Below, piece by piece: positions 1 through 64,000 of a stretch of DNA of 64,000 bases (the stretch's first letter is position 1; every line of letters begins with the position of its first letter). Source of the DNA: Halorubrum sp. PV6. Its GTDB lineage: Archaea; Halobacteriota; Halobacteria; Halobacteriales; Haloferacaceae. Below the pieces are notes generated by a model that worked only from the letters and a program-made list of their open reading frames with translations, had not been told where the DNA came from and did not search any database. The position numbers and the translations under genes were made by a program. The stretch spans positions 1,116,001-1,180,000 of the forward strand of contig NZ_CP030064.1 of assembly GCF_003990725.2 (NCBI RefSeq), written 5' to 3'.

Positions 1-707
1 ACGCCGGCGACGTGGCGCCCGTCGACCCGTCCGTCGCCGACCCCGAGGCCTACCTCGGCGTCCTCGGCATGCCCGGTCGGACCGCTTACTTCGGCCTGCT
101 CGAGGTCGGCGAGCCCAAGCCCGGCGACACGGTGGTCGTCTCCGGCGCGGCGGGCGCGGTCGGCTCGGTCGTCGGCCAGATCGCCAAGCGCAACGGCTGT
201 CGCGTCGTCGGGTTCGCCGGCAGCGACGAGAAGACGGCGTGGCTCACCGAGGATCTGGGCTTCGACGCCGCGATCAACTACAAGACGACCGACGACTACC
301 GGGCCGCGCTCGACGAGGCGGCACCCGACGGCGTGGACGTGTACTTCGACAACGTCGGCGGGCCGATCACCGACGCCGTGTTCACGCAGTTGAACCTCGA
401 CGCGCGGGTCGCCGTCTGCGGACAGATCGCCCACTACAACGACGAGGAGGTCCCGACCGGCCCGCGGAAGCTCCCGCAGGTCATCCCCATCCGAGCGCGG
501 ATCGAGGGCCTGCTCGTCGGCGACTTCGCGACCCGGTTCGGCGAGGCCAGCGAGCAGCTCGCGCGCTGGGTCGCCACCGACGAGCTCGCACACCGCGAGA
601 CGGTCGTCGAGGGGTTGGAGAACGCTCCCGACGCCTTCCTCGGGCTCTTCTCGGGCGACAACATCGGCAAGCAGGTGGTGCGCGTGTCGTCGCCCAGCAG
701 CGAGTAG
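1..707 (+). CDS. MDR-family NAD(P)H-dependent oxidoreductase, 5' end outside window
   Basis: C-terminal ~235 residues of a zinc-independent medium-chain dehydrogenase/reductase of the PTGR/YncB/CurA type. Members reduce activated C=C bonds with NAD(P)H in the cytoplasm. Visible are the Rossmann glycine motif GAAGAVGSVVGQ, the following SDEK basic turn expected for NADP binding, the conserved DNVGG and a C-terminal IGKQVVRV strand. The frame is open to the left edge, so the real start lies outside the window and the GTG at 12 is internal. The physiological substrate cannot be read from sequence. Confidence 0.9.
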   Translation, partial: AGDVAPVDPSVADPEAYLGVLGMPGRTAYFGLLEVGEPKPGDTVVVSGAAGAVGSVVGQIAKRNGCRVVGFAGSDEKTAWLTEDLGFDAAINYKTTDDYRAALDEAAPDGVDVYFDNVGGPITDAVFTQLNLDARVAVCGQIAHYNDEEVPTGPRKLPQVIPIRARIEGLLVGDFATRFGEASEQLARWVATDELAHRETVVEGLENAPDAFLGLFSGDNIGKQVVRVSSPSSE

Positions 708-753
708 ACCGTCGCAGTCTTCGACGCACAGCCTACTGACGGCACGCCGACCC

Positions 754-1128
754 TTATAAACGGTCGAGCGCCTCGTCCAAGTCGAACTGCTCGGTCGTCT
801 CCTCGAAATCTTTCTCGTCTGCGTCTGTCGCGCTCGACGCCGCAGTCGACTCGCCGTCTTCCGACTCGTCGCCGGCGGGCGTTAGCAACTGCACGTGTTC
901 GTCGTCGACCGACTCCGTGATCACCGTCGCGTCGAACCGCTCGCGCTCTGTGGCCGGCCCAGAATACGGTTCGACGCGTTCGACCCCGTCCACCGAACAG
1001 ACCACCGCGAGACACACCGCCTCACGGAGCCGGTCGGTCGTCGCCCACCCAGCCGGGGGGACGCGCGGGAGCGCCCGTTCGCGGAACTGCCACGTTTCGA
1101 TCACGAGTTCCGCGTCACGAGCAGTCAT
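754..1128 (-). CDS. hypothetical acidic haloarchaeal protein
   Basis: A 124-residue protein I do not recognise. The N-terminal ~75 residues look like a compact folded domain (start MTARDAELVIETWQF, then a RALPRVPPAGWATTDRLREA stretch), and the C-terminal third is a Glu/Asp/Ser-rich tail ending in FDLDEALDRL. There are no membrane segments or signal peptide. An ATG nine codons upstream (1155) would lengthen it; I chose 1128 because MTARDAEL begins the conserved-looking part. Convergent with the oxidoreductase to its left. High-GC codon usage supports a real gene. Confidence 0.6.
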   Translation of the reverse strand: MTARDAELVIETWQFRERALPRVPPAGWATTDRLREAVCLAVVCSVDGVERVEPYSGPATERERFDATVITESVDDEHVQLLTPAGDESEDGESTAASSATDADEKDFEETTEQFDLDEALDRL

Positions 1129-1240
1129 TGGCGACGATACGCGATCTGCGGACAAGTGCGTTGCGCTCGGGGGTCACGCTCGCGAGCCAACGCGGTCACA
1201 GACCGACGCGTACATACGGGTCCGCCGCGGGTAGCCGAAC

Positions 1241-1405
1241 ATGCAGCGAGTCGGCGCAGTCCTGCTTGTCGGCGCCGCGGCGGCCGGCCTCGCCGTCGGC
1301 GTCCTCCTGTTGGCCGGCGTGTCGCTACGGGTCGTCCCGATGGGCGCGCTCGGCGCCGCGATTCCAGTCGCGTTCACCTACGCGGTCGTGACGGCTGGCG
1401 ACTGA
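1241..1405 (+). CDS. small two-helix membrane protein
   Basis: A 54-residue ORF starting MQRVGAVLLVGAAAAG. It consists almost entirely of two hydrophobic helices (about residues 5-27 and 31-50) separated by a short Arg-containing turn, ending TYAVVTAGD. Tiny two-helix proteins like this are common in haloarchaea and mostly uncharacterised. It lies alone, directed toward the vapBC remnant. GC-rich third positions and the clean hydrophobic pattern argue for a real gene; no function is assigned. Confidence 0.5.
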   Translation: MQRVGAVLLVGAAAAGLAVGVLLLAGVSLRVVPMGALGAAIPVAFTYAVVTAGD

Positions 1406-1423
1406 GCGCGAGCAAGGTTTAAT

Positions 1424-1543
1424 TTAAACGGGCATCGGCAAAATTCTTGGTTGGAGATAGTCGTTGTAAACAGCCTCTGCGGCGTCACCAAGCCGATCTT
1501 TATCGTTGATAAGTGCCAGAAGGAAGTCGGTTTCCGCGTATAT
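1424..1543 (-). pseudogene. truncated vapC (PIN-domain toxin) remnant without start codon
   Basis: Immediately after the vapB stop codon, in the same frame, are 39 codons reading IYAETDFLLALINDKDRLGD then AAEAVYNDYLQ. This is the N-terminal first strand and helix of a haloarchaeal PIN-domain VapC ribonuclease, including the first catalytic Asp (in ETD). The frame then stops after PRILPMPV, far short of the ~130 residues a PIN domain needs. It also has no ATG/GTG start: the expected overlapping ATG is replaced around the vapB stop (GGGCGCTGAATATAC). The remaining acidic residues of the PIN active site are absent, so no toxin can be made. Confidence 0.75.
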
Positions 1544-1774
1544 TCAGCGCCCTGCCTCGTCCAACGCTGCGTTACGTGCTTCTTGGCGGAGTTCTTCGGC
1601 CGTCTTCTCAACGTTCGCAAACTCCGAACGGAGAGCATCGAGTGGGTTATCTTCGATTGGAATCAGCTTGATGCCGTCGTGTAGTTGGACGATATGGTAG
1701 TGTTCACCGTACCGCTCTCGGATCTCTATTGGGAGTGTAAGGCGTCCACGACCGTCCAGCGTCGCCTCGGACAT
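1544..1774 (-). CDS. vapB: AbrB/SpoVT-fold antitoxin, VapB type
   Basis: A 76-residue protein. Residues 1-45 form an AbrB/MazE swapped-hairpin DNA-binding domain (LDGRGRLTLPIEIRERYG, then a beta stretch to KLIPIE), and the C-terminal helix is the toxin-neutralising segment (EELRQEARNAALDEAGR). Such antitoxins bind their own promoter and inhibit a co-encoded PIN ribonuclease. Here the cognate vapC directly downstream is only a 39-codon remnant, so this is an orphan antitoxin. A TATA-like element at 1796-1808 and a hairpin at 1830-1843 lie upstream. The region is visibly lower in GC than its flanks, suggesting acquisition. Confidence 0.88.
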   Translation of the reverse strand: MSEATLDGRGRLTLPIEIRERYGEHYHIVQLHDGIKLIPIEDNPLDALRSEFANVEKTAEELRQEARNAALDEAGR

Positions 1775-1795
1775 ATCTTTATCAAACGGTAGGCA

Positions 1796-1808
1796 GATAT
1801 AAGATATT
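1796..1808 (-). promoter_or_regulatory. TATA-like box of vapB
   Basis: On the minus strand an AT-rich AATATCTTATATC element lies about 22-34 nt before the vapB ATG, the spacing expected for a leaderless or nearly leaderless archaeal transcript. Confidence 0.5.
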
Positions 1809-1829
1809 TCCCACAGTGTGTATTTCTAC

Positions 1830-1843
1830 CCCACTCTAGTGGG
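1830..1843. repeat. 6-bp inverted repeat upstream of vapB
   Basis: CCCACT-CT-AGTGGG is a perfect dyad about 22 bp upstream of the vapB TATA-like box. AbrB-fold antitoxins bind dyads near their promoter, so this could be an operator, but it is short and could be chance. Confidence 0.3.
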
Positions 1844-2007
1844 TCTCTCTTGTTTGCTGTACATACTCTCTGTATCTCGCAAGCGCGTCCAGTCGGTCGC
1901 CGAGGGTTTTGAGCCGTCAAGGACTGAACGGCTCTCTATTAGCCACTGTCAGCACTCACAGGCACCAGTATCAACACGGGAAGATATGCACCCGCCACCG
2001 CGCTGGT

Positions 2008-2802
2008 TCACTCCTCGAAGGCCGCCGGATCGAAGGGGCTCGCTGCCTCCCAATAGCCTGAAAAAGCGTCTGCGGCCCACTCGCGGACCGCGGGGTCGTC
2101 GGTGTGGAGCGACGCCCGCAGGATACCGCCGCTGTCCCGGACGAGCAGGTAGACGGTCCCGTCGGTGACGGTGACCGCGACCGGGACCTCCTCGCGCCGG
2201 ACGCGGATCTCCGCGTCGTCGCTCTCGGCCAACGCTCGCAGTTGCGACCAGAGGGTGTCGTCGGCCGCGAGCGCCTCGATAGCGGTGGCCGAGAGGACGG
2301 CCTCGAACGTCTGTTCGCCCGCGGTCACTCGGTCGAGGGCCGTCGCGAGGCTCTGCTCGTTGAGCGTGTGCGAGAACGCCTGTAGCGTCGTCGCGTCCGC
2401 CATCGCGTCGAGGACGCGCTGGAGCGGCGCGCTCGGGCGCGTCCGCGTCGGGACCGTCACCGTCGCGTCGGCGAGGTGGCTGAGATCGAAGCCGAGCTCC
2501 GCCGTCGGCAGGTACGCCACCACGTCCCGCAGTTTCGCCTCGGTCTCTAAGACGGACACGAGCGCCTCGACGCCGTCGGCGACGAGTTCGCCGGTGGCCG
2601 TGGCGACGTACTCGCTCCCGTCGCGTCTGACCCACGAGCGCTCGGCGAAGTCTTCGAGAATCCGCCCCAGCGTCGCCTGTGACGCCCCCGTGGCCGTCGC
2701 GAGCTCTCGCCGGGTGTGCGGTCGCGCCGCGAGCAGCTGCAACACCTCGACGCGGTTCGTCGACCGGGCGAGAAACTCGATCTCCTCGAGCGGGGCCTCC
2801 AT
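2008..2802 (-). CDS. winged-helix transcriptional regulator with FilR1-type C-terminal domain
   Basis: A 264-residue regulator. Residues ~1-75 are a winged helix (LARSTNRVEVLQLL, then ATGASQATLGRILEDF as recognition helix). Residues ~110-255 match the methanogenesis-regulator FilR1/DUF1724-type sensor domain typical of haloarchaeal HTH proteins (LDAMADATTLQAFSH, DGTVYLLVRDSGGILRASLHTDD). These proteins bind promoters and probably sense a small ligand; the target is unknown. Start chosen at MEAPLEEIEFL because a TATA-like GTTTATCCC at 2822-2830 sits about 24 nt upstream of it, which would place the alternative ATG at 2820 before the transcription start. Confidence 0.8.
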   Translation of the reverse strand: MEAPLEEIEFLARSTNRVEVLQLLAARPHTRRELATATGASQATLGRILEDFAERSWVRRDGSEYVATATGELVADGVEALVSVLETEAKLRDVVAYLPTAELGFDLSHLADATVTVPTRTRPSAPLQRVLDAMADATTLQAFSHTLNEQSLATALDRVTAGEQTFEAVLSATAIEALAADDTLWSQLRALAESDDAEIRVRREEVPVAVTVTDGTVYLLVRDSGGILRASLHTDDPAVREWAADAFSGYWEAASPFDPAAFEE

Positions 2803-3012
2803 ACCCGATCCAGCGCCCACCGGGATAAACCGGCTTCGCTCGTCGCCGACCTTTCACGCCGTGAACGATCATCGCGACGTGCCGGGTGTTTCTCGCCGCG
2901 GAATATTTTCCGGATTTCGTTATACGTGTCCGGCCACTAGACATTATTGTGACGAGAAACTCGACGCAATTCAATCGTTCGTCCGAAAGCGCAGCCGAGG
3001 TGTTGGTGTAAC

Positions 3013-3957
3013 GTGTTCACGCGACGCACCGGTGCGCTGTTTCTCGTCTCCGCCGTCCTCTTCGGCGGTACCTTCGTCGCGGCGAAGGCCGGGCTGGCAC
3101 ACATCCCGCCGCTGTTCTTCGTCGCCGTCCGGTTCGACATCGGCGCGCTCGTCCTCGCAGTGTTCGCGGCGACGCGGCTCTCGTGGGACGAGTTGCGCCC
3201 GCGGACCGCCGGCGACGTCGTCGGCATCGTCGCGACCGGCGTGATCGTCATCGGCCTGACGAACGCGTTGCTCTTCGTCGGCCAGCAGTACGTGTCGAGC
3301 GGCGTGGCAGCCGTCGTGTTCAGCCTGAACCCGATTCTGACCCCGGTGTTCGCCGCGCTCCTGCTCAGCGACGACCGCCTCTCCGCCCGCGGCTTCGCCG
3401 GCATGGCGCTCGGGCTGGCCGGCGTCGCGCTCGTCGCCGACCCCGACCCCTCGGCGCTTTCCGGCGGCGGCCTCGGCGTCCCGCTGCTGTTCGGCGCCGC
3501 CGTGACGAGCGCGCTCGGCGCCGTGCTGATCCGCCGTGCCGACGCGACCCTCTCGAGTACGGCGAGCACCGTCTGGGGCGTCCCGCTGGCGGCGGTCCTC
3601 TCGCACGCGCTGAGTTTCGGCGCCGGCGAGTCCGTCTCCGGGCTGTCGGTGCCGCCCGTCGCGCTCGCGGCGCTCCTGTACGTCGGCGTCTTCTCCGGGG
3701 CGATCGCCTACCTCGCGTACTTCGCGCTTATCAACGAGACCGACGCGACGCGCGCGAACCTCCTGTTTTACTTCGTCCCGGTCGTCTCCGCGGTGGGCGG
3801 CTGGGCGTTGCTGGGGGAGACGCTCTCGGTTCAGTCGCTGGCCGGATTCGGCGTCATCTTCGTCGGGTTCCTCCTCGTGAGCGGCCTCGCGAGGGCTCCG
3901 GTGCGCCTGCTCCGTCAGGTGGTCCCGGCGCGGTTCGTCGACGACGACCCGCTGTGA
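3013..3957 (+). CDS. EamA/DMT-family transporter
   Basis: A 314-residue integral membrane protein with ten predicted helices in two EamA repeats (roughly residues 8-138 and 150-290), the RhaT/YdcZ drug-metabolite transporter fold. These carriers export or import small metabolites or amino acids; the substrate is not readable. Repeat 1 opens with FLVSAVLFGGTFVAAKAGL, and the first repeat has the usual SSGVAAVVFSLNPILTPVFA. The start is the GTG at 3013 (VFTRRTGALF), giving the full ten-helix length. It is monocistronic and convergent with the BtuF-like gene only 3 bp away. Confidence 0.88.
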   Translation: MFTRRTGALFLVSAVLFGGTFVAAKAGLAHIPPLFFVAVRFDIGALVLAVFAATRLSWDELRPRTAGDVVGIVATGVIVIGLTNALLFVGQQYVSSGVAAVVFSLNPILTPVFAALLLSDDRLSARGFAGMALGLAGVALVADPDPSALSGGGLGVPLLFGAAVTSALGAVLIRRADATLSSTASTVWGVPLAAVLSHALSFGAGESVSGLSVPPVALAALLYVGVFSGAIAYLAYFALINETDATRANLLFYFVPVVSAVGGWALLGETLSVQSLAGFGVIFVGFLLVSGLARAPVRLLRQVVPARFVDDDPL

Positions 3958-3960
3958 ACA

Positions 3961-6609
3961 TTAGTCGATTCCACGAGCTGCGAGCAGTGTTCCTGCAACA
4001 AGTACCGTGAGCGCGGCAAGGGTGCCAAACCCAGGCGTACTGTCGCTGGTAGTGTCATCGTTCGTGCCGTCGCTTATCGTAGTACTGTCGTTGGTCGTGG
4101 TGTTGTTGGCGTCGCTGGCAGTGGAGTTGTTGGTGTTGTCACCCGTCGTAGTGTCGTCGTCAGCGGTGTCGCCGTGAGGAGTACTACTATTGTCGGTTTC
4201 ATTGCTGGTACTGTTGTCGTCAGAGTCACCCTCGCCGGTGCTAGTACTGCTGTCATCGTCTGCGACACTCCCGCCAGCGTCCTCATCAGTATCAGCGATA
4301 CTATCGCCGCCACTGGTTGTACCATTATCACCCTCATTTTCACTGCCGGTGTCACTACTCTCAGTGTTGTCAGTTGCAGCGTTGGACGCCGCGACTGCGA
4401 ACGGGGATAGTCCAGAAGTCGTGGCCGTAATTGTGACCTCGTTGTTGTTGCGTGATGACTCGGAGTCAGCAAGTTCTTTCCAAGACCCGTCTGTATAGTG
4501 TAGAAGAACGGCGTCTTCAACAGCGATGTCGCCAAGCGCAGACTTACTAACAGTTACTTTCAACTCAATATCCTTACTCACATCAGTATCTGCTTCAATA
4601 TCGAGGTAGGTCGCAACAGTGTTGCTTGGCGTTGATGAGTTTCCAGTTGGGCTTGTCGACTCTGAGACGGTCACTCTACTCGCTGTTGAATTTGGCCGAA
4701 AAGTGAGACCTACACTCTGGACTTTCCCAGCGCCTTCAGAGAGGTCAACCAGAGATTGATCGTTCCCAGCGGGGCTACTCTCTCGGCTAAGAATATTCTT
4801 ATCTTCTATTACAGCCGTTGCAAGTGTCTCCGTTGATTCAATCACACTACGGGGAGCTGGTTGATTGAGATAGCTTACGTTCATCACCACGTATCGGTCG
4901 TTAATCCCTGCGGTTGTACTAGCATACGGGCTCTCATCAAGAACTGAAGCGTCAGGCGTGGTAACGAGTAGCAGTTCTGGGTCTGATTCTAAGATTACTT
5001 CTGCAGAGAGTTGCGGGTACCCAGCGTGGTTCTTGGCAGCGACGTTGTTAGTGCCACCGACCTGCATAATCTCATTGATGAAGGTGTCATCTGCGGCGAC
5101 GTATCCACCACCGAGAGGGTAAAGTGCATCCGGGCGGTTGAGATTAGCTGTTTGGTTCTTCACACGGTCGACAGTTGCGTTCATCTCCTCATTCGTACGA
5201 TTTGCTTCATCACAGTTGCCAACGAGACGCCCAGTCCGCGTTGTTTTTGCTGCAATATCAGCAACAGAAGTCGCTTTTGGGAAGTGATAGACAGTCAGAT
5301 TTTGTCTGCGTAACGAGGCAACATCACCAGCTGACGCATTTGGTGCCAGCACTAAGTCTGGCTCAGTACCAACTACTTTCTCAACGTTAACGCCGAATTC
5401 AGCGGACACATCCGTTTTATCATTAGTCCCATTCAGGTACGTTGCATACCGCGTAATACCAACAACACGATCATGAGCGCCGATCTCCCAAAGTGTTTGA
5501 GCGGCTGATGGATTCGTCGTTGTGATACGGTCTGGTCGCTCCTTGAGCGTGATGGTCGTACCTGTAGCATCAGTCAGCGAAACCGGAAAGCCACACGTCT
5601 CAGTATCTGTAGAATCATTATTACCAGCAGGTTGCTGTGACTCAATTTCACGTGAAAGCGTTTCAACCGACTCAATCACACTACGCGGTGCAGGCTGGTT
5701 AAGATAGTTCTCGTTCATTACGACATAATTCATCTCCTGTCCAGCAGTTGTGCTTGCGTATGGCTCTTCATCAAGGAGTGGAGCCTCAGGGTCTGTGACA
5801 AGTAGTAACTCGGGATCGGTTTCAATCACGACTTCAGCGCTTAATTGTGGGTAGCCGTCACCCTCCGCGGCGGCAATATTATTCGTGCCACCAATGCTCA
5901 TTATCTCGTCAATAAATGTCTCATCACCGGCGACATATCCACCTCCGAGTGGATACAGTGTGTCAGGGCGATCAAAATCAGCAGTCCGGTTTGTGACATT
6001 ATCAACAGCGGAATTCATTTCTTCATTCGTGCTGCTGGCTGCTTGACAGTTCCCAACTAGCTGCCCTATTGTTTCTGTCTTTTTTGCGATATCACTGATA
6101 GTGGTGGCTTCTGGAAAGTGATAGACAGTGAGTCCGACCTCACGTAGGTCTTCGACTTGGCCCGCTGATGCATTTGGTGCTAATACAAGGTCTGGGTTGG
6201 TCGCTACCACTTTTTCAACGCTAACGCCAAACCCAGCAGAAACGTTCGTTTTGTTCTCAGTCCCATTCAAGTACGTCGCAAACTGGGTAACCCCAACAAC
6301 ACGGTCTTGAGCACCAATCTCCCAGAGAGTTTGAGCAGCCGACGGATTTGTCGTTGTGATCCGACTTGGCGATTCAGTAAGCGTTACAGTAGTTCCTGTG
6401 GCGTCTGTTTTGTTGAGTGGGAAGTCACAGGTTGTCTCAGTCGTTGCTTGTAGCGGCGCATGAACTGCCGCACCATTCGACGGTTTGTCTGCTGTTAACT
6501 GACCAACTGACCCTGCCTGTGTTGATTGTCCTCCACCGGCTACGACTGGTGTACCGAGGAGTGATGTTACTACAAGTGCAGCTAGAAGAACGGCCTGGGT
6601 CCGCTTCAT
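3961..6609 (-). CDS. tandem-duplicated BtuF-like ABC substrate-binding protein, PGF-CTERM anchored
   Basis: An 882-residue secreted surface protein. Residues 1-25 are a signal peptide (MKRTQAVLLAALVV). Two BtuF/periplasmic-binding (cobalamin/siderophore type) domains follow at ~61-325 and ~339-605, nearly copies of each other (both contain TTTNPSAAQTLWEIGA and LYPLGGGYVA). A PGF-pre-PGF type domain lies at ~640-745 (ending GLSPFAVAA), then a ~100-residue Ser/Thr/Asp/Asn-rich stalk, then the PGF-CTERM sorting helix (TPGFGTLAALTVLVAGTLL) that archaeosortase would process. No permease or ATPase (BtuC/BtuD) is adjacent, so it must work with partners elsewhere or simply bind ligand at the surface. 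Start set at MKRTQ (6609) rather than 44 codons upstream. Its codon usage is clearly less GC-rich than its neighbours. Confidence 0.85.
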   Translation of the reverse strand: MKRTQAVLLAALVVTSLLGTPVVAGGGQSTQAGSVGQLTADKPSNGAAVHAPLQATTETTCDFPLNKTDATGTTVTLTESPSRITTTNPSAAQTLWEIGAQDRVVGVTQFATYLNGTENKTNVSAGFGVSVEKVVATNPDLVLAPNASAGQVEDLREVGLTVYHFPEATTISDIAKKTETIGQLVGNCQAASSTNEEMNSAVDNVTNRTADFDRPDTLYPLGGGYVAGDETFIDEIMSIGGTNNIAAAEGDGYPQLSAEVVIETDPELLLVTDPEAPLLDEEPYASTTAGQEMNYVVMNENYLNQPAPRSVIESVETLSREIESQQPAGNNDSTDTETCGFPVSLTDATGTTITLKERPDRITTTNPSAAQTLWEIGAHDRVVGITRYATYLNGTNDKTDVSAEFGVNVEKVVGTEPDLVLAPNASAGDVASLRRQNLTVYHFPKATSVADIAAKTTRTGRLVGNCDEANRTNEEMNATVDRVKNQTANLNRPDALYPLGGGYVAADDTFINEIMQVGGTNNVAAKNHAGYPQLSAEVILESDPELLLVTTPDASVLDESPYASTTAGINDRYVVMNVSYLNQPAPRSVIESTETLATAVIEDKNILSRESSPAGNDQSLVDLSEGAGKVQSVGLTFRPNSTASRVTVSESTSPTGNSSTPSNTVATYLDIEADTDVSKDIELKVTVSKSALGDIAVEDAVLLHYTDGSWKELADSESSRNNNEVTITATTSGLSPFAVAASNAATDNTESSDTGSENEGDNGTTSGGDSIADTDEDAGGSVADDDSSTSTGEGDSDDNSTSNETDNSSTPHGDTADDDTTTGDNTNNSTASDANNTTTNDSTTISDGTNDDTTSDSTPGFGTLAALTVLVAGTLLAARGID

Positions 6610-6628
6610 GTACCACCACCAGAGAGTA

Positions 6629-6641
6629 AACAATATAAATA
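6629..6641 (-). promoter_or_regulatory. TATA-like box of the BtuF-like gene
   Basis: The minus strand reads CATATTTATATTG here, ~20-32 nt before the start codon at 6609, consistent with a leaderless transcript and supporting the chosen start. Confidence 0.55.
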
Positions 6642-6645
6642 TGGT

Positions 6646-6667
6646 TATAACAACTCCACTTGTTATA
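6646..6667. promoter_or_regulatory. palindromic operator candidate TATAACAA-N6-TTGTTATA
   Basis: A perfect 8-bp dyad with a 6-bp spacer directly upstream of the TATA-like box of the BtuF-like gene, overlapping where TFB would contact the BRE. Placement and symmetry are what a dimeric repressor (for example a metal- or cofactor-responsive DtxR-type regulator) would use. No regulator gene is next to it. Confidence 0.5.
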
Positions 6668-6749
6668 TCGGCAGAGAGTAACCGTCGAATATGTCGGCGG
6701 TGTTCAGATACGGATTGAAAGGTGAGGCGGTGCGTTTTCAAAGTGTTCT

Positions 6750-6817
6750 ATGCCCGAAAACGACCGCCTCAGCGCTGTTTAGACGAGATCAACTTAGACT
6801 TTGTGTGGCGAGAGGCC
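6750..6817 (+). pseudogene. N-terminal fragment of an IS6-type haloarchaeal transposase
   Basis: The plus strand reads MPENDRLS at 6750-6773 and, after one missing base, CLDEINLDFVWREA at 6776-6817. Together this resembles the N-terminus of the haloarchaeal IS6-family (ISH14/ISH29-like) transposases, which begin MPENDRLSG-C-L-D-(E/Q)-I-N-L-(E/D)-F-V-x-REA. The frameshift sits exactly where the GGC Gly codon is expected. Everything after residue ~22 is lost. The match is from memory of the family, not a search. Confidence 0.55.
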
Positions 6818-6954
6818 GCGAAGGTTGAGCGTGGCTATGTCGTGATCGTTCCTGAGACGAGATCGAGGACCGTGTCACTGTTGAGATGCAACAGGTGCGT
6901 GGAAACGTTGCATTCGTAGATGTTGTCGAGCCTAATGCCCACAAAGAAGTTTAG
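6818..6954 (+). pseudogene. C-terminal remnant of a TRAM-domain protein
   Basis: Directly abutting the transposase fragment, the frame reads AKVERGYVVIVPET. In a second frame it continues as VTVEMQQVRGNVAFVDVVE and stops at 6952-6954 (TAG). This pair of strands is the second half of a haloarchaeal TRAM domain (small RNA-binding beta barrel), split by a frameshift near 6865. No start codon or N-terminal half is present, so this is a gene remnant. It is probably left after an IS-mediated rearrangement. Confidence 0.5.
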
Positions 6955-7001
6955 CACTGCTGACAACCACTCACAAGTGGCCTATGAGGCCAAATTGGTG
7001 A

Positions 7002-7439
7002 TCACTCGCAGGTGACATCCACTTCCTGCATCATTCTAACAGAGAGTTCGTTATTTTCGCCCACCGCGAACAGCATCACACTTAGGCCACCATCACTGGT
7101 TCCGTTACATCTTACCGAAACCTGAACACTATCGTCCGCACCAAGCGTCACTTCGCTGTTTGAGTTGCCCAGTGAGCCGTATGCGACGCTACCCGAGGTA
7201 TCGACCTCTTGGACGGAGAGATCAATTTCTCGACCAAATTGGTTAGTGACACGCAATGCGCCTCCTGTCGACCCGTTTTTTATTGACGGATTGTGGCTCT
7301 CAACAGCCAGATAGGCACTTTCGTCGTCTGCGACGGCGACATCGACAGACCGTTCGGCCTGTATCGCGCTGTACCCGGCGGTCCCGGTGATGACTGTCGC
7401 GAGAACGAACAGAGCGAGAATCAGCCGCCGGTGTCTCAC
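7002..7439 (-). CDS. secreted DUF1102-like beta-domain protein
   Basis: A 145-residue exported protein. Residues 1-27 are a signal peptide or N-terminal anchor (LILALFVLATVITGTAGYSA). The mature part begins QAERSVDVAVADDESAYLAV, the hallmark shared with the protein at 8264-10519, followed by a beta-sandwich with an LRVTNQFG strand, an LGADDSVQVSV strand and a terminal VDVTCE. The fold resembles the TasA/camelysin-like DUF1102 group. The start codon overlaps the stop of the upstream regulator (ATGA, 7436-7439), so the two are translationally coupled. It is the smallest of three paralogous secreted proteins in this cassette. Confidence 0.72.
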   Translation of the reverse strand: MRHRRLILALFVLATVITGTAGYSAIQAERSVDVAVADDESAYLAVESHNPSIKNGSTGGALRVTNQFGREIDLSVQEVDTSGSVAYGSLGNSNSEVTLGADDSVQVSVRCNGTSDGGLSVMLFAVGENNELSVRMMQEVDVTCE

Positions 7440-8014
7440 TCATCCACCTCCGGCGGCGGTCCGTCAGCGCCAAGCTTTCTTCCTCGAGCAACATAGGTAT
7501 GTGCAATCGCGGAGACGACGAGCGCGACAACGAGAAAAGCCATCCATGCGAGGTCTGGTAACGTGCTAAACAGTACCGCGTCGGTCCATAGCGCCGACAA
7601 CAACGCAGCCCCAACCGCCGCAAGGCCGAGGTAGTAGCCGTGCCACGGGATCTCGGGCTCAGTGACGACATCGAAGTACACATCGAGCTCCTCGGCGGCG
7701 GGCGTCGGACGCACAACGCCTGCACGCTTGTCGAACGAGACGACGTCGGCCTCGTCCATTTTCGGAAGGTGGCTCTGCTGGAGCGACACGTAACACGACT
7801 TTCGGGAGTCTGAATCCACTTCGGCAAGGGAAACCCCTGCTTCCCACGCGGCGACCCGCTTGGCCAGCCAGCCGAGGTCGGCCGCGTCCTCGTGCTGGCA
7901 GAGCGCGTGGAGCGCGAACCGTCGGCGTCGGTTCGACAACACGGAGAAGACCACCTCCTCGTCCAACTCAACGCCGGCACCGGATGTCAGCCAGTCGGTG
8001 GAGGACAGGTTCAT
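7436..8014 (-). CDS. membrane-tethered winged-helix regulator (DUF7344-like)
   Basis: A 192-residue protein. The N-terminal ~110 residues are a haloarchaeal DUF7344-type winged helix (VVFSVLSNRRRRFALHAL, LQQSHLPKMDEADVVSFD). Two transmembrane helices follow (about residues 125-147 and 150-172), and there is a short charged tail. Such proteins are thought to be DNA-binding regulators held at the membrane. It overlaps the downstream secreted-protein gene by 4 nt and is divergent from the beta-helix protein, so it is the obvious candidate controller of the surface cassette. Start MNLSSTDW at 8014 is supported by a TATA-like box at 8041-8050; an ATG one codon earlier also exists. Confidence 0.75.
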   Translation of the reverse strand: MNLSSTDWLTSGAGVELDEEVVFSVLSNRRRRFALHALCQHEDAADLGWLAKRVAAWEAGVSLAEVDSDSRKSCYVSLQQSHLPKMDEADVVSFDKRAGVVRPTPAAEELDVYFDVVTEPEIPWHGYYLGLAAVGAALLSALWTDAVLFSTLPDLAWMAFLVVALVVSAIAHTYVARGRKLGADGPPPEVDE

Positions 8015-8040
8015 CAAGTCACGCTAATGTTTTCCAACCA

Positions 8041-8050
8041 AATATATAGC
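8041..8050 (-). promoter_or_regulatory. TATA-like box of the DUF7344-like regulator
   Basis: Minus strand CTATATATTT, about 27-36 nt before the start at 8014, as expected for a near-leaderless archaeal promoter. Confidence 0.6.
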
Positions 8051-8135
8051 CTTTTTGTCTTTTTTGGGAGACATTCGCGAAGTTATCAAAACACCCACCC
8101 CTCGCGAGGCGTCTCAGGTGACACTCCCGCCGTGC

Positions 8136-8230
8136 GTCGTTTCGGTCCCCGTAAACGACTCGTTACGCGGTCTCACCGAGCGGTTATCGTATCGAAACCG
8201 CTCGTTTCGACGTTTCAACGAACCGAAAAC
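8136..8230. promoter_or_regulatory. cluster of GTTTC/GAAAC dyads in the divergent promoter region
   Basis: Between the divergent regulator and the beta-helix gene lie GTCGTTT(10)AAACGAC at 8136-8159, CGAAAC(5)GTTTCG at 8193-8209, and further GTTTC and GAAAAC half-sites at 8212-8230. The repeated half-site suggests cooperative binding of a regulator. No convincing TATA box was seen for the plus-strand gene. Confidence 0.4.
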
Positions 8231-8263
8231 GAAGTGGTGTCCACCCACAGAGTTAGGTGGATC

Positions 8264-10519
8264 ATGAGACGGCGGAAGCTACTTATCGGCATTGGCGCGG
8301 CCGCGGCGGGTGGGGGCGCGGCCTTCGGTACAGAAGCGTTCACCAGCGTACAGGCGGAGCGCAACGTGGATGTCGCGGTCGCGGGCGATCGGAGCTCGTT
8401 CATCGCGATCCAGCCACTCAGTAGTAACAATGCGGGCAAGTACGTAAACACGGAGAGCGACGATACGGTCGAAATCGAACTCGACGGTGGCAACAGCGGC
8501 TCTGGAGAGGGTGTCGCCCAAGACGCGATCACCCAACTCGAAGACCTGTTCCGGGTCGTCAATCAGGGCTCGCAGCCGGTCAGCGTCTACTTCGAGGACG
8601 ACAGCGAGGCGGTTACCTTCCGCGTCACGCGGTCGACCGGCACCTCAACGAACGGGTCGAACGGGGAGTCGCTCGAAGGTGCGGACAACTCGGTCGAACT
8701 CGCGGTCGGCGAGCAGGTCGTGGTGGGGATGACCGTCGACACGCTGAACAACGACGTGAGCGGGCAGCTGCTCGACAGTGCTGTTCTGTATGCGGACGCG
8801 AACGCTTCCGCGCCGCAGCAGAGCATTCCCGAGCCGCAGTACATCGTTGACGGGGACGGTGACGAGCCGAATACGTTCGAAACGCTCTCAGCAGCTCTCG
8901 GCGAAGCCACCGCCGACTCGGTGATCGGTATCAGAGGTAATGCGGTTGTTACCGAGGATCCAGCCGAGTGGGATGCTAGTAAAGACTACATCGCGACTGA
9001 GGAAGATAATGATGATAAGTGGCTTAATATCGGGATGAACGGCGTCACCGTCACTGGCTTCGACGGCACGCCGGAAATTGAAACGCCGACGAGTCTGGGC
9101 GGCGGTGAGAAGTTCATCGAGGTCACTGGAAGCGGTGTCACCGTCCGGAATCTAGAGATCACCGACGACCTGTCTGCTCGCGGTAATCCGGGCGGTGGAA
9201 ACCTCATCGTCAACGGTGACGACGCGACTGTCGACGGCGTCACGATTGACATCTCCGGCGGTCCAACCGGCAACGTGCCGCTCCGTGTCGCTGGCGGTGC
9301 GGACCCCACCGTCACCAACGCCGAGGTCCTCGGCGGACCGATCGCAGCGAACGGCGGCAGTGGTTCGGTGACGCTCACCGGTAACTACGTGGACACCGCA
9401 GGAGATAATGGAATCTGGTCGACACTAGATGCGGACTTCATGATTGAAAATAACCAAGTCGACAACCACGATACTGCAGGACCACATACGTCTGTGAGCA
9501 ACGCCAAAGAAATCAAGCTCACCGGTCCCAACTCGGTCAACGGTGAGACCGACACGGCCGCTCAGATGGAGTCGCTGCTCACCGAGAACTCGGTGAACTC
9601 GGTTCAGGTGAGCGGCGATGCGGGCACCCGGGCCACGCCGGACATCGTCGGTAGCGACAAGCAGTTCGCCAGCGTCAACGAGGTGCTCAAGCCCGGTGTC
9701 CAGGGTGGGAGCGCGGGCGGCAGCAGCTCTAAGTCTGCCCTCGTCGCGCTGTTCGAAGACGGCGAGTACGGCTCGCTGAGAAGTCAGATCTTTGACAGCG
9801 CCATCACTCATGACCGCGACGGTGCTGTCATCAAGGGTCTCAGCAAGCCGACGATCACCTACACCGGGATGGCCGGCGGAGGCACCGATGTCGAATTAGC
9901 TGGGGACAACATCACTGTTCAGGACCTTGACCTCGTCTTCACCAACGATCCAGACGAGCAGTCTGTCAGCGGAGAACCGTTCCTAGACTTCGCCGGACAA
10001 GGCGGAACCGCTCGCAACATCGACGTGACCTACGATCCCCGGCCCCGGTCCGGTGCCGGCGGCCCGACCGGGTACGTCGACGTCAGCGGAAGCGGTACAA
10101 TCACGTTCGAGGGCTGTACGTTCAGCGACACCACCTCGGGTGGAAGCAATCGCTACGTGTCGGCGAACGGACTGTACGATAACGGCGGTACGTTCGAACT
10201 GCTCGACTGCGTGTTCAACGACGGTACCCGGACCGACGCGAACGTCGGCGACTCCGGTACTGCTGTCTACAAGAACAACCAGTTCAACGCGACGCCTGCC
10301 GGTGGCACGGATTCGATCACCGGGAGTATGAGCGGCGGCGGCGAGTTCGACATCACTGACAACGACTTCGTCCCGGGTGCAGAAATGAAGATTACATCCT
10401 CATTAGCTGGCCGTGTAAACGATGTCACTAGTGGGGGAAGTGACGCCAAAGCGACACAATTATCGCAGGATAATGGCGTGGTCAAAATCAGAGTGAACGG
10501 TAACATTCTCGCCGGTTAA
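8264..10519 (+). CDS. secreted DUF1102-like/right-handed beta-helix surface protein
   Basis: A 751-residue exported protein. MRRRKLLIGIGAAAAGGGAA is a short basic-hydrophobic signal with an RRRK stretch (Tat- or Sec-like). The mature protein begins QAERNVDVAVAGDRSSFIAI, the same opening as the 7002-7439 product, and residues ~25-190 form the shared beta-domain. From ~195 to the end there are repeated Gly/Asn/Asp-rich strands (VTGFDGTPEI, VRNLEITDD, VTNAEVLGG) typical of a parallel beta-helix (pectate-lyase/NosD-like) adhesin or glycan-binding stalk. There is no C-terminal anchor, so retention must be by partners or assembly. The ATG at 8264 is chosen because it directly begins the signal peptide; the upstream in-frame extension has no such feature. 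Confidence 0.8.
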   Translation: MRRRKLLIGIGAAAAGGGAAFGTEAFTSVQAERNVDVAVAGDRSSFIAIQPLSSNNAGKYVNTESDDTVEIELDGGNSGSGEGVAQDAITQLEDLFRVVNQGSQPVSVYFEDDSEAVTFRVTRSTGTSTNGSNGESLEGADNSVELAVGEQVVVGMTVDTLNNDVSGQLLDSAVLYADANASAPQQSIPEPQYIVDGDGDEPNTFETLSAALGEATADSVIGIRGNAVVTEDPAEWDASKDYIATEEDNDDKWLNIGMNGVTVTGFDGTPEIETPTSLGGGEKFIEVTGSGVTVRNLEITDDLSARGNPGGGNLIVNGDDATVDGVTIDISGGPTGNVPLRVAGGADPTVTNAEVLGGPIAANGGSGSVTLTGNYVDTAGDNGIWSTLDADFMIENNQVDNHDTAGPHTSVSNAKEIKLTGPNSVNGETDTAAQMESLLTENSVNSVQVSGDAGTRATPDIVGSDKQFASVNEVLKPGVQGGSAGGSSSKSALVALFEDGEYGSLRSQIFDSAITHDRDGAVIKGLSKPTITYTGMAGGGTDVELAGDNITVQDLDLVFTNDPDEQSVSGEPFLDFAGQGGTARNIDVTYDPRPRSGAGGPTGYVDVSGSGTITFEGCTFSDTTSGGSNRYVSANGLYDNGGTFELLDCVFNDGTRTDANVGDSGTAVYKNNQFNATPAGGTDSITGSMSGGGEFDITDNDFVPGAEMKITSSLAGRVNDVTSGGSDAKATQLSQDNGVVKIRVNGNILAG

Positions 10520-10593
10520 GCTTCTCAGCCATTATTTTATTTCAATCACCGATCCCAAATTGAGACCACCGCACAACAGTATGTAAACGCATT

Positions 10594-10610
10594 AGCACTG
10601 AAGTAGTGCT
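10594..10610. repeat. 6-bp hairpin AGCACT(5)AGTGCT
   Basis: A short inverted repeat 75 bp after the beta-helix gene and 66 bp before the next GTG start. It could mark the end of the upstream transcript or a regulatory site; a T-rich stretch precedes it at about 10530-10545. Confidence 0.3.
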
Positions 10611-10675
10611 TCTGGTACTACTGTCGAGAGCGGGAGCAACGAATACATCTCATAGAAAACACAAAAAACTCATCC

Positions 10676-12265
<1,590 letters not shown>

Positions 12266-12376
12266 GGCTCGCTGCATGGCCCCACGGTAGGTACCGTCAC
12301 CACTCGCCCTTCTATAGCTCTCTTCGAGGAGAGAGTCTCGGTGTTTGCGCCAAGAGTGAATCCGATTATCGCCAAC

Positions 12377-12394
12377 TTTTATATCATCGTGATA
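12377..12394 (+). promoter_or_regulatory. promoter of the signal peptidase gene with overlapping dyad
   Basis: A TATA-like TTTTATATC lies about 25-33 nt before the ATG at 12410 and overlaps the dyad TATCA-TCG-TGATA (12382-12394). This suggests an independent, possibly regulated, promoter for the peptidase and its partner. Confidence 0.5.
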
Positions 12395-12409
12395 ACTGTT
12401 TCACAATGA

Positions 12410-13549
12410 ATGCGGGGAACAGCAGAGCGGTTGATTGAGGCTGTTATCATCCTTTTTGCGATCACCCTTCTTGCTGGACAAGTAGTTGGGCAGCCACTTT
12501 TGCTCGGATACGTCGAAACGGGGAGTATGGAACCGACGCTTGAACCTGGTGATGGGTTCATTTCACTGCCACCAGAGGTGGTCGGAGAGCTATCACCAGG
12601 TGACGTAATTGTATATCGAGCTAAGCAGGTAAACGGGGGTGGCCTGACCACACACCGCATTGTTGGTGAAACCGATCGGGGATACATAACGCAGGGTGAC
12701 GCGAATCCATTTACTGACCAGTCAGCCGGAGAACCGCCAGTTCGCGATCCGCAAATTGTTGGTGTCGGTGTACGCGCAGCTGGTAACCTCGTTACTATCC
12801 CAGAACTTGGTACAGGTGTCGTCGCAATTCGGAGTATCGGTGGCGGGCTCCAGCAACGCGTTCCGGCTCATATGTGGGCTGGCGCCGGTGTTGCTGGGCT
12901 GGTTATACTGTTAGCCAGCGGTAGTGGTGGCGGGCGTCTAGATCGAACAGCACTCCAAGATCGTTCTACCGGCCACAATAGCGTGCAAGGACCGTCTGTT
13001 GGGCCGCGTCAAATAATCTTATTTTGTGGAGCGATTGTCATCGCAACGGCAACCGCAAGTGCTATTGCTCCGCTTGGCCCAACAGAATATCGGGTTGTGA
13101 GCGCCGAAGCCGACTTACCCGGTCCGAACGTCATCGCTGCAGGTGAGACAGAAACGACGACATATCGCGTTCCAGGTGGAACTATCCTGCCAGTTCAATA
13201 TTACGTCGAGTCGGCTAGTGACGGTGTTGAGGTACTCAACGGGACCAGCAGCGGACGCATCCGACCAAGTGAATCAGCAAACGCCACGATCCGCTTGTCA
13301 GCACCTCCTGAAACGGGTGCATACAGACGGTATGTCCAAGAGTATCGATACCCGCTTGTGATACCCTCGTCGGTCGTTGAGTCCCTCTACCAAGTCGATC
13401 CCTTAGCCCCGATCCTCGTTCTCGATATGATCTTGGCGCTTCCGTTTCTGCTTGCGGCACGGTTTGTCAGTAACCGTCCGCAGGTTCGCGGTTCACCGGG
13501 TGTGAGTTCTGGTGGGAACCGTCTGCTTGGAGGGTCCCGTAATGACTGA
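12410..13549 (+). CDS. signal peptidase I, Sec11/SipW type, with C-terminal extracellular domain
   Basis: A 379-residue membrane serine protease of the archaeal/eukaryotic S26B class. It has an N-terminal TM helix (~8-32), then the nucleophile Ser39 in TGSMEPTL, then His82 in THRIV (instead of the bacterial Lys) and Asp97 in TQGDANP, the expected Ser-His-Asp arrangement. It continues well past the usual ~200 residues: a second TM (~150-170), a third (~200-220), an extracellular beta-rich domain (~225-340) and a terminal TM (~345-367). This peptidase probably cleaves the secreted proteins of the cassette, as SipW does for TasA. It overlaps the next gene by 8 nt. GC is distinctly lower than in flanking core genes. 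Confidence 0.88.
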   Translation: MRGTAERLIEAVIILFAITLLAGQVVGQPLLLGYVETGSMEPTLEPGDGFISLPPEVVGELSPGDVIVYRAKQVNGGGLTTHRIVGETDRGYITQGDANPFTDQSAGEPPVRDPQIVGVGVRAAGNLVTIPELGTGVVAIRSIGGGLQQRVPAHMWAGAGVAGLVILLASGSGGGRLDRTALQDRSTGHNSVQGPSVGPRQIILFCGAIVIATATASAIAPLGPTEYRVVSAEADLPGPNVIAAGETETTTYRVPGGTILPVQYYVESASDGVEVLNGTSSGRIRPSESANATIRLSAPPETGAYRRYVQEYRYPLVIPSSVVESLYQVDPLAPILVLDMILALPFLLAARFVSNRPQVRGSPGVSSGGNRLLGGSRND

Positions 13550-14612
13550 CACGAGCGACCAACTCGACAATGAGACTATTCTACGAATTCGAGACACGGT
13601 TGATACTCAGTACCTTCTTATTATTACCGTACTCATTTTGCTGATGACAGCGGGCCTGTGGGTTAGTTATACGACCCACGTAAGTCCAGAGACACAGACC
13701 GAAACCGAAGTCGTGTCACAGTGGAGTCGAACCGCGACGTTTGACCACGGCGCAACGGTGACTGGACAAAATCCGGTATACGACACAGGACAGAGCCTAC
13801 AGAATCAACGGGCGTACTTTCCACTCATTTCCCCGGTCCTTTCTGGAGAGTATCAGTTCCAGTACGCTGCAAGTGGTGATGGCAACGTAGATGTTGACAT
13901 TACGCTCCAATCAACCGTACAGAGCCGTAACGACGATATTGTATTTTGGCAACAGACTGATCAAATCGGGAGTGTCACGGCGGCAGACATAGATCCAGGA
14001 GGCACTACAAGTACCGCGTTTGAGTTCAATATGAACCAGACGCGAGTTCAGATAGAACGAGTCGAGGAGACATTTGGTGAGATACCAGGAGATCCGGTCG
14101 TAATTGTACAGGCACAGACTCGTATGACTGGCCGGATTAATGGTCAGCCGGTCAATCGTAAGTTCACTGATGAACTTCGATTGCTCCCAGATGGAGATAC
14201 GTTCGTTGTCAATGATCCGGGAGAAGTGGAGAATACAAGCAGCCAAACCCAAGCATTCACCACCACACGTGAGTACTCACCTCTCAGGAGTCTTGGCGGC
14301 CCGGTCGTGTTTCTACTTAGCACCGCCGGTCTGAGTATCAGTATCTTTGCACGCCGCCGCGGGGTGATCACCTTGTCAACAACAGAACGCGATCAACTAG
14401 TTCGTTCCGAGTACTCTGAGTGGATATCCGCTGGTTCCCTCCCCAACCAGCTTGATCTTCAAGATCCGAATGTTGTTGAAATGAAGACGCTTGTTGGTCT
14501 CGTTAATGTTGCTGCAGATACAGGCGAACGGGTGGTGTATGACCAGGAACAGGAGCGATACGCCGTTCTCCACAGCAGTCGAGTCTTCATTTGTGAGCCG
14601 CCCCTAGAATGA
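13542..14612 (+). CDS. DUF5305-like membrane protein, partner of the signal peptidase
   Basis: A 356-residue protein. An N-terminal TM helix (LLIITVLILLMTAGLWVSY, about residues 26-46) leads to a ~200-residue extracellular beta-rich domain. A second TM follows (~255-275, GGPVVFLLSTAGLSI), then a ~75-residue cytoplasmic domain. It matches the haloarchaeal DUF5305 family, which I recall being encoded beside SipW-type signal peptidases. Its ATG lies inside the end of the peptidase gene (8-nt overlap), so the two are co-translated. Likely an assembly or accessory factor; the exact role is unknown. Confidence 0.75.
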   Translation: MTDTSDQLDNETILRIRDTVDTQYLLIITVLILLMTAGLWVSYTTHVSPETQTETEVVSQWSRTATFDHGATVTGQNPVYDTGQSLQNQRAYFPLISPVLSGEYQFQYAASGDGNVDVDITLQSTVQSRNDDIVFWQQTDQIGSVTAADIDPGGTTSTAFEFNMNQTRVQIERVEETFGEIPGDPVVIVQAQTRMTGRINGQPVNRKFTDELRLLPDGDTFVVNDPGEVENTSSQTQAFTTTREYSPLRSLGGPVVFLLSTAGLSISIFARRRGVITLSTTERDQLVRSEYSEWISAGSLPNQLDLQDPNVVEMKTLVGLVNVAADTGERVVYDQEQERYAVLHSSRVFICEPPLE

Positions 14613-14709
14613 ACGGTGAATTTGGGACAGTGTGAGAGCATGATTGGCAGGTCGTCCATATTGGATCTCCTGCCGAAGTGAAAACCGGGAGACAGCGGAA
14701 CCGTCTGAG

Positions 14710-14794
14710 TGCGCGGGACCGGATTCGAACCGGCGGACCCCTACGGGATAGCGTCCTAAGCGCTACGCCTTTGGCCTGGCTCGGCAACCCGCGC
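14710..14794 (-). tRNA. tRNA-Leu (anticodon TAG)
   Basis: An 85-nt cloverleaf on the minus strand. Acceptor GCGCGGG pairs with CCCGCGC and the discriminator is A. The anticodon stem TAGCG/CGCTA closes the loop CTTAGGA, giving anticodon TAG. A long variable arm is present as in class II tRNAs, with T-arm CGGTTCGAATCCG. The 3' CCA is not encoded. It marks the right border of the lower-GC surface-protein block. Confidence 0.95.
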
Positions 14795-14956
14795 GCAACC
14801 CAGCGTACGCGCAACCGACTCAAGAACCTGACGAACCGACAGCACAAATACGACATATAAAATGGTGCGTACCACCCCACACGTAGGTTCGCGTGTTCTG
14901 CCGTTGAACCGACGCTGAGGCGACTTACCGTCTCCGAAGGCAGTTTTTCCGGCGTA

Positions 14957-15655
14957 TCAGCAGTACTCGCAGTCGCAGTACGCCTCACAGACGGGATTGT
15001 CGCAGTCCGCGCCGCGCGCCGAGCAGTGTTCTCGGCCGTGTCGGATCAGGAGGACGTGAAGCGGGTAGATCAGCTCGTCGGGGACCAACTCGTCTAACGC
15101 GTCGTGTGCCGCCTCGTTCGACGCCGACTCCGGGACCAGCCCGAACCGCTTCGAGACGCGCTTGACGTGCGTGTCGACGGCCATCGTCGGCTTCCCGAAG
15201 TGGAAGTTCAACACGACGCTCGCGGTTTTCGGCCCCACGCCTTTGATCGCCGTCAGCCACCCCTTCGCGTCGTCGGTCGCCATCGCGTCGAGGAACGCGA
15301 GCGAGTAGGCGCCGCCCGTCTCCTCGCGGATCGCGGTCAGCGCACGCTGGATGCGCGCGGCCTTCTGGTCGGCCAGCCCCGCGACGCGAATCGTCTCCGC
15401 CAGCTCGTCGTGGTCGGCCGCCTCGATGGCCGCGAAGTCGTCGTAGCGGTCGAAAAGCGCCGCCGCGGCGCGGCTCGTGTTGGCGTCGGCGACGTTCTGC
15501 GAGAGAATCGTCGTCACCAGTTGGCGGACGCCCTCGCCCGGCTCCGCCGTCGGGTCGGCGCCGTGTTCGGCGACGCGGTCCACCGGCTCGTACAGCGCCA
15601 CCAGCTCGTCGTGAAGCTCGCGAACCCGCGATTCGGTCCACGCGTGCGTCGACAT
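14957..15655 (-). CDS. nth: endonuclease III (DNA glycosylase/AP lyase)
   Basis: A 232-residue HhH-GPD base-excision repair enzyme that removes oxidised pyrimidines and nicks the abasic site. It has the LSQN motif (51-54) and the helix-hairpin-helix KGVGPKTASVV with the catalytic Lys at 143. The GPD Asp is at 161 (AVDTHVKR). A Cys-rich C-terminus (Cys 211, 218, 223, 227, 229, 232) supplies the [4Fe-4S] ligands in the haloarchaeal arrangement. Divergent from the TFB-like gene. Confidence 0.93.
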   Translation of the reverse strand: MSTHAWTESRVRELHDELVALYEPVDRVAEHGADPTAEPGEGVRQLVTTILSQNVADANTSRAAAALFDRYDDFAAIEAADHDELAETIRVAGLADQKAARIQRALTAIREETGGAYSLAFLDAMATDDAKGWLTAIKGVGPKTASVVLNFHFGKPTMAVDTHVKRVSKRFGLVPESASNEAAHDALDELVPDELIYPLHVLLIRHGREHCSARGADCDNPVCEAYCDCEYC

Positions 15656-15744
15656 ACTCGGGGTACGGGCGGCGCGAACTTGAGGCCGGCGGCGCGGCGG
15701 GTCGCGGTCACCCTGCCCCGCCGTGCCCGCGCTCGCCGCGCGAC

Positions 15745-15754
15745 CTTTTTAAAC
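15745..15754 (+). promoter_or_regulatory. TATA-like box of the TFB-like gene
   Basis: CTTTTTAAAC 22-31 nt before the ATG at 15776, indicating a leaderless transcript and fixing the start. Confidence 0.6.
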
Positions 15755-15775
15755 CGGTGTACCCAACCTCGGTCC

Positions 15776-16084
15776 ATGTACCGAGCGAGCGACCGGGTCG
15801 ACAACGCGGCGTGGCTCGACCGGCTCGCCGACGCGTGCGAGACGCTCGAACTCGACGAGGAGACGCTGTCGACGGCGACCGACCTGTTCCTCTCGCGCGC
15901 CCCCGACGACGAGCGCGGCAAGCGCGTCGCCGCCGCCGCCAGCCTCTACGCCGCCGCGCTGATCCGCAGCCAGGAGCGCCCGCAGTCCGCCGTCGCCGAC
16001 GCGATGGACGTCTCTCGACTCTCCGTGCAAAAGCGGTGGAAGCCCATCTTAGAGGACGCCGGCTTCTCGCCGCCGACGTGGTGA
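15776..16084 (+). CDS. mini TFB-like protein (single cyclin fold)
   Basis: A 102-residue protein resembling one cyclin-like repeat of transcription factor B: ACETLELDEETLSTATDLF, then GKRVAAAASLYAAALIRSQ, then a helix-turn-helix ending VQKRWKPILEDAGF. A full TFB is ~320 residues with an N-terminal Zn ribbon and two cyclin repeats; the ribbon, B-finger and one repeat are absent. It cannot be a complete initiation factor. It may modulate TBP/TFB or act as a DNA-binding regulator. The start is supported by the TATA-like box 22-31 nt upstream. Confidence 0.75.
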   Translation: MYRASDRVDNAAWLDRLADACETLELDEETLSTATDLFLSRAPDDERGKRVAAAASLYAAALIRSQERPQSAVADAMDVSRLSVQKRWKPILEDAGFSPPTW

Positions 16085-16210
16085 ACCGCGCCACGCCGAG
16101 CCGCTGCGCTGTCGCGACGCGAGAGTGACTTCGACGCGTCCGAGTTCACCCGTAGCCGTCGATACGTCACGACAGCCAGTCAGGTGAGACCAAATAACTC
16201 GCTTGCTACA

Positions 16211-16220
16211 GATTTATTTA
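16211..16220 (+). promoter_or_regulatory. TATA-like box of the putative toxin-antitoxin operon
   Basis: GATTTATTTA 23-32 nt before the ATG at 16243, giving a leaderless transcript for the antitoxin. Confidence 0.55.
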
Positions 16221-16242
16221 GTCTCAGTGGCAAAGACCGGGT

Positions 16243-16776
16243 ATGACCGCCGACGGACCTCCGGCCGAATTCGACCTCGCCTCTGGCTTCAGCGAGGAGT
16301 TGTCGTCCGCTCCGGCGGACGATCGCGTGTATCGGGTCGCGCTCCAGTTGTACGAGCCCGCCGGCGTCTCCGAGATCGCGGAACGCGCGTCGTGTGCCCC
16401 GGACACGGCTCGCCGGCATCTCAAGCGCCTCGCGGATATCGGCGTTCTCACCGCGAGATCCGAGACGCCTCTCGCGTACGAGCGGAACGAATCGTACTTC
16501 GAGTGGCGGCGCCGAAACCGGCTCGCGTCGCTTTCGTCGACCGAGCTGCGCGACAAACTCGCCGACCTGACGACGCGGGAACGAGCGTTCCGCGATCGGT
16601 TCGAGGCGGACTCGCCCGCCGACGTGAACGCGCTCGATCACGCGGACTTCGACGGCGTCGAGGATGTCTGGGCCGAGCTGAGCGAGTGGCGGACGGTCCG
16701 ACAGCGGATTCGTCGACTGGAGGCCGTTCGACGGCGGCGAGCCGACGGACCGTCGACGGAAGGGAACACCGCGTGA
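16243..16776 (+). CDS. winged-helix protein (DUF7342-like), probable TumA-type antitoxin
   Basis: A 177-residue protein. The N-terminal winged helix spans ~25-75 (IAERASCAPDTARRHLKRLADIGVL as turn and recognition helix). A mainly helical, Arg-rich C-terminal region follows (LRDKLADLTTRERAFRDRFE and further helices to 165). It resembles haloarchaeal DUF7342 regulators. Its stop overlaps the GTG start of the next gene (GTGA), so both are made together, the usual toxin-antitoxin arrangement. I infer antitoxin and autorepressor from this coupling and from the identity of the partner. Confidence 0.65.
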   Translation: MTADGPPAEFDLASGFSEELSSAPADDRVYRVALQLYEPAGVSEIAERASCAPDTARRHLKRLADIGVLTARSETPLAYERNESYFEWRRRNRLASLSSTELRDKLADLTTRERAFRDRFEADSPADVNALDHADFDGVEDVWAELSEWRTVRQRIRRLEAVRRRRADGPSTEGNTA

Positions 16777-17201
16777 CGGCGGACGACGCCGCTCGCGCGG
16801 CCGTCGACGACGAAACGCTCCGATACGTCGGACGACTGTTTGGACAGCGGGAGGAAGTGCAGCACACGTCACTCTTCCCGTCCAACAAGAGCGAGAGTCT
16901 CGTCGTCTCGCTCGACGAGCGCTACTATCCGCCCGACATCACCGACGTTACGCTGGAAATTCGGGCGTACACGAACGGCGACTTCCACGTTTCGTACGTC
17001 GAATTTCACTCGGGCGAGCGCCGCCGATGCCGATGGGACAGACACAAGCAGCCGCACAGCTCGCGAGACCACTTCCACCCGCTTCCGAACGCCGGCACGG
17101 AAGCGGCAGTCGACCGTGCGTATCCAACGGATCTCACCCGCGTCCTTGAGGGGGTGGTGCTCCCGTGGATCGACGAGAGAGTGGGAGCGCTGTGGGAGTG
17201 A
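16773..17201 (+). CDS. probable TumE-family (DUF6516-like) toxin
   Basis: A 142-residue protein starting with GTG at 16773. The central region has a beta-rich core (DVTLEIRAYTNGDFHVSYVEF) followed by the signature WDRHKQPHSSRDHFHP, which I associate with haloarchaeal TumE/DUF6516-type proteins. Conserved Trp/Asp/Arg/His clusters look like an active site. It is translationally coupled to the upstream winged-helix gene. TumE proteins are annotated as toxins of type II pairs; the target is not established from this sequence. No earlier start is credible because the upstream frame runs through the antitoxin. Confidence 0.6.
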   Translation: MTADDAARAAVDDETLRYVGRLFGQREEVQHTSLFPSNKSESLVVSLDERYYPPDITDVTLEIRAYTNGDFHVSYVEFHSGERRRCRWDRHKQPHSSRDHFHPLPNAGTEAAVDRAYPTDLTRVLEGVVLPWIDERVGALWE

Positions 17202-17207
17202 GCGCCG

Positions 17208-17861
17208 TCAGCGCTGGGCCGTCGCGTCCGGCGTCGCCACGACGCCGAGGTGGTCCTCGTGGAACCGATCGAGCCGCCGAGTCTCCAGTATCTCGTACGC
17301 CCCTCGAAGGCGGTCGAGGGCGCTCTCGAACACCGATTCGGGGGCCGCCGTCACGTCCTCGCTGCGCGCCTTGATCGCGAGCAGGAGTCGCCCGTCGTCC
17401 GCGAGGAACCGGGCGTTTCGCACCGCCACTTCGGCCTGCCCGCGCGTCGCCACGTCCTGGACGACGATGTCGACGTCGCTCTCGACCACGTGCGCGTAGC
17501 GGCTCGGCGTCCGCGCGTCTTTTAAGAGCGGGAACAGCCGGTCCCGAGGCTCGGCGGCGTCGACGAGGTCCCGCGCCGGGCGCGGCGCGAACTCCACCGC
17601 GTACGTCGGGCCCGCGAAGTCCGCGACGTGGCTGACCGTCGTCCCGCTGGCCGCACCGAGGTACAACACCGTCTCGCCCCCGGTCAGCCCCGTGTCGAAC
17701 CCGAGTTCGAGCATGCCGCCGAGCTTCGAGCGCTCGGGGTCCCACGCGCGCCACCCGTCCGCGGTCGGCTCGCCGTACACCGGCGGCCCGCGGGTCGCGA
17801 GCCGCGCCTCCCCGTCGAACTCGCGGCGCTCGACGCCCGCGGGCAGGTCGGGATCGGTCAT
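17208..17861 (-). CDS. flpA: fibrillarin-like rRNA/tRNA 2'-O-methyltransferase
   Basis: A 217-residue SAM-dependent enzyme that 2'-O-methylates rRNA and tRNA at sites chosen by C/D-box guide RNAs. It has the N-terminal fibrillarin strand region, the SAM-binding motif VLYLGAASGTTVSHVAD (~65-81), an acidic motif YAVEFAPR, DIVVQDVA, and the LLLAIKARS motif carrying a catalytic Lys. The ATG overlaps the stop of nop5 by 4 nt (ATGA), so the two core RNP subunits are co-translated. Confidence 0.96.
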   Translation of the reverse strand: MTDPDLPAGVERREFDGEARLATRGPPVYGEPTADGWRAWDPERSKLGGMLELGFDTGLTGGETVLYLGAASGTTVSHVADFAGPTYAVEFAPRPARDLVDAAEPRDRLFPLLKDARTPSRYAHVVESDVDIVVQDVATRGQAEVAVRNARFLADDGRLLLAIKARSEDVTAAPESVFESALDRLRGAYEILETRRLDRFHEDHLGVVATPDATAQR

Positions 17862-18751
17862 TCGTCGCCCTCCGTCGCGGCGTCGCTCTCGTCTTCCGCG
17901 CGTGCCCGGATCGTCGCCATCCGGTCGCGGAGGTCCTCGTGCAGGCTCTCGCGCCGCTCACCCGCGTAGTGGTCGACGCGTGCCGCGAGCGTCAGCTTCC
18001 CCGCGAGCGCCCGCGCGGCCGACCCGCGGTCCGCCGGGCGAGTGTTCCGCACGTACTCGTGGGTGTAGATGATCCCGTGTTTCGGCGAGGGGGCGCGCCC
18101 GGAGAGGTGCGCGAAGAGCGCGTCCTCGGCGCCGAGGACCTGCACCGTTCCAGAGGGCTTCTTCGCTAACGACTCCAAGCCGCCGGCGAGTGCGATCAGC
18201 CGGGCCGCGAGTTCCGACCCCGCCATCTCGGTCAGGTTCGGCGCCACCGCCGGCGCGATCCGATCGATGGTCTCGCTCAGCGCGTCGCGTTCGTCCGCGA
18301 GGTCGGCGACGCGCTCGGCGAGCGAGACGGCGCGCCGCTCCAACTCGCCGTCCGGGTCGCGCGCGGCGACCGCGCGAGCCCCGTCGACTCCCGGCTCGGC
18401 GTCGTCGAAGAGGCTCCCCGCCCACTCCGCGGCGCGCTCGGCCAGCTCGTTTGCGGTGCGCTCGCAGTCGTCCATCGCTCGCACCGCGTGGATGAGCTGT
18501 TTGTCGTCGGCGCGCTCGCGTTCGCGGACCGCCTCGCGAGTCGCCGCCACGGACGCCTCGTGGAGTCGGTCGTAGTAGTCGTCCCGCGAGTCGGCGAAGC
18601 CGGACTCGACCGCGAGCGCCGGCCAGTCGCGCGGCGCGTCGGCCTCCCCGTCGGCGATCCGACTCCGGACCGCCTCGCCGTCGATGGCCGCGGCGGCCTC
18701 CGGCGTCGGCCCGCCAGCGAACCAGCCAGCGTCGTCGTCGGTGTTCGTCAT
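17858..18751 (-). CDS. nop5: Nop5/Nop56-related C/D-box RNP scaffold protein
   Basis: A 297-residue protein bridging L7Ae-bound C/D guide RNA and fibrillarin. The N-terminal fibrillarin-binding part is followed by a coiled coil (~100-165) and the NOP domain (~165-280; EMAGSELAARLIALAGG, then GIIYTHEYVRNTRPADRG). It is shorter than many archaeal Nop5 proteins, lacking the Lys-rich tail seen elsewhere. A minus-strand TATA-like CCTATACGAC at 18774-18783 suits a leaderless start at 18751. Confidence 0.95.
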   Translation of the reverse strand: MTNTDDDAGWFAGGPTPEAAAAIDGEAVRSRIADGEADAPRDWPALAVESGFADSRDDYYDRLHEASVAATREAVRERERADDKQLIHAVRAMDDCERTANELAERAAEWAGSLFDDAEPGVDGARAVAARDPDGELERRAVSLAERVADLADERDALSETIDRIAPAVAPNLTEMAGSELAARLIALAGGLESLAKKPSGTVQVLGAEDALFAHLSGRAPSPKHGIIYTHEYVRNTRPADRGSAARALAGKLTLAARVDHYAGERRESLHEDLRDRMATIRARAEDESDAATEGDE

Positions 18752-18884
18752 TGCCCGTGGCTACTGCGTCCGGTCGTATAGGCGTTCCCGAAACGGCGTC
18801 GGGGAGGAGAAATCGGATCGGTCGTGGCGAAAACGGTCGCGGGGTGACGGCGGTGTCAGCGCGGGCGCGGCGTCGGCGGCGTCG

Positions 18885-19142
18885 CTACTCGTCGGCTAGT
18901 TCGATCACGGCCGCCGAGTCGTCGTCGGCCTCGGCGTCGGCTTCCTTGCCGGGTCGCAGCTCCGCGAAGACGCCGTCCGCGCCGCTGCGGAAGTCGGCGA
19001 TAGTCGCGCCCGCCAGCCCGCCGAGCGCGCCGCCGGTGCTCGCGGCGTTTCTGTTGGCCAGACCGCCGATGGCCGCGCCGATGGCCGCGCCGACGGCCGC
19101 GTACTTCGCTCGGGACAGCGCGCGTTTTATTTTGGATTTCAT
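18885..19142 (-). CDS. small glycine-zipper protein
   Basis: An 85-residue protein: basic N-terminus (MKSKIKRALSRAKYAAVGAA), a ~45-residue Gly/Ala-rich region with GxxxG-type spacing (GAAIGAAIGGLANR, GGALGGLAGATIAD), and a strongly acidic tail. It may associate with the membrane through the glycine-zipper stretch. Start at 19142 is supported by the AT-rich ATTTTTGAG upstream on the minus strand. No function is known to me. Confidence 0.65.
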   Translation of the reverse strand: MKSKIKRALSRAKYAAVGAAIGAAIGGLANRNAASTGGALGGLAGATIADFRSGADGVFAELRPGKEADAEADDDSAAVIELADE

Positions 19143-19206
19143 ACCATTACCTTCGCCGGCTGCTCTCAAAAATCTGTCGGCGAGGAAAGAACGGAAAAAG
19201 ACGGGC

Positions 19207-19989
19207 CTACTGGAGCCGTTTCGTCGTCTCCACGAGGGGGTGGCGCGCGTAGTCGACGATTTCGATGTCGGTGATGTCGTCGAGCCCCTCCTTTTTGGCG
19301 GTCTTCGCCATGCCGAGGTCGACCGCGTGGTCTGGGACGATCACGTACGCGTCCATCTCCTCGATGCCGGCGTCGTGCGCCGCCATCACGCGATGGTGGC
19401 CGTCGGCGAGGTGGAGCGTCCCGCCGTTGTCGATGACGACGAGCGGCTCCGCTAACCCCCGGACCAGCTCGTACTTCCGCCCCTCCAGCTCGTCGGCGTA
19501 CACGCGGGATTGGGTCGGCGTGAGGTCGGTGAGTTCCACCTCGCGGCGCTCCTCCGTGAGCGCCACCCCGTGGATCTGTTCGAGGGTGCGCATGAGCTTC
19601 CCGACCTTGCTCGGCGTGGCGCGTTCGATCTGTGACCGAACCACGTCCGTGTTCGAGATGATCCCCACGAGGTTGTCGGCGTCGTCGACGACCGGGAGTC
19701 GTTGGATCCCGGATCGGAGGATGACGCGCGCGGCGTCGGTCACTTTCATGTCCGGGTGCGCGACGATCAGGTCGTCGGACATCACGGTGAAGACGGGGGC
19801 TTCGTCGTCGGCGAGGAGGAGATCGGCCGCCGAGATGAACCCCTCGACCGTGCGGCCCTGCGTCACGGGGAACCCGTTGTGGCCGTCGCTCTCGGCCATC
19901 CGCTCTGCGACCCGCAGTACCGTCTCGTCGGGGCTGACGGTCTCCACGTCGCGGGTCATGTACTCGCCGACGGTCGGTTTTCCGCTCAT
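19207..19989 (-). CDS. CBS-domain/ParB-like nuclease-fold fusion protein
   Basis: A 260-residue soluble protein. Two CBS motifs (~7-65 and ~70-125) form a Bateman module that usually binds adenine nucleotides. A ParB/Srx-like domain (~140-250) follows, with the signature LADGHHRVMAAHDAG. This architecture is found in haloarchaea without a partner ParA and is not necessarily a plasmid partition factor; a nucleotide-sensing CTPase or kinase role is possible. TTTTTATCCC at 20011-20020 (minus strand) is the likely TATA element. Confidence 0.88.
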   Translation of the reverse strand: MSGKPTVGEYMTRDVETVSPDETVLRVAERMAESDGHNGFPVTQGRTVEGFISAADLLLADDEAPVFTVMSDDLIVAHPDMKVTDAARVILRSGIQRLPVVDDADNLVGIISNTDVVRSQIERATPSKVGKLMRTLEQIHGVALTEERREVELTDLTPTQSRVYADELEGRKYELVRGLAEPLVVIDNGGTLHLADGHHRVMAAHDAGIEEMDAYVIVPDHAVDLGMAKTAKKEGLDDITDIEIVDYARHPLVETTKRLQ

Positions 19990-20038
19990 CGCCCGACGTT
20001 CGGCTCCGACGGGATAAAAAGGGTGGGAGGAAGCCGGC

Positions 20039-22321
20039 CTACTGCGGGCTCGGGCTGGAGGGGCTAGAGACGCCGCCCTCCTTCAGGGCCGAGCCGGTGA
20101 TCGACTTGAGCCGGGAGACGAGCGAGTCCTTCTCCGCTTCGCCCTCCAAGGCGATGTCGAGGACCTCGCTGATGTGCGAGACCGGGATGACCTCGATCAT
20201 GTCCTCGTACTCGTCTTCGATCATCACGTCCTGCTCGTTCGCCTGCGGGATGATGACCCGCGTGCAGCCGGCCTTTGCGGCCGCCTCGATCTTGTGGGTG
20301 ACGCCGCCGACCGGGAGCACGTCGCCCCGCACCGACAGCGAGCCCGTCATCGCGAGGCTCTGGTCGACGCCCACGTCCTCCAACGCCGAGATGACCGCGG
20401 TCGCGACCGTGATAGACGCGCTATCCCCGTCGACGCCCTGCTGGCCGGCCTGTACGAACTGGATGTGGATGTCCATCTCCGAGATGTTCTCGTCGGAGAA
20501 CTTCTTGATGATAGCGGAGACGTTCGAGACCGACTCCTGGGCCATCTCCTTGAGCTGGCCCGTGGCGATGACCTCACCGGGCCCCTGCGAGGGCGCGACC
20601 TCGGCCATCACCGGGAGCATGATCCCGGAGTCTTCGCCCATCACGGCGAGGCCGTTGACGCGACCGACGACGTAGCCGTCGGAGACCTGCAGTTCGTAGT
20701 CCTTCCGGCGCTCGATGAAGTCGTCCGCGAGCTGCTGTTCGATGGAGCGCGAGCGCCCCTTCGCCTGCAGCACGTGGTCGCGGGTGGTCAGCTCGGAGTC
20801 CTCGCCGCGAGCGATGTCGCCGGCGACGCGGACGAGCCCGCCGAGGTTCCGGAACAGGAGGGTGAGGTGGCCCTTCCGGCCGGAGCGGCGCTTGGCTTCG
20901 AGGATGACTTCCTCGACGGCCTCGGCCGAGAATTCGGGCAGGCGCCCGTCCTTCGCGACCTCCTGAGCGATGAAGCGGACGTACTTCCGCCGCATCTCCG
21001 GGGTGTCCTCGATGGTGTCCTCCATGTACACCTCGTAGCCGTACCCCTTGATACGGCTCCGGAGCGCCGGGTGCATGTTCTCCATCGCGTCGAGGTTCCC
21101 GGCCGCGATCATGACGAAGTCGGTCGGGACGGGCTCGGTCTGAACCATCGCGCCCGAGGAGCGCTCGGACTGGCCCGTGATCGAGAACTCGCCCTCCTGA
21201 ATCGCCGTCATGAGGTGCTGCTGGCTGCGGATGTCCAGCGTGTTGATCTCGTCGATGAACAGCACGCCCTTGTTCGACTTGTGGATGGCGCCCGCCTCGA
21301 CGCGGTCGTGGCTGGGCGTCTCCATCCCGCCGGACTGGAACGGGTCGTGCCGGACGTCGCCGAGCAGCGCGCCGGCGTGTGCGCCGGTCGCGTCGCGGAA
21401 CGGCGCGGTCTTCGTGTCGCCGTTGTTCACGAGCAGGTTCGGGATCATCGCGTCGGAGCCGCGGTTCAGGTAGCGGAAGACCAGGTAGACGACCCCGGCC
21501 GCGATGATGCCGACGAGGATCTGGCCGACGATGATGAGCGCGTAGCCCAGCACGACGGCGATGATGATCCACATGAGAAGCGACCGCATCTGGTTGCGCT
21601 TGCGCGCCTCCTCGCGGTGCGCGTCGACGATCTGGTCGCCCTTCCCCGCCGGAACCGTCCGGACCTTCGGCTTGTTGCCGTCCTCGGGGTTGTGGTACAC
21701 CAGCACGTCCTGCAGCTCCTCTTTCGGGAGGAGTTCGGACATCGCCTTCGCGAGCATCGACTTGCCGGTCCCCGGCGAGCCGATCATCATCACGTGGCGG
21801 CGCTGTTTGGCCGCCTTGATGATCACGTCGCGGGCGTGTTCCTGCCCAATGACCTGGTCGACGAGCCGGTCCGGAATTTCGAGTTCGGCTGTCGTGTCGA
21901 TGTTGAGGCCCCCGAGGAGGTCGTCCTCGTCGGGGTCGTCGTCGATGTCGGCGCCCTCGACTTCGACGCTGCTGCCGAGGTCGTCGATGCCGCGTTCCGC
22001 TGTCGGTTCGACGCCATCCTCGCTGGTGGCGCCGTTCGTTTCCTCGTGGCCCGCCTCGACGTCGTCAGACACGGGGTCGTCGACGACGACGGTGTCGTCC
22101 CAGAGTTCGTCGGGATCCGACGGGTCGTCGACGGCCGGCTGCTCGCCGGTCGAGTCGTCGGCGCCGTCGGCCTCGTCGACGCCGTCGTCAGCCGGCGCCC
22201 GGCCGCCGTCGTCGCGGGCGTCCTCGCCGTTCCCCGCCGAATCCGCGGTCCCGACGCCGGACTCATCCGGTCCTTCGGGCTCGTCGATTGACGGGTCGTT
22301 TTCCTCCTTTTCGTTGCTCAT
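20039..22321 (-). CDS. lonB: ATP-dependent membrane protease LonB
   Basis: A 760-residue membrane-bound AAA+ protease that degrades misfolded and regulatory membrane proteins. The N-terminal ~130 residues are a very acidic haloarchaeal extension. The AAA+ domain has Walker A GSPGTGKS (~183), then an inserted two-helix membrane anchor (~244-282, WIIIAVVLGYALIIVGQILV), then Walker B GVLFIDEIN (~355). The C-terminal protease domain has catalytic Ser in DGDSAS (~633) and Lys in GGVTHKIEAA (~677). Full length for the family. A minus-strand TATA-like AGTATATCAG lies at 22361-22370. Confidence 0.97.
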   Translation of the reverse strand: MSNEKEENDPSIDEPEGPDESGVGTADSAGNGEDARDDGGRAPADDGVDEADGADDSTGEQPAVDDPSDPDELWDDTVVVDDPVSDDVEAGHEETNGATSEDGVEPTAERGIDDLGSSVEVEGADIDDDPDEDDLLGGLNIDTTAELEIPDRLVDQVIGQEHARDVIIKAAKQRRHVMMIGSPGTGKSMLAKAMSELLPKEELQDVLVYHNPEDGNKPKVRTVPAGKGDQIVDAHREEARKRNQMRSLLMWIIIAVVLGYALIIVGQILVGIIAAGVVYLVFRYLNRGSDAMIPNLLVNNGDTKTAPFRDATGAHAGALLGDVRHDPFQSGGMETPSHDRVEAGAIHKSNKGVLFIDEINTLDIRSQQHLMTAIQEGEFSITGQSERSSGAMVQTEPVPTDFVMIAAGNLDAMENMHPALRSRIKGYGYEVYMEDTIEDTPEMRRKYVRFIAQEVAKDGRLPEFSAEAVEEVILEAKRRSGRKGHLTLLFRNLGGLVRVAGDIARGEDSELTTRDHVLQAKGRSRSIEQQLADDFIERRKDYELQVSDGYVVGRVNGLAVMGEDSGIMLPVMAEVAPSQGPGEVIATGQLKEMAQESVSNVSAIIKKFSDENISEMDIHIQFVQAGQQGVDGDSASITVATAVISALEDVGVDQSLAMTGSLSVRGDVLPVGGVTHKIEAAAKAGCTRVIIPQANEQDVMIEDEYEDMIEVIPVSHISEVLDIALEGEAEKDSLVSRLKSITGSALKEGGVSSPSSPSPQ

Positions 22322-22460
22322 AGAATCGGGATTTCGCTACTGAAAACGACGGGTCGGCTACTGATATACTTTCTCCCCGCGGAGGATTCACACAGGATCG
22401 AAAAAACCGGCTCTGTGCGGTTCGAGGCCGCTGAAATCGGCATTCGACCGCTCCCACGAG

Positions 22461-22470
22461 GTTTATAAAT
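22461..22470 (+). promoter_or_regulatory. TATA-like box of nadM
   Basis: GTTTATAAAT 23-32 nt before the ATG at 22493. It supports that start over an in-frame ATG at 22469, which lies inside the box. Confidence 0.65.
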
Positions 22471-22492
22471 GAGGCTCTCGCTACGTGTACTC

Positions 22493-23023
22493 ATGCGCGG
22501 GTTCTACATCGGGCGGTATCAGCCGTTTCACGACGGCCACCGACACATGATAGAGGAGATCGCGGCCGACGTCGACGAACTCGTGTTGGGGATCGGCTCG
22601 GCCGGCGACTCTCACACCACCCGAAACCCGTTCACCGCCGGCGAGCGCGTGATGATGGTGACGAAGGCCGTCGAACCCCTCGACGTGACGACCTACGTCG
22701 TCCCCATCGAGGACCTAGACCGCAACTCCGTCTGGGTGAGCCACGTCCAGAGCATGACGCCACGATTTGACGTGGCGTACTCCAACAACCCCCTCGTCGT
22801 CCGCCTGTTCGAGGAGGCCGGCGTCGAGGTCCGCGGCTCCCCAATGTTCCGCCGCGACGTGCTGGAGGGCACCGAACTCCGCGAACGCATGATCCACGGC
22901 CGGGACTGGGAGGCGCTCGTGCCGGAGACCGTCGTGAACGTAATCGAAGAGATCGGCGGCGTCGAGCGCATTCGCCGGATCGCGGAGACCGACACGAACG
23001 GCGACGCGCCCGCGGATCAGTAG
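22493..23023 (+). CDS. nadM: nicotinamide-nucleotide adenylyltransferase
   Basis: A 176-residue enzyme joining NMN and ATP to form NAD and pyrophosphate, the last step of NAD synthesis and salvage. It has the nucleotidyltransferase motif GRYQPFHDGHRHMI with HxGH-type His residues (the motif reads HDGH), and the ATP-binding SNNPLVVRLFEEAG. Length fits the archaeal NadM family. Divergent from lonB, with a leaderless start. Confidence 0.95.
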   Translation: MRGFYIGRYQPFHDGHRHMIEEIAADVDELVLGIGSAGDSHTTRNPFTAGERVMMVTKAVEPLDVTTYVVPIEDLDRNSVWVSHVQSMTPRFDVAYSNNPLVVRLFEEAGVEVRGSPMFRRDVLEGTELRERMIHGRDWEALVPETVVNVIEEIGGVERIRRIAETDTNGDAPADQ

Positions 23024-23125
23024 CGCCGCGCTTGGAAATCGACGACTCTATTGAGCGTCTCAGCTCCCGGCAGTCGAGGCGCGCACGTGCCGAAAGAGGA
23101 GCGAGGTAGCCGACTCGTCAGCGCA

Positions 23126-24952
23126 TCACTGGACGGAGCTACTCAGGAACGGGTCCGAATCGACGAGCCCGAGTGAGACACTCGCGGCGGTCGGCCTGCT
23201 GTCGACCGTTCCGTCGTTCAGTTGCCCGGTCGTCGCGTTCGGCCCGGCGGGGTCGTTCCAGTAGTTGGTCTCCGCGTTGACGGTGCCCGATGCGGCGTTG
23301 GTGAGTCCGAATGCAGTCAACAGGTCATTGCCCGTGATCTGAATACCGCTCACGTCCACATTTGGTTCGATCTTGACCGCCTCCGGATAGAAGCCGTCGT
23401 TGCTCAGGATATCGGCACCGAAGACGTTTCCAGAGACGAGGAAGTCCGTATTGGCCGAGTTCGCGACGTTGAGTCCCTGCGCGAACGTGTCGAAGGAACC
23501 CGCACCCAGACTGTTGTCTGCGAGGAGGTCACGGAACTCGTTGTCCGCAATGGTGACACCGTCCGTGTCTTGCTGGACGACGATCCCGAGCGGTGCCGTC
23601 GTACTCTCGAAGTCCCTGAACACGTTCGACCTGATCGACACGTTGGTGATGGCGCCCGGACTGTTCCCCGTGTTGAACAGGATGCCGTTGACCGTCGCAA
23701 AGCTCCCGTCGTCCTCTTGCCGAAGGGTCTCGATGATGTTGTTGAAGACGACGACATCGTCGTGCCCGCCGGTCGCCTCGGTCCCGAAGACGATGCCGGT
23801 GACACCGAGACTCCCTGTCGGGCCGATGTCGAAGATCCGGTTGTTGCAGATGGTGACGCCGTTGACACCGGGGTCGACTGCGATGCCGATGAGCCCGCCG
23901 GGGTTGGTGATCTCGAAGCCGTCGAGACGGACGCCGTCTGCGGCAATCGTGACCGGCGCACTCCCACCGTTACCGTTGATTGTCGCCCCTCCGCGACCGA
24001 TGAGCGTGAGATCAGCCACCGAGACGGTTACCTGCTCGGTGAACGTCTCCGCCGCAACGCCGATGACGTCACCGGGCGAGGCCGCATCGACTGCGGCTTG
24101 AATGGAACCGCCCGCCCCGACAAATGCGTCGACGAACGGTGTCACGGGCGCGTCGTTGTGCCGGGCCTGTTCTGCCGCGAGCGAGAAGGTGAACTCGACG
24201 CCGTCAGACTGAATCTCGTTGCCGACGGTGGTCGGGAGCACCCATTCGATACAGAGGCAGGGCCCCTGTTGGATGGTCTCGTTTTCCGAGCCGGGATACG
24301 GCGTCGGGTCGTCGTCCGGCGACGGCTCGTCTTGATCACCGTCGAGAAGGAATCCACCGGTGAAGTCCTTTGCGAGGTTCGCCAGTGTGTATCCCTCGGG
24401 GTTGTTTAGTTCGCGCGTGGTTTCACACGCCACCGTGTCGCCCGACCGGGAGACGCTCTCCGCGTACGAGACCGTCACCTCGATGGCCTCGCTCAGTTCG
24501 CCGAATCCGGCGCCGGTGTTTGCCGTCCCGATCGACCCGCCACCAGTGCTGTCGACATCCCCCTCGGGTTCGTTCTGTCCGTTTTCGTAGTCAACGAGAC
24601 CGTCGTTGTTCCCGATCCAGAGCCACGCGTCGTTTGTGACGACTCGCGGACAGAGTGCGACGACGCCGCTGTCACCGGGCTTCACGTCGGCGAGCGTGTA
24701 GGTGTACTCGGCCTCCTGTGTCCCGTTGACGACGCCTTGATCGCTTCCAGTCCCCGCCCTGCCCTGATCGAACGCGGTGAAATACTCGACGACGAGGTCA
24801 AGACGACCAGCCTCGAAAGAGGCTTCGACGGATTCAGTGTCATTGAAAAAAGCGGTCGTACCGAGTCCAGCACCGGCGGATGCGACGCCGATCGTGCCGA
24901 GACCGGCGAGAACGTTTCGCCGCGAGAGATGATATCGTGTTTCTTTGGTCAT
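23126..24952 (-). CDS. SipW-type signal peptide surface protein, TasA-like plus beta-helix
   Basis: A 608-residue exported protein. The N-terminus LSRRNVLAGLGTIGVASAGA carries twin arginines and a long hydrophobic run, then TTAFFNDTESVEASFEAG. This is the cleavage-region pattern of SipW-dependent TasA/camelysin-like proteins, followed by a TasA-like beta sandwich to ~residue 270. Residues ~275-600 are a right-handed parallel beta-helix (VTICNNRIFDI, VTIADNEFRD, IQITGNDLL), a NosD/pectate-lyase type fold. There is no C-terminal anchor and no neighbouring signal peptidase; the one at 12410 could serve it. Start at MTKETRYHL (24952) rather than 26 codons earlier. Confidence 0.82.
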   Translation of the reverse strand: MTKETRYHLSRRNVLAGLGTIGVASAGAGLGTTAFFNDTESVEASFEAGRLDLVVEYFTAFDQGRAGTGSDQGVVNGTQEAEYTYTLADVKPGDSGVVALCPRVVTNDAWLWIGNNDGLVDYENGQNEPEGDVDSTGGGSIGTANTGAGFGELSEAIEVTVSYAESVSRSGDTVACETTRELNNPEGYTLANLAKDFTGGFLLDGDQDEPSPDDDPTPYPGSENETIQQGPCLCIEWVLPTTVGNEIQSDGVEFTFSLAAEQARHNDAPVTPFVDAFVGAGGSIQAAVDAASPGDVIGVAAETFTEQVTVSVADLTLIGRGGATINGNGGSAPVTIAADGVRLDGFEITNPGGLIGIAVDPGVNGVTICNNRIFDIGPTGSLGVTGIVFGTEATGGHDDVVVFNNIIETLRQEDDGSFATVNGILFNTGNSPGAITNVSIRSNVFRDFESTTAPLGIVVQQDTDGVTIADNEFRDLLADNSLGAGSFDTFAQGLNVANSANTDFLVSGNVFGADILSNDGFYPEAVKIEPNVDVSGIQITGNDLLTAFGLTNAASGTVNAETNYWNDPAGPNATTGQLNDGTVDSRPTAASVSLGLVDSDPFLSSSVQ

Positions 24953-25440
24953 TGGTATGATGTCCCGCCTAGGTGGTTCCGTCTGGACGAATGACCGACG
25001 GCCCACGAGTCGGGTGTCCCACTCATACAAATGTTAGATAATATGTATGAACACCCAACCAGACGCTTAACCCGTCGTTAAGCGAACGGTCGTGTCATCT
25101 AAGCAGCCATTAGAGTAACCCCTTATGACGGTATGAACACGTTACTGAGGTGATCGAAAACGCGTGTCCACACCGCCAACGACACGGCTGTATCCGAAAC
25201 GACCGCTGGCCGAGCGGGCCGAAGCCCAATTCGAACTACGCATCTCGGCTAGTGAGCGACCCCACAAGTGGGCGAGGCTGAACCACTCTAGCCTGGCTCT
25301 CTCATGATCCTCAGCGGTGGTAGTTCACTGAGGCGCTGCTGCATGTGGGCGCGAATACAGTAGCATCGGAGCGCATCGAGGGGCCGTCTATTCCTCAACT
25401 AGGCGCGTATAACTATATCTGGTAGCATGGTACTGCCGAC
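24953..25440. other. 488-bp intergenic region with short dyads
   Basis: I see no gene here. It holds CATACA(14)TGTATG at 25024-25049 and CGCTTAA(7)TTAAGCG at 25064-25084, both in the likely upstream control region of the surface protein. From about 25190 the sequence is mixed in composition with several stop codons in all frames, possibly decayed coding DNA that I cannot identify. A TATA-like TATAACTATAT near 25408 belongs to the small gene at 25441. Confidence 0.5.
25064..25084. repeat. 7-bp inverted repeat CGCTTAA(7)TTAAGCG
   Basis: A perfect dyad about 110 bp upstream of the SipW-type surface protein start. Symmetric AT-rich cores like this can be operator sites; no terminator-like T run follows. 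Confidence 0.35.
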
Positions 25441-25611
25441 ATGGACATTTGCCAACAGGAAAGTCAGATGAGCGAAGCCATGGTCAAGGTGCATCTCAAA
25501 GAGGCGTTGGATGAAACTGATCCGGTAGAAAAAAACTATCATATTCGGTCGGCATTACAGCGAATGGTATCTGAAGAGATGAGCGGTCCAAAGATGAGTT
25601 CTAACGGATAG
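25441..25611 (+). CDS. small hypothetical haloarchaeal protein
   Basis: A 56-residue ORF beginning MDICQQESQMSEAMVKVHL. Its core (VKVHLKEALDETD...YHIRSALQ) resembles a family of ~40-60-residue haloarchaeal proteins often found as scattered paralogs, predicted to form a short helix pair. Function unknown. A TATA-like TATAACTATAT about 25-33 nt upstream supports the start at 25441; an internal ATG at 25468 is an alternative. Codon usage is less GC-rich than the neighbours. Confidence 0.55.
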   Translation: MDICQQESQMSEAMVKVHLKEALDETDPVEKNYHIRSALQRMVSEEMSGPKMSSNG

Positions 25612-25775
25612 ATACGCTGTATCTCGCACGCTGATTCCGGCAGTTCCGGCGGATTTCAACGGAGTCGGATCGACACTCGCGCGCCACGGACCACCGGCGC
25701 CTCGCTCGCGAATACTCGCGACTCGCCGCGCGCCGACGGCGGCCATTTAAGAACGAGCCAGACGGCGTATCCGAT

Positions 25776-26600
25776 ATGCTCACGCTCACGTCCGACTTCG
25801 GCTCCCCGTACCCCGCCGCGATGAAGGGAGTGATCCGCCGGCACACCGACGCCGAGATGATCGACGTCGCTCACGACCTCCCGCGCGGCGACCCGCGGGC
25901 GGCCGCCTTCTGGCTCCGGTTCGTCCTCCCGGAGTTCCCACCTGCGGTTCACTGCGCCGTTATCGACCCCGGCGTCGGGACCGACCGCGACGCGCTCGTC
26001 GTGCGGGCGGGCGCCCACGTCATCGTCGCGCCGGACAACGGACTGGCGATGCCGCCCGCGCGAGCGCTCGCCGGCGAGGACGGCGTCGAGGCGTTCGTCG
26101 TCGACACCGACGACCCCGCCAGCGAGACGTTCCACGGTCGGGACGTGTTCGCGCCCGTCGCGGCCCGAATTCGGGAGGCGCTCGACGCCGACGAGAGGGC
26201 ACAGACGCCGGAGATGGTCGCGGCCGTGCTCGCCGACGCGGACGACCTCTCGCCGGCGGCGGACCCGGTCGACCTCGCCTTCCCCGAGCCGAGCGTCGAG
26301 CGCGACGACGACGGCGACCCCGTCGCCGTCGAGGGGGAAGTGCTGGTCGTCGATCGGTTCGGCAACGTCGTCACGAACGTGCCCGGCGAGCTGGTCCGCG
26401 GGCGTGAGTGGGTCCGCGTCAACGACGAACTCACCCCGGTCGCGGAGACATTCGGCGCGGTCGAGCCGGGCGAACGGCTCGTCACCGTGGGGAGCCACGG
26501 CTACGTGGAGTGCGACGTAAACGACGGGCGCGGCGACGGAACCTTCGACCTGCGACCGGAGGAGTCGGTGCGAATCGTCGCCGACAACGTCAGCCTATAA
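25776..26600 (+). CDS. SAM hydrolase / SAM hydroxide adenosyltransferase (DUF62)
   Basis: A 274-residue member of the duf62/fluorinase-like fold, which splits S-adenosylmethionine with hydroxide to adenosine and methionine. It opens MLTLTSDFGSPYPAAMKG, with the conserved SDFG Asp. It also contains VIDPGVGTDRDALVV, the catalytic-site APDNGL, and a C-terminal beta-barrel with VDRFGNVVTNV. Length and all core motifs are intact. ATTTAAG at 25745-25751 is the likely TATA element for a leaderless transcript. Confidence 0.93.
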   Translation: MLTLTSDFGSPYPAAMKGVIRRHTDAEMIDVAHDLPRGDPRAAAFWLRFVLPEFPPAVHCAVIDPGVGTDRDALVVRAGAHVIVAPDNGLAMPPARALAGEDGVEAFVVDTDDPASETFHGRDVFAPVAARIREALDADERAQTPEMVAAVLADADDLSPAADPVDLAFPEPSVERDDDGDPVAVEGEVLVVDRFGNVVTNVPGELVRGREWVRVNDELTPVAETFGAVEPGERLVTVGSHGYVECDVNDGRGDGTFDLRPEESVRIVADNVSL

Positions 26601-26617
26601 ATAGCGGACCGGGCGGG

Positions 26618-27079
26618 TCAGAGTTCGACGCCGGACGGGATCAGGCTCTCGTTCCGCAGGAGGTTCCCCTCGTGGTCGTACACGAGGAACGTGTCCTTGT
26701 CGTAGGCGACGAGCCGCTCGCCGTCGGTCTCGATCTCGACCCGGTAGCGCGCGTCGTCGTCGCCCGCCGAGTCGCGAGCGGCGTGGATGAAGGGGAGTAC
26801 GTCTGTCGCGGTCTCGTTGAGTTCGAGGATGAAGTCGCCGGTGTAGCGGTTGGTCACGGCGACCACGCCCTCCGCGTCGTCGGCGGACGACAGCGGCTCG
26901 CGGAGCCGGAACGCCACGTCGATGTCCTCGGCGTCGAGGAGGTCGCCGCCTGTCCCAACGAGTCGGTCCCGGAGGAGGTCGTCCGGTCCGTGGAAGTCGA
27001 TCCGGACCAGCGGAGTGCCCTGCTGGCCGGCGCCGGCGTCCACGCCCTCGACCGTCAGATCGAAATAATCACGCCGCAT
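26618..27079 (-). CDS. conserved haloarchaeal protein, DUF5793-like
   Basis: A 153-residue soluble acidic protein beginning MRRDYFDLTVEGVD and ending NLLRNESLIPSGVEL, with a central VTNRYTGDFILELNE. These landmarks match the haloarchaeal DUF5793 family as I recall it. The pattern is alternating beta strands with no membrane segments and no catalytic signature. Convergent with the SAM hydrolase gene and divergent from pilB. Function unknown. Confidence 0.75.
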   Translation of the reverse strand: MRRDYFDLTVEGVDAGAGQQGTPLVRIDFHGPDDLLRDRLVGTGGDLLDAEDIDVAFRLREPLSSADDAEGVVAVTNRYTGDFILELNETATDVLPFIHAARDSAGDDDARYRVEIETDGERLVAYDKDTFLVYDHEGNLLRNESLIPSGVEL

Positions 27080-27150
27080 TGCCTATATTCACATTAGCGG
27101 TCGCGCCGTATGAACGTAACGGGCGGATCGGATACCGCCGACCGCCGGGG

Positions 27151-27160
27151 GGATTATAAA
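27151..27160 (+). promoter_or_regulatory. TATA-like box of the pilB-pilC operon
   Basis: GGATTATAAA about 32-41 nt before the ATG at 27192, implying a leader of roughly 10 nt. Confidence 0.5.
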
Positions 27161-27191
27161 CCCTCACGGCACATACGACAGCATACCGATA

Positions 27192-28856
27192 ATGGCGAGT
27201 GACGCGCGTGACACGGACGACCGCTTCGAGGCTCTCCGGAGGCGTCTCTCCCGGACGCTGGAGGTGCTTCGAGGCGTCGACATCGACGTGCGTCCCTTCA
27301 GACCGGGCGACGACGGCCCGCTCTCCTCGTTCGTCGTCCCGGACGGCGAGACCGAGGTCGACCGCTACTGGGTGAACGCGCCGTACGCGTTCGTCGTGAT
27401 CACCTACAACGACGAGGAGAGCGAACACCGCTACTACGCGGTGGAACCGGATCTGGACCGCTTCGAGCGCGACCTCCTCGACCGCGTGGTCGACGACATC
27501 CGCGACCCGCTCTTATACCGCGAGGGGACCGGCCGCGCGGACGTGGAGACGCTCACGACCGAACTCGAGGGGCTGTTGGAGGGGTACGGCGTCGACGTCG
27601 GGATGGACACGTTCCACGCGTTGGTGTACTACCTCTACCGCGACTTCCGCGGCTACGGCAAGGTCGACCCGCTGCTCAACGACCCCCACATCGAGGACAT
27701 CTCGTGTGACGGCTACGACCTGCCGATCTTCGTCTACCACGACGAGTACACCGACATCGAGACCAACGTCTCCTACGGGGAGTCGGCGCTGGACAACTAC
27801 GTCATCCGCCTCGCCCAGCAGTCCGGACGCCACGTCTCCGTCGGCGACCCGATAGTGTCGACGACGCTCCCGGACGGCTCCCGCGCCGAACTCTCGCTCG
27901 GTGAAGAGGTGACGCCGCGCGGCTCTGCGTTCACGATCCGGCAGTACGCCGAGGACCCGTTCACCCCGATCGACTTGATCGAGTACGGCACGTACTCGAT
28001 AGCACAGATGGCGTACTTCTGGCTCTGTATCGAGCACAACAAGAGCCTCATCTTCGCCGGCGGGACCGCCTCCGGGAAGACGACCTCGATGAACGCGGTG
28101 TCGATGTTCGTCCCGCCGCGCGCGAAGGTGTTGACTATCGAGGACACCCGCGAACTCTCCCTGTACCACGACAACTGGCTCTCCTCCGTCACCCGCGAGC
28201 GACGCTACGAGGGCGCCGACATCGACATGTACGACCTGCTGCGCTCGGCGCTCCGCCACCGGCCGGAGTACATCGTGGTGGGAGAGGTGCGCGGCGACGA
28301 GGCGATCACGCTGTTCCAGGCGATGAACACCGGCCACACCACCTTCTCGACGATGCACGCCGACTCCATCGAGACGGTGATCAACCGCCTGGAGAACGAG
28401 CCGATCAACGTCCCGCGAGCGATGGTCCAGTCGCTGGATATGCTCTCGATCCAGACGCTGACCCGCTCGGGCGACCAGCGGGTCAGGCGGGCGAAGACGA
28501 TCGGCGAGATCGGCGGCATCGACCAGCGGACCGGCGAACTCGACTACTCGTCGGCGTTCCAGTGGAACCCCGAGACCGACGAGTTCACCCGGAACGACTC
28601 GTCGCTCATGACGGAGATAGCCGACGAGCGCGGCTGGTCTCGGTCCGAACTGCTCCGTGAGGTCCGCCGTCGGGAGCAGTTCCTCACGCTGCTCCGCTCG
28701 CTCGACGTCACCGACTACCGGGCGTTCACCGCCCTCGTCAACGAGTACTACGCCGACCCCGAGCGCGTGATGGACCAGCTCGAAGAGCGAACCGACGGCG
28801 AGGTCGATCGGCCGGAGACGAGGGGCCCGACCGAACAGCGCCCCGACGGCGGATGA
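27192..28856 (+). CDS. type IV pilus assembly ATPase (PilB/GspE family)
   Basis: A 554-residue secretion ATPase that powers pilin polymerisation. An N-terminal domain (~1-180) precedes the RecA-like core with Walker A GGTASGKTTSMN (~290), the Asp box DTRELSLYHDNW, Walker B EYIVVGEVRGDEA (~360) and His box GHTTFSTMHADS. The substrate-facing HYRDFRGYGKVDPLL-like region (YRDFRGYGKVDPLLND) is also typical. Its stop overlaps the pilC start (ATGA). No pilin genes with a prepilin signal are nearby, so pilins must be encoded elsewhere. Confidence 0.93.
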   Translation: MASDARDTDDRFEALRRRLSRTLEVLRGVDIDVRPFRPGDDGPLSSFVVPDGETEVDRYWVNAPYAFVVITYNDEESEHRYYAVEPDLDRFERDLLDRVVDDIRDPLLYREGTGRADVETLTTELEGLLEGYGVDVGMDTFHALVYYLYRDFRGYGKVDPLLNDPHIEDISCDGYDLPIFVYHDEYTDIETNVSYGESALDNYVIRLAQQSGRHVSVGDPIVSTTLPDGSRAELSLGEEVTPRGSAFTIRQYAEDPFTPIDLIEYGTYSIAQMAYFWLCIEHNKSLIFAGGTASGKTTSMNAVSMFVPPRAKVLTIEDTRELSLYHDNWLSSVTRERRYEGADIDMYDLLRSALRHRPEYIVVGEVRGDEAITLFQAMNTGHTTFSTMHADSIETVINRLENEPINVPRAMVQSLDMLSIQTLTRSGDQRVRRAKTIGEIGGIDQRTGELDYSSAFQWNPETDEFTRNDSSLMTEIADERGWSRSELLREVRRREQFLTLLRSLDVTDYRAFTALVNEYYADPERVMDQLEERTDGEVDRPETRGPTEQRPDGG

Positions 28857-30994
28857 TCGCGTACATCCCGCTCGTCGCCGCGGTCGCCGCCTGTCTCGCC
28901 CTGCTCTTGCCATCGGTTGACGACGGGGCCAACTTAGTCGTCACCCGGATCGCGATGCTCGTCTTCGGCGAGTACGTCGGCGAAGACGGCCCGCGTCGCC
29001 GGCGACAGCGCGACCTGTTGCGCGCGGCCCACATCGCGGGGACACACCGGGCGTACGCCGCGAAGACGCTCCTGTACGCGGCCGTCCTCGGCGTCGCCGG
29101 AAGCGTCATCGGGGTCTACGCCGCCGCCGGGCTCCTCTCGGCGCTCGAAGTCACGGAGGCGACGCTGCGAGCCACCCTTCCGGCGTCGCTCGGGTTCGTC
29201 GCCGGGCTGACGCGGCTCACGTCGCTGCAACTCCCCGAACTGTTCCTCCTGTTGACGCTGGCGTCCGCGACGCTCGGCTCCGCGCTCTCGATCGGCGTGT
29301 ACTACGGGCGGTGGGAGCTCCTCAACCAGCGAGCCCACGCGCGGGGGACCGAGATCGACGCGACGCTTCCCCGCACCGTCGCGTTCATGTACGCGCTCTC
29401 GCGGTCCGGCATGCCGTTCCCGCGCGTGATGGACACCCTCGCGAAAAACGAGGCGGTGTACGGCGAGGCGGCGACGGAGCTGTCGGTCGCCGTGCGCGAC
29501 ATGAACGCCTTCGGCACCGACGCGTTGACCGCGCTCCAGCGCACCTCCCGGCGCACGCCCAGCGAAGACCTGGCCGACTTCGCGGAGAACCTCGCCTCCG
29601 TCCTCGGGACGGGCCAGTCCATCTCGACGTTCCTCAACGACCAGTACGAGTTATACCAAGAGGAGGCCGAGGCGAAACAGCAGCGCTACCTCGAACTGCT
29701 CTCGACGTTCGCGGAGGCGTACGTCACCGCGCTGGTGGCCGGGCCGCTGTTTTTCATCACCATCCTCGTCGTGATCGGCCTCGTGTTGGAGGACACGCTC
29801 CCGCTCTTGCGCGCCGTGGTCTACGTCGCGGTGCCGCTGGCGACGTTCGGGTTCGTCGTCTACGTCGACAGCGTCACGCAGGGGGTCGGCGGGACGGAGA
29901 GCGTCAACCTCTCGAAACTGGCCGACACCGACTCCGAGGCCGACCGCGACGCGGGTACGATCCCCCTCGGCGACGGGGCGAAGGCGGACGGCGGCGTGGC
30001 ACACGACGCGGCGACCGACCCGTGGCACGCGAGCCGGGAGCGCCTGCAGCTGTTCGACCGGATCCGGTGGCTCCGCCAGTGGGCCGCCTCGCCGGTCGAG
30101 AGCGTCCTCGCCGCGCCGCGGTCGGTGTTCCTCCTGACCGTGCCGCTCGCGCTCGGCGGCCTGCTCGTGACCGCGTTCCCGATCACCCTCGGCCCGCCCA
30201 CGGCCATGGTCGCGCAGGTCGAGCGACCGATAGTCGTCGCGACCGCGCTCGTCCTCGCGAGCTACGCGATCGTCTACGAGATCCGGAAGCGCCGCGTCCG
30301 GAAAATCGAGGCGGCGGTCCCCGACTTCCTCGACCGCTTCGCTAGCGTCAACGAGGCGGGCACCTCCGTGGTCGGCAGCCTCCGACGCGTCGCCAAGTCG
30401 AACTTGGAGGCGCTGTCCGAGGATCTCCAGCGCACCCGGCGCGACATCGACTGGGGCGCCGACGTGGGGACCGCCCTCCGCCGGCTGGAACTGCGGGTCC
30501 GGTCGCCGATGACCTCGCGGGCCGTCGCGCTGATCACCAACGCGATGCGCGCCAGCGGCGATGTCGCGCCCGTCCTCCGCATCGCGGCCGACGAGTCGCG
30601 CGCGACGTGGGCGCTCCGTCGCGAGCGCCAGCAGGTGATGGTGACGTACCTCATCGTCATCTACATCTCCTTCCTCGTGTTCCTCGGGATCATCGCCTCG
30701 CTTTCGGTGTCGTTCATCCCCGCGATAGAGGACGCCGCGATGTCGGGCGCCAGCGCCGGCACGGAGAGCCTTCCCGGTACGCCGAACGCGCCGGGCGGGA
30801 TCACGGAGGGGCTCGGCGACATCAACGCGACCGCCTACGAACAGCTGTTCTTCCACGCCGCTTCGATCCAGGCGATCTGCTCGGGGCTCGTCGCCGGGCA
30901 GCTCGGCGAGGGGTCGGTCCGTGACGGCGTGAAACACGTCGTCGTGCTGCTACTCCTGACGCTCGCGGTGTTCCTCGTCATCAACGCGCTGTGA
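28853..30994 (+). CDS. type IV pilus inner-membrane protein (PilC/TadC, T2SSF family)
   Basis: A 713-residue polytopic membrane platform protein partnering the ATPase. Two T2SSF cytoplasmic domains are visible, ~165-300 (RTVAFMYALSRSGMPFPRVM) and ~490-640 (DFLDRFASVNEAGTSVVGSL), each bracketed by TM helices, with pairs at the N-terminus, middle (~300-345), ~425-470 and C-terminus. The double-domain form is standard for haloarchaeal PilC. It is translationally coupled to pilB through a 4-nt overlap. Confidence 0.93.
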   Translation: MIAYIPLVAAVAACLALLLPSVDDGANLVVTRIAMLVFGEYVGEDGPRRRRQRDLLRAAHIAGTHRAYAAKTLLYAAVLGVAGSVIGVYAAAGLLSALEVTEATLRATLPASLGFVAGLTRLTSLQLPELFLLLTLASATLGSALSIGVYYGRWELLNQRAHARGTEIDATLPRTVAFMYALSRSGMPFPRVMDTLAKNEAVYGEAATELSVAVRDMNAFGTDALTALQRTSRRTPSEDLADFAENLASVLGTGQSISTFLNDQYELYQEEAEAKQQRYLELLSTFAEAYVTALVAGPLFFITILVVIGLVLEDTLPLLRAVVYVAVPLATFGFVVYVDSVTQGVGGTESVNLSKLADTDSEADRDAGTIPLGDGAKADGGVAHDAATDPWHASRERLQLFDRIRWLRQWAASPVESVLAAPRSVFLLTVPLALGGLLVTAFPITLGPPTAMVAQVERPIVVATALVLASYAIVYEIRKRRVRKIEAAVPDFLDRFASVNEAGTSVVGSLRRVAKSNLEALSEDLQRTRRDIDWGADVGTALRRLELRVRSPMTSRAVALITNAMRASGDVAPVLRIAADESRATWALRRERQQVMVTYLIVIYISFLVFLGIIASLSVSFIPAIEDAAMSGASAGTESLPGTPNAPGGITEGLGDINATAYEQLFFHAASIQAICSGLVAGQLGEGSVRDGVKHVVVLLLLTLAVFLVINAL

Positions 30995-31086
30995 GCCGCG
31001 TCGGGTCGCCCGCGTAATCGTCGAGAACACCCACACCGTCGGGCCGCGCCCACGAGACCTAAACCGATCCGGACCGACCGCCCGAT

Positions 31087-31803
31087 ATGGATCCTGAGCG
31101 AAGCGACGCGCCGTCTCCGGACGCCGCCTCCCGAGACGACTCCCGCCCGACCCTCGACGGCGAGTCGTCCGTCGACCCGCAGTCGACGTACGACCGCATC
31201 GCGGGGCACTTCTCGAAGACGCGGGAGTACGCGTGGCCCGAAGTCGAGTCGTTCGTGACCGATCGCTCGGCCGACCGCGCGCTCGACGTTGGCTGTGGCA
31301 ACGGTCGGCACGCCGAACTGCTGGCCCAGCGCGCGGACGCGGTGGTCGGCGTCGACCTCAGCCGCGAACTACTCAGGGGGGCGGTCCACCGGGCCCGCGA
31401 GCGAGGCTACGACGAGACGGCGTCGTTCGTCCACGGCGACGCGGCGCGGCTCCCGGTCGCGACCGACGCGGTCGGGCTCGCCGTGTACGTCGCGACGATC
31501 CACCACCTCCCGTCGCGGGCGGCGCGGATCGGGAGCCTCGACGAGCTCGCGCGGGTGCTCGCGCCGGGCGGGATCGCGCTGGTGAGCACGTGGAGCACGG
31601 CTCACGATCGCTTCGAGCGCGATGCGGGGTTCGATACGACCGTCGACTGGACCCTTCCGGGCGGCGAGACGGTCCCGCGGTACTATCACATCTACGCGCC
31701 GTCGGAGTTCGAGGCGGACCTCGCCGAGAGCGCGCTCGAAACCGTCTCGTTCGAGGTTTCGAGCGGGAACTGCTATGCGACGGTCACCGCGTCGACCCCG
31801 TAG
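31087..31803 (+). CDS. class I SAM methyltransferase, Trm9/ALKBH8-like
   Basis: A 238-residue methyltransferase. After an acidic N-terminal ~35 residues comes STYDRIAGHFSKTREYAWPE, typical of the Trm9/ALKBH8 tRNA wobble-uridine methyltransferase group. Then come the SAM motif ALDVGCGNGRHAELLAQR (~62-79), VVGVDLS, a DAARLPVATD post-motif and ATIHHLPSRAARIGSLDELA. In other organisms such enzymes methylate carboxymethyluridine in tRNA; a different small-molecule substrate cannot be excluded. Confidence 0.85.
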   Translation: MDPERSDAPSPDAASRDDSRPTLDGESSVDPQSTYDRIAGHFSKTREYAWPEVESFVTDRSADRALDVGCGNGRHAELLAQRADAVVGVDLSRELLRGAVHRARERGYDETASFVHGDAARLPVATDAVGLAVYVATIHHLPSRAARIGSLDELARVLAPGGIALVSTWSTAHDRFERDAGFDTTVDWTLPGGETVPRYYHIYAPSEFEADLAESALETVSFEVSSGNCYATVTASTP

Positions 31804-31830
31804 TTATCGCCCGTGATATTGGTGGAGGGG

Positions 31831-31840
31831 GATTAAATAG
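31831..31840 (+). promoter_or_regulatory. TATA-like box of the chemotaxis transducer
   Basis: GATTAAATAG 24-33 nt before the ATG at 31864, indicating a leaderless transcript. Confidence 0.6.
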
Positions 31841-31863
31841 CCCCTACCGAGCGAGTCGATACA

Positions 31864-34290
31864 ATGAGCTCGACGCGTTTACAGCGCCTCCTGCGTCGCG
31901 TGAGTCCCGACGTGATCGCTCGGAGCTATCTCGCGAAGTTTGCTATCGTCGTCGTCGTGATCATCGCCGCTATCGGCGCGATGGGCGCCGTCACCTACGC
32001 CGAGACGACCGACCAGCTCGAAGCCACCGCAGAGGAGGACTTCACCGCCGTCGCGGAGTTAAGCGCCACCGAACTCGACGTGTGGACCAGCACGCGCCGC
32101 GCGACGGTGAGCGACATCGCGGACAACGAGGCGTTCACCCGCGAGCCGGCGGTCACGAGCCGCTACCTCAGCTCGCACATGTCGCGGGCGGTCTCCGAGG
32201 TGGTCGCCCTCCATCACGTCGACCGCAAGCAGGGAACCGTGATCGCGTCGAGTCAGGAGGCCTCGTACGCCGGCAACGGCATCACGGCTCAGCCGTGGTT
32301 CGACGACAACCTCCTGTACGGCGACCAGGTCGCCACGACACCGACGTATCAGGTCAACGGCGACCAGCGAGTCGCGTACGTCGCCCTGACGCCGATGCGC
32401 GACTACCTCGTCATGGAGGTCGAACTCGCGCCGGTGGTCGCGGAGTTCCGCGAGCCGACCGCGGGGACGTTCACGACGGTCGTCCAGTCCGACGGGACTA
32501 TCGCCGCCGGCGACCGCGAGGGCGTCGCGGGCCAGCGGTACGGCGAGCGCGTTCGGTCGGCGTTTTTCGACTCGGAGCAGCCGGTCGGGTTCGTTCCGTC
32601 CACGACCTTCGACTTCGCCACCGGGACCGAGTACTTCGTCGCGTACGCGCCGGTACCCTCGGAGGACTGGTCGGTCGCGATCCACGTCCCCCGTTCAGAG
32701 GCGTACGCGCTCTCCGGGATGATCGGCCGGAACCTCCTCTTGATCGTCGGCGTCGCCGTCGTCGGACTCGGCCTCCTCGGCGCGACGCTCGGTCGGGGGA
32801 CCGTCATCGAGCTGAACCGCCTCGGCGACCGCGCCAGAGCGCTGGAGGAGGGGGCGCTCGACGTGCACCTCGACTCCGACCGCCGCGACGAGTTCGGCGA
32901 CCTGTACGGCGCGTTCTCCACGATGCGCGACTCGCTGCGCGACCAGATCGAGTCCGCGGAGACCCAGCGGGAGCGCGCGAAGTCGGCGAAGGCGGAGAGC
33001 GAGGCCTTCGCCCAGACGCTCGAAGAGCGCGCCGCGTCGTTCGGCGCGACGATGGAGGAGTGCGCGGACGGCGACCTCACCGCTCGGCTCGACGCGCGGT
33101 CGGACGACCCCGAGGCGCTCCGGGAGATCGCCGACGGGTTCAACGACGCGATGGACGAACTGGAGGCGACGATCGCCGAGGTCGACGCGTTCGCCGAGGA
33201 GGTGGCCGCAAAGAGCGAGGCCGTCACGGACGGCACCGACGAGGTCGCCGCGGCCGGGCGAGAGACGAGCGACGCGGTCGACGAGATCTCGGCGGGCGCA
33301 GAACAACAGAGCCGCCAACTCGCCGACGTCGCCGGGGAGATGGAAGATATGTCCGCGACCGTCGAAGAGGTCGCCGCGTCGGCCGACCAGGTGGCGACGA
33401 CCTCACAGCGCGCCAGCGACCTCACCGACCGCGGCCGCGAGGCGACCGGCGACGCGGTCGAGGAACTACACGCGATCGAATCGCGGTCCGAGTCGGCCGC
33501 CGAGACGGTCGAACGGCTCGAAGCCGAGATGGAGGAGGTCGACGAGATCGTCGAGGCGATCTCCGAGATCGCCGACCAGACGAACCTCCTCGCGCTGAAC
33601 GCGTCGATCGAGGCTGCCCGCGCGGGCGACGCCGGCTCCGGGTTCGCGGTCGTCGCCGAGGAGGTCAAATCGCTCGCGGAGGAGACCCAGGAGTCGGCCG
33701 CCGAGGTCGAGACCCTGATCGACGGGCTTCGGGAGCGCACCGACGAGAGCGTCGCCGAGATGGCCGCGATCCGCGAGGGCGTCGGCGAGGGCGTCGACAC
33801 CGTCGAGGAGGCGGAGGCGGCGCTCGAAGCGGTCGACGAGCGCGTGACCGAGGCCGACGACGGGGTCCAAGAGATATCCGCGGCGATGGACGCGCAAGCG
33901 TCGTCAGTCAGCGAAGTCACCGGGGCCGTCGACGACCTCGCGGGTGTGAGCCAGCAGACGACCGCCGAGGCGACGACCGTCGCCTCGACCGCCGAAGAGC
34001 AGGCCGTGACGCTCCGGGAGGTCTCCGAGCAGGCGCACGACCTGTCGTCGCGAGCGCGCGACCTCCGGGGGATGACCGACGCGTTCGATGTCGCCGCGGG
34101 GGTCGACGCGGCGAGCGACGACTCCCTCGCGGAGTCGGGATCGGGGTCGGAGGGGGAGTCGGCCGTCGAGTTCACCTTCGGGACGGCGACCGCAGGCGAG
34201 AGCGACTCCTCCGTGAGCGCCGACGGCGGCGTCACACCGGACTCTGAGCCGTCGCTGGAGGGTTTGGCGGACGGAAGCGCAGAACAGTAG
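31864..34290 (+). CDS. methyl-accepting chemotaxis transducer with extracellular Cache sensor
   Basis: An 808-residue halobacterial transducer. TM1 is at ~23-43 and an extracellular dCache-type ligand domain at ~45-275 ([36 protein letters not shown]). TM2 is at ~285-305 and HAMP at ~306-360, with a second HAMP-like segment near 395-440. A long coiled-coil signalling domain follows, with the conserved CheA/CheW hairpin tip [19 protein letters not shown] (~570-590). The Glu-rich heptads flanking it hold the methylation sites. An acidic tail ends the protein. The ligand is unknown and no che genes are in the window. Confidence 0.94.
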
Positions 34291-34324
34291 TCGCGATTCT
34301 ACAACGGTCGGGTTCGGGGTCGCC

Positions 34325-34609
34325 TCAGTCGGCGACCGTCTCGTGACCGGCCTGTGCGTCCTCGGCGAGCGGCGTCACGATCTGGTAGGCCGCGTACAGA
34401 CCGAGCACCGCGATGCCGGCCAGCACGAGCCCCGTCCGCAGCTGCGGCGTGAACAGGGGGGACGCGATCACGTCGCCCGCCTCGTTGGTCACCGGGACCG
34501 GGCTGAAGGGTTTGCCGGCGAGGGTCTCGATGAGCCCCATGCCGGCGATCCCGAACAGCATCAGTCCCGCGCTCAGCGCCATCGCCGCTTTCTCGATGAT
34601 GTCTGTCAT
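34325..34609 (-). CDS. small membrane protein paired with DoxX
   Basis: A 94-residue protein with two TM helices (~8-27, ALSAGLMLFGIAGMGLIETL, and ~57-80, GLVLAGIAVLGLYAAYQIV) and an exposed loop between them. It lies 13 bp downstream of the DoxX gene on the same strand and is surely co-transcribed. In haloarchaea such small proteins accompany DoxX, suggesting a two-subunit membrane complex. No catalytic signature; function not assigned. Confidence 0.72.
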   Translation of the reverse strand: MTDIIEKAAMALSAGLMLFGIAGMGLIETLAGKPFSPVPVTNEAGDVIASPLFTPQLRTGLVLAGIAVLGLYAAYQIVTPLAEDAQAGHETVAD

Positions 34610-34622
34610 TTGATGTCACCTC

Positions 34623-35147
34623 TTAACCGAGCAGGTACCGGAGCTTCGGGTGCTGTTCGACGAACGACAGCTTCTCGATGACCGCGTCGAGGCCGTAGTA
34701 CCGGCCGGCCGAGAGCATGATCATGGTCATCATCAGCAGCAGACCCATGAAGTCGCTGTTAACCAGCCCGTGACCGAAGCCGGCGTTGCCGACCCAGAAC
34801 AGGACCATGAAGATGACCCCGCCGAAGGCGGCCAGCCGGGTGAACGCGCCCGCGATCAGCGCGAGCCCGATCAGCGTCTCGAAGAGGGGCACCCCCGGCT
34901 CGATGAGCCACGCGAGGTTGTTCCCCATCCAGACGGGAATCCCGCCCAGGGCGGTGCCGGTCATCCCCTGCATGTATGCCGTCCCGTAGGTGAACGACAG
35001 CCCGTTCTCGATCACCTTCGTGATCCCGGCGTGGAAGAACCACCACCCGGTGACGACACGCAGGAAGGCGATCCAGTACGCCGCCCACGGGCCGTCCAGG
35101 GCGAACTCCACTTCGTCGACGAGGGGGTTGCTCGATTGGTATGACAT
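34623..35147 (-). CDS. DoxX-family membrane protein
   Basis: A 174-residue four-helix membrane protein of the DoxX/TQO group: AAYWIAFLRVVTGWWFFHAG, LIEPGVPLFETLIGLALIAG, FGGVIFMVLFWVGNAG and a fourth helix near MGLLLMMTMIMLSAG. Family members include the thiosulfate:quinone oxidoreductase subunit, but most DoxX proteins are redox-stress or uncharacterised. It is cotranscribed with the small membrane protein downstream. Start at MSYQSSNPL (35147); an ATG three codons earlier is possible. A minus-strand TATA-like ATAAGTACAT lies at 35181-35190. Confidence 0.88.
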   Translation of the reverse strand: MSYQSSNPLVDEVEFALDGPWAAYWIAFLRVVTGWWFFHAGITKVIENGLSFTYGTAYMQGMTGTALGGIPVWMGNNLAWLIEPGVPLFETLIGLALIAGAFTRLAAFGGVIFMVLFWVGNAGFGHGLVNSDFMGLLLMMTMIMLSAGRYYGLDAVIEKLSFVEQHPKLRYLLG

Positions 35148-35360
35148 TGTCGTCACCTTACGGTTGAACGTTGGACTGGGATGTACTTATGAACCCAAAC
35201 GGCTTTTGAGCGCCTGAAAACGCTTCTAAGCTGGCGGAAACGGCCCGCGATACTGTGGGATTTTAAGTATCGATGAGGGGCGCCGTCAACGAGAACACGG
35301 AACGTTTATCAGAACAGTTCGGCCTACGTGTAGATGCGTCAGCGACGGACGCACCCGCGC

Positions 35361-35431
35361 GCGCCGGTGGTCTAGTGGTAGGACCTGAGCCTTCCAAGCT
35401 CATGGCCCGGGTTCAAATCCCGGCCGGCGCA
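35361..35431 (+). tRNA. tRNA-Gly (anticodon TCC)
   Basis: A 71-nt cloverleaf: acceptor GCGCCGG pairs with CCGGCGC, discriminator A. The anticodon stem GAGC/GCTC closes the loop CTTCCAA, giving anticodon TCC; the T-arm is CCGGGTTCAAATCCCGG. CCA is not encoded. The 3' end is repeated twice downstream (35587-35608 and 35717-35730), marking this gene as an integration site. Confidence 0.95.
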
Positions 35432-35586
35432 TCCTCTCGCACACTACGAACGAGGAGCGACAGCGACGAGTGAGTCCGTGCAAGAGGATGCGCCAAGGGG
35501 TTTGAACCCTATCAGTCGCGCGCAGCGAGCGGTGCGAGGTGCGAGCGAAGCGAGCACCTCGACGGCGAGCGAGCACGTCTGATTCC

Positions 35587-35608
35587 GGTTCAAATCCCGG
35601 CCGGCGCA
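35587..35608 (+). repeat. 22-bp direct repeat of the tRNA-Gly 3' end (att-like)
   Basis: Identical to 35410-35431, covering the 3' half of the T-arm, the acceptor strand and the discriminator base. This is the segment usually duplicated when an archaeal tyrosine integrase inserts DNA at a tRNA. Confidence 0.75.
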
Positions 35609-35716
35609 CTTCCGACTGACTTCGTCAGTCGACGTTTGCTTCGCTTCGCTCAGCAAACTCCCTTCGGTCGTGCGCCGCCCGTACCCTCGCTCGCTCACGC
35701 CGTTCGCTCGCGAGGG

Positions 35717-35730
35717 TCCCGGCCGGCGCA
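35717..35730 (+). repeat. 14-bp partial repeat of the tRNA-Gly 3' end
   Basis: TCCCGGCCGGCGCA, identical to the last 14 nt of the tRNA gene. A third, shorter att-like scar. Confidence 0.55.
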
Positions 35731-35781
35731 TTTCTCGAACAGCTCGTTAGGGGTCGATAGCGTCACCCATCATCCGAGGAA

Positions 35782-36552
35782 TCACAGACTCGCGCCGCCG
35801 TCGACCCACACCGTCTCGCCGGTGACGTATCCCGCGCCCTCGGAGGCGAGATAGAGGTACGCAGCGGGGAGGTCCTCGGGCGTCCCAGCGCGAGACGGGA
35901 GCCCGCCGGTGTCCGCGATTTCGCTCGCCTCCTCGGCCCAGCCCTCCCGAATTTCGGTGGCGATCGGTCCCGGCGCGACCGCGTTCACTCGGATCCCGTG
36001 CCCGTCGAGTTCGAGCGCCGCGCTGCGGGTGAGCATCTGGATGCCGCCCTTCGTCGTCGCGTAGTGCGAGTGGTCCCACTCCGCGCGCTCGGCCGTCGTC
36101 GACGACGTGTTCACGATCGCACCCTCGACGCCGCGGTCGATCATGTCTTTCGCGGCCAGTTGGGTGCCGAAGAACGCGCCCCTGAGGTTGACGCCGTGGA
36201 CGAACTCGAAGTCCTCGGGCGTGACGTCGAGGAACTCGCGACTGCGATGCACCCCCGCGTTGTTCACCATCACGTCGACCCCGCCGAACTCGCGGGCGGC
36301 CTCGATGGCCGTCTCGATCTGTGCCGGCTCGGAGACGTCGGTCTCGACGAAGGCGGCGGCCCCGCCGCGCTCCTCGATCGCCTCGTGGGTGGGCGTCTCG
36401 GCGCCGACGTCTTTCGGCGTCGCTCGCACGTCGGCGTTGATCACGGTCGCCCCGGCGTCGCCGAACCCGAGCGCGACCGCGCGACCGATCCCGCTCGACC
36501 CGCCCGTGACCACGACCGTCTCGTCGGCGAAGTCGGCGTCGATGGTTCCCAT
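35782..36552 (-). CDS. short-chain dehydrogenase/reductase
   Basis: A 256-residue SDR oxidoreductase of the FabG/glucose-dehydrogenase type. It has the cofactor motif TGGSSGIGRAVALGFG (~15-30), NNAGVH, the catalytic Ser of NTSSTTAE, the YATTKGG Tyr-Lys pair and the C-terminal YVTGETVWVDGG. It catalyses NAD(P)-dependent interconversion of an alcohol and a ketone; the substrate is unknown. Start at MGTIDADFADETVVV (36552) rather than six codons upstream. Likely a single-gene transcript. Confidence 0.92.
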   Translation of the reverse strand: MGTIDADFADETVVVTGGSSGIGRAVALGFGDAGATVINADVRATPKDVGAETPTHEAIEERGGAAAFVETDVSEPAQIETAIEAAREFGGVDVMVNNAGVHRSREFLDVTPEDFEFVHGVNLRGAFFGTQLAAKDMIDRGVEGAIVNTSSTTAERAEWDHSHYATTKGGIQMLTRSAALELDGHGIRVNAVAPGPIATEIREGWAEEASEIADTGGLPSRAGTPEDLPAAYLYLASEGAGYVTGETVWVDGGASL

Positions 36553-36645
36553 ACCGTCGCTCGGAGACACCGGATCAAAAAAGGCCGGTATCGAGGGGTC
36601 GCGACCGGTGCCTGAGCTCTCTCGAACGAACTCGGGACGGCGCGC

Positions 36646-37725
36646 TCAGTCGTCGTCGGCCGCGGGCGGCTCCGCGTCGGCTTCGGCGCTCGCATCGGAT
36701 CGCGGTCCGCCGGCGTGGCCCTCGTGAGCCACCGCGGTCGCCATGAGCTCCGGCGAGATGGCGGGCACCTCGTCGGCGGCGACCGGGCCGTCGCGTTCGA
36801 TCTCGTCGGCGGACCGCGGGAACTCTCGGAGCTCCTTGTGGATCGCGAGCCCCGCCTTCGCGCCCTGCCCCATCGCGACCGGCACCTGGTTGTGGCCGGG
36901 CGTGATGTCGCCGACCGCGAAGACGCCCGCCTGGCTGGTGCGGCCGTGGTCGTCGACGTCGATCTCGCCGCCGTCGGTCAGATCGCAGCCGAGCCCCTCC
37001 GCGAGCGCGGTGTTGTAGTCGGAGCCGTACATCGGGAAGCCGCCGCGGTACTCGCGGCGGGTGCCGTCTTCGAACTCCAGCGCTTCGAGCCAGCCGGAGT
37101 CGGGGTCGTTCTCGACGCCCGCGATATCCTCGGTGACGATATCGACCGGGTGGGCGTCGAGTTGGGCGGCGGTTTCTTCGCTCCACGTCGGCTCCGCGCC
37201 GCGAGTCAGGATGTCCACGTCGTCGGTCATGTTCAGCATGATCATCGCGACGTGGGCGGCGGCCTCGCCGTGGCCCATCACGTACACCGGCTCGTCGACG
37301 AACATGTAGGCGTCACAGTGGAGACAGTAGTGGAGCCCCTTGCCGGTCCGGGGCAGCGGCGGGTCCGGGCGCTCGTCGGAGAATCCCGTCGCAAGGACGA
37401 CGCGGTCGGCGACCAGTTCGGTGTCGCTCGTCGAGAGTCGGAAGCGGTCGTCCTCGGTGCGCTCGATGTCGGTGACGAACCCGCGCTCGAAGGTGCCGCC
37501 GTACGACTGGACCTGCTCGCGGCCGGTCGCGAGGAACTCGTTGCCGGACACCTCCTCGGTGACGCCGATCACGTTGTGGGTGTCGGCCATCATCGCCGCG
37601 CGCCCGCCGCCGCGATCGATGAGCACCGTTTCGTGGCCCAGTCGGGCCCCGTACAGGGCGGTCGTCAACCCGGCCGGTCCGCCGCCGACGACTGCGACCT
37701 CGTACTCGGTTTCGGACGAACTCAT
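36646..37725 (-). CDS. FAD-dependent thioredoxin-reductase-like oxidoreductase
   Basis: A 359-residue flavoprotein. The FAD motif VAVVGGGPAGLTTALYGARL (~8-27) and GVFAVGDITPGHNQ (~285) frame an NAD(P)-binding middle domain (VYVMGHGEAAAHVA). The pair of cysteines in HYCLHCDAY corresponds to the CxxC of thioredoxin reductase (here C-L-H-C), so disulfide chemistry is possible. An acidic Ala/Glu/Asp tail follows. Start at MSSSETEYEV (37725), supported by a minus-strand TTCATTTAAA at 37751-37760. Confidence 0.9.
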   Translation of the reverse strand: MSSSETEYEVAVVGGGPAGLTTALYGARLGHETVLIDRGGGRAAMMADTHNVIGVTEEVSGNEFLATGREQVQSYGGTFERGFVTDIERTEDDRFRLSTSDTELVADRVVLATGFSDERPDPPLPRTGKGLHYCLHCDAYMFVDEPVYVMGHGEAAAHVAMIMLNMTDDVDILTRGAEPTWSEETAAQLDAHPVDIVTEDIAGVENDPDSGWLEALEFEDGTRREYRGGFPMYGSDYNTALAEGLGCDLTDGGEIDVDDHGRTSQAGVFAVGDITPGHNQVPVAMGQGAKAGLAIHKELREFPRSADEIERDGPVAADEVPAISPELMATAVAHEGHAGGPRSDASAEADAEPPAADDD

Positions 37726-37750
37726 TACACACGGATACGCGTCGCTGCGG

Positions 37751-37760
37751 TTTAAATGAA
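37751..37760 (-). promoter_or_regulatory. TATA-like box of the flavoprotein gene
   Basis: Minus strand TTCATTTAAA 26-35 nt before the start at 37725. Confidence 0.55.
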
Positions 37761-37930
37761 GTCGTGCTGTGCGCGCGGCGCGACCATCCCGTGGGCGGTG
37801 TAGGATCGAGCCGCGAGTCCCGTGCCGACGTAAAATATCGTTGCCTCGTTTCGAGCGCTCGGCGGGAGACGCGTCGGTCTCGTCGAGCGCAGGAGCGGCA
37901 AGAAGTTTATTACGAATAAACCCGTCCGGT

Positions 37931-38254
37931 GTGGCAGTGTTCTCGCGACTCGCCGCCGCCGTCGGGTTCCTCGTCGTCGGCGCCACCGCCGACATCGCCT
38001 CGACGTACGTCGCCATCTCTGGCGGCCAGTACGTCGAGGGGTCCCCGGTCGGCGCGGCGTTCATCGCGGCGTTCGGCCTCGTGCCCGGCATGGTACTCAC
38101 CAAGGCCGCGGGGATGGTCCTCATCGGCGTTCCGGTCGCGGTCGCGGGCGGGACGCGCCGCCTCGTCGCGACGCTGATGTGTGCCGGCGTCGGGGTCCTG
38201 TCTCTCGCGACCGCAGCGCGGAACGTCCTCCTCGTCGTCGGCGTCTGGCCGTGA
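37931..38254 (+). CDS. small DUF5658-like membrane protein
   Basis: A 107-residue protein with three or four hydrophobic helices (VFSRLAAAVGFLVVGATADI, GAAFIAAFGLVPGMVL, AAGMVLIGVPVAVAGG, LMCAGVGVLSLATAA). The TADIASTYVAI...EGSP region after helix 1 resembles DUF5658 membrane proteins. Start is the GTG at 37931; a TATA-like TTTATTACGAATAAA at about 37906-37920 sits upstream. Function unknown. Confidence 0.68.
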   Translation: MAVFSRLAAAVGFLVVGATADIASTYVAISGGQYVEGSPVGAAFIAAFGLVPGMVLTKAAGMVLIGVPVAVAGGTRRLVATLMCAGVGVLSLATAARNVLLVVGVWP

Positions 38255-38290
38255 AATAACATCCGTCCGCGGGCGCGACCCGACGCACCG

Positions 38291-38962
38291 TCACTCGCCT
38301 TTATAAAGCCTCGCGGCCGTTCGCTCCGGGAGCCCGGCGTCGGCGACCGCCTCGCTCACGCGGTCGACGTCGTACGCGACTCGGCGGAGGTCGACCTCGT
38401 CGCGTTGGGTGTCGAGGACGGCGTACCCCGCGTCCGGATCGCCGTCGCGCGGCTGGCCGACGCTCCCCGGATTGACGACGACGCCGCCGGCGACCGCGCG
38501 CGTCCCCTGGACGTGGGTGTGCCCGAGGACGATTCCGTCGTACTCGCCCATGTGTCGGTCCAGGTTCGGGAACTCCTCCGGGTAGACGTAGGCGTCCTCG
38601 CGCTCGGCCGCCGGGTGGGAGTGGACGAGGAGGTACCGCCCGCCGGCGAACGTCTCGGCGCGGGGGAGCCCGTCGAGCCACGCGCGCTGGTCGGCCGACA
38701 GCGACGCCTTCGCGTGTTCGAGGCCGGCCTCGGCCATGCGGTTCGCCCGGTACCTCTCGGGCGTTTCGACGGTCCGGTCGTGGTTGCCCCGCACGGTCGC
38801 CACGGCGGCGTCGCGCACGCGTTCGACGCACTCGGCCGGCCAGGGATTGTACCCGATCACGTCGCCGGCACAGACGATCCGGTCGACCGCCGGCATGTCG
38901 TCGAGGACGGCTTCGAGCGCGGGCAGGTTCGCGTGCACGTCCGAAATGAGTCCCACCTTCAT
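38291..38962 (-). CDS. metallophosphoesterase (YfcE/MJ0936 type)
   Basis: A 223-residue calcineurin-like phosphodiesterase. The metal-binding motifs are intact: ISDVHANLPAL (DxH), CAGDVIGYNPWP (GD), RGNHDRTV (GNHD), VHSHPA and LGHTHVQ (GHxH). Such enzymes hydrolyse phosphodiesters with a two-metal centre in the cytoplasm; the natural substrate is unknown. It ends 37 bp from the convergent membrane-protein gene. Confidence 0.93.
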   Translation of the reverse strand: MKVGLISDVHANLPALEAVLDDMPAVDRIVCAGDVIGYNPWPAECVERVRDAAVATVRGNHDRTVETPERYRANRMAEAGLEHAKASLSADQRAWLDGLPRAETFAGGRYLLVHSHPAAEREDAYVYPEEFPNLDRHMGEYDGIVLGHTHVQGTRAVAGGVVVNPGSVGQPRDGDPDAGYAVLDTQRDEVDLRRVAYDVDRVSEAVADAGLPERTAARLYKGE

Positions 38963-39122
38963 CGAGTCGGGATACGGGACCGACGCCCGAATAGGTTCGG
39001 CCGAGACGGGGTTCGGGAGGATGGTAAGTTCGGGGGCGTCGGTGCTGTCGACGATGTCTCAGCAGCCGCCCGTGGGTCGGCAGCGATCGCCTCCAAAGCG
39101 CAGCCAGCACGGCAGCCGCACC

Positions 39123-39788
39123 TCACGCCACCTTCGTCGACACCGCGATTCCGGAGCCGACCGGGAGGATCGCCGTCTCGACCGCGTCGTCGGAGCGCAC
39201 GGTGCCGACGTACTCCCCGATCCCCCGCGTTTCGCCGTCGACCTCGGGGTCCGGGAGGGGCGCGCCGTCCTCGAAGTGCGCGACGAGGTCGCCGAAGTCG
39301 ATCGGTCCCCGCGTAACGTTGTCGGCGACGATCACGCCGCCGGTCCGGACCTTCGGGAGGACCGCGCGGTAGGCGTCGACGTAGCGGCCCTTCTGGTGGT
39401 CGATGAGCGCGATGTCGAAGGGGCCGTCGTAGCGCTCGACCGTCTCCATCGCGTCGCCCACCTCGAAGGTGACGCTGTCGGCGTAGCCGCCGTCGGCCGC
39501 GAACCGGACGCCGCGCTGGGCCTCCGACTCGTCGAACTCCGTGCAGATCACCGACTCGGCCCCGCCGCGCAGGAACCACGTCGCGGAGTAGCCGAAGCCG
39601 GACCCGAACTCGAAGACGCTGCGGGCGTCGGTGAGCCGAGCGAGCAGCCGGAGCACCGCCCCCGCTTCGGGGCCGATGATGGGGAACCCCCACTCGTCGG
39701 CGAGTTCGGCCATCTCCGCCTGCGTCGCGGTGTGTTCCGGCGCCGTCGCGGCGAGGAAGCGCTCGGCCGGGTCGGAGAGAACGTCCAT
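39123..39788 (-). CDS. O-methyltransferase (COMT/YrrM type)
   Basis: A 221-residue class I SAM methyltransferase of the caffeoyl-CoA O-methyltransferase family. It has [13 protein letters not shown], then the SAM motif [19 protein letters not shown] (~55-73), an acidic strand end CTEFDE, a metal/substrate-side IDHQKGRY and [13 protein letters not shown]. It probably methylates a catechol- or hydroxyl-bearing metabolite. Start at [11 protein letters not shown] (39788), supported by a minus-strand GGTTTCAAGT at 39811-39820. Confidence 0.9.
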
Positions 39789-39946
39789 GTCCGCGATTGG
39801 ACCGCACGACACTTGAAACCGGTCGCTGGCGGCCGGGACGTGTCCGCCGGTGTGCGGACGCACCGCGGGGTGAGCGTCCGTCGGCGACTGGGCAATGTCA
39901 CCACGACCGCCAACTGTTAAGTCCCGCTCGGGCGACCGATCTGATA

Positions 39947-41623
39947 ATGTACGATCCTGAGGAACTGGACGCGATCAGAGACGCCAAGGAGTCGTGGGAG
40001 TCGGGGACCTACGGCGAGACCGTCGATCGCTTCGGCGAGCGCAAGGAGTCGTTCACCACCGACACGGGCGGCCAGGAGGTCGATCCGCTGTACACCCCCT
40101 CCGACGTCGCCGACCACGACTACCGCGAGGACCTGGGGAATCCGGGCGAGGAGCCGTACACGCGCGGCGTCTACTCGACGATGCACCGCGGCCGGCTCTG
40201 GACGATGCGACAGTACGCCGGCATGGGGACCGCCGCGGAGACGAACGAGCGGTTCAACTACCTCATCGATCAGGGCTCGTCCGGGCTCTCGATGGCGTTC
40301 GACCTCCCGACGCAGATGGGGTACGACTCCGACGCCGCGATGGCCGAGGGCGAGGTGGGGCGCTCCGGCGTCGCCATCGACACCTTAGACGACTTCGAGA
40401 CCGTCTTCGAGGGAATTCCGCTCGACGAGGTCTCCACGTCGATGACGATCAACGCCCCCGCCGCCGTCCTGCTCGCGATGTACGTCGCAATGGGCGACGA
40501 GCAGGGCGTCCCCCGCGAACAGCTCCGCGGGACCATCCAAAACGACATCATGAAAGAGTACATCGCGCGGAACCTCTACATCTATCCGCCGGAGTCCTCG
40601 ATGCGACTCATCACCGACATCTTCGAGTTCTGTGCCGCCGAGACCCCCAGTTTCAACACCATCTCCATCTCGGGGTACCACATCCGCGAGGCGGGGTCGA
40701 CCGCGGCCCAGGAGATCGCCTTCACCCTCGGCAACGGGATCGAGTACGTGCAGGCCGCGATCGACGCCGGCCTCGACGTCGACGAGTTCGCCCCGCAGCT
40801 CTCCTTTTTCTTCAACGCGCACAACAACATCTTCGAGGAGGCCGCGAAGTTCCGCGCCGCCCGGCGGATGTGGGCGCAGATCATGGAAGAGCGGTTCGAC
40901 GCGCAGAACCCGAAGTCGAAACAGCTCAAGTTCCACACCCAGACCGGCGGCTCCACGCTCACCGCCCAGCAGATCGAGAACAACGTCGTTCGCGTGTCGT
41001 ATCAGGCGCTCGCGGCGGTCCTCGGCGGGACCCAGAGCCTCCACACGAACGGGAAAGACGAGGCGCTCGCGCTCCCGACGGAACAGTCCGTTCGCACCGC
41101 GCTCCGCACCCAGCAGATCCTCGCGCACGAGTCGGGCGCGGCCGACACGATCGACCCGCTCGCCGGCTCCTACTACGTCGAGAACCTGACCGACGGGATC
41201 GAGGAGGACGCCTTCGAGATCATCGAGGAGGTCGACCGCCGGGGCGGGATGCTAGAGGCCGTCAAGAGCCAGTGGGTCCAACGGCAGATCCAAGACGTCG
41301 CCTTCGAGCGCCAGCGCGAGATCGAGGATGGCGACCGGGTCATCGTCGGCGTCAACGAGTTTGAGGTCGACGAGGAGCCGGAGATGGACCTCGAAGAGGT
41401 CGACCCGGAACAGGAGCAGAACCAGCGCGAGCGGCTGGAAGGGGTCAAAGCCGACCGCGACGGCGACGCGGTCGACGACGCGCTCGCCTCGCTCCGCGAG
41501 GCCGCGCAGGGCTCGGCGAACGTGATGCCGCACATCGTCGACGCCGTGAAGGCGTACGCGACCGTCCAAGAGATATCCGACGTGCTCCGCGAGGAGTTCG
41601 GCGAGTACAAGCCCGGCCGGTGA
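39947..41623 (+). CDS. mcmA1: methylmalonyl-CoA mutase large (catalytic) subunit
   Basis: A 558-residue acyl-CoA mutase TIM-barrel subunit. It interconverts succinyl-CoA and (R)-methylmalonyl-CoA in propionate/odd-chain or methylaspartate-linked metabolism. Diagnostic are [50 protein letters not shown] and [14 protein letters not shown]. The C-terminal cobalamin-binding domain (DxHxxG) is absent, as expected for archaea where it is a separate gene; that small subunit is not in this window. GTTAAG near 39916 is the TATA-like element for a leaderless start. The epimerase for the same pathway is 1 kb downstream. Confidence 0.95.
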
Positions 41624-41695
41624 GCCGCCTCGGGGCCGAACCCCGAACGCTCGGCCCGCTCAGACCGTAGACGGTCGGCGCGTCGCGAAGCGCGC

Positions 41696-42532
41696 TCAGT
41701 TCGCGCCGCGGACGACGTGCCCGTATTTTAAGAGGGCGACGAACACCGCGCCGCCGAAGGCGTTGCCGACCGTTGCCAACGCGAGGAACCCGACGTAATC
41801 GACCATCGTGATCGCGTCCGAGACGACCAGCCCGAACAGCACCTCGACGTTGCCCGCGATGGAGTGCGGGAGGTGTAAGAGCCCGATCGTTCCGGTGACG
41901 ATCAACACGAGCAGGATGCGGGCGGTCGTGTCGCGGGCCGCCGTCACGAGCCACGCCAACAGCCCCATCAGCCAGCCGGCGAAGACGCCGCCGACGAACA
42001 GCCACGCGAGGTCGTGATCGACGAGTTTCAGCGCGATCGTCTCGAACGACTGCGGGTCCACGACGCCGAGTTCCGGCATCAGCAGGGTCACGAGCAGCGT
42101 GAACAACACGCCGCCGACGATGTTCCCGACGTACACCAGTCCCCAGAGCCGGGCGAGCTGGCGGGCCGAGGCCTGCCTGTCGAGGACCGGGATCACCGCG
42201 AGCGTCGTGTGTTCGGTGAAAAGCTCCGAGCGCCCGAGAATGACGAACATGAAGCCGATAGAGTAGACGCTGGCGAGCAGCAGTTCGGTCGTGAGATCGC
42301 CGAACGTCCCCGGCGAGAGCGTCAACACGACCGCCATCATCAGCGGTCCGAATCCGATGTCGAGGCCCGCGGACAGCCCCGAGAGCAGCAGTCCGGACCG
42401 CTCGCGGTTCATCTCGTGGAGCCCGCTCTCGAGCAGCGAACCGAGGATGTTCCGCGACGACATCTGCTCTGTCGCGTCGGATTGTGAGTCGCTCACTGGT
42501 CTGTGTCTGTCCGGACCTTCGTCGGCAGCCAC
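41696..42532 (-). CDS. formate/nitrite transporter (FNT) family channel
   Basis: A 278-residue protein with six TM helices forming a pentameric anion channel. Conserved segments include SGLLLSGLSAGLDIGFGPLM, GRSELFTEHTTLAVIPV and a WGLVYVGNIVGG helix. FNT members move formate, nitrite, lactate or hydrosulfide. It sits on the opposite strand between mutase and epimerase. The ATG at 42532 is used; a minus-strand TATCCAAAG near 42545 would place transcription start inside this N-terminus, so a GTG at 42496 is an alternative start. Confidence 0.9.
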   Translation of the reverse strand: MAADEGPDRHRPVSDSQSDATEQMSSRNILGSLLESGLHEMNRERSGLLLSGLSAGLDIGFGPLMMAVVLTLSPGTFGDLTTELLLASVYSIGFMFVILGRSELFTEHTTLAVIPVLDRQASARQLARLWGLVYVGNIVGGVLFTLLVTLLMPELGVVDPQSFETIALKLVDHDLAWLFVGGVFAGWLMGLLAWLVTAARDTTARILLVLIVTGTIGLLHLPHSIAGNVEVLFGLVVSDAITMVDYVGFLALATVGNAFGGAVFVALLKYGHVVRGAN

Positions 42533-42580
42533 CCAAACCTTTGGATACCGGCGGGGCCCGCGCCGTCGCCCGCTCGGTTG

Positions 42581-42590
42581 TTATAAGTCA
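42581..42590 (+). promoter_or_regulatory. TATA-like box of the epimerase gene
   Basis: TTATAAGTCA 22-31 nt before the ATG at 42612; leaderless spacing. Confidence 0.6.
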
Positions 42591-42611
42591 CCGGCCGCGG
42601 AACCGACAGCC

Positions 42612-42998
42612 ATGCGTTTCGACCACGTCGGCGTCGCGACCCGCGACGCCGCCGGCCTGACGGAGCTGTTCGACGGCCTGCTCGACGCGCCCGTCGCCCA
42701 CGAGGAGACGTTCGACGGGATGTCGGTGGTCTTCCTCGAACTCGACGACGGCGGCTACTTCGAACTGTTAGAGCCGACGGAGGGCGGCGCCATCGCCGAC
42801 TACCTCGACCGCGAGGGGCCGGGGATCCACCACGTCGCGCTCGCGACCGACGACATCGCCGGCGCGTTAGACCGGGCCCGTGACCGCGGTATCGACCTCG
42901 TCGACGAGACGCCTCGCCCCGGCGCGTGGGGCCACGAGGTGGCGTTCCTCCACCCGCGCTCGACCGGCGGGATCCTCGTCGAGTTCGTCGAGCACTGA
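42612..42998 (+). CDS. mce: methylmalonyl-CoA epimerase
   Basis: A 128-residue VOC-fold metalloenzyme that epimerises (S)- and (R)-methylmalonyl-CoA. The metal ligands are in FDHVGVATRD (His5), the mid-protein GPGIHHVALATDD His and the C-terminal GILVEFVE Glu; YFELLEPT is also typical. Length is normal. Its pathway partner is the mutase at 39947. Confidence 0.93.
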   Translation: MRFDHVGVATRDAAGLTELFDGLLDAPVAHEETFDGMSVVFLELDDGGYFELLEPTEGGAIADYLDREGPGIHHVALATDDIAGALDRARDRGIDLVDETPRPGAWGHEVAFLHPRSTGGILVEFVEH

Positions 42999-43060
42999 TC
43001 GGGTCGATCCCCGGACCGCGCCGGCGACCGATTTAACCGCCGGCGGACCGACCCTCGCCC

Positions 43061-43750
43061 GTGTTCCGTGACCTCTCGCGCCCTATCGAAACGGGGATGC
43101 CGACGTACCCCGGCGACCCCGCGGTGACGCTCGCGCCCGACGCCACCCACGAGTCGGACGGGTACGCGACGAGCGAACTGCGGGCCGGCACCCACGCCGG
43201 AACGCACGTCGACGCGCCCCGCCACACCCTCCCCGAGGGCGAGACGGTCGACGCGGCCGACCCCGGACGCTACGTCTTCGACGCGATGCTGGTCGACTGC
43301 CGCCCGCTGGACCCGCGAGAGCCGATCGAGCCGGCGGCGCTCCCCGAACCTACCCGGTTCGACGCCGAGGACGCCGGCGAGGACGCGCCCGACCTCCTCG
43401 TGCTCCGAACCGGGTGGGCGGCCCGCTGGGGGACCGACCGCTACCGCGACCACCCGTACCTGAGCGCGGGCGCCGCGGCCCGCTGCCGCGAGCTGGGCGC
43501 CGGCGTCGGCCTCGACACGTTCGGACCCGACCCGACGCCGTCCGCGTCGGACGCTGGCGGCGACGAGCCCGCCGGCACGCCCGCTCACGACGCCCTGTTA
43601 AGCGACTCGCTGCCGATCGTCGAGAACCTGTGTGAACTCGACGGACTGCCCGAGCGGTTCCGGCTCTACGCGTTCCCGCTTCGGCTCCGCGACGGTGACG
43701 GGTCGCCGGTGCGAGCGGTCGCCGAGTGGCGCGCCGACGCCCCCGAGTAG
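43061..43750 (+). CDS. cyclase-family hydrolase (kynurenine-formamidase-like)
   Basis: A 229-residue metal-dependent hydrolase of the cyclase family. The signature [18 protein letters not shown] (HxGTHxDxP plus H) supplies the metal and catalytic residues, preceded by [10 protein letters not shown]. Family members hydrolyse formylkynurenine, isatin or arylformamides; the substrate is uncertain. Start is the GTG at 43061 ([12 protein letters not shown]), the normal N-terminus. A TATA-like GATTTAAC at about 43030 lies upstream. Confidence 0.9.
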
Positions 43751-43827
43751 CCGGCGACTGCCGACCGGGACACAGACCAAACCCGTTTTATGCGTCGGCG
43801 ACGAACCGCGACTCAAGGTCGATATCC

Positions 43828-44109
43828 ATGGAAATGCCACGTCGTTTCAACACGTACTGTCCCAACTGTGACTCCCACCAGGAGCACGAAGTGGAGAAGG
43901 TTCGATCGGGCCGGGCGACCGGAATGAAACGCGACGCGCGGCAGCGACGCCGCGCCCTCGCGACCATCGGCAACGCCGGCGGGTACTCGAAGGTGCCCGG
44001 TGGCGACAAGCCGACGAAGAAGACCCACCTGAAGTACCGCTGCGGCGACTGCGGCAAGGCCCACATGCGCGAGGGCTGGCGCGCCGGCCGGCTCACGTTC
44101 CAGGAGTAA
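43828..44109 (+). CDS. rpl44e: 50S ribosomal protein L44e
   Basis: A 93-residue large-subunit protein near the E site with a C4 zinc finger (YCPNCDSH and YRCGDCGK). The sequence [12 protein letters not shown] and [13 protein letters not shown] are highly conserved. Start at 43828 (MEMPRRF) matches other haloarchaeal L44e proteins, which carry two residues before MPRRF. It heads a translation cluster with S27e 2 bp downstream. GTTTTATGC around 43786 is the TATA-like element. Confidence 0.97.
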
Positions 44110-44111
44110 AC

Positions 44112-44285
44112 ATGGCGGGAAGCTTCCACACCGTCGCCTGCGGCGACTGCGAGAACGAACAGATCGTCTTCGGCAAAGCCTCCTCCGTGGTCTCGTGTGC
44201 GGTCTGCGGCACGACGCTCGCGACCCCGACCGGCGGGGAGGCCGAGCTCCACGGCGAGATCGTCGACACCGTTGAGGCACGGTAA
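44112..44285 (+). CDS. rps27e: 30S ribosomal protein S27e
   Basis: A 57-residue zinc-ribbon ribosomal protein (MAGSFHTVACGDCENEQIV). Zn ligands are two CxxC pairs, C-G-D-C and C-A-V-C. It begins 2 nt after the L44e stop, and aIF2-alpha follows by 18 nt, a conserved archaeal order. Confidence 0.97.
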   Translation: MAGSFHTVACGDCENEQIVFGKASSVVSCAVCGTTLATPTGGEAELHGEIVDTVEAR

Positions 44286-44303
44286 CCGCCTCACAAACCC
44301 CGT

Positions 44304-45104
44304 ATGAAGTACAGCGGCTGGCCCGAACCCGGCGAACTGGTTGTCGGCGACGTCGACGAGATCGCCGACTTCGGCGTGTTCGTCGACCTCGACGAGTACG
44401 AGGAGAAACGCGGTCTCTGTCACATCAGCGAGGTCGCCTCCGGCTGGATCAAGAACGTCCGCGACCACGTCCGTGAGGGACAGACGGTCGTCGCGAAGGT
44501 GCTCGACGTCGACGAGTCGTCGAACCAGATCGATCTCTCGATCAAAGACGTCAACGAACACCAGCGCAAAGACAAGATCCAGGCCTGGAAGAACTCGCAG
44601 AAGGCCGACAACTGGATGCTGATCGCGCTCGGTGAGGACGTCGACGACGACCGCTACACCGCGGTCGCCAACGCGCTGCTCGCCGAGTACGAGTCCCTCT
44701 ACGACGCCTTCGAGGCGGCCGCGATCAGCGGCGAGGAGGCGCTCGACGACATCGACATCGACGACGAGGCGCTCGACGCCGTCGTCGAGGCCGCCCGCGA
44801 CAACGTCTCCGTCCCGTACGTCGACGTGACCGGCTACGTCGACTTAGAGTCCCCGGCCCCCGACGGCGTCGACGACGTGCGCGAGGCGCTCTCCGCGGCC
44901 GAGGGCAACGGCGAGGTCCCGGACGGCGTCGACCTCGAAGTCGGCTACGTCGGCTCGCCCGAGTACCGGATCAAGGTCCGCGCGCCCGACTACAAGACGG
45001 CCGAGGACCAGCTCGAGGCCGCAGCCGAACGCGCTCGCGAGGCCATCGAGGCCACGGGCGGCACCGGCGCGTTCCACCGCGAACGGCACGAAGACGACGA
45101 GTAA
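44304..45104 (+). CDS. translation initiation factor aIF2 subunit alpha
   Basis: A 266-residue subunit of the heterotrimer that brings initiator tRNA to the ribosome. The N-terminal S1/OB domain is at ~8-80 ([36 protein letters not shown]), then a helical domain, then the C-terminal alpha-beta domain that contacts the gamma subunit ([19 protein letters not shown]). Full length; cotranscribed with the ribosomal protein genes and nop10. Confidence 0.97.
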
Positions 45105-45131
45105 CCGACGCGAACGCCCGCCCTTTTACCT

Positions 45132-45311
45132 GTGAAATCCGACATCCGCGTCTGCGCGAACTGGGAGACGACCCACGACCGACCGGTGTACGCGCTCGGC
45201 GACCGCTGTCCGGAGTGCGACGGGCCGACGGCGAACAGCGCGCCGGCACCGTTCAGTCCTGAGGACCCCTACGGGGAGTACCGACGCCGGGCGCGTCGTC
45301 GAGAGTCGTAA
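45132..45311 (+). CDS. nop10: H/ACA RNP protein Nop10
   Basis: A 59-residue component of the pseudouridylation RNP with Cbf5, Gar1 and L7Ae. The short protein has a half zinc ribbon (C9 and the RCPEC pair) and a basic C-terminal helix (EDPYGEYRRRARRR). GTG start at 45132 (VKSDIRVC). It follows aIF2-alpha by 27 nt, the conserved archaeal arrangement. Confidence 0.95.
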   Translation: MKSDIRVCANWETTHDRPVYALGDRCPECDGPTANSAPAPFSPEDPYGEYRRRARRRES

Positions 45312-45412
45312 CCGCGCGTCGGTGGCGAGCCGGTTCGCGGCCGTTTCGACGACTCCCCCGTCCGACGCCGGAATAGCCACCCTCTTGTGACCGCCGCCCG
45401 GACGGATCCGGT

Positions 45413-46165
45413 ATGGACGACATCGAGATCGACGAGGTCGCGACGCCGACGCTCGACGACCCCGTGCTGATCGAGGGGCTGCCGGGCGTCGGGCACGTGG
45501 GGAAACTCGCGGCCGAACACTTACTGGAGGAGTTCGACGGCGAGCTTGTTCGGCGCGTCTACACCACCGAGTTCCCGCCGCAGGTGAGCGTCGACGGCGA
45601 CGGCGTCGCGGAGCTGACCTGCGCCGAGTTCCACGCGGTCGAGACCGACGGCGCCGACCTGCTCGTGTTGACCGGCGACCACCAGGCCGGCTCGAACGCG
45701 GGCCACTACACGCTCACGACGACGTTCCTCGACATCGCCGAGGAGTTCGGCGCGACGCGGGCGTTCGCGCTCGGCGGCGTGCCGACCGGCGAACTCGTCG
45801 AGGAGTACACCGTCCTCGGCGCGGTCTCCGACGGCGACCTCATCGAGGGGTTGGAGTCGGCCGGCGTCGAGTTCCGCCCCGACGAGCCGGCCGGCGGTAT
45901 CGTCGGCGTCTCCGGGCTCGTCCTCGGTCTCGGCGGTCGCCGCGGCTTCGACGCCGCCTGCCTCATGGGCGAGACGAGCGGCTACCTCGTGGACCCGAAG
46001 AGCGCCCGCGCCGTCCTCGAAGTGCTCGCGGCTCGCCTCGAGTTCGACGTGGGCTACGAGAGCCTGGAGGACCGCGCCGAGGAGATGGAAGAGGTCGTCG
46101 GGAAGATCCGCGAGATGCAGGACGGGCCGGCGGTCCCCGACGACGACCTCCGGTATATCGGGTGA
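45413..46165 (+). CDS. proteasome assembly chaperone, PAC2 family
   Basis: A 250-residue PAC2-fold protein, homologous to eukaryotic PAC2 and archaeal PbaB-like proteins that help assemble 20S proteasomes or related complexes. It has VLIEGLPGVGHVGKLAAEHL near the start, LLVLTGDHQA in the middle, and FALGGVPTGEL. The C-terminal coiled segment (EEMEEVVGKIREMQ) is typical. Downstream of nop10, as in many haloarchaea. Confidence 0.9.
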   Translation: MDDIEIDEVATPTLDDPVLIEGLPGVGHVGKLAAEHLLEEFDGELVRRVYTTEFPPQVSVDGDGVAELTCAEFHAVETDGADLLVLTGDHQAGSNAGHYTLTTTFLDIAEEFGATRAFALGGVPTGELVEEYTVLGAVSDGDLIEGLESAGVEFRPDEPAGGIVGVSGLVLGLGGRRGFDAACLMGETSGYLVDPKSARAVLEVLAARLEFDVGYESLEDRAEEMEEVVGKIREMQDGPAVPDDDLRYIG

Positions 46166-46237
46166 CTTCGGTTCGACCCGACGCGTCGTACCGCCGCATC
46201 CGGCACTGATAAACCGGTCCCAAATTATCGTTCGTGT

Positions 46238-47404
46238 ATGACCGACGTACGCGTCGCCGGAGTCGGCCTCACGCAGTTCGGTAGACACCCGGACCGAACG
46301 GGCCGCGACCTGTTCGCGACGGCAGCGTTGCGCGCGTTCGAGGACGCCGGCGTCCCCCGCGAGGACGTAGACGAGTTGAACTACGGGAACTTCATGGGCG
46401 CGCTCGCAGAGCATCAGGGCCACCAAGCCCCCCTGATGGCCGAAGCCGCCGGCGTGAACTGCCCGTCGACCCGCTACGAGGAGGCGTGCGCGTCGGCGGG
46501 GGTCGCCGTCCGCGAGGCGGTTCGGACCGTGCGCTCGGGCGAGGCCGACGTGGTCCTCGCGGGCGGCATGGAGCGCATGACGAACCTCCCGACCGAGGAG
46601 GTGACGGAGGGGCTCGCCATCGCCGCCGACGACCTGTTCGAGGTGCGCGCCGGCGTGACGTTCCCCGGCGCGTACGCGCTGATGACGACCGCCTACTTCG
46701 ACCAGTACGGCGGGTCGCGCCGCGACCTGGCACACGTCGCCGCGAAGAACCACGCCAACGCGGTCCCCAACGAGTACGCCCAGTACCGCGAGGCGGTGTC
46801 GGTCGAGGAGGCGCTCGACGCCCCGCCGGTGGCGGAGCCGCTCCACCTCTACGACGCCTGCCCGATCACGGACGGCGCGAGCGCGCTCGTGATCGTCTCC
46901 GCGGAGTACGCCGCCGACAACGACGTCGACGCCCCCGTCGCGGTGACGGGGACCGGACAGGGGACCGACCGGATGGCGCTCGCCGACCGCGAGTTCCTCG
47001 CGCGCACCCCGGCCGCCGCCGACGCCGCCGACGCGGCCTACGCCGACGCCGATATCGGTCCCGCCGACGTCGACGTGGCGGAGGTTCACGACTGTTTCAC
47101 CATCGCGGAAGTCCTCGCACTGGAGGCGCTCGGCTTCGCCGACCACGGCGAGGGGATCGGCGCCGCCCGCGACGGCCTGACGACCGCGGACGGGGACCTG
47201 CCGGTGAACCTCTCGGGTGGCTTAAAAGCGAAGGGGCACCCGGTCGGCGCCACCGGCGGCTCGCAGATCGCGGAGTTGACCCGGCTGTTGCGCGGCGATC
47301 ACCCGAACAGCGAGCGCGTCGCCGACGCCGAGGTTGGCGTCGCCCACAACGCGGGCGGGACGGTTGCCAGCGCGGTCGTCCACGTGCTGGAGGTGGCGGA
47401 ATGA
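46238..47404 (+). CDS. thiolase (SCP-x/acetyl-CoA C-acyltransferase type)
   Basis: A 388-residue thiolase-fold enzyme that makes or cleaves beta-ketoacyl-CoA. The nucleophilic Cys84 lies in YEEACASAG. The catalytic His motifs are VHDCFTIAE and KGHPVGATGGSQ, and CITDGASALV-type (CPITDGASAL) is present. The next gene is a Zn-ribbon/OB-fold protein overlapping by 4 nt (ATGA). In archaeal HMG-CoA synthesis such a DUF35 subunit bridges thiolase and HMG-CoA synthase, so this pair may be an acetoacetyl-CoA thiolase complex. A TATA-like TGATAAACC lies at 46207-46215. Confidence 0.92.
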   Translation: MTDVRVAGVGLTQFGRHPDRTGRDLFATAALRAFEDAGVPREDVDELNYGNFMGALAEHQGHQAPLMAEAAGVNCPSTRYEEACASAGVAVREAVRTVRSGEADVVLAGGMERMTNLPTEEVTEGLAIAADDLFEVRAGVTFPGAYALMTTAYFDQYGGSRRDLAHVAAKNHANAVPNEYAQYREAVSVEEALDAPPVAEPLHLYDACPITDGASALVIVSAEYAADNDVDAPVAVTGTGQGTDRMALADREFLARTPAAADAADAAYADADIGPADVDVAEVHDCFTIAEVLALEALGFADHGEGIGAARDGLTTADGDLPVNLSGGLKAKGHPVGATGGSQIAELTRLLRGDHPNSERVADAEVGVAHNAGGTVASAVVHVLEVAE

Positions 47405-47802
47405 GCGCGCCCGCGAGCAACGGGGGCCACGACGCGTGGCTCGACGCGCTCGCGGACGGCGAGGGGTACGCCCTCGTCTGTCCGGACGGCCACGGGTCGC
47501 TCCCGCCGCGCCGCGTGTGTCCGGAGTGCGGGGCCGACTCGCTCACGGAGGAACCGCTCGCCGAGACGGGGACGGTCGAGACCCGGAGCGTCGTCCACGT
47601 CGCCGGGCCGCGCTTCGCGGCCGACACCCCGTACGTCACCGCCATCGCCGACTTCGGCCCGGTCCGGCTCACGGGGATCGTCCGCGGGATCGACCCCGAA
47701 GCCGACGCCGTCGCGGTCGGCGACCGACTGACGGCGACCGTCGAGGAGCGCGGGGGCGACGGCGACCCGCTCGTCGCCTTTCGACCGGCCGCCGACGAGT
47801 AG
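47401..47802 (+). CDS. Zn-ribbon OB-fold (DUF35) thiolase partner
   Basis: A 133-residue accessory subunit. Residues ~24-48 are a rubredoxin-like zinc ribbon in which the first CxxC is altered (Cys27, with His31 nearby) while the second is intact (Cys40, Cys43 in RRVCPECG). The rest is an OB fold (FGPVRLTGIVRGID, RLTATVEERG). In archaea these proteins act as scaffolds of thiolase/HMG-CoA synthase complexes. It is translationally coupled to the thiolase. Confidence 0.88.
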   Translation: MSAPASNGGHDAWLDALADGEGYALVCPDGHGSLPPRRVCPECGADSLTEEPLAETGTVETRSVVHVAGPRFAADTPYVTAIADFGPVRLTGIVRGIDPEADAVAVGDRLTATVEERGGDGDPLVAFRPAADE

Positions 47803-47913
47803 CGGGCGGGAGCCGGGTCGGCGATCACGCGATGTTCGAAGTGACAGACCGACGAACTGCCTCGTTTCCGGCGGTCCAAACGGTTATTGCACCGTCACGA
47901 GTACCGTGACTCG

Positions 47914-50679
47914 ATGAGTGAACCGATCCGAGTCCTCCACGTCGACGACGATCCGGATCTCTCGGATCTCACCGCGTCGTTCCTGGAGCGTGAAGACTCG
48001 CGAATCGCGGTCGAGACCGCGTTGAACGCCGAGGAGGGGCTCGACCGTCTCGCCGGCGACGGCGATATCGACTGCGTCATCTCGGACCACGACATGCCGG
48101 GGAAAAACGGCATCGAGTTCCTGGAGGCGGTCCGCGAGCGCGACGCGGACATCCCCTTCATCCTCTACACCGGGAAGGGGTCGGAGTCGGTCGCCAGCGA
48201 GGCGATATCGTCGGGCGTGACGGACTACTTACAGAAGAGCGGCGGCACCGAGCAGTACCAGATGCTCGCGAACCGCGTCGCCGACGCCGTCGAGAAGCGT
48301 CGGATCGAGCGCGAGGCCGACCGGACGCAGTCGCACCTGCGTGCGATCACCGACCACTCGATGGACGCGATCGTGACCATCGACACCGACAGTCGGATCC
48401 GCTTCGCGAACCCGGCGGTCGAGCGCCTCTTCGGGTACGAGCCCGCGGAGTTGGAGGGCGAACCGTTGGCGAAGCTGATGCCCGACCGCGAACACGACGC
48501 ACACCGCAGGGCGCTCGGGCGATACTTCGAGACCGGCGAGCGAACGATGGACTGGTCGCGGATCGAGTTGCCGGGGAAACACCGAAACGGGACCGAGTTC
48601 GCGCTCTCGGTCTCGTTCGGCGAGTTCGAGGAGGACGGGAACCGCCGACTCGTCGGCGTCATGCGCGACGTGACGGATCTTGAGCGACATCAGGCGTTCG
48701 TCGAGCGGTCGAGCGACATCGTCACGGCGCTCGACGCGAACGGGGCGTTCCAGTACGCGAGCCCCTCCGTCGAGCGACTCCTCGGCTTCGACCCGGACGA
48801 GCTGATCGGCGAGTACGCGTTCTCGTACGTCCACCCTGACGACCGCGAACGCGTCGTCGAGCGGTTCTCGCAATCGCTCGCTGGCGAAGAGATAAACCCG
48901 ACCGTCGAGTACCGACTGGCGGACGCAGACGGGGGCTACGTGTGGGTCGAGTCGGTCGGGAGCAACCGCCTCGACGACTACGGGGTCAGCGGGTTCGTGA
49001 TCAACACTCGCGACATCTCCGAGCGGAAGGACCGCGAGCAGAAACTGTCGCGGCTCCGCGAGTGGACGCGGGACCTCAACTACGCGCGAACCTACAGCGA
49101 GACCACGCAGATCGCCGTCGACGCCGCAGAGGAGATCATCGGCGCGGGGCTGAGCGGCGTCCACCTCGTCGACGACGCCGGGGACCGGCTCGAACCGGCC
49201 GCGCTCGCGGAGTCGGTCCCCTCGTTTTTCGACGAGCAGCCGACCTACGACCGGGGCGAACCGGCCGGGACGCGCGCCGCCGTCGCGTGGGACGCGTACT
49301 GCGGAAGCGACGCGCTCGTGGTCGACTCGCTGTCGGCGTACGAGGAGCTCGACGAGGAGACCCCGGCCGAGAGCATCGTGTTACACCCGATCGGCGACCA
49401 CGGGCTGTTCGTCATCTCGTCGTCGGAGCCGAACAGTTTCACCGAGACCGAGGTGCTCATCGCCAAGATCCTCGCGAACCACTTGGAGGCCGCGCTCGAC
49501 AGAGTCGACCGCGAGACGAGCGTCGAGCAGATCCACGACGCGACTCGGCGGCTGATCCAGGCGGAGTCCCCGGCGGAGATCGCCGACCTCGTCGTCGAGG
49601 CCGCGGAAGGAGTGTTGGGCTTTTCCGTGGTCACCGTCCGGCTCTACGACGAGGACGCCGACGGGCTCGTCCCCGTCGCCATCTCGGACGGGGTCGCGGA
49701 GATCCTCCCCGAGCGGACGGTGTTCACGCCGGACGACGGGAGCCTCAACTGGGCGGCGTACGAGTCGGGCGAGGGCGAAGTGTACCACGACATCGAGGCC
49801 ACCGAGGCGGTCGACAACGGGACGGGGCTTCGGAGCCTGATGATCCTCCCCGTCGGCGACCACGGGACCATCGCCATCGGCGAGACCGATCCCGGCGTGT
49901 TCGACGGGACCGACGAACACCTCGCGCGAATCCTCGCGACCGCGGCGGAGACGGCGCTCAACGCGACGGCGCGAACCAGCCGCCTTCACGACCGGAGCGA
50001 GAAGTTAGAGCGGCAAAACGACCGGTTAGCGGAGTTCGCGAGCGTCGTGTCACACGATCTCCGGAACCCCCTCAACGTGGCGCAGGGACGGACCGAACTC
50101 GCCGCGGTCGACTGCGAGAGCGAGCACCTCGACGCGGTCTCGCGGGCACACGAGCGCATGGAGACGCTCATCTCCGACCTGTTGCGGCTCGCTCGCGAGG
50201 GCGAACAGGTCCGGGAGACGCAGCCGGTCCGACTCTCCGAGTTGGTCGAGTCGTGCTGGGAGACCGTCGAGACCGGCGACGCGTCGCTGACCGTCGAGAG
50301 CGACCTGCGGTTCCACGCCGACGAGACTCGCTTCAGGCAGGTCCTCGAAAATCTGGTGCGAAACGCGCTCGATCACGGCGGAAGCGACGTGGCGATCAGG
50401 GTCGGTGCGCTCGGCGACGGGGACGCCGCCGGTTCGCCGACGGACGAGGCGGGGTTCTTCGTCGAGGACGACGGGCCGGGGATCCCGGCGGAGTCCCGCG
50501 ACGACGTGTTCGACGCCGGCTACTCGACCTCACGGGAGGGAACCGGCTTCGGTCTGCGCATCGTCGAACAGGTGGTGACGGCTCACGGGTGGTCGATCGG
50601 GATTACCGACGGGGCGGCGGGCGGCGCCCGGTTCGAGATCACGGGCGTGGTGCCGGCGACACGGTCGGAAGACGGGTGA
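47914..50679 (+). CDS. hybrid sensor histidine kinase: REC-PAS-PAS-GAF-GAF-HisKA-HATPase
   Basis: A 921-residue cytoplasmic sensor kinase. A receiver domain (~5-120) has the phospho-acceptor Asp58 in CVISDHDMPG. PAS1 is at ~140-260 and PAS2 at ~265-385, each ending in a PAC-like MRDVTD or TRDISER. Two GAF domains follow at ~395-545 and ~550-700. HisKA has the phospho-His in VVSHDLRNPLN (~714), and HATPase_c is at ~810-915 (VEDDGPGIP). No TM helix, so it senses an intracellular or redox/light signal. Start at MSEPIRVLHV (47914); GGTTATTGC about 24-32 nt upstream is TATA-like. Confidence 0.93.
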   Translation: MSEPIRVLHVDDDPDLSDLTASFLEREDSRIAVETALNAEEGLDRLAGDGDIDCVISDHDMPGKNGIEFLEAVRERDADIPFILYTGKGSESVASEAISSGVTDYLQKSGGTEQYQMLANRVADAVEKRRIEREADRTQSHLRAITDHSMDAIVTIDTDSRIRFANPAVERLFGYEPAELEGEPLAKLMPDREHDAHRRALGRYFETGERTMDWSRIELPGKHRNGTEFALSVSFGEFEEDGNRRLVGVMRDVTDLERHQAFVERSSDIVTALDANGAFQYASPSVERLLGFDPDELIGEYAFSYVHPDDRERVVERFSQSLAGEEINPTVEYRLADADGGYVWVESVGSNRLDDYGVSGFVINTRDISERKDREQKLSRLREWTRDLNYARTYSETTQIAVDAAEEIIGAGLSGVHLVDDAGDRLEPAALAESVPSFFDEQPTYDRGEPAGTRAAVAWDAYCGSDALVVDSLSAYEELDEETPAESIVLHPIGDHGLFVISSSEPNSFTETEVLIAKILANHLEAALDRVDRETSVEQIHDATRRLIQAESPAEIADLVVEAAEGVLGFSVVTVRLYDEDADGLVPVAISDGVAEILPERTVFTPDDGSLNWAAYESGEGEVYHDIEATEAVDNGTGLRSLMILPVGDHGTIAIGETDPGVFDGTDEHLARILATAAETALNATARTSRLHDRSEKLERQNDRLAEFASVVSHDLRNPLNVAQGRTELAAVDCESEHLDAVSRAHERMETLISDLLRLAREGEQVRETQPVRLSELVESCWETVETGDASLTVESDLRFHADETRFRQVLENLVRNALDHGGSDVAIRVGALGDGDAAGSPTDEAGFFVEDDGPGIPAESRDDVFDAGYSTSREGTGFGLRIVEQVVTAHGWSIGITDGAAGGARFEITGVVPATRSEDG

Positions 50680-50770
50680 GTGCGGGCGCTCCGAGCGATA
50701 CTGGGATTCTTTTAAAAGTGACGGCAGACAGACGTCCCCGACACCGGCGGGTCGGGCGCCGTGAGCGCGG

Positions 50771-51541
50771 TCAGTCGCGGGTGACCAGTTCGACCTCGTG
50801 GCCGTCCTGGTCTTTCGTGAACGCGTAGTTGTGGTCACACGACTCCGGATCGCGGTAGTCGAGCGCCTCGCGGGTCAGCAGGGTGTCCCACGCCTCGTCG
50901 AGGTCGTCGACGCGAACGGCGAGGTGGCCCCACGCGTCGCCCATCGTGTACTCGCGGCCGTCGTAGTTGTAGGTGAGCTCCAGTCTCATCGCCTCCTTCG
51001 GGGCGTCCTCGGGCGCCATGAAGTAGTTCGAGAAGGAGTCGGCCTCCCAGCGGCCGCTCGGCTGCTCCGCGTACTCGAACTTGCGGGTCCAGTAGCCGAG
51101 CGCCTCGTCGGCGTCCTCGACGCGGATCATCGTGTGGTCGATGCTCCACTTCGCGCCGTAGTCGCGCTTGACGATCTCGATTTCGTGGCCGTCCGGGTCC
51201 GTGACGAACGCGTAGCGGTTCCCGCAGGACTCGGGGTCGCGGTAGTCGTCGACGCCCTCCGCCATCAGTTCGTCGTACGACTCCTGTAAGGCGTCTTCCG
51301 GGACGCGCACGGCGATATGGCCCCACGCGTCGCCCACGTCGTACGTGCGGTCGTCGTGGTTGTAGGTGAGCTCCAGCATCGCGCCGTCGTCGTGCATCTC
51401 CTCGGGGCCAAGGAAGACGTTGGTGAACGTGTCGGCCTCCCAGCGGCCCTTCTCCTCGTAGTTTAAATGCGTCTGATACCAGTCGAGGCTCGCCTCTAGG
51501 TCCTCGACGCGGATCATCACGTGATCGAAGGTTCCGTCCAT
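50771..51541 (-). CDS. tandem VOC-domain (glyoxalase/dioxygenase-type) protein
   Basis: A 256-residue protein of two vicinal-oxygen-chelate modules (~1-128 and ~134-256). Each starts FDHVMIRVED or IDHTMIRVED and contains GDAWGHIAVRV or GDAWGHLAVRV, YRDPESC and a DGHE(I/V)E(I/L)V end. The first His, middle His and C-terminal Glu metal ligands are seen in both halves. It resembles glyoxalase I duplicated into one chain; an extradiol-dioxygenase label is also possible. Monocistronic. Confidence 0.88.
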   Translation of the reverse strand: MDGTFDHVMIRVEDLEASLDWYQTHLNYEEKGRWEADTFTNVFLGPEEMHDDGAMLELTYNHDDRTYDVGDAWGHIAVRVPEDALQESYDELMAEGVDDYRDPESCGNRYAFVTDPDGHEIEIVKRDYGAKWSIDHTMIRVEDADEALGYWTRKFEYAEQPSGRWEADSFSNYFMAPEDAPKEAMRLELTYNYDGREYTMGDAWGHLAVRVDDLDEAWDTLLTREALDYRDPESCDHNYAFTKDQDGHEVELVTRD

Positions 51542-51786
51542 ACCCACACGATGCGCCGCTCGCCTCAAAAGCGTACTGAAGGGGGAACAACAGACCCGGA
51601 TCACAGCGGACGCGCCCGGCGGCCGCGTAACGGTCGCCCGGCGACGCGACAAGAGTAACTCCGAACGGGACTTAAACCTACTAATAAAATACATTCATTT
51701 AACACGTTCGCAGGTGAATAGATACGTTCGGCGGTTCGAGTGGCTGACGGCGGGTGACGCCGATCGGCGGCGCGCCGGCTTCGACC

Positions 51787-52905
51787 ATGGCAGAAAACAC
51801 AGATCCGCCGTCAGAGCCACTCGACGGCACCGAATCGCTGAATCGCTCCCGACCGCCCGCGTCCGAGCCGTCGCCGTCCGCGTCGGCTTCGGACGCCCCG
51901 GCGCGACGCGAGGCCGCGCCCCCCGCAGGCGAACCGCTCCGCTCGGCGCCGACGAGCGTCGACGCCGCGGGCCTTCTCGGGGCCTTCGCGGCGGGCGCGC
52001 CGTTCATCGCGCTCGTCGCGGCCGTCGAGACGTTCATCGCGACCGCCCTGCTGGGCGTCGGCCTCACCGTCGCTCCGCTCGTGGTCGCGCTCGTCACCTT
52101 CGCGGTGTACACCGTCGACCACGTCGCCGACGCGGACGCGGACGCCGCCTCGACGCCCCGCCGAGCGCTCCTCGCCCGGCGCTACGGGGACCAGCAGATG
52201 GTCGCCGCCGCACTGGGCTACGGGCTGGCGGTCGCGCTCGCGGTCGCCGGCGGCCCCCTCGCGCTCGCGCTCACCCTGCTTCCCGGTGCGTGCTGGGTCG
52301 TGTACGCCTCCGACTGGCTCCCCGACATCGGGCGGGCCGTCGGCGGTGCGGTCGCCGCCGTGATTCCCCGCGGTCGGCTCGGGTCCGGCGTCGGCTCGAC
52401 GGTGGCCGACGGCGGGTACCGCCACGTGCCGCGGCTGAAAGACGTGCTCGTGTTGAACTCGGTCGTCGTCGCCACGGCGTGGGCCGCCGCGCTCACGCTC
52501 CTCCCGGTGGCGTTCGCCGGAGTGACGGCCGGACCCGCGGTGGCCGTCGTCTTCGCGTACTTCTTCCTCCGGTCGTTCGTCGACGCGGAACTCCCGAACG
52601 TTCGAGACGTCGAGGCCGACGCGGCGGTCGGCGTCAAGACGCTTCCCGTCGTCTTCGGCGTCGCCCGGACCCGGTGGCTGTTGTACGGCGTCGACGGGGT
52701 CGTCGCGGTCGTCGTGACGAGCGCCGCCGTCGCCGGCCTGTTCGCGTGGCCGCTGGTCGCCGCGCTCGGCGTCGGTCTGGCGGCGTCGCTCTTCGTCACG
52801 TCGCTCGCCGGGCGCGTCGACGACGCGTCGGTTCTGGGCGTCGCTCCGGACGGTACGTACCTCTTGGTCGGCGCCGTCATCGCGGGGGTGCGACTGATCG
52901 GGTAG
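51787..52905 (+). CDS. UbiA-family prenyltransferase
   Basis: A 372-residue membrane enzyme transferring an isoprenoid chain to an acceptor. After an acidic/Pro-rich N-terminal ~65 residues there are eight or nine TM helices. The first Asp-rich motif is in YTVDHVADADADA and the second in NVRDVEADAAVGVKTLP, both needed for Mg-diphosphate binding. It may be related to bacterioruberin, quinone or lipid synthesis, which the context does not decide. Start at MAENTDPP (51787); an ATG 11 codons upstream is possible. A TATA-like TACTAATAAAATAC is near 51680. Confidence 0.85.
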   Translation: MAENTDPPSEPLDGTESLNRSRPPASEPSPSASASDAPARREAAPPAGEPLRSAPTSVDAAGLLGAFAAGAPFIALVAAVETFIATALLGVGLTVAPLVVALVTFAVYTVDHVADADADAASTPRRALLARRYGDQQMVAAALGYGLAVALAVAGGPLALALTLLPGACWVVYASDWLPDIGRAVGGAVAAVIPRGRLGSGVGSTVADGGYRHVPRLKDVLVLNSVVVATAWAAALTLLPVAFAGVTAGPAVAVVFAYFFLRSFVDAELPNVRDVEADAAVGVKTLPVVFGVARTRWLLYGVDGVVAVVVTSAAVAGLFAWPLVAALGVGLAASLFVTSLAGRVDDASVLGVAPDGTYLLVGAVIAGVRLIG

Positions 52906-52958
52906 GCGCTCGTCGGCGACGCGCTCGGCGCGTCGCGGATGTCAACCGCTGAAAACAA

Positions 52959-52970
52959 AATTATTAATAT
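52959..52970 (+). promoter_or_regulatory. TATA-like box of the 7TM histidine kinase
   Basis: AATTATTAATAT 22-33 nt before the GTG at 52992; leaderless spacing. Confidence 0.6.
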
Positions 52971-52991
52971 TCCCTTTGCGTGTAATTAAGT

Positions 52992-54710
52992 GTGATCGGG
53001 CTGAGTTCGCTCTCCGTTGCGCTCCTCGCCGCGGTGGTCACTGGCACGTCCGCGGCGATACTCGCGTGGCGAGAGCGCCCCGACGCCGGCGCGACGTGGC
53101 TCTCGCTGCTCCTCGCCGGACAGGTGTGGTGGACCGTGTTCCTCGTCTTGGAACTCGAAGCGGCGACGCTCGCCGCGAAGGCCCTCTGGTACGACGTACA
53201 GTGGGTCGGAGTGGTCCTGGTGCCCGTGGCGTGGCTGCTGTTCGCGCTGGAGTACACCGGCCGCGACCGGTACGTGAGACCGGGCGTCGTGGCCGCGGCC
53301 TGCGTCGCCCCGGCAGTCACCCTCCTCGTGGTCGCGACGGGCGACCCGTACGGCCTCGTCGTCGTGGACCGAGAGGTGTCCGACACCATGGTCGGGTCGT
53401 TCCTCCGGGTCGACCCCGGCCCGTGGTACTACGTCATGGCCGGCTACACCTACCTGCTGGGGATCATCGGGTCGATCCCCATCCTCCAGCTCGTCCGCGA
53501 CGAAGCCCGCCCGTTCCAGGGGCAGAGCGCGGCGCTGCTCGTCGGCACGGCGGCGCCGTGGATCAGCAGCATCGTCTACCTCTCGGGAGCGGTTCCGGTG
53601 CCGGGACTGGACCCGACGCCGCTCGCGTTCGCGGTCTCCGGCGTCGCCTACCTCCTCGCGCTCTCGCGGTTCCGGCTGCTGACCCTGACCCCAGCGCCGC
53701 GGCGGCGAGCCCGCCAGCTCGTGTTCGAACAGCTCCACGACCCGGTGTTCGTCGTCGGCACCGAGGGGTACGTGCTGGACCTGAACCGCTGTGCGGCGGA
53801 GGTCTTCGGGGTCGACAGGCGGACGGCCATCGGCGAGGCGGCGACGGCGGTGGTCCCGCACTACGACGAGCTTCAAACCGGGCAGGGCGACGTCGGGCCG
53901 CTCTCGATCGTCGGAGAGAACGGTCGGCGCCCCTACGAGGTCACCGTGCGAGACGTGACCGACGACCACGGGAGAGCGGTCGGTCGTCTCGCGGTGTATC
54001 ACGACGTGGGCGAGTACATCATCCAACAGCAGCGCCTGAACGTGCTCAACAGGGTGTTCCGCCACGACATCCGAACGGAGACGAATCTGATCCAGGGGTA
54101 CACGGACCGGCTGGAGACGACGCCGGGCGACGAGCGAGCGCTCTCGGTCGTCAAGGAGAGCGCCGCGCGCATTTATAAGCTCAGCGAGCGGACGAAGGCC
54201 GCGAGCGACCTGTTCGACCCGGTCTCGGAGCCGGACCCGCCGCTCCCGGTGGCGACGATCATCGAGGACGCCGCCGCGGACCTCCGCGACCGGTGGCCCC
54301 GCGCCCAGGTGTCGGTCTGCGACGAGGTGCCGGACGTGCGCGTCCCGGCGACGCTTCAGGCGGTCGTGGAGAACCTCTGTTCGAACGCGGTCGAACACAA
54401 CGACGCCGACCGCCCGTCCGTGTGGATCGAGGCGTCGGCCGCGGACGGCTGGATCGAACTCTCCATCGCCGACGACGGCCCCGGAATCGCCCCGGCCGAG
54501 CGGGCCGTGCTGACGCAGGGCGTCGAGACGCCCCTCGAACACGCGAGCGGCGTCGGCCTGTGGATCGTCAAGTGGGGCGTCGAGACGATAGGCGGCCGGG
54601 TCTCCTTCGCCGACCGCGAGCCGACCGGAACGGTGGTCACCGTGTCGGCTCCGATGGGGGACGCGCCGGAGGGCGAGCGGTCCGAGGTCGTCGCTGACCC
54701 CGGTCGATAG
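52992..54710 (+). CDS. membrane histidine kinase (7TM-PAS-HATPase)
   Basis: A 572-residue sensor kinase. The N-terminal ~215 residues are a 7TM histidine-kinase sensor region (LAAVVTGTSAAILAWRER, WVGVVLVPVAWLLFALEY). A PAS domain is at ~240-345 and HisKA has VFRHDIRTETNLIQGY with the phospho-His at ~358. HATPase_c is at ~455-560 (IADDGPGIAP, GVGLWIVKWGVE). This is the common haloarchaeal 7TM kinase layout. No response regulator is adjacent. GTG start at 52992, supported by the TATA box. Confidence 0.92.
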   Translation: MIGLSSLSVALLAAVVTGTSAAILAWRERPDAGATWLSLLLAGQVWWTVFLVLELEAATLAAKALWYDVQWVGVVLVPVAWLLFALEYTGRDRYVRPGVVAAACVAPAVTLLVVATGDPYGLVVVDREVSDTMVGSFLRVDPGPWYYVMAGYTYLLGIIGSIPILQLVRDEARPFQGQSAALLVGTAAPWISSIVYLSGAVPVPGLDPTPLAFAVSGVAYLLALSRFRLLTLTPAPRRRARQLVFEQLHDPVFVVGTEGYVLDLNRCAAEVFGVDRRTAIGEAATAVVPHYDELQTGQGDVGPLSIVGENGRRPYEVTVRDVTDDHGRAVGRLAVYHDVGEYIIQQQRLNVLNRVFRHDIRTETNLIQGYTDRLETTPGDERALSVVKESAARIYKLSERTKAASDLFDPVSEPDPPLPVATIIEDAAADLRDRWPRAQVSVCDEVPDVRVPATLQAVVENLCSNAVEHNDADRPSVWIEASAADGWIELSIADDGPGIAPAERAVLTQGVETPLEHASGVGLWIVKWGVETIGGRVSFADREPTGTVVTVSAPMGDAPEGERSEVVADPGR

Positions 54711-54740
54711 GCACTTGTTCGGGGGCGCTCACCTCCGGAC

Positions 54741-55169
54741 ATGAACTCGTATCTGCCCTACGCTCTGCTCGCGATGGGCGCGTACGCGCTGGTCTCGCCG
54801 CTGATGCGCGTCGCGACGACCGGGCCGGACGCGGTCCCGAGCGACGTGGCCGTCGTCGTCTCCAACTCTCTCCTCATCGTCATGGCCGTCGGCGTCCTCG
54901 CGTCCACGGACCAGGGGTTCACGACCCACCTGACCTCGCCGAAGATGCTCCACGTCCTCGCGGCCGGCGTCTTCCTCGGGATCGGCATCCTCTCGCTGTA
55001 CCGGTCGCTCGCCTTGGGGCCGGTGAGCGTGGTGACGCCCATCTTCGCGATGTTTCTCGTCTTCTCGTCGGTGATCGGCTTCCTCTTTTTAGGCGAGTCG
55101 TTCGGCGCCCGGAAGGCGCTCGGCATCGTCTTCGCCGCGGTCTCCGTGTACCTCGTGTCGGGGGCGTGA
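54741..55169 (+). CDS. single-repeat EamA/DMT membrane protein
   Basis: A 142-residue protein with four or five TM helices making one EamA repeat (YALLAMGAYALVSPLMRVA at the start; GPVSVVTPIFAMFLVFSSVI and LGIVFAAVSVYLVSGA at the end). Half-size DMT proteins work as homo- or heterodimers. It follows the histidine kinase by 30 bp, so co-transcription is possible. The substrate is unknown. Confidence 0.85.
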   Translation: MNSYLPYALLAMGAYALVSPLMRVATTGPDAVPSDVAVVVSNSLLIVMAVGVLASTDQGFTTHLTSPKMLHVLAAGVFLGIGILSLYRSLALGPVSVVTPIFAMFLVFSSVIGFLFLGESFGARKALGIVFAAVSVYLVSGA

Positions 55170-55258
55170 GCCGCCGCGACCGCGTGACGACCGATCCGGA
55201 AACGACCGCCGCGTGACGAAATCCCTTTAGCGACCACGGGAAAAGGGGCGTATCCGCA

Positions 55259-56761
55259 GTGGTCCACCTCCCGAACCCGTTCCGTGCGTTGATCCTCTAC
55301 ATCGGCTTCGCCCTCGCAAGGGTGGGGCTGATCGACCGACACCGCGTGGTCCGGACCGCGGACCTCGCCTGGCCTCGGATCGTGACGGGCGTGGCCCGGA
55401 TGTCGAAGAACGCGGTCGACGTGGCGATGGTCGGCGTCGCCGTCGGCACCAGCGCCGTCGCCGGCGTCGGCTTCGCCGGCCCGTACTGGGGGCTCGCGTT
55501 CGCGCTCGGCGGGGGCGTCGCCGGCGGGACCATCGCCCTCGTCTCCCAGCGCTTCGGGGCGGAGGCGTACGACGAACTGGGCGACGCCGTCCGGGCGAGC
55601 GTCGTGCTCGCCGTCGCGATCACTATCCCCGTCTCCGCGATATTTTGGACCGCACCCACCCGTCTCATCCGGGTGTTGAGCAGCAACGAGGCGGCGATCG
55701 CCTTCGGCGCCGACTACCTCCGGATCGTCGGCCTCGGCGTCCCCTTTGCCGCGCTCAACCTCGTCGGGAGCCGCGTCCTCGTCGGCTGTGACGACGCCTA
55801 CACCGCGATGCAGGTCCGGGCGGGCGGCGCGGTCGCGAACATCGTCCTCAGCGCCGCGTTCATCTTCGGGCTCGGCTGGGGCGTCGAGGGCGCCGCGGTC
55901 GGGACCGTCCTCTCCAACGTCCTCGCCGTCGGCGCGTTCGCGGTCGGCCTCGTGCGCGGGCGGCTCCCCGGCCTGGGCGCGTTCCCGATCGCCATCGACC
56001 CGCTCGGGTCGTACCGCAACCCCGACATGTTCCGCGACCTCGTCGAGATCGGGCTCCCGGTCGGCGCGCGAAACCTCGTGTGGACGGTCGCGGAGTTCCC
56101 GATGTTGGCCATCCTCGACGTGTTCGGCGAGAACACGGTCGCCGCGTTCGTCATCGCTCGCCGCATCTGGGGGATCATGAACGCCCCCGGCTGGGGCTTC
56201 GGCCTCGCCTCCTCCAGCCTGGTCGGGCAGGAGCTCGGCGGCGAAGACCCCGCCGAAGCGGAGGCGTACGCCACCGACATCATCCGCTTTTCGGTGGCGA
56301 CCTACGTCGTCTTCGCGGCGGTGACGGCCGTCTTTGCGACCGACATCGTGGCGCTGTTCGCTGAAACCCCGCAGAGCCCCGAGGTACCGATCGCCGTCAC
56401 CTTCGTCTACGCGGCCTGCGTGGCGGTCGTCTTTCAGGGCGTCTCCGGCGGGGCGGCGGGGCCGCTCGACGCGGCCGGCGACACGAAGATTCCCTTCGCG
56501 AGCCAGTTCCTCGGGATGTTCTGCGTCTCGATCCCGCTGGCGTACGTCGGGGCCTACGAGGCGACGCCGGCGATTGGGGTGCCGGGGACTGCCCTGACGC
56601 TCCCGTCCGTTGCGCTCCCCGCAATCGGCCTGTGGGGCGTCTACCTCGCGTTCGTCGCCGAGACGACGATCCCGGCCGCGATCAACTACTGGCGGTTCCG
56701 CTCCGGGAAGTGGAAGGCGATAAGCGAGGCGTACCGCCCGGACGCACCCGCGGACGACTGA
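55259..56761 (+). CDS. MATE-family efflux transporter
   Basis: A 500-residue multidrug and toxin extrusion exporter with 12 TM helices in two pseudosymmetric bundles. Recognisable are MSKNAVDVAMVGVAVGTSAV in the first bundle, GGGVAGGTIALVSQRFGA, VLVGCDDAYTAMQVRAGG, and GLASSSLVGQELGG in the second. These transporters exchange Na+ or H+ for cationic compounds. GTG start at 55259 (VVHLPNPFRA) gives a short amphipathic N-terminus. Confidence 0.92.
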   Translation: MVHLPNPFRALILYIGFALARVGLIDRHRVVRTADLAWPRIVTGVARMSKNAVDVAMVGVAVGTSAVAGVGFAGPYWGLAFALGGGVAGGTIALVSQRFGAEAYDELGDAVRASVVLAVAITIPVSAIFWTAPTRLIRVLSSNEAAIAFGADYLRIVGLGVPFAALNLVGSRVLVGCDDAYTAMQVRAGGAVANIVLSAAFIFGLGWGVEGAAVGTVLSNVLAVGAFAVGLVRGRLPGLGAFPIAIDPLGSYRNPDMFRDLVEIGLPVGARNLVWTVAEFPMLAILDVFGENTVAAFVIARRIWGIMNAPGWGFGLASSSLVGQELGGEDPAEAEAYATDIIRFSVATYVVFAAVTAVFATDIVALFAETPQSPEVPIAVTFVYAACVAVVFQGVSGGAAGPLDAAGDTKIPFASQFLGMFCVSIPLAYVGAYEATPAIGVPGTALTLPSVALPAIGLWGVYLAFVAETTIPAAINYWRFRSGKWKAISEAYRPDAPADD

Positions 56762-56862
56762 CCTGAGGCGTATATAAATACCTCCACGCCCCGGCGTCGC
56801 CGAGACGCGACCCCCAAGAGCCAACCCCTTCCGTCACGCAGGTCAGAACGACGCGACACCCC

Positions 56863-57789
56863 ATGCACCCCGTTCCACCGCTCCCCGACATCCGCGAGGT
56901 CGTCGACGGCGACGTCCTCGACGGCCACCTCTGGCTCCTCGAACTGGTCGACGGGACGCGGCTCCGGTTCCAGATGGACGACTCCGGGCTCCTCCGTTTC
57001 GGCGACGCGGAGACGACGTACGACGACCCGGACGCGGTCCCGCTTCCCCTTCGCCCCGCGGTCAGGTGGGTCCGCGAGCGGTTCGACCGCGAAGCCCTCC
57101 GCGACGCGGTTCCGACCCCGGAGCGCGTGGAGTTCTTCGGCGTCGCCACGCACCACTGCGGCACCGACTACGACTGGGAGCGCCTGCCGCCGTTTTTAGG
57201 CGCCGACGTGTGGATCGGCTCGGAATCCGACCCGGCCGACGGCGCGTTTCGCCCGCCCGACGCCGCCGCGGCCATCTTCGAGGGGATCGGCCTCGAACCG
57301 ATAAACGCGGTCGCCCGCGAGGTGAACGCCAGGGACTTCGACCCGGACGGGTACGCGGTTCCCGCCTCCGCGTGGCGCGACGGTCCCGCCGCGGGGGTCG
57401 TCGTCCGGAACAAACGCGGCGGGCGCGCGAAACTCGCCGCGGGCGAGTCGAGCGGTCGGTCCGACACGCCAGACTCCGAATCCGTCGTCGCGGCCGAGCC
57501 CGACGCCGGTCCCGAGGCCGACGCCGCCCCCGAGGCCGTCGCTACAGCCCACGCGACCGACGAGCGCGTCGAGCGCGCGGTCGCGGCGCTGAGCCGGCAG
57601 GGAGCGACGCCGGCCGTCGACGCCGTCGTCGAGCGCGTCATCGAGAGCATCGCCAGGGAGACGCTGGTTCGGTTCGGGGGCGGCGGCAGGGGCGTCGACC
57701 CCGACCGACTCCGCGCGTCGGTCCGTGATCGGGTGCGACCGGCCCTCGACGGTCGGGCGGCGTCCGGCGACTCGCCGAGCGGTAGGTAG
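56863..57789 (+). CDS. RNA-ligase-fold protein, probably catalytically inactive
   Basis: A 308-residue protein. Residues ~1-190 match the haloarchaeal RNA_ligase (Rnl2-like nucleotidyltransferase) family: HLWLLELVDGTRLRFQMDDS, VEFFGVATHHCGTDYDW, PPFLGADVWIGSE and AGVVVRNKRGGRAKL. In active members motif I reads EKVDG, motif III has GEAT and motif IV has EGVVVR. Here the nucleophilic Lys is Leu (ELVDG), GEAT is GVAT and EG is AG. Only the DG and the motif V Lys remain. The C-terminal ~110 residues are an acidic linker plus a helical domain. It lies 81 bp upstream of gyrB. Family assignment is by motif memory. Confidence 0.65.
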   Translation: MHPVPPLPDIREVVDGDVLDGHLWLLELVDGTRLRFQMDDSGLLRFGDAETTYDDPDAVPLPLRPAVRWVRERFDREALRDAVPTPERVEFFGVATHHCGTDYDWERLPPFLGADVWIGSESDPADGAFRPPDAAAAIFEGIGLEPINAVAREVNARDFDPDGYAVPASAWRDGPAAGVVVRNKRGGRAKLAAGESSGRSDTPDSESVVAAEPDAGPEADAAPEAVATAHATDERVERAVAALSRQGATPAVDAVVERVIESIARETLVRFGGGGRGVDPDRLRASVRDRVRPALDGRAASGDSPSGR

Positions 57790-62405
<4,616 letters not shown>

Positions 62406-62524
62406 TCGCGTCCGCCGACGGTATTACTTATAAGTAGACGAGTCGCAGCGGTCGGCGATCGCTCGTATTCTCACCCCGGTACAGTCACTGTTCCCCGCCC
62501 GAGACGGGGACTCGCCGCCGGCGC

Positions 62525-62995
62525 TTACTTCGATGCCTCGTCGACCGCCGTCGCCAGGGCGTCGTAGTCGGGTTCCTGTCCCGGATTGTCCGCGAGCCAG
62601 CGGTGCGTCACGACGCCGTCGCCGTCGATCACGAAGACGGCGCGCTGTGCCACCGTGTCGACGCCGATGTGGTCGAACGAATCGACGACGTCGTACGCCG
62701 TTATCCCACGGTGGGCCGGGTCGGCGACGAGCGCAAACGGGAGGTCGTACTGCACGCGGTAGGCGTCGAGCGCGTGCGGGAGGTCGGTACTCACGCCGAA
62801 CAGCGTGCAGTCGTCACGGTCGAACCCGTCTCGGAGCGCCTCCATCTCGTCCGTGCAGGTGTTCGAGAAGGCCGCCGGGAAGAAGGCGAGGACGACCGGC
62901 TCGTCGCCGAGGTGGTCGGACAGGTCGAACGGCTCCATGTCGTCGGTCACGAGCGAGGCGGTGAACGTCGGGGCGTCGTCGCCAACGTCGGTCAT
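62525..62995 (-). CDS. peroxiredoxin (AhpC/Bcp-like redoxin)
   Basis: A 156-residue thioredoxin-fold peroxidase that reduces hydroperoxides in the cytoplasm. The peroxidatic Cys47 sits in FFPAAFSNTCTDEM; a second Cys at ~63 (DDCTLFG) might be resolving. LADPAHRGITAYDVVD and RAVFVIDGDG follow the family pattern. Normal length. Confidence 0.92.
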   Translation of the reverse strand: MTDVGDDAPTFTASLVTDDMEPFDLSDHLGDEPVVLAFFPAAFSNTCTDEMEALRDGFDRDDCTLFGVSTDLPHALDAYRVQYDLPFALVADPAHRGITAYDVVDSFDHIGVDTVAQRAVFVIDGDGVVTHRWLADNPGQEPDYDALATAVDEASK

Positions 62996-63157
62996 ACCTT
63001 CCGGTCGGTGCGCCGCGGTATCATCGTTTCGACCTCGGGACCGACGCTCGGGTGGTAGCGTGGCGGTGCGGCGATTCGCTTTCGGTCGAAACGACCGTGA
63101 TCAGGAGAGTGTGGCCGGTCGCGCGGCGGTTGTGTCCCGTTCATCGAGGCAAAAAGA

Positions 63158-63165
63158 CTATAATC
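63158..63165 (+). promoter_or_regulatory. TATA-like box of tatA
   Basis: CTATAATC about 26-33 nt before the ATG at 63191. Confidence 0.55.
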
Positions 63166-63190
63166 GCCAGAGAGTTACAGAAGTGTAGAG

Positions 63191-63484
63191 ATGGTAACTT
63201 CGATTCCACTGATCGGCGGCATTCCGGCGGGCCCGGAACTCCTCATCATCCTGCTCGTGCTGGTGCTGCTTTTCGGTGCCAACAAGATCCCGAAACTCGC
63301 TCGGTCGACCGGCCAGGCGATGGGCGAGTTCAAGAAGGGACGTGAGGAGGTTGAGGACGAACTGAAACAGATGAAAGACGGCGAGGAGGAAGAGGCCGTC
63401 GCGGCCGACTCGGTGATCGACGACGAGGACGCCGGAGTCGAGTCCGAGACCGAAACGGAAACCGAAAAAGAAACCAGCGCCTGA
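63191..63484 (+). CDS. tatA: Sec-independent translocase subunit TatA
   Basis: A 97-residue pore-forming Tat subunit. The N-terminal hydrophobic helix (PELLIILLVLVLLFGANKIP, ~14-33) ends in the FGANKIPKLARSTGQAMGEF amphipathic helix, a hallmark of TatA/E. A long acidic Glu/Thr-rich tail follows, typical of haloarchaea, which send most secreted proteins through Tat. tatC is not in this window. Confidence 0.95.
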   Translation: MVTSIPLIGGIPAGPELLIILLVLVLLFGANKIPKLARSTGQAMGEFKKGREEVEDELKQMKDGEEEEAVAADSVIDDEDAGVESETETETEKETSA

Positions 63485-63520
63485 TCGGCGCTCCGAGGCC
63501 GACCGATCCCCGTCGCGGCG

Positions 63521-63526
63521 TTTTTT
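63521..63526 (+). terminator. T-run terminator candidate after tatA
   Basis: A TTTTTT run 37 nt after the tatA stop, preceded by GC-rich sequence, as at archaeal T-tract terminators. It lies just before tRNA-Arg. Confidence 0.4.
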
Positions 63527-63537
63527 GTATCGGATTT

Positions 63538-63610
63538 GGGCGCGTGGCCTAGCGGACAGGGCGAGAGGTTCCTAACCTCTCGATCGCGGGTTCGAATCCC
63601 GTCGCGCCCG
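63538..63610 (+). tRNA. tRNA-Arg (anticodon CCT)
   Basis: A 73-nt cloverleaf: acceptor GGGCGCG/CGCGCCC, discriminator G. The anticodon stem AGAGG/CCTCT closes the loop TTCCTAA, giving anticodon CCT, which reads AGG. The T-arm is CGGGTTCGAATCCCG. CCA is not encoded. Confidence 0.95.
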
Positions 63611-63631
63611 TTTCTTCGCTTCGCTCAGTCA

Positions 63632-63692
63632 CGGGCACGACCGGCTCCACGCTCGCTCACTGCGTTCGCTTGCGGGGATCTCGCCGTGCCCG
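63632..63692. repeat. 7-bp inverted repeat CGGGCAC...GTGCCCG after tRNA-Arg
   Basis: Arms at 63632-63638 and 63686-63692 enclose a region of CTCGCTCAC/GTTCGCT words like those following tRNA-Gly. Possibly a terminator-like or integration-scar structure. Confidence 0.3.
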
Positions 63693-63717
63693 CCTCTCGT
63701 CGTCCTCCCACCAGCGC

Positions 63718-64000
63718 TCAGCGACCATCGTCGCCGAGCCGTCGGAACGACCGGCCGGCGAGCCACACCGACCCGAGGCCGATGGCGAGCGTCGCTCCGG
63801 CCAGCAGCGGTCCCGGCTCGTACAACAGCGGCGGGTGATACCCCAGCCCGTAATCGAGGCCGACGTTGCCGACGACGACCGCGACCGCGAGCGCCAACGC
63901 GCCGCGGGTGGTCCGGCCGAACGCCGGGAACAGCAGCGCGAGACCGACGAAACAGAGGTGCGTCCCGAGGACGCCCCAGTAGTAGATCCACGCGTCGGGG
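63718..64000 (-). CDS. partial membrane protein, N-terminus outside window
   Basis: The minus-strand frame open to the right edge codes the last 93 residues of a membrane protein. It begins DAWIYYWGVLGTHLCFVGLA, then has three hydrophobic helices (ending about at FPAF, VGLDYGLG and AIGLGSVWLAG) and stops after FRRLGDDGR. I do not recognise the family. The clean hydrophobic pattern and high GC at third positions argue that it is real. Confidence 0.6.
   Translation of the reverse strand, partial: PDAWIYYWGVLGTHLCFVGLALLFPAFGRTTRGALALAVAVVVGNVGLDYGLGYHPPLLYEPGPLLAGATLAIGLGSVWLAGRSFRRLGDDGR

What the first reader, a model, noticed from the sequence alone, without database searches (positions are those of the whole stretch)
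7002..14612. Candidate archaeal TasA-SipW-like surface-fibre cassette
One block encodes a membrane-tethered winged-helix protein, three secreted proteins with a shared DUF1102-like domain, a Sec11-type signal peptidase with its own promoter, and a DUF5305-like membrane protein coupled to it. Bacterial TasA operons likewise pair fibre subunits with a private signal peptidase (SipW). The domain calls come from sequence motifs; the comparison with TasA-SipW is established knowledge; that these parts form one fibre or adhesion system is inference.
Basis: partly seen in the sequence, partly recalled or inferred. Interest (0 to 1): 0.75.

Follow-up and report, generated by a model that had tools for sequence, protein, structure and literature searches.

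The report
Archaeal surface-fibre cassette, adhesin variant
A salt-loving archaeon (Halorubrum) carries, at a tRNA gene where foreign DNA inserts, a six-gene cassette related to the recently described Tat-fimbriae surface fibres; here the fibre-type domain carries a large, lineage-shuffled passenger that is probably an adhesin.

Summary
At 7002-14612 six genes form one block: B and R (minus strand) diverge from C, D, E, F (plus strand). R is a DUF7344 winged-helix protein with a membrane tail. B, C and D are secreted and share one domain. E is a Sec11-type (S26B) peptidase with a membrane/extracytoplasmic extension. F is DUF5305.

The interpretation (surface-fibre cassette with a private peptidase) is largely right, but the kind is already known: Tat-fimbriae ('tafi'). 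Independent NCBIfam models name B, C and D as TafC-, TafE- and TafF-like, below curated cut-offs. The C domain's top sequence and fold match is PDB 9P0A, the Natrinema J7-2 tafi pilus; other fold matches include archaeal bundling pili and FimA. Of 54 fully flanked peptidase loci in named haloarchaea, 45 hold the regulator, DUF5305 and a fibre-domain protein.

What is new is the variant. There is no TafA and no small pilin on the C side. C joins a conserved Tat signal and fibre domain (68-88% identity) to a hypervariable, probably beta-helical passenger (21-52%), apparently exchanged between lineages. The subtype is rare (3 of 145 genomes), one copy lies on a Haloarcula plasmid, and here it sits at a tRNA-Leu integration site. 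Most likely function: display of an exchangeable adhesin. Fibre formation is untested.

The parts
7436..8017 (-). R: DUF7344 winged-helix protein with a C-terminal hydrophobic (two-helix) tail; probable membrane-tethered regulator of the cassette
   Evidence: Pfam PF24035 95.6 bits; conserved next to the peptidase in 47 of 54 fully flanked named loci
7002..7439 (-). B: 145-aa secreted single-domain protein, TafC-like, Sec-type signal, in the TafC position next to R
   Evidence: NCBIfam TafC E=4e-10, 39 bits against cut-off 410; 62-65% identical copies in L004 and L038
8264..8851 (+). C, N-terminal part (residues 1-196): Tat signal (MRRRKLLIGIG..), cleavage region ..TSVQA/ERNVDVAV (cleavage site inferred) and TafE/DUF1102-type fibre domain
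   Evidence: TafE E=1e-22; PDB 9P0A profile match E=5.6e-15; AF2 model of residues 32-192, pLDDT 84, Foldseek top hit 9P0A; RRKLL invariant in six relatives
8852..10519 (+). C, passenger (residues 197-751): right-handed beta-helix-like, hypervariable between relatives
   Evidence: Pfam Beta_helix 28.1 bits, cut-off 25.9, in the window only of six clade members; identity 21-52% against 68-88% for the N-terminal part
10676..12265 (+). D: TafF-like secreted protein: fibre-type domain, PKD domain, Gly/Asp-rich linker, C-terminal transmembrane anchor; start codon GTG
   Evidence: TafF E=1.4e-6 (28 bits against cut-off 420), PGF_pre_PGF 32.6 bits, PKD 55 bits; family HMM E=2e-23; linker and C-terminal hydrophobic segment in A5
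12410..13549 (+). E: Sec11/SipW-type (S26B) signal peptidase with a C-terminal extension: further membrane segments flanking an extracytoplasmic domain
   Evidence: TIGR02228 53.9 bits, SipW model E=1e-6; Ser39, His82, Asp97, Asp103 invariant in 18 homologues; profile hits human SEC11A/SEC11C
13542..14612 (+). F: DUF5305 membrane protein: N-terminal TM, beta-sandwich ectodomain, second TM, small cytoplasmic domain
   Evidence: PF17231 152.5 bits; AF2 model pLDDT 94.5; present in 50 of 54 fully flanked loci
12376..12394 (+). Putative TATA element (CTTTTATAT) and overlapping dyad TATCA-TCG-TGATA upstream of E; likely own promoter/operator
   Evidence: Dyad at the same place in L044, L045 and, with different letters, L004; not found in L040. 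Consensus-type evidence only
8192..8210 (.). Inverted repeat TCGAAAC-CGCTC-GTTTCGA in the R/C divergent intergenic region; candidate operator
   Evidence: Same place in L044 and L045; in L004 as CCGAAA..TTTCGG. A 7-bp arm occurs in 23 of 500 shuffles of the region, so the support is conservation, not rarity
14709..14794 (-). tRNA-Leu (TAG) whose 3' end borders the cassette: integration hotspot
   Evidence: the flanking genes lie about 2.1-2.2 kb apart in three relatives, 11 kb here and 22 kb in G149

Best explanation
It is a mobile, tafi-like (Tat-fimbriae-type) surface-structure cassette that displays an exchangeable passenger, most likely an adhesin. Proposed working. R, a membrane-tethered winged-helix protein, controls expression. 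C is exported folded through Tat; B and D go through Sec. The private Sec11/SipW-type peptidase E, held beside DUF5305 protein F, removes the signal peptides. The freed N-terminal strand of C (about ERNVDVAVAG) then fills the groove of a neighbouring fibre-type domain (donor-strand assembly, as in solved tafi, TasA and bundling pili). This either polymerises C or seats it on a short B/C/D structure that D holds to the membrane by its C-terminal TM, so the beta-helical passenger points outwards to bind a surface or partner. Shown: gene content, shared domain, conservation of the cassette, fold match, catalytic residues, constant N-terminus with variable passenger. Inferred: Tat and Sec routing, cleavage by E, donor-strand assembly, anchoring, adhesion, regulation by R, and that the solved tafi pilus itself uses donor strands (its paper was not read).
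For: Independent NCBIfam Taf models hit B, C and D. The 9P0A tafi pilus is the top hit by sequence profile (E=5.6e-15) and by fold; next come FimA, the Sulfolobus thread and bundling pili. A canonical taf cluster (Haloferax larsenii plasmid, L007) contains the same R, E and F next to TafA, TafC, TafE and TafF. Among 54 fully flanked named loci R is present in 47, F in 50 and fibre-domain proteins in 54. Four of the five genome peptidases above the model cut-off lie in such clusters (with 13, 27, 37, 89). Passenger 21-52% against N-part 68-88%. L044/L045 are 87-90% identical in R, E and F but 29% in passenger; L045/L040 are 40-54% in R, E and F but 52% in passenger.
Against: Taf scores are below the curated equivalog cut-offs. 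No TafA or other small pilin is encoded on the C side, so a long fibre may not form. TM-scores to solved pilins are modest (0.48 for 9P0A, 0.35-0.42 for the next ones). Beta_helix is called in the window only, just above its cut-off, and the passenger profile finds no PDB relative. No expression, processing or microscopy data. No adhesion ligand is known.
Confidence: 0.68

Rival explanations
1. Accessory tip or decoration module: C, D and B join fibres built from the major pilin of another cluster in the same genome (the canonical taf cluster on contig 2) rather than making their own structure.
For: The genome has a canonical taf cluster with TafA and TafE above cut-offs, and the window cassette lacks TafA.
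Against: The cassette has its own peptidase, regulator and DUF5305. Two other genomes with the subtype (G132, G013) have no TafE above cut-off. A 55-kb Haloarcula plasmid carries the whole cassette as a unit. Other small fibre-domain genes in those genomes mean this is not fully excluded.
Confidence: 0.14
2. Surface enzyme: the beta-helix passenger is a polysaccharide lyase or other carbohydrate-active domain displayed by a Taf-type docking domain, and no fibre is made.
For: Right-handed beta-helices include pectate lyases and carbohydrate-active folds (own knowledge); the passenger varies as if matched to different substrates.
Against: Pfam calls only the generic Beta_helix model in the window and no enzyme family; no solved enzyme matches the passenger profile; sequence and length vary strongly, with only 29 of about 516 profile positions invariant in six relatives.
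Confidence: 0.1
3. A direct archaeal member of the TasA/camelysin-SipW family.
For: SipW-type peptidase (SipW model E=1e-6), donor-strand-type pilin fold, and a fold match to the bundling pili described as TasA-related.
Against: None of 70 members matches the camelysin/TasA Pfam family; TasA is absent from the top 50 fold matches shown; [quoted passage not shown]
Confidence: 0.05
4. General secretion or envelope quality-control cassette: E and F process many exported proteins, and the Taf-like proteins are merely some of their clients.
For: Signal peptidases can be promiscuous (own knowledge); F has no assigned function.
Against: A separate, stronger archaeal signal peptidase is present elsewhere (C1:140327, 103 bits); the extended peptidases occur with fibre-domain genes in 54 of 54 fully flanked loci.
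Confidence: 0.03

Closest known systems
Tat-fimbriae (tafi; TafA/TafC/TafE/TafF), Galeva et al., iScience 2025, 28:111793; NCBIfam NF052520-NF052523; PDB 9P0A (Natrinema sp. J7-2 tafi pilus)
   Same: Same fibre-type domain, Tat signal on a main secreted subunit, same neighbours (DUF7344 regulator, extended Sec11-type peptidase, DUF5305), and TafC/TafE/TafF-like proteins in corresponding places
   Different: No TafA or small pilin; C is a TafE-type domain plus a ~555-aa passenger; D has a PKD domain and a C-terminal TM; all Taf scores below equivalog cut-offs; peptidase in a separate clade. The paper itself was not readable here; only a citing paper, model names and the PDB title were.
TasA-SipW-TapA biofilm fibre of Bacillus subtilis
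   Same: Dedicated SipW-type peptidase encoded with its exported substrates; beta-rich pilin with a likely N-terminal donor strand
   Different: No sequence match to TasA/camelysin; no DUF7344 or DUF5305 partner in TasA operons; TasA is not described as a Tat substrate (own knowledge)
[quoted passage not shown]
   Same: Donor-strand type pilin fold among the top fold matches
   Different: No sequence relation detected; different lineages; gene neighbourhood not compared here
Type 1 pilus FimA
   Same: Fold match of the fibre domain; donor-strand principle
   Different: Chaperone-usher assembly across an outer membrane; none here

Membership tests
Tat-fimbriae (tafi) | TafA major pilin encoded in the cluster | tested here: not met
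   TafA model hits only residues 3-55 of C (42 bits, cut-off 190); no other ORF on the C side
Tat-fimbriae (tafi) | TafC, TafE and TafF at equivalog level | tested here: not met
   B 39/410, C 81/155, D 28/420 bits against cut-offs; homologous but divergent
Tat-fimbriae (tafi) | Fibre domain homologous to a solved tafi pilin | tested here: met
   Profile match to 9P0A E=5.6e-15; Foldseek top hit 9P0A, E=2.7e-4, TMq 0.48
Tat-fimbriae (tafi) | Twin-arginine signal on a main secreted subunit | tested here: met
   MRRRKLLIGIG in C; RRKLL invariant in six relatives. B and D lack a conserved twin-arginine motif
Tat-fimbriae (tafi) | Cluster partners: DUF7344 regulator, extended S26B peptidase, DUF5305 | tested here: met
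   Present here and in the canonical cluster L007
Tat-fimbriae (tafi) | Filaments on the cell surface | not testable with these tools
   Needs electron microscopy
TasA/camelysin family | Sequence membership (camelysin/TasA Pfam family) | tested here: not met
   No such hit among 70 domain members
TasA/camelysin family | Dedicated SipW peptidase at equivalog level | tested here: not met
   SipW model 28.5 bits against cut-off 190; the archaeal signal peptidase I model is passed instead
[quoted passage not shown]
   The first predicted strand, residues 3-8 of the mature domain, has lower confidence (pLDDT about 70) in the monomer model; no multimer prediction was available
DUF1102 (PF06510) | Pfam gathering score | tested here: inconclusive
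   Window C domain 18.0 bits against 22.2; 40 of 70 relatives match at E <= 0.01
Sec11/S26B signal peptidases | Ser-His (not Ser-Lys) catalytic residues with conserved Asp | tested here: met
   Ser39, His82, Asp97, Asp103 invariant in 18 sequences; profile hits SEC11A/SEC11C
DUF5305 | PF17231 gathering score | tested here: met
   152.5 bits, cut-off 29

The most novel reading that the evidence does not exclude
A polymorphic-adhesin system: a mobile tafi-like cassette without a classical major pilin, in which a nearly constant Tat-signal plus donor-strand domain serves as a plug for swappable beta-helical passengers, exchanged between lineages by recombination at the domain boundary (around residue 196 of C), giving closely related haloarchaea different surface specificities.
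Probability: 0.4. Interest if true: 0.62.

Novelty: new variant of a known kind. Interest (0 to 1): 0.47.

Why it matters
The cassette type is widespread in haloarchaea: a domain of this family occurs in 111 of 145 genomes sampled. The data identify DUF1102 as this fibre-type domain and tie DUF5305, DUF7344 and an extended Sec11-type peptidase to it as a functional set, which gives three 'unknown function' families a testable role. The window variant adds a question open to direct test: do archaea diversify their surface by swapping passengers on a conserved fibre plug, as bacteria do with tip adhesins?

Tried and rejected
(1) DUF5305 as an analogue of the eukaryotic signal-peptidase accessory subunit SPC22/23: the confident model (pLDDT 94.5) gave only generic beta-sandwich matches (TMq 0.20 or less) and no SPC subunit among the 50 shown; not supported. 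(2) Viral origin: no relative of the peptidase in viral contigs. (3) Duplicated tRNA-Leu 3' end as an att repeat around the cassette: not found, so the integration mechanism is not shown. (4) The tafi paper PMC11821415 is not held; its content is known here only through a citing paper, NCBIfam names and the PDB title. (5) A PDB relative for the passenger: none at E <= 0.1. (7) A regular-expression logo of signal junctions caught too few sequences in its second part and was not used. (8) One passenger alignment failed through wrong coordinates and was redone.
Full report
What is in the sequence. The block 7002-14612 holds six genes: R (7436-8017) and B (7002-7439) on the minus strand, and divergently C (8264-10519), D (10676-12265), E (12410-13549) and F (13542-14612) on the plus strand. 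R/B overlap by 4 nt and E/F by 8 nt. R carries DUF7344 and a hydrophobic tail; F carries DUF5305; D has a PKD domain; C has a marginal right-handed beta-helix match. E passes the archaeal signal peptidase I model and weakly matches SipW. Its Ser39, His82, Asp97 and Asp103 are invariant in 18 homologues, and its profile finds human SEC11A and SEC11C, so it is of the Ser-His S26B type.

Identity of the secreted proteins. NCBIfam has models for the Tat-fimbriae proteins TafA, TafC, TafE and TafF. They hit B (TafC, 4e-10), C (TafE, 1e-22) and D (TafF, 1.4e-6), all below the curated cut-offs. An iterated HMM of the domain hits B, C and D at 1e-15, 1e-54 and 2e-23 (partly circular, since C was a seed). 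A profile of these 70 matches PDB 9P0A chain C (E=5.6e-15). An AlphaFold2 model of the mature C domain (pLDDT 84) has 9P0A as its only Foldseek match under 0.001, described as the Natrinema sp. J7-2 tafi pilus released 2025-07-23; FimA, the Sulfolobus 0406 filament and Pyrobaculum bundling pili follow. The tafi system was published as Galeva et al., iScience 2025, 28:111793, and is described in a citing paper as thin filaments with TafA as core component, exported by Tat (PMC12687288). I could not read the original.

Conservation of the cassette. An annotated Haloferax larsenii plasmid (L007) has TafC, TafA and TafE above cut-off and a TafF-like protein (372 bits against 420), next to the same R, E and F. 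Searching named genomes with the extended peptidase gave 80 kept loci. Of the 54 with full flanks, R is present in 47, F in 50, a fibre-domain protein in all 54, and all three in 45. The commonest order, fibre protein and R on one strand, then fibre proteins, E and F on the other, is the window's order. For scale, the window's genome has only three DUF5305 and nine DUF7344 matches in 3.04 Mb. It has five signal peptidases above the model cut-off; four lie in fibre-domain clusters (C1:55.9k, C1:484.7k, window, C2:185k) and one, the strongest, does not (with 13, 27, 37, 89).

How this copy differs. There is no TafA and no small pilin on the C side. The C N-terminal part occurs at this similarity in only 3 of 145 haloarchaeal genomes, although the TafE-type domain occurs in 111. 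In the six, residues 1-196 of C are 68-88% identical, while the remainder is 21-52% identical and varies in length.

The variation does not follow the rest of the cassette. L044 and L045 share 87-90% in R, E and F but 29% in passenger. L045 and L040 share 40-54% in R, E and F but 52% in passenger (50% over 409 aa, E=3e-112). Rank correlation of pairwise identity with E is 0.90 for F, 0.86 for D, 0.66 for C N-part, 0.63 for R and 0.17 for the passenger. Exchange of passengers between lineages is the simplest reading; only six sequences support it.

Location. In three related genomes the flanking transporter gene (3013-3957) and nth (14957-15655) lie about 2.1-2.2 kb apart with the tRNA-Leu between them; here they are 11 kb apart, and in G149 22 kb, where the insert includes a resolvase-like gene and partial tRNA-Leu copies. 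G+C falls from about 70% outside to 50-60% over most of 4-15 kb, except around D. A ~125-bp sequence at about 6695-6816 is repeated elsewhere in the genome. No duplicated tRNA end flanks the cassette, so acquisition is likely but its mechanism is not shown. A complete related cassette on a 55-kb plasmid supports mobility.

Most likely mechanism. Shown: shared domain, fold match, conserved set, catalytic residues, constant N-part and variable passenger. Inferred: C is exported by Tat and B and D by Sec; E cleaves the signals; the N-terminal strand joins subunits by donor-strand complementation as in TasA (PMC9674648); D anchors; the passenger is an adhesin; R regulates. Candidate operators are inverted repeats at 8192-8210 and 12382-12394, kept in place in two Halorubrum relatives and with different letters in L004, absent in L040. 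They are leads only.

Verdict. Observation confirmed. Interpretation mostly right in kind, but the system is already described as tafi; TasA is a functional analogue and not shown to be the same family. The window is a rare, probably mobile variant whose exchangeable passenger is the part worth following.

Noticed in passing
window 3961-6741 (-): One 926-aa ORF holds two tandem copies of a BtuF-like periplasmic-binding domain with a PGF-CTERM-type tail (TIGR04281 in two stretches; DNA repeats spaced 834 nt). It lies in the same low-G+C insert.
   Followed up: partly
window about 6695-6816: A ~125-bp sequence with four further near-full-length copies in the genome (88-93%) plus shorter ones; probably a mobile-element remnant beside the cassette. 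It also matches G006 about 1 kb from nth.
   Followed up: partly
L127, L128 (G149 C32:86500-112500): The same tRNA-Leu site in another Halorubrum holds a 22-kb insert with a resolvase-like gene and partial tRNA-Leu copies, pointing to an integration hotspot.
   Followed up: partly
L044:6678-7747 and L045:7105-8171: A rhomboid-type protease ORF (motif GYGASGVVMG) sits on the minus strand between D and E in two relatives. Rhomboid genes are also annotated near the taf-type peptidase on Natrialba magadii pNMAG02 (L005) and Haloferax larsenii pHl5678-1 (L007).
   Followed up: no
L045:10499-11683 and 12903-14450: A second extended peptidase and a further fibre-domain protein lie directly after the window-type cassette in Halorubrum sp. 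GN11_10-6_MGM.
   Followed up: no
L042 (G123 C2:50000-69900): A cluster with six fibre-domain proteins in a row, three of them over 600 aa; Beta_helix was confirmed for the 824-aa one, suggesting several displayed passengers.
   Followed up: partly
G000:C1:2118948-2120419: A further locus of the window's own genome has two TafE-type hits beside a DUF7344 gene, but no peptidase or DUF5305 hit nearby.
   Followed up: no
L028:6931-7812 (-): The canonical taf cluster on contig 2 of the same genome has no DUF5305 hit; a 293-aa membrane protein follows TafF instead.
   Followed up: no
window 8192-8210 and 12382-12394: Inverted repeats upstream of C and E, position-conserved in close relatives; candidate operators.
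   Followed up: partly
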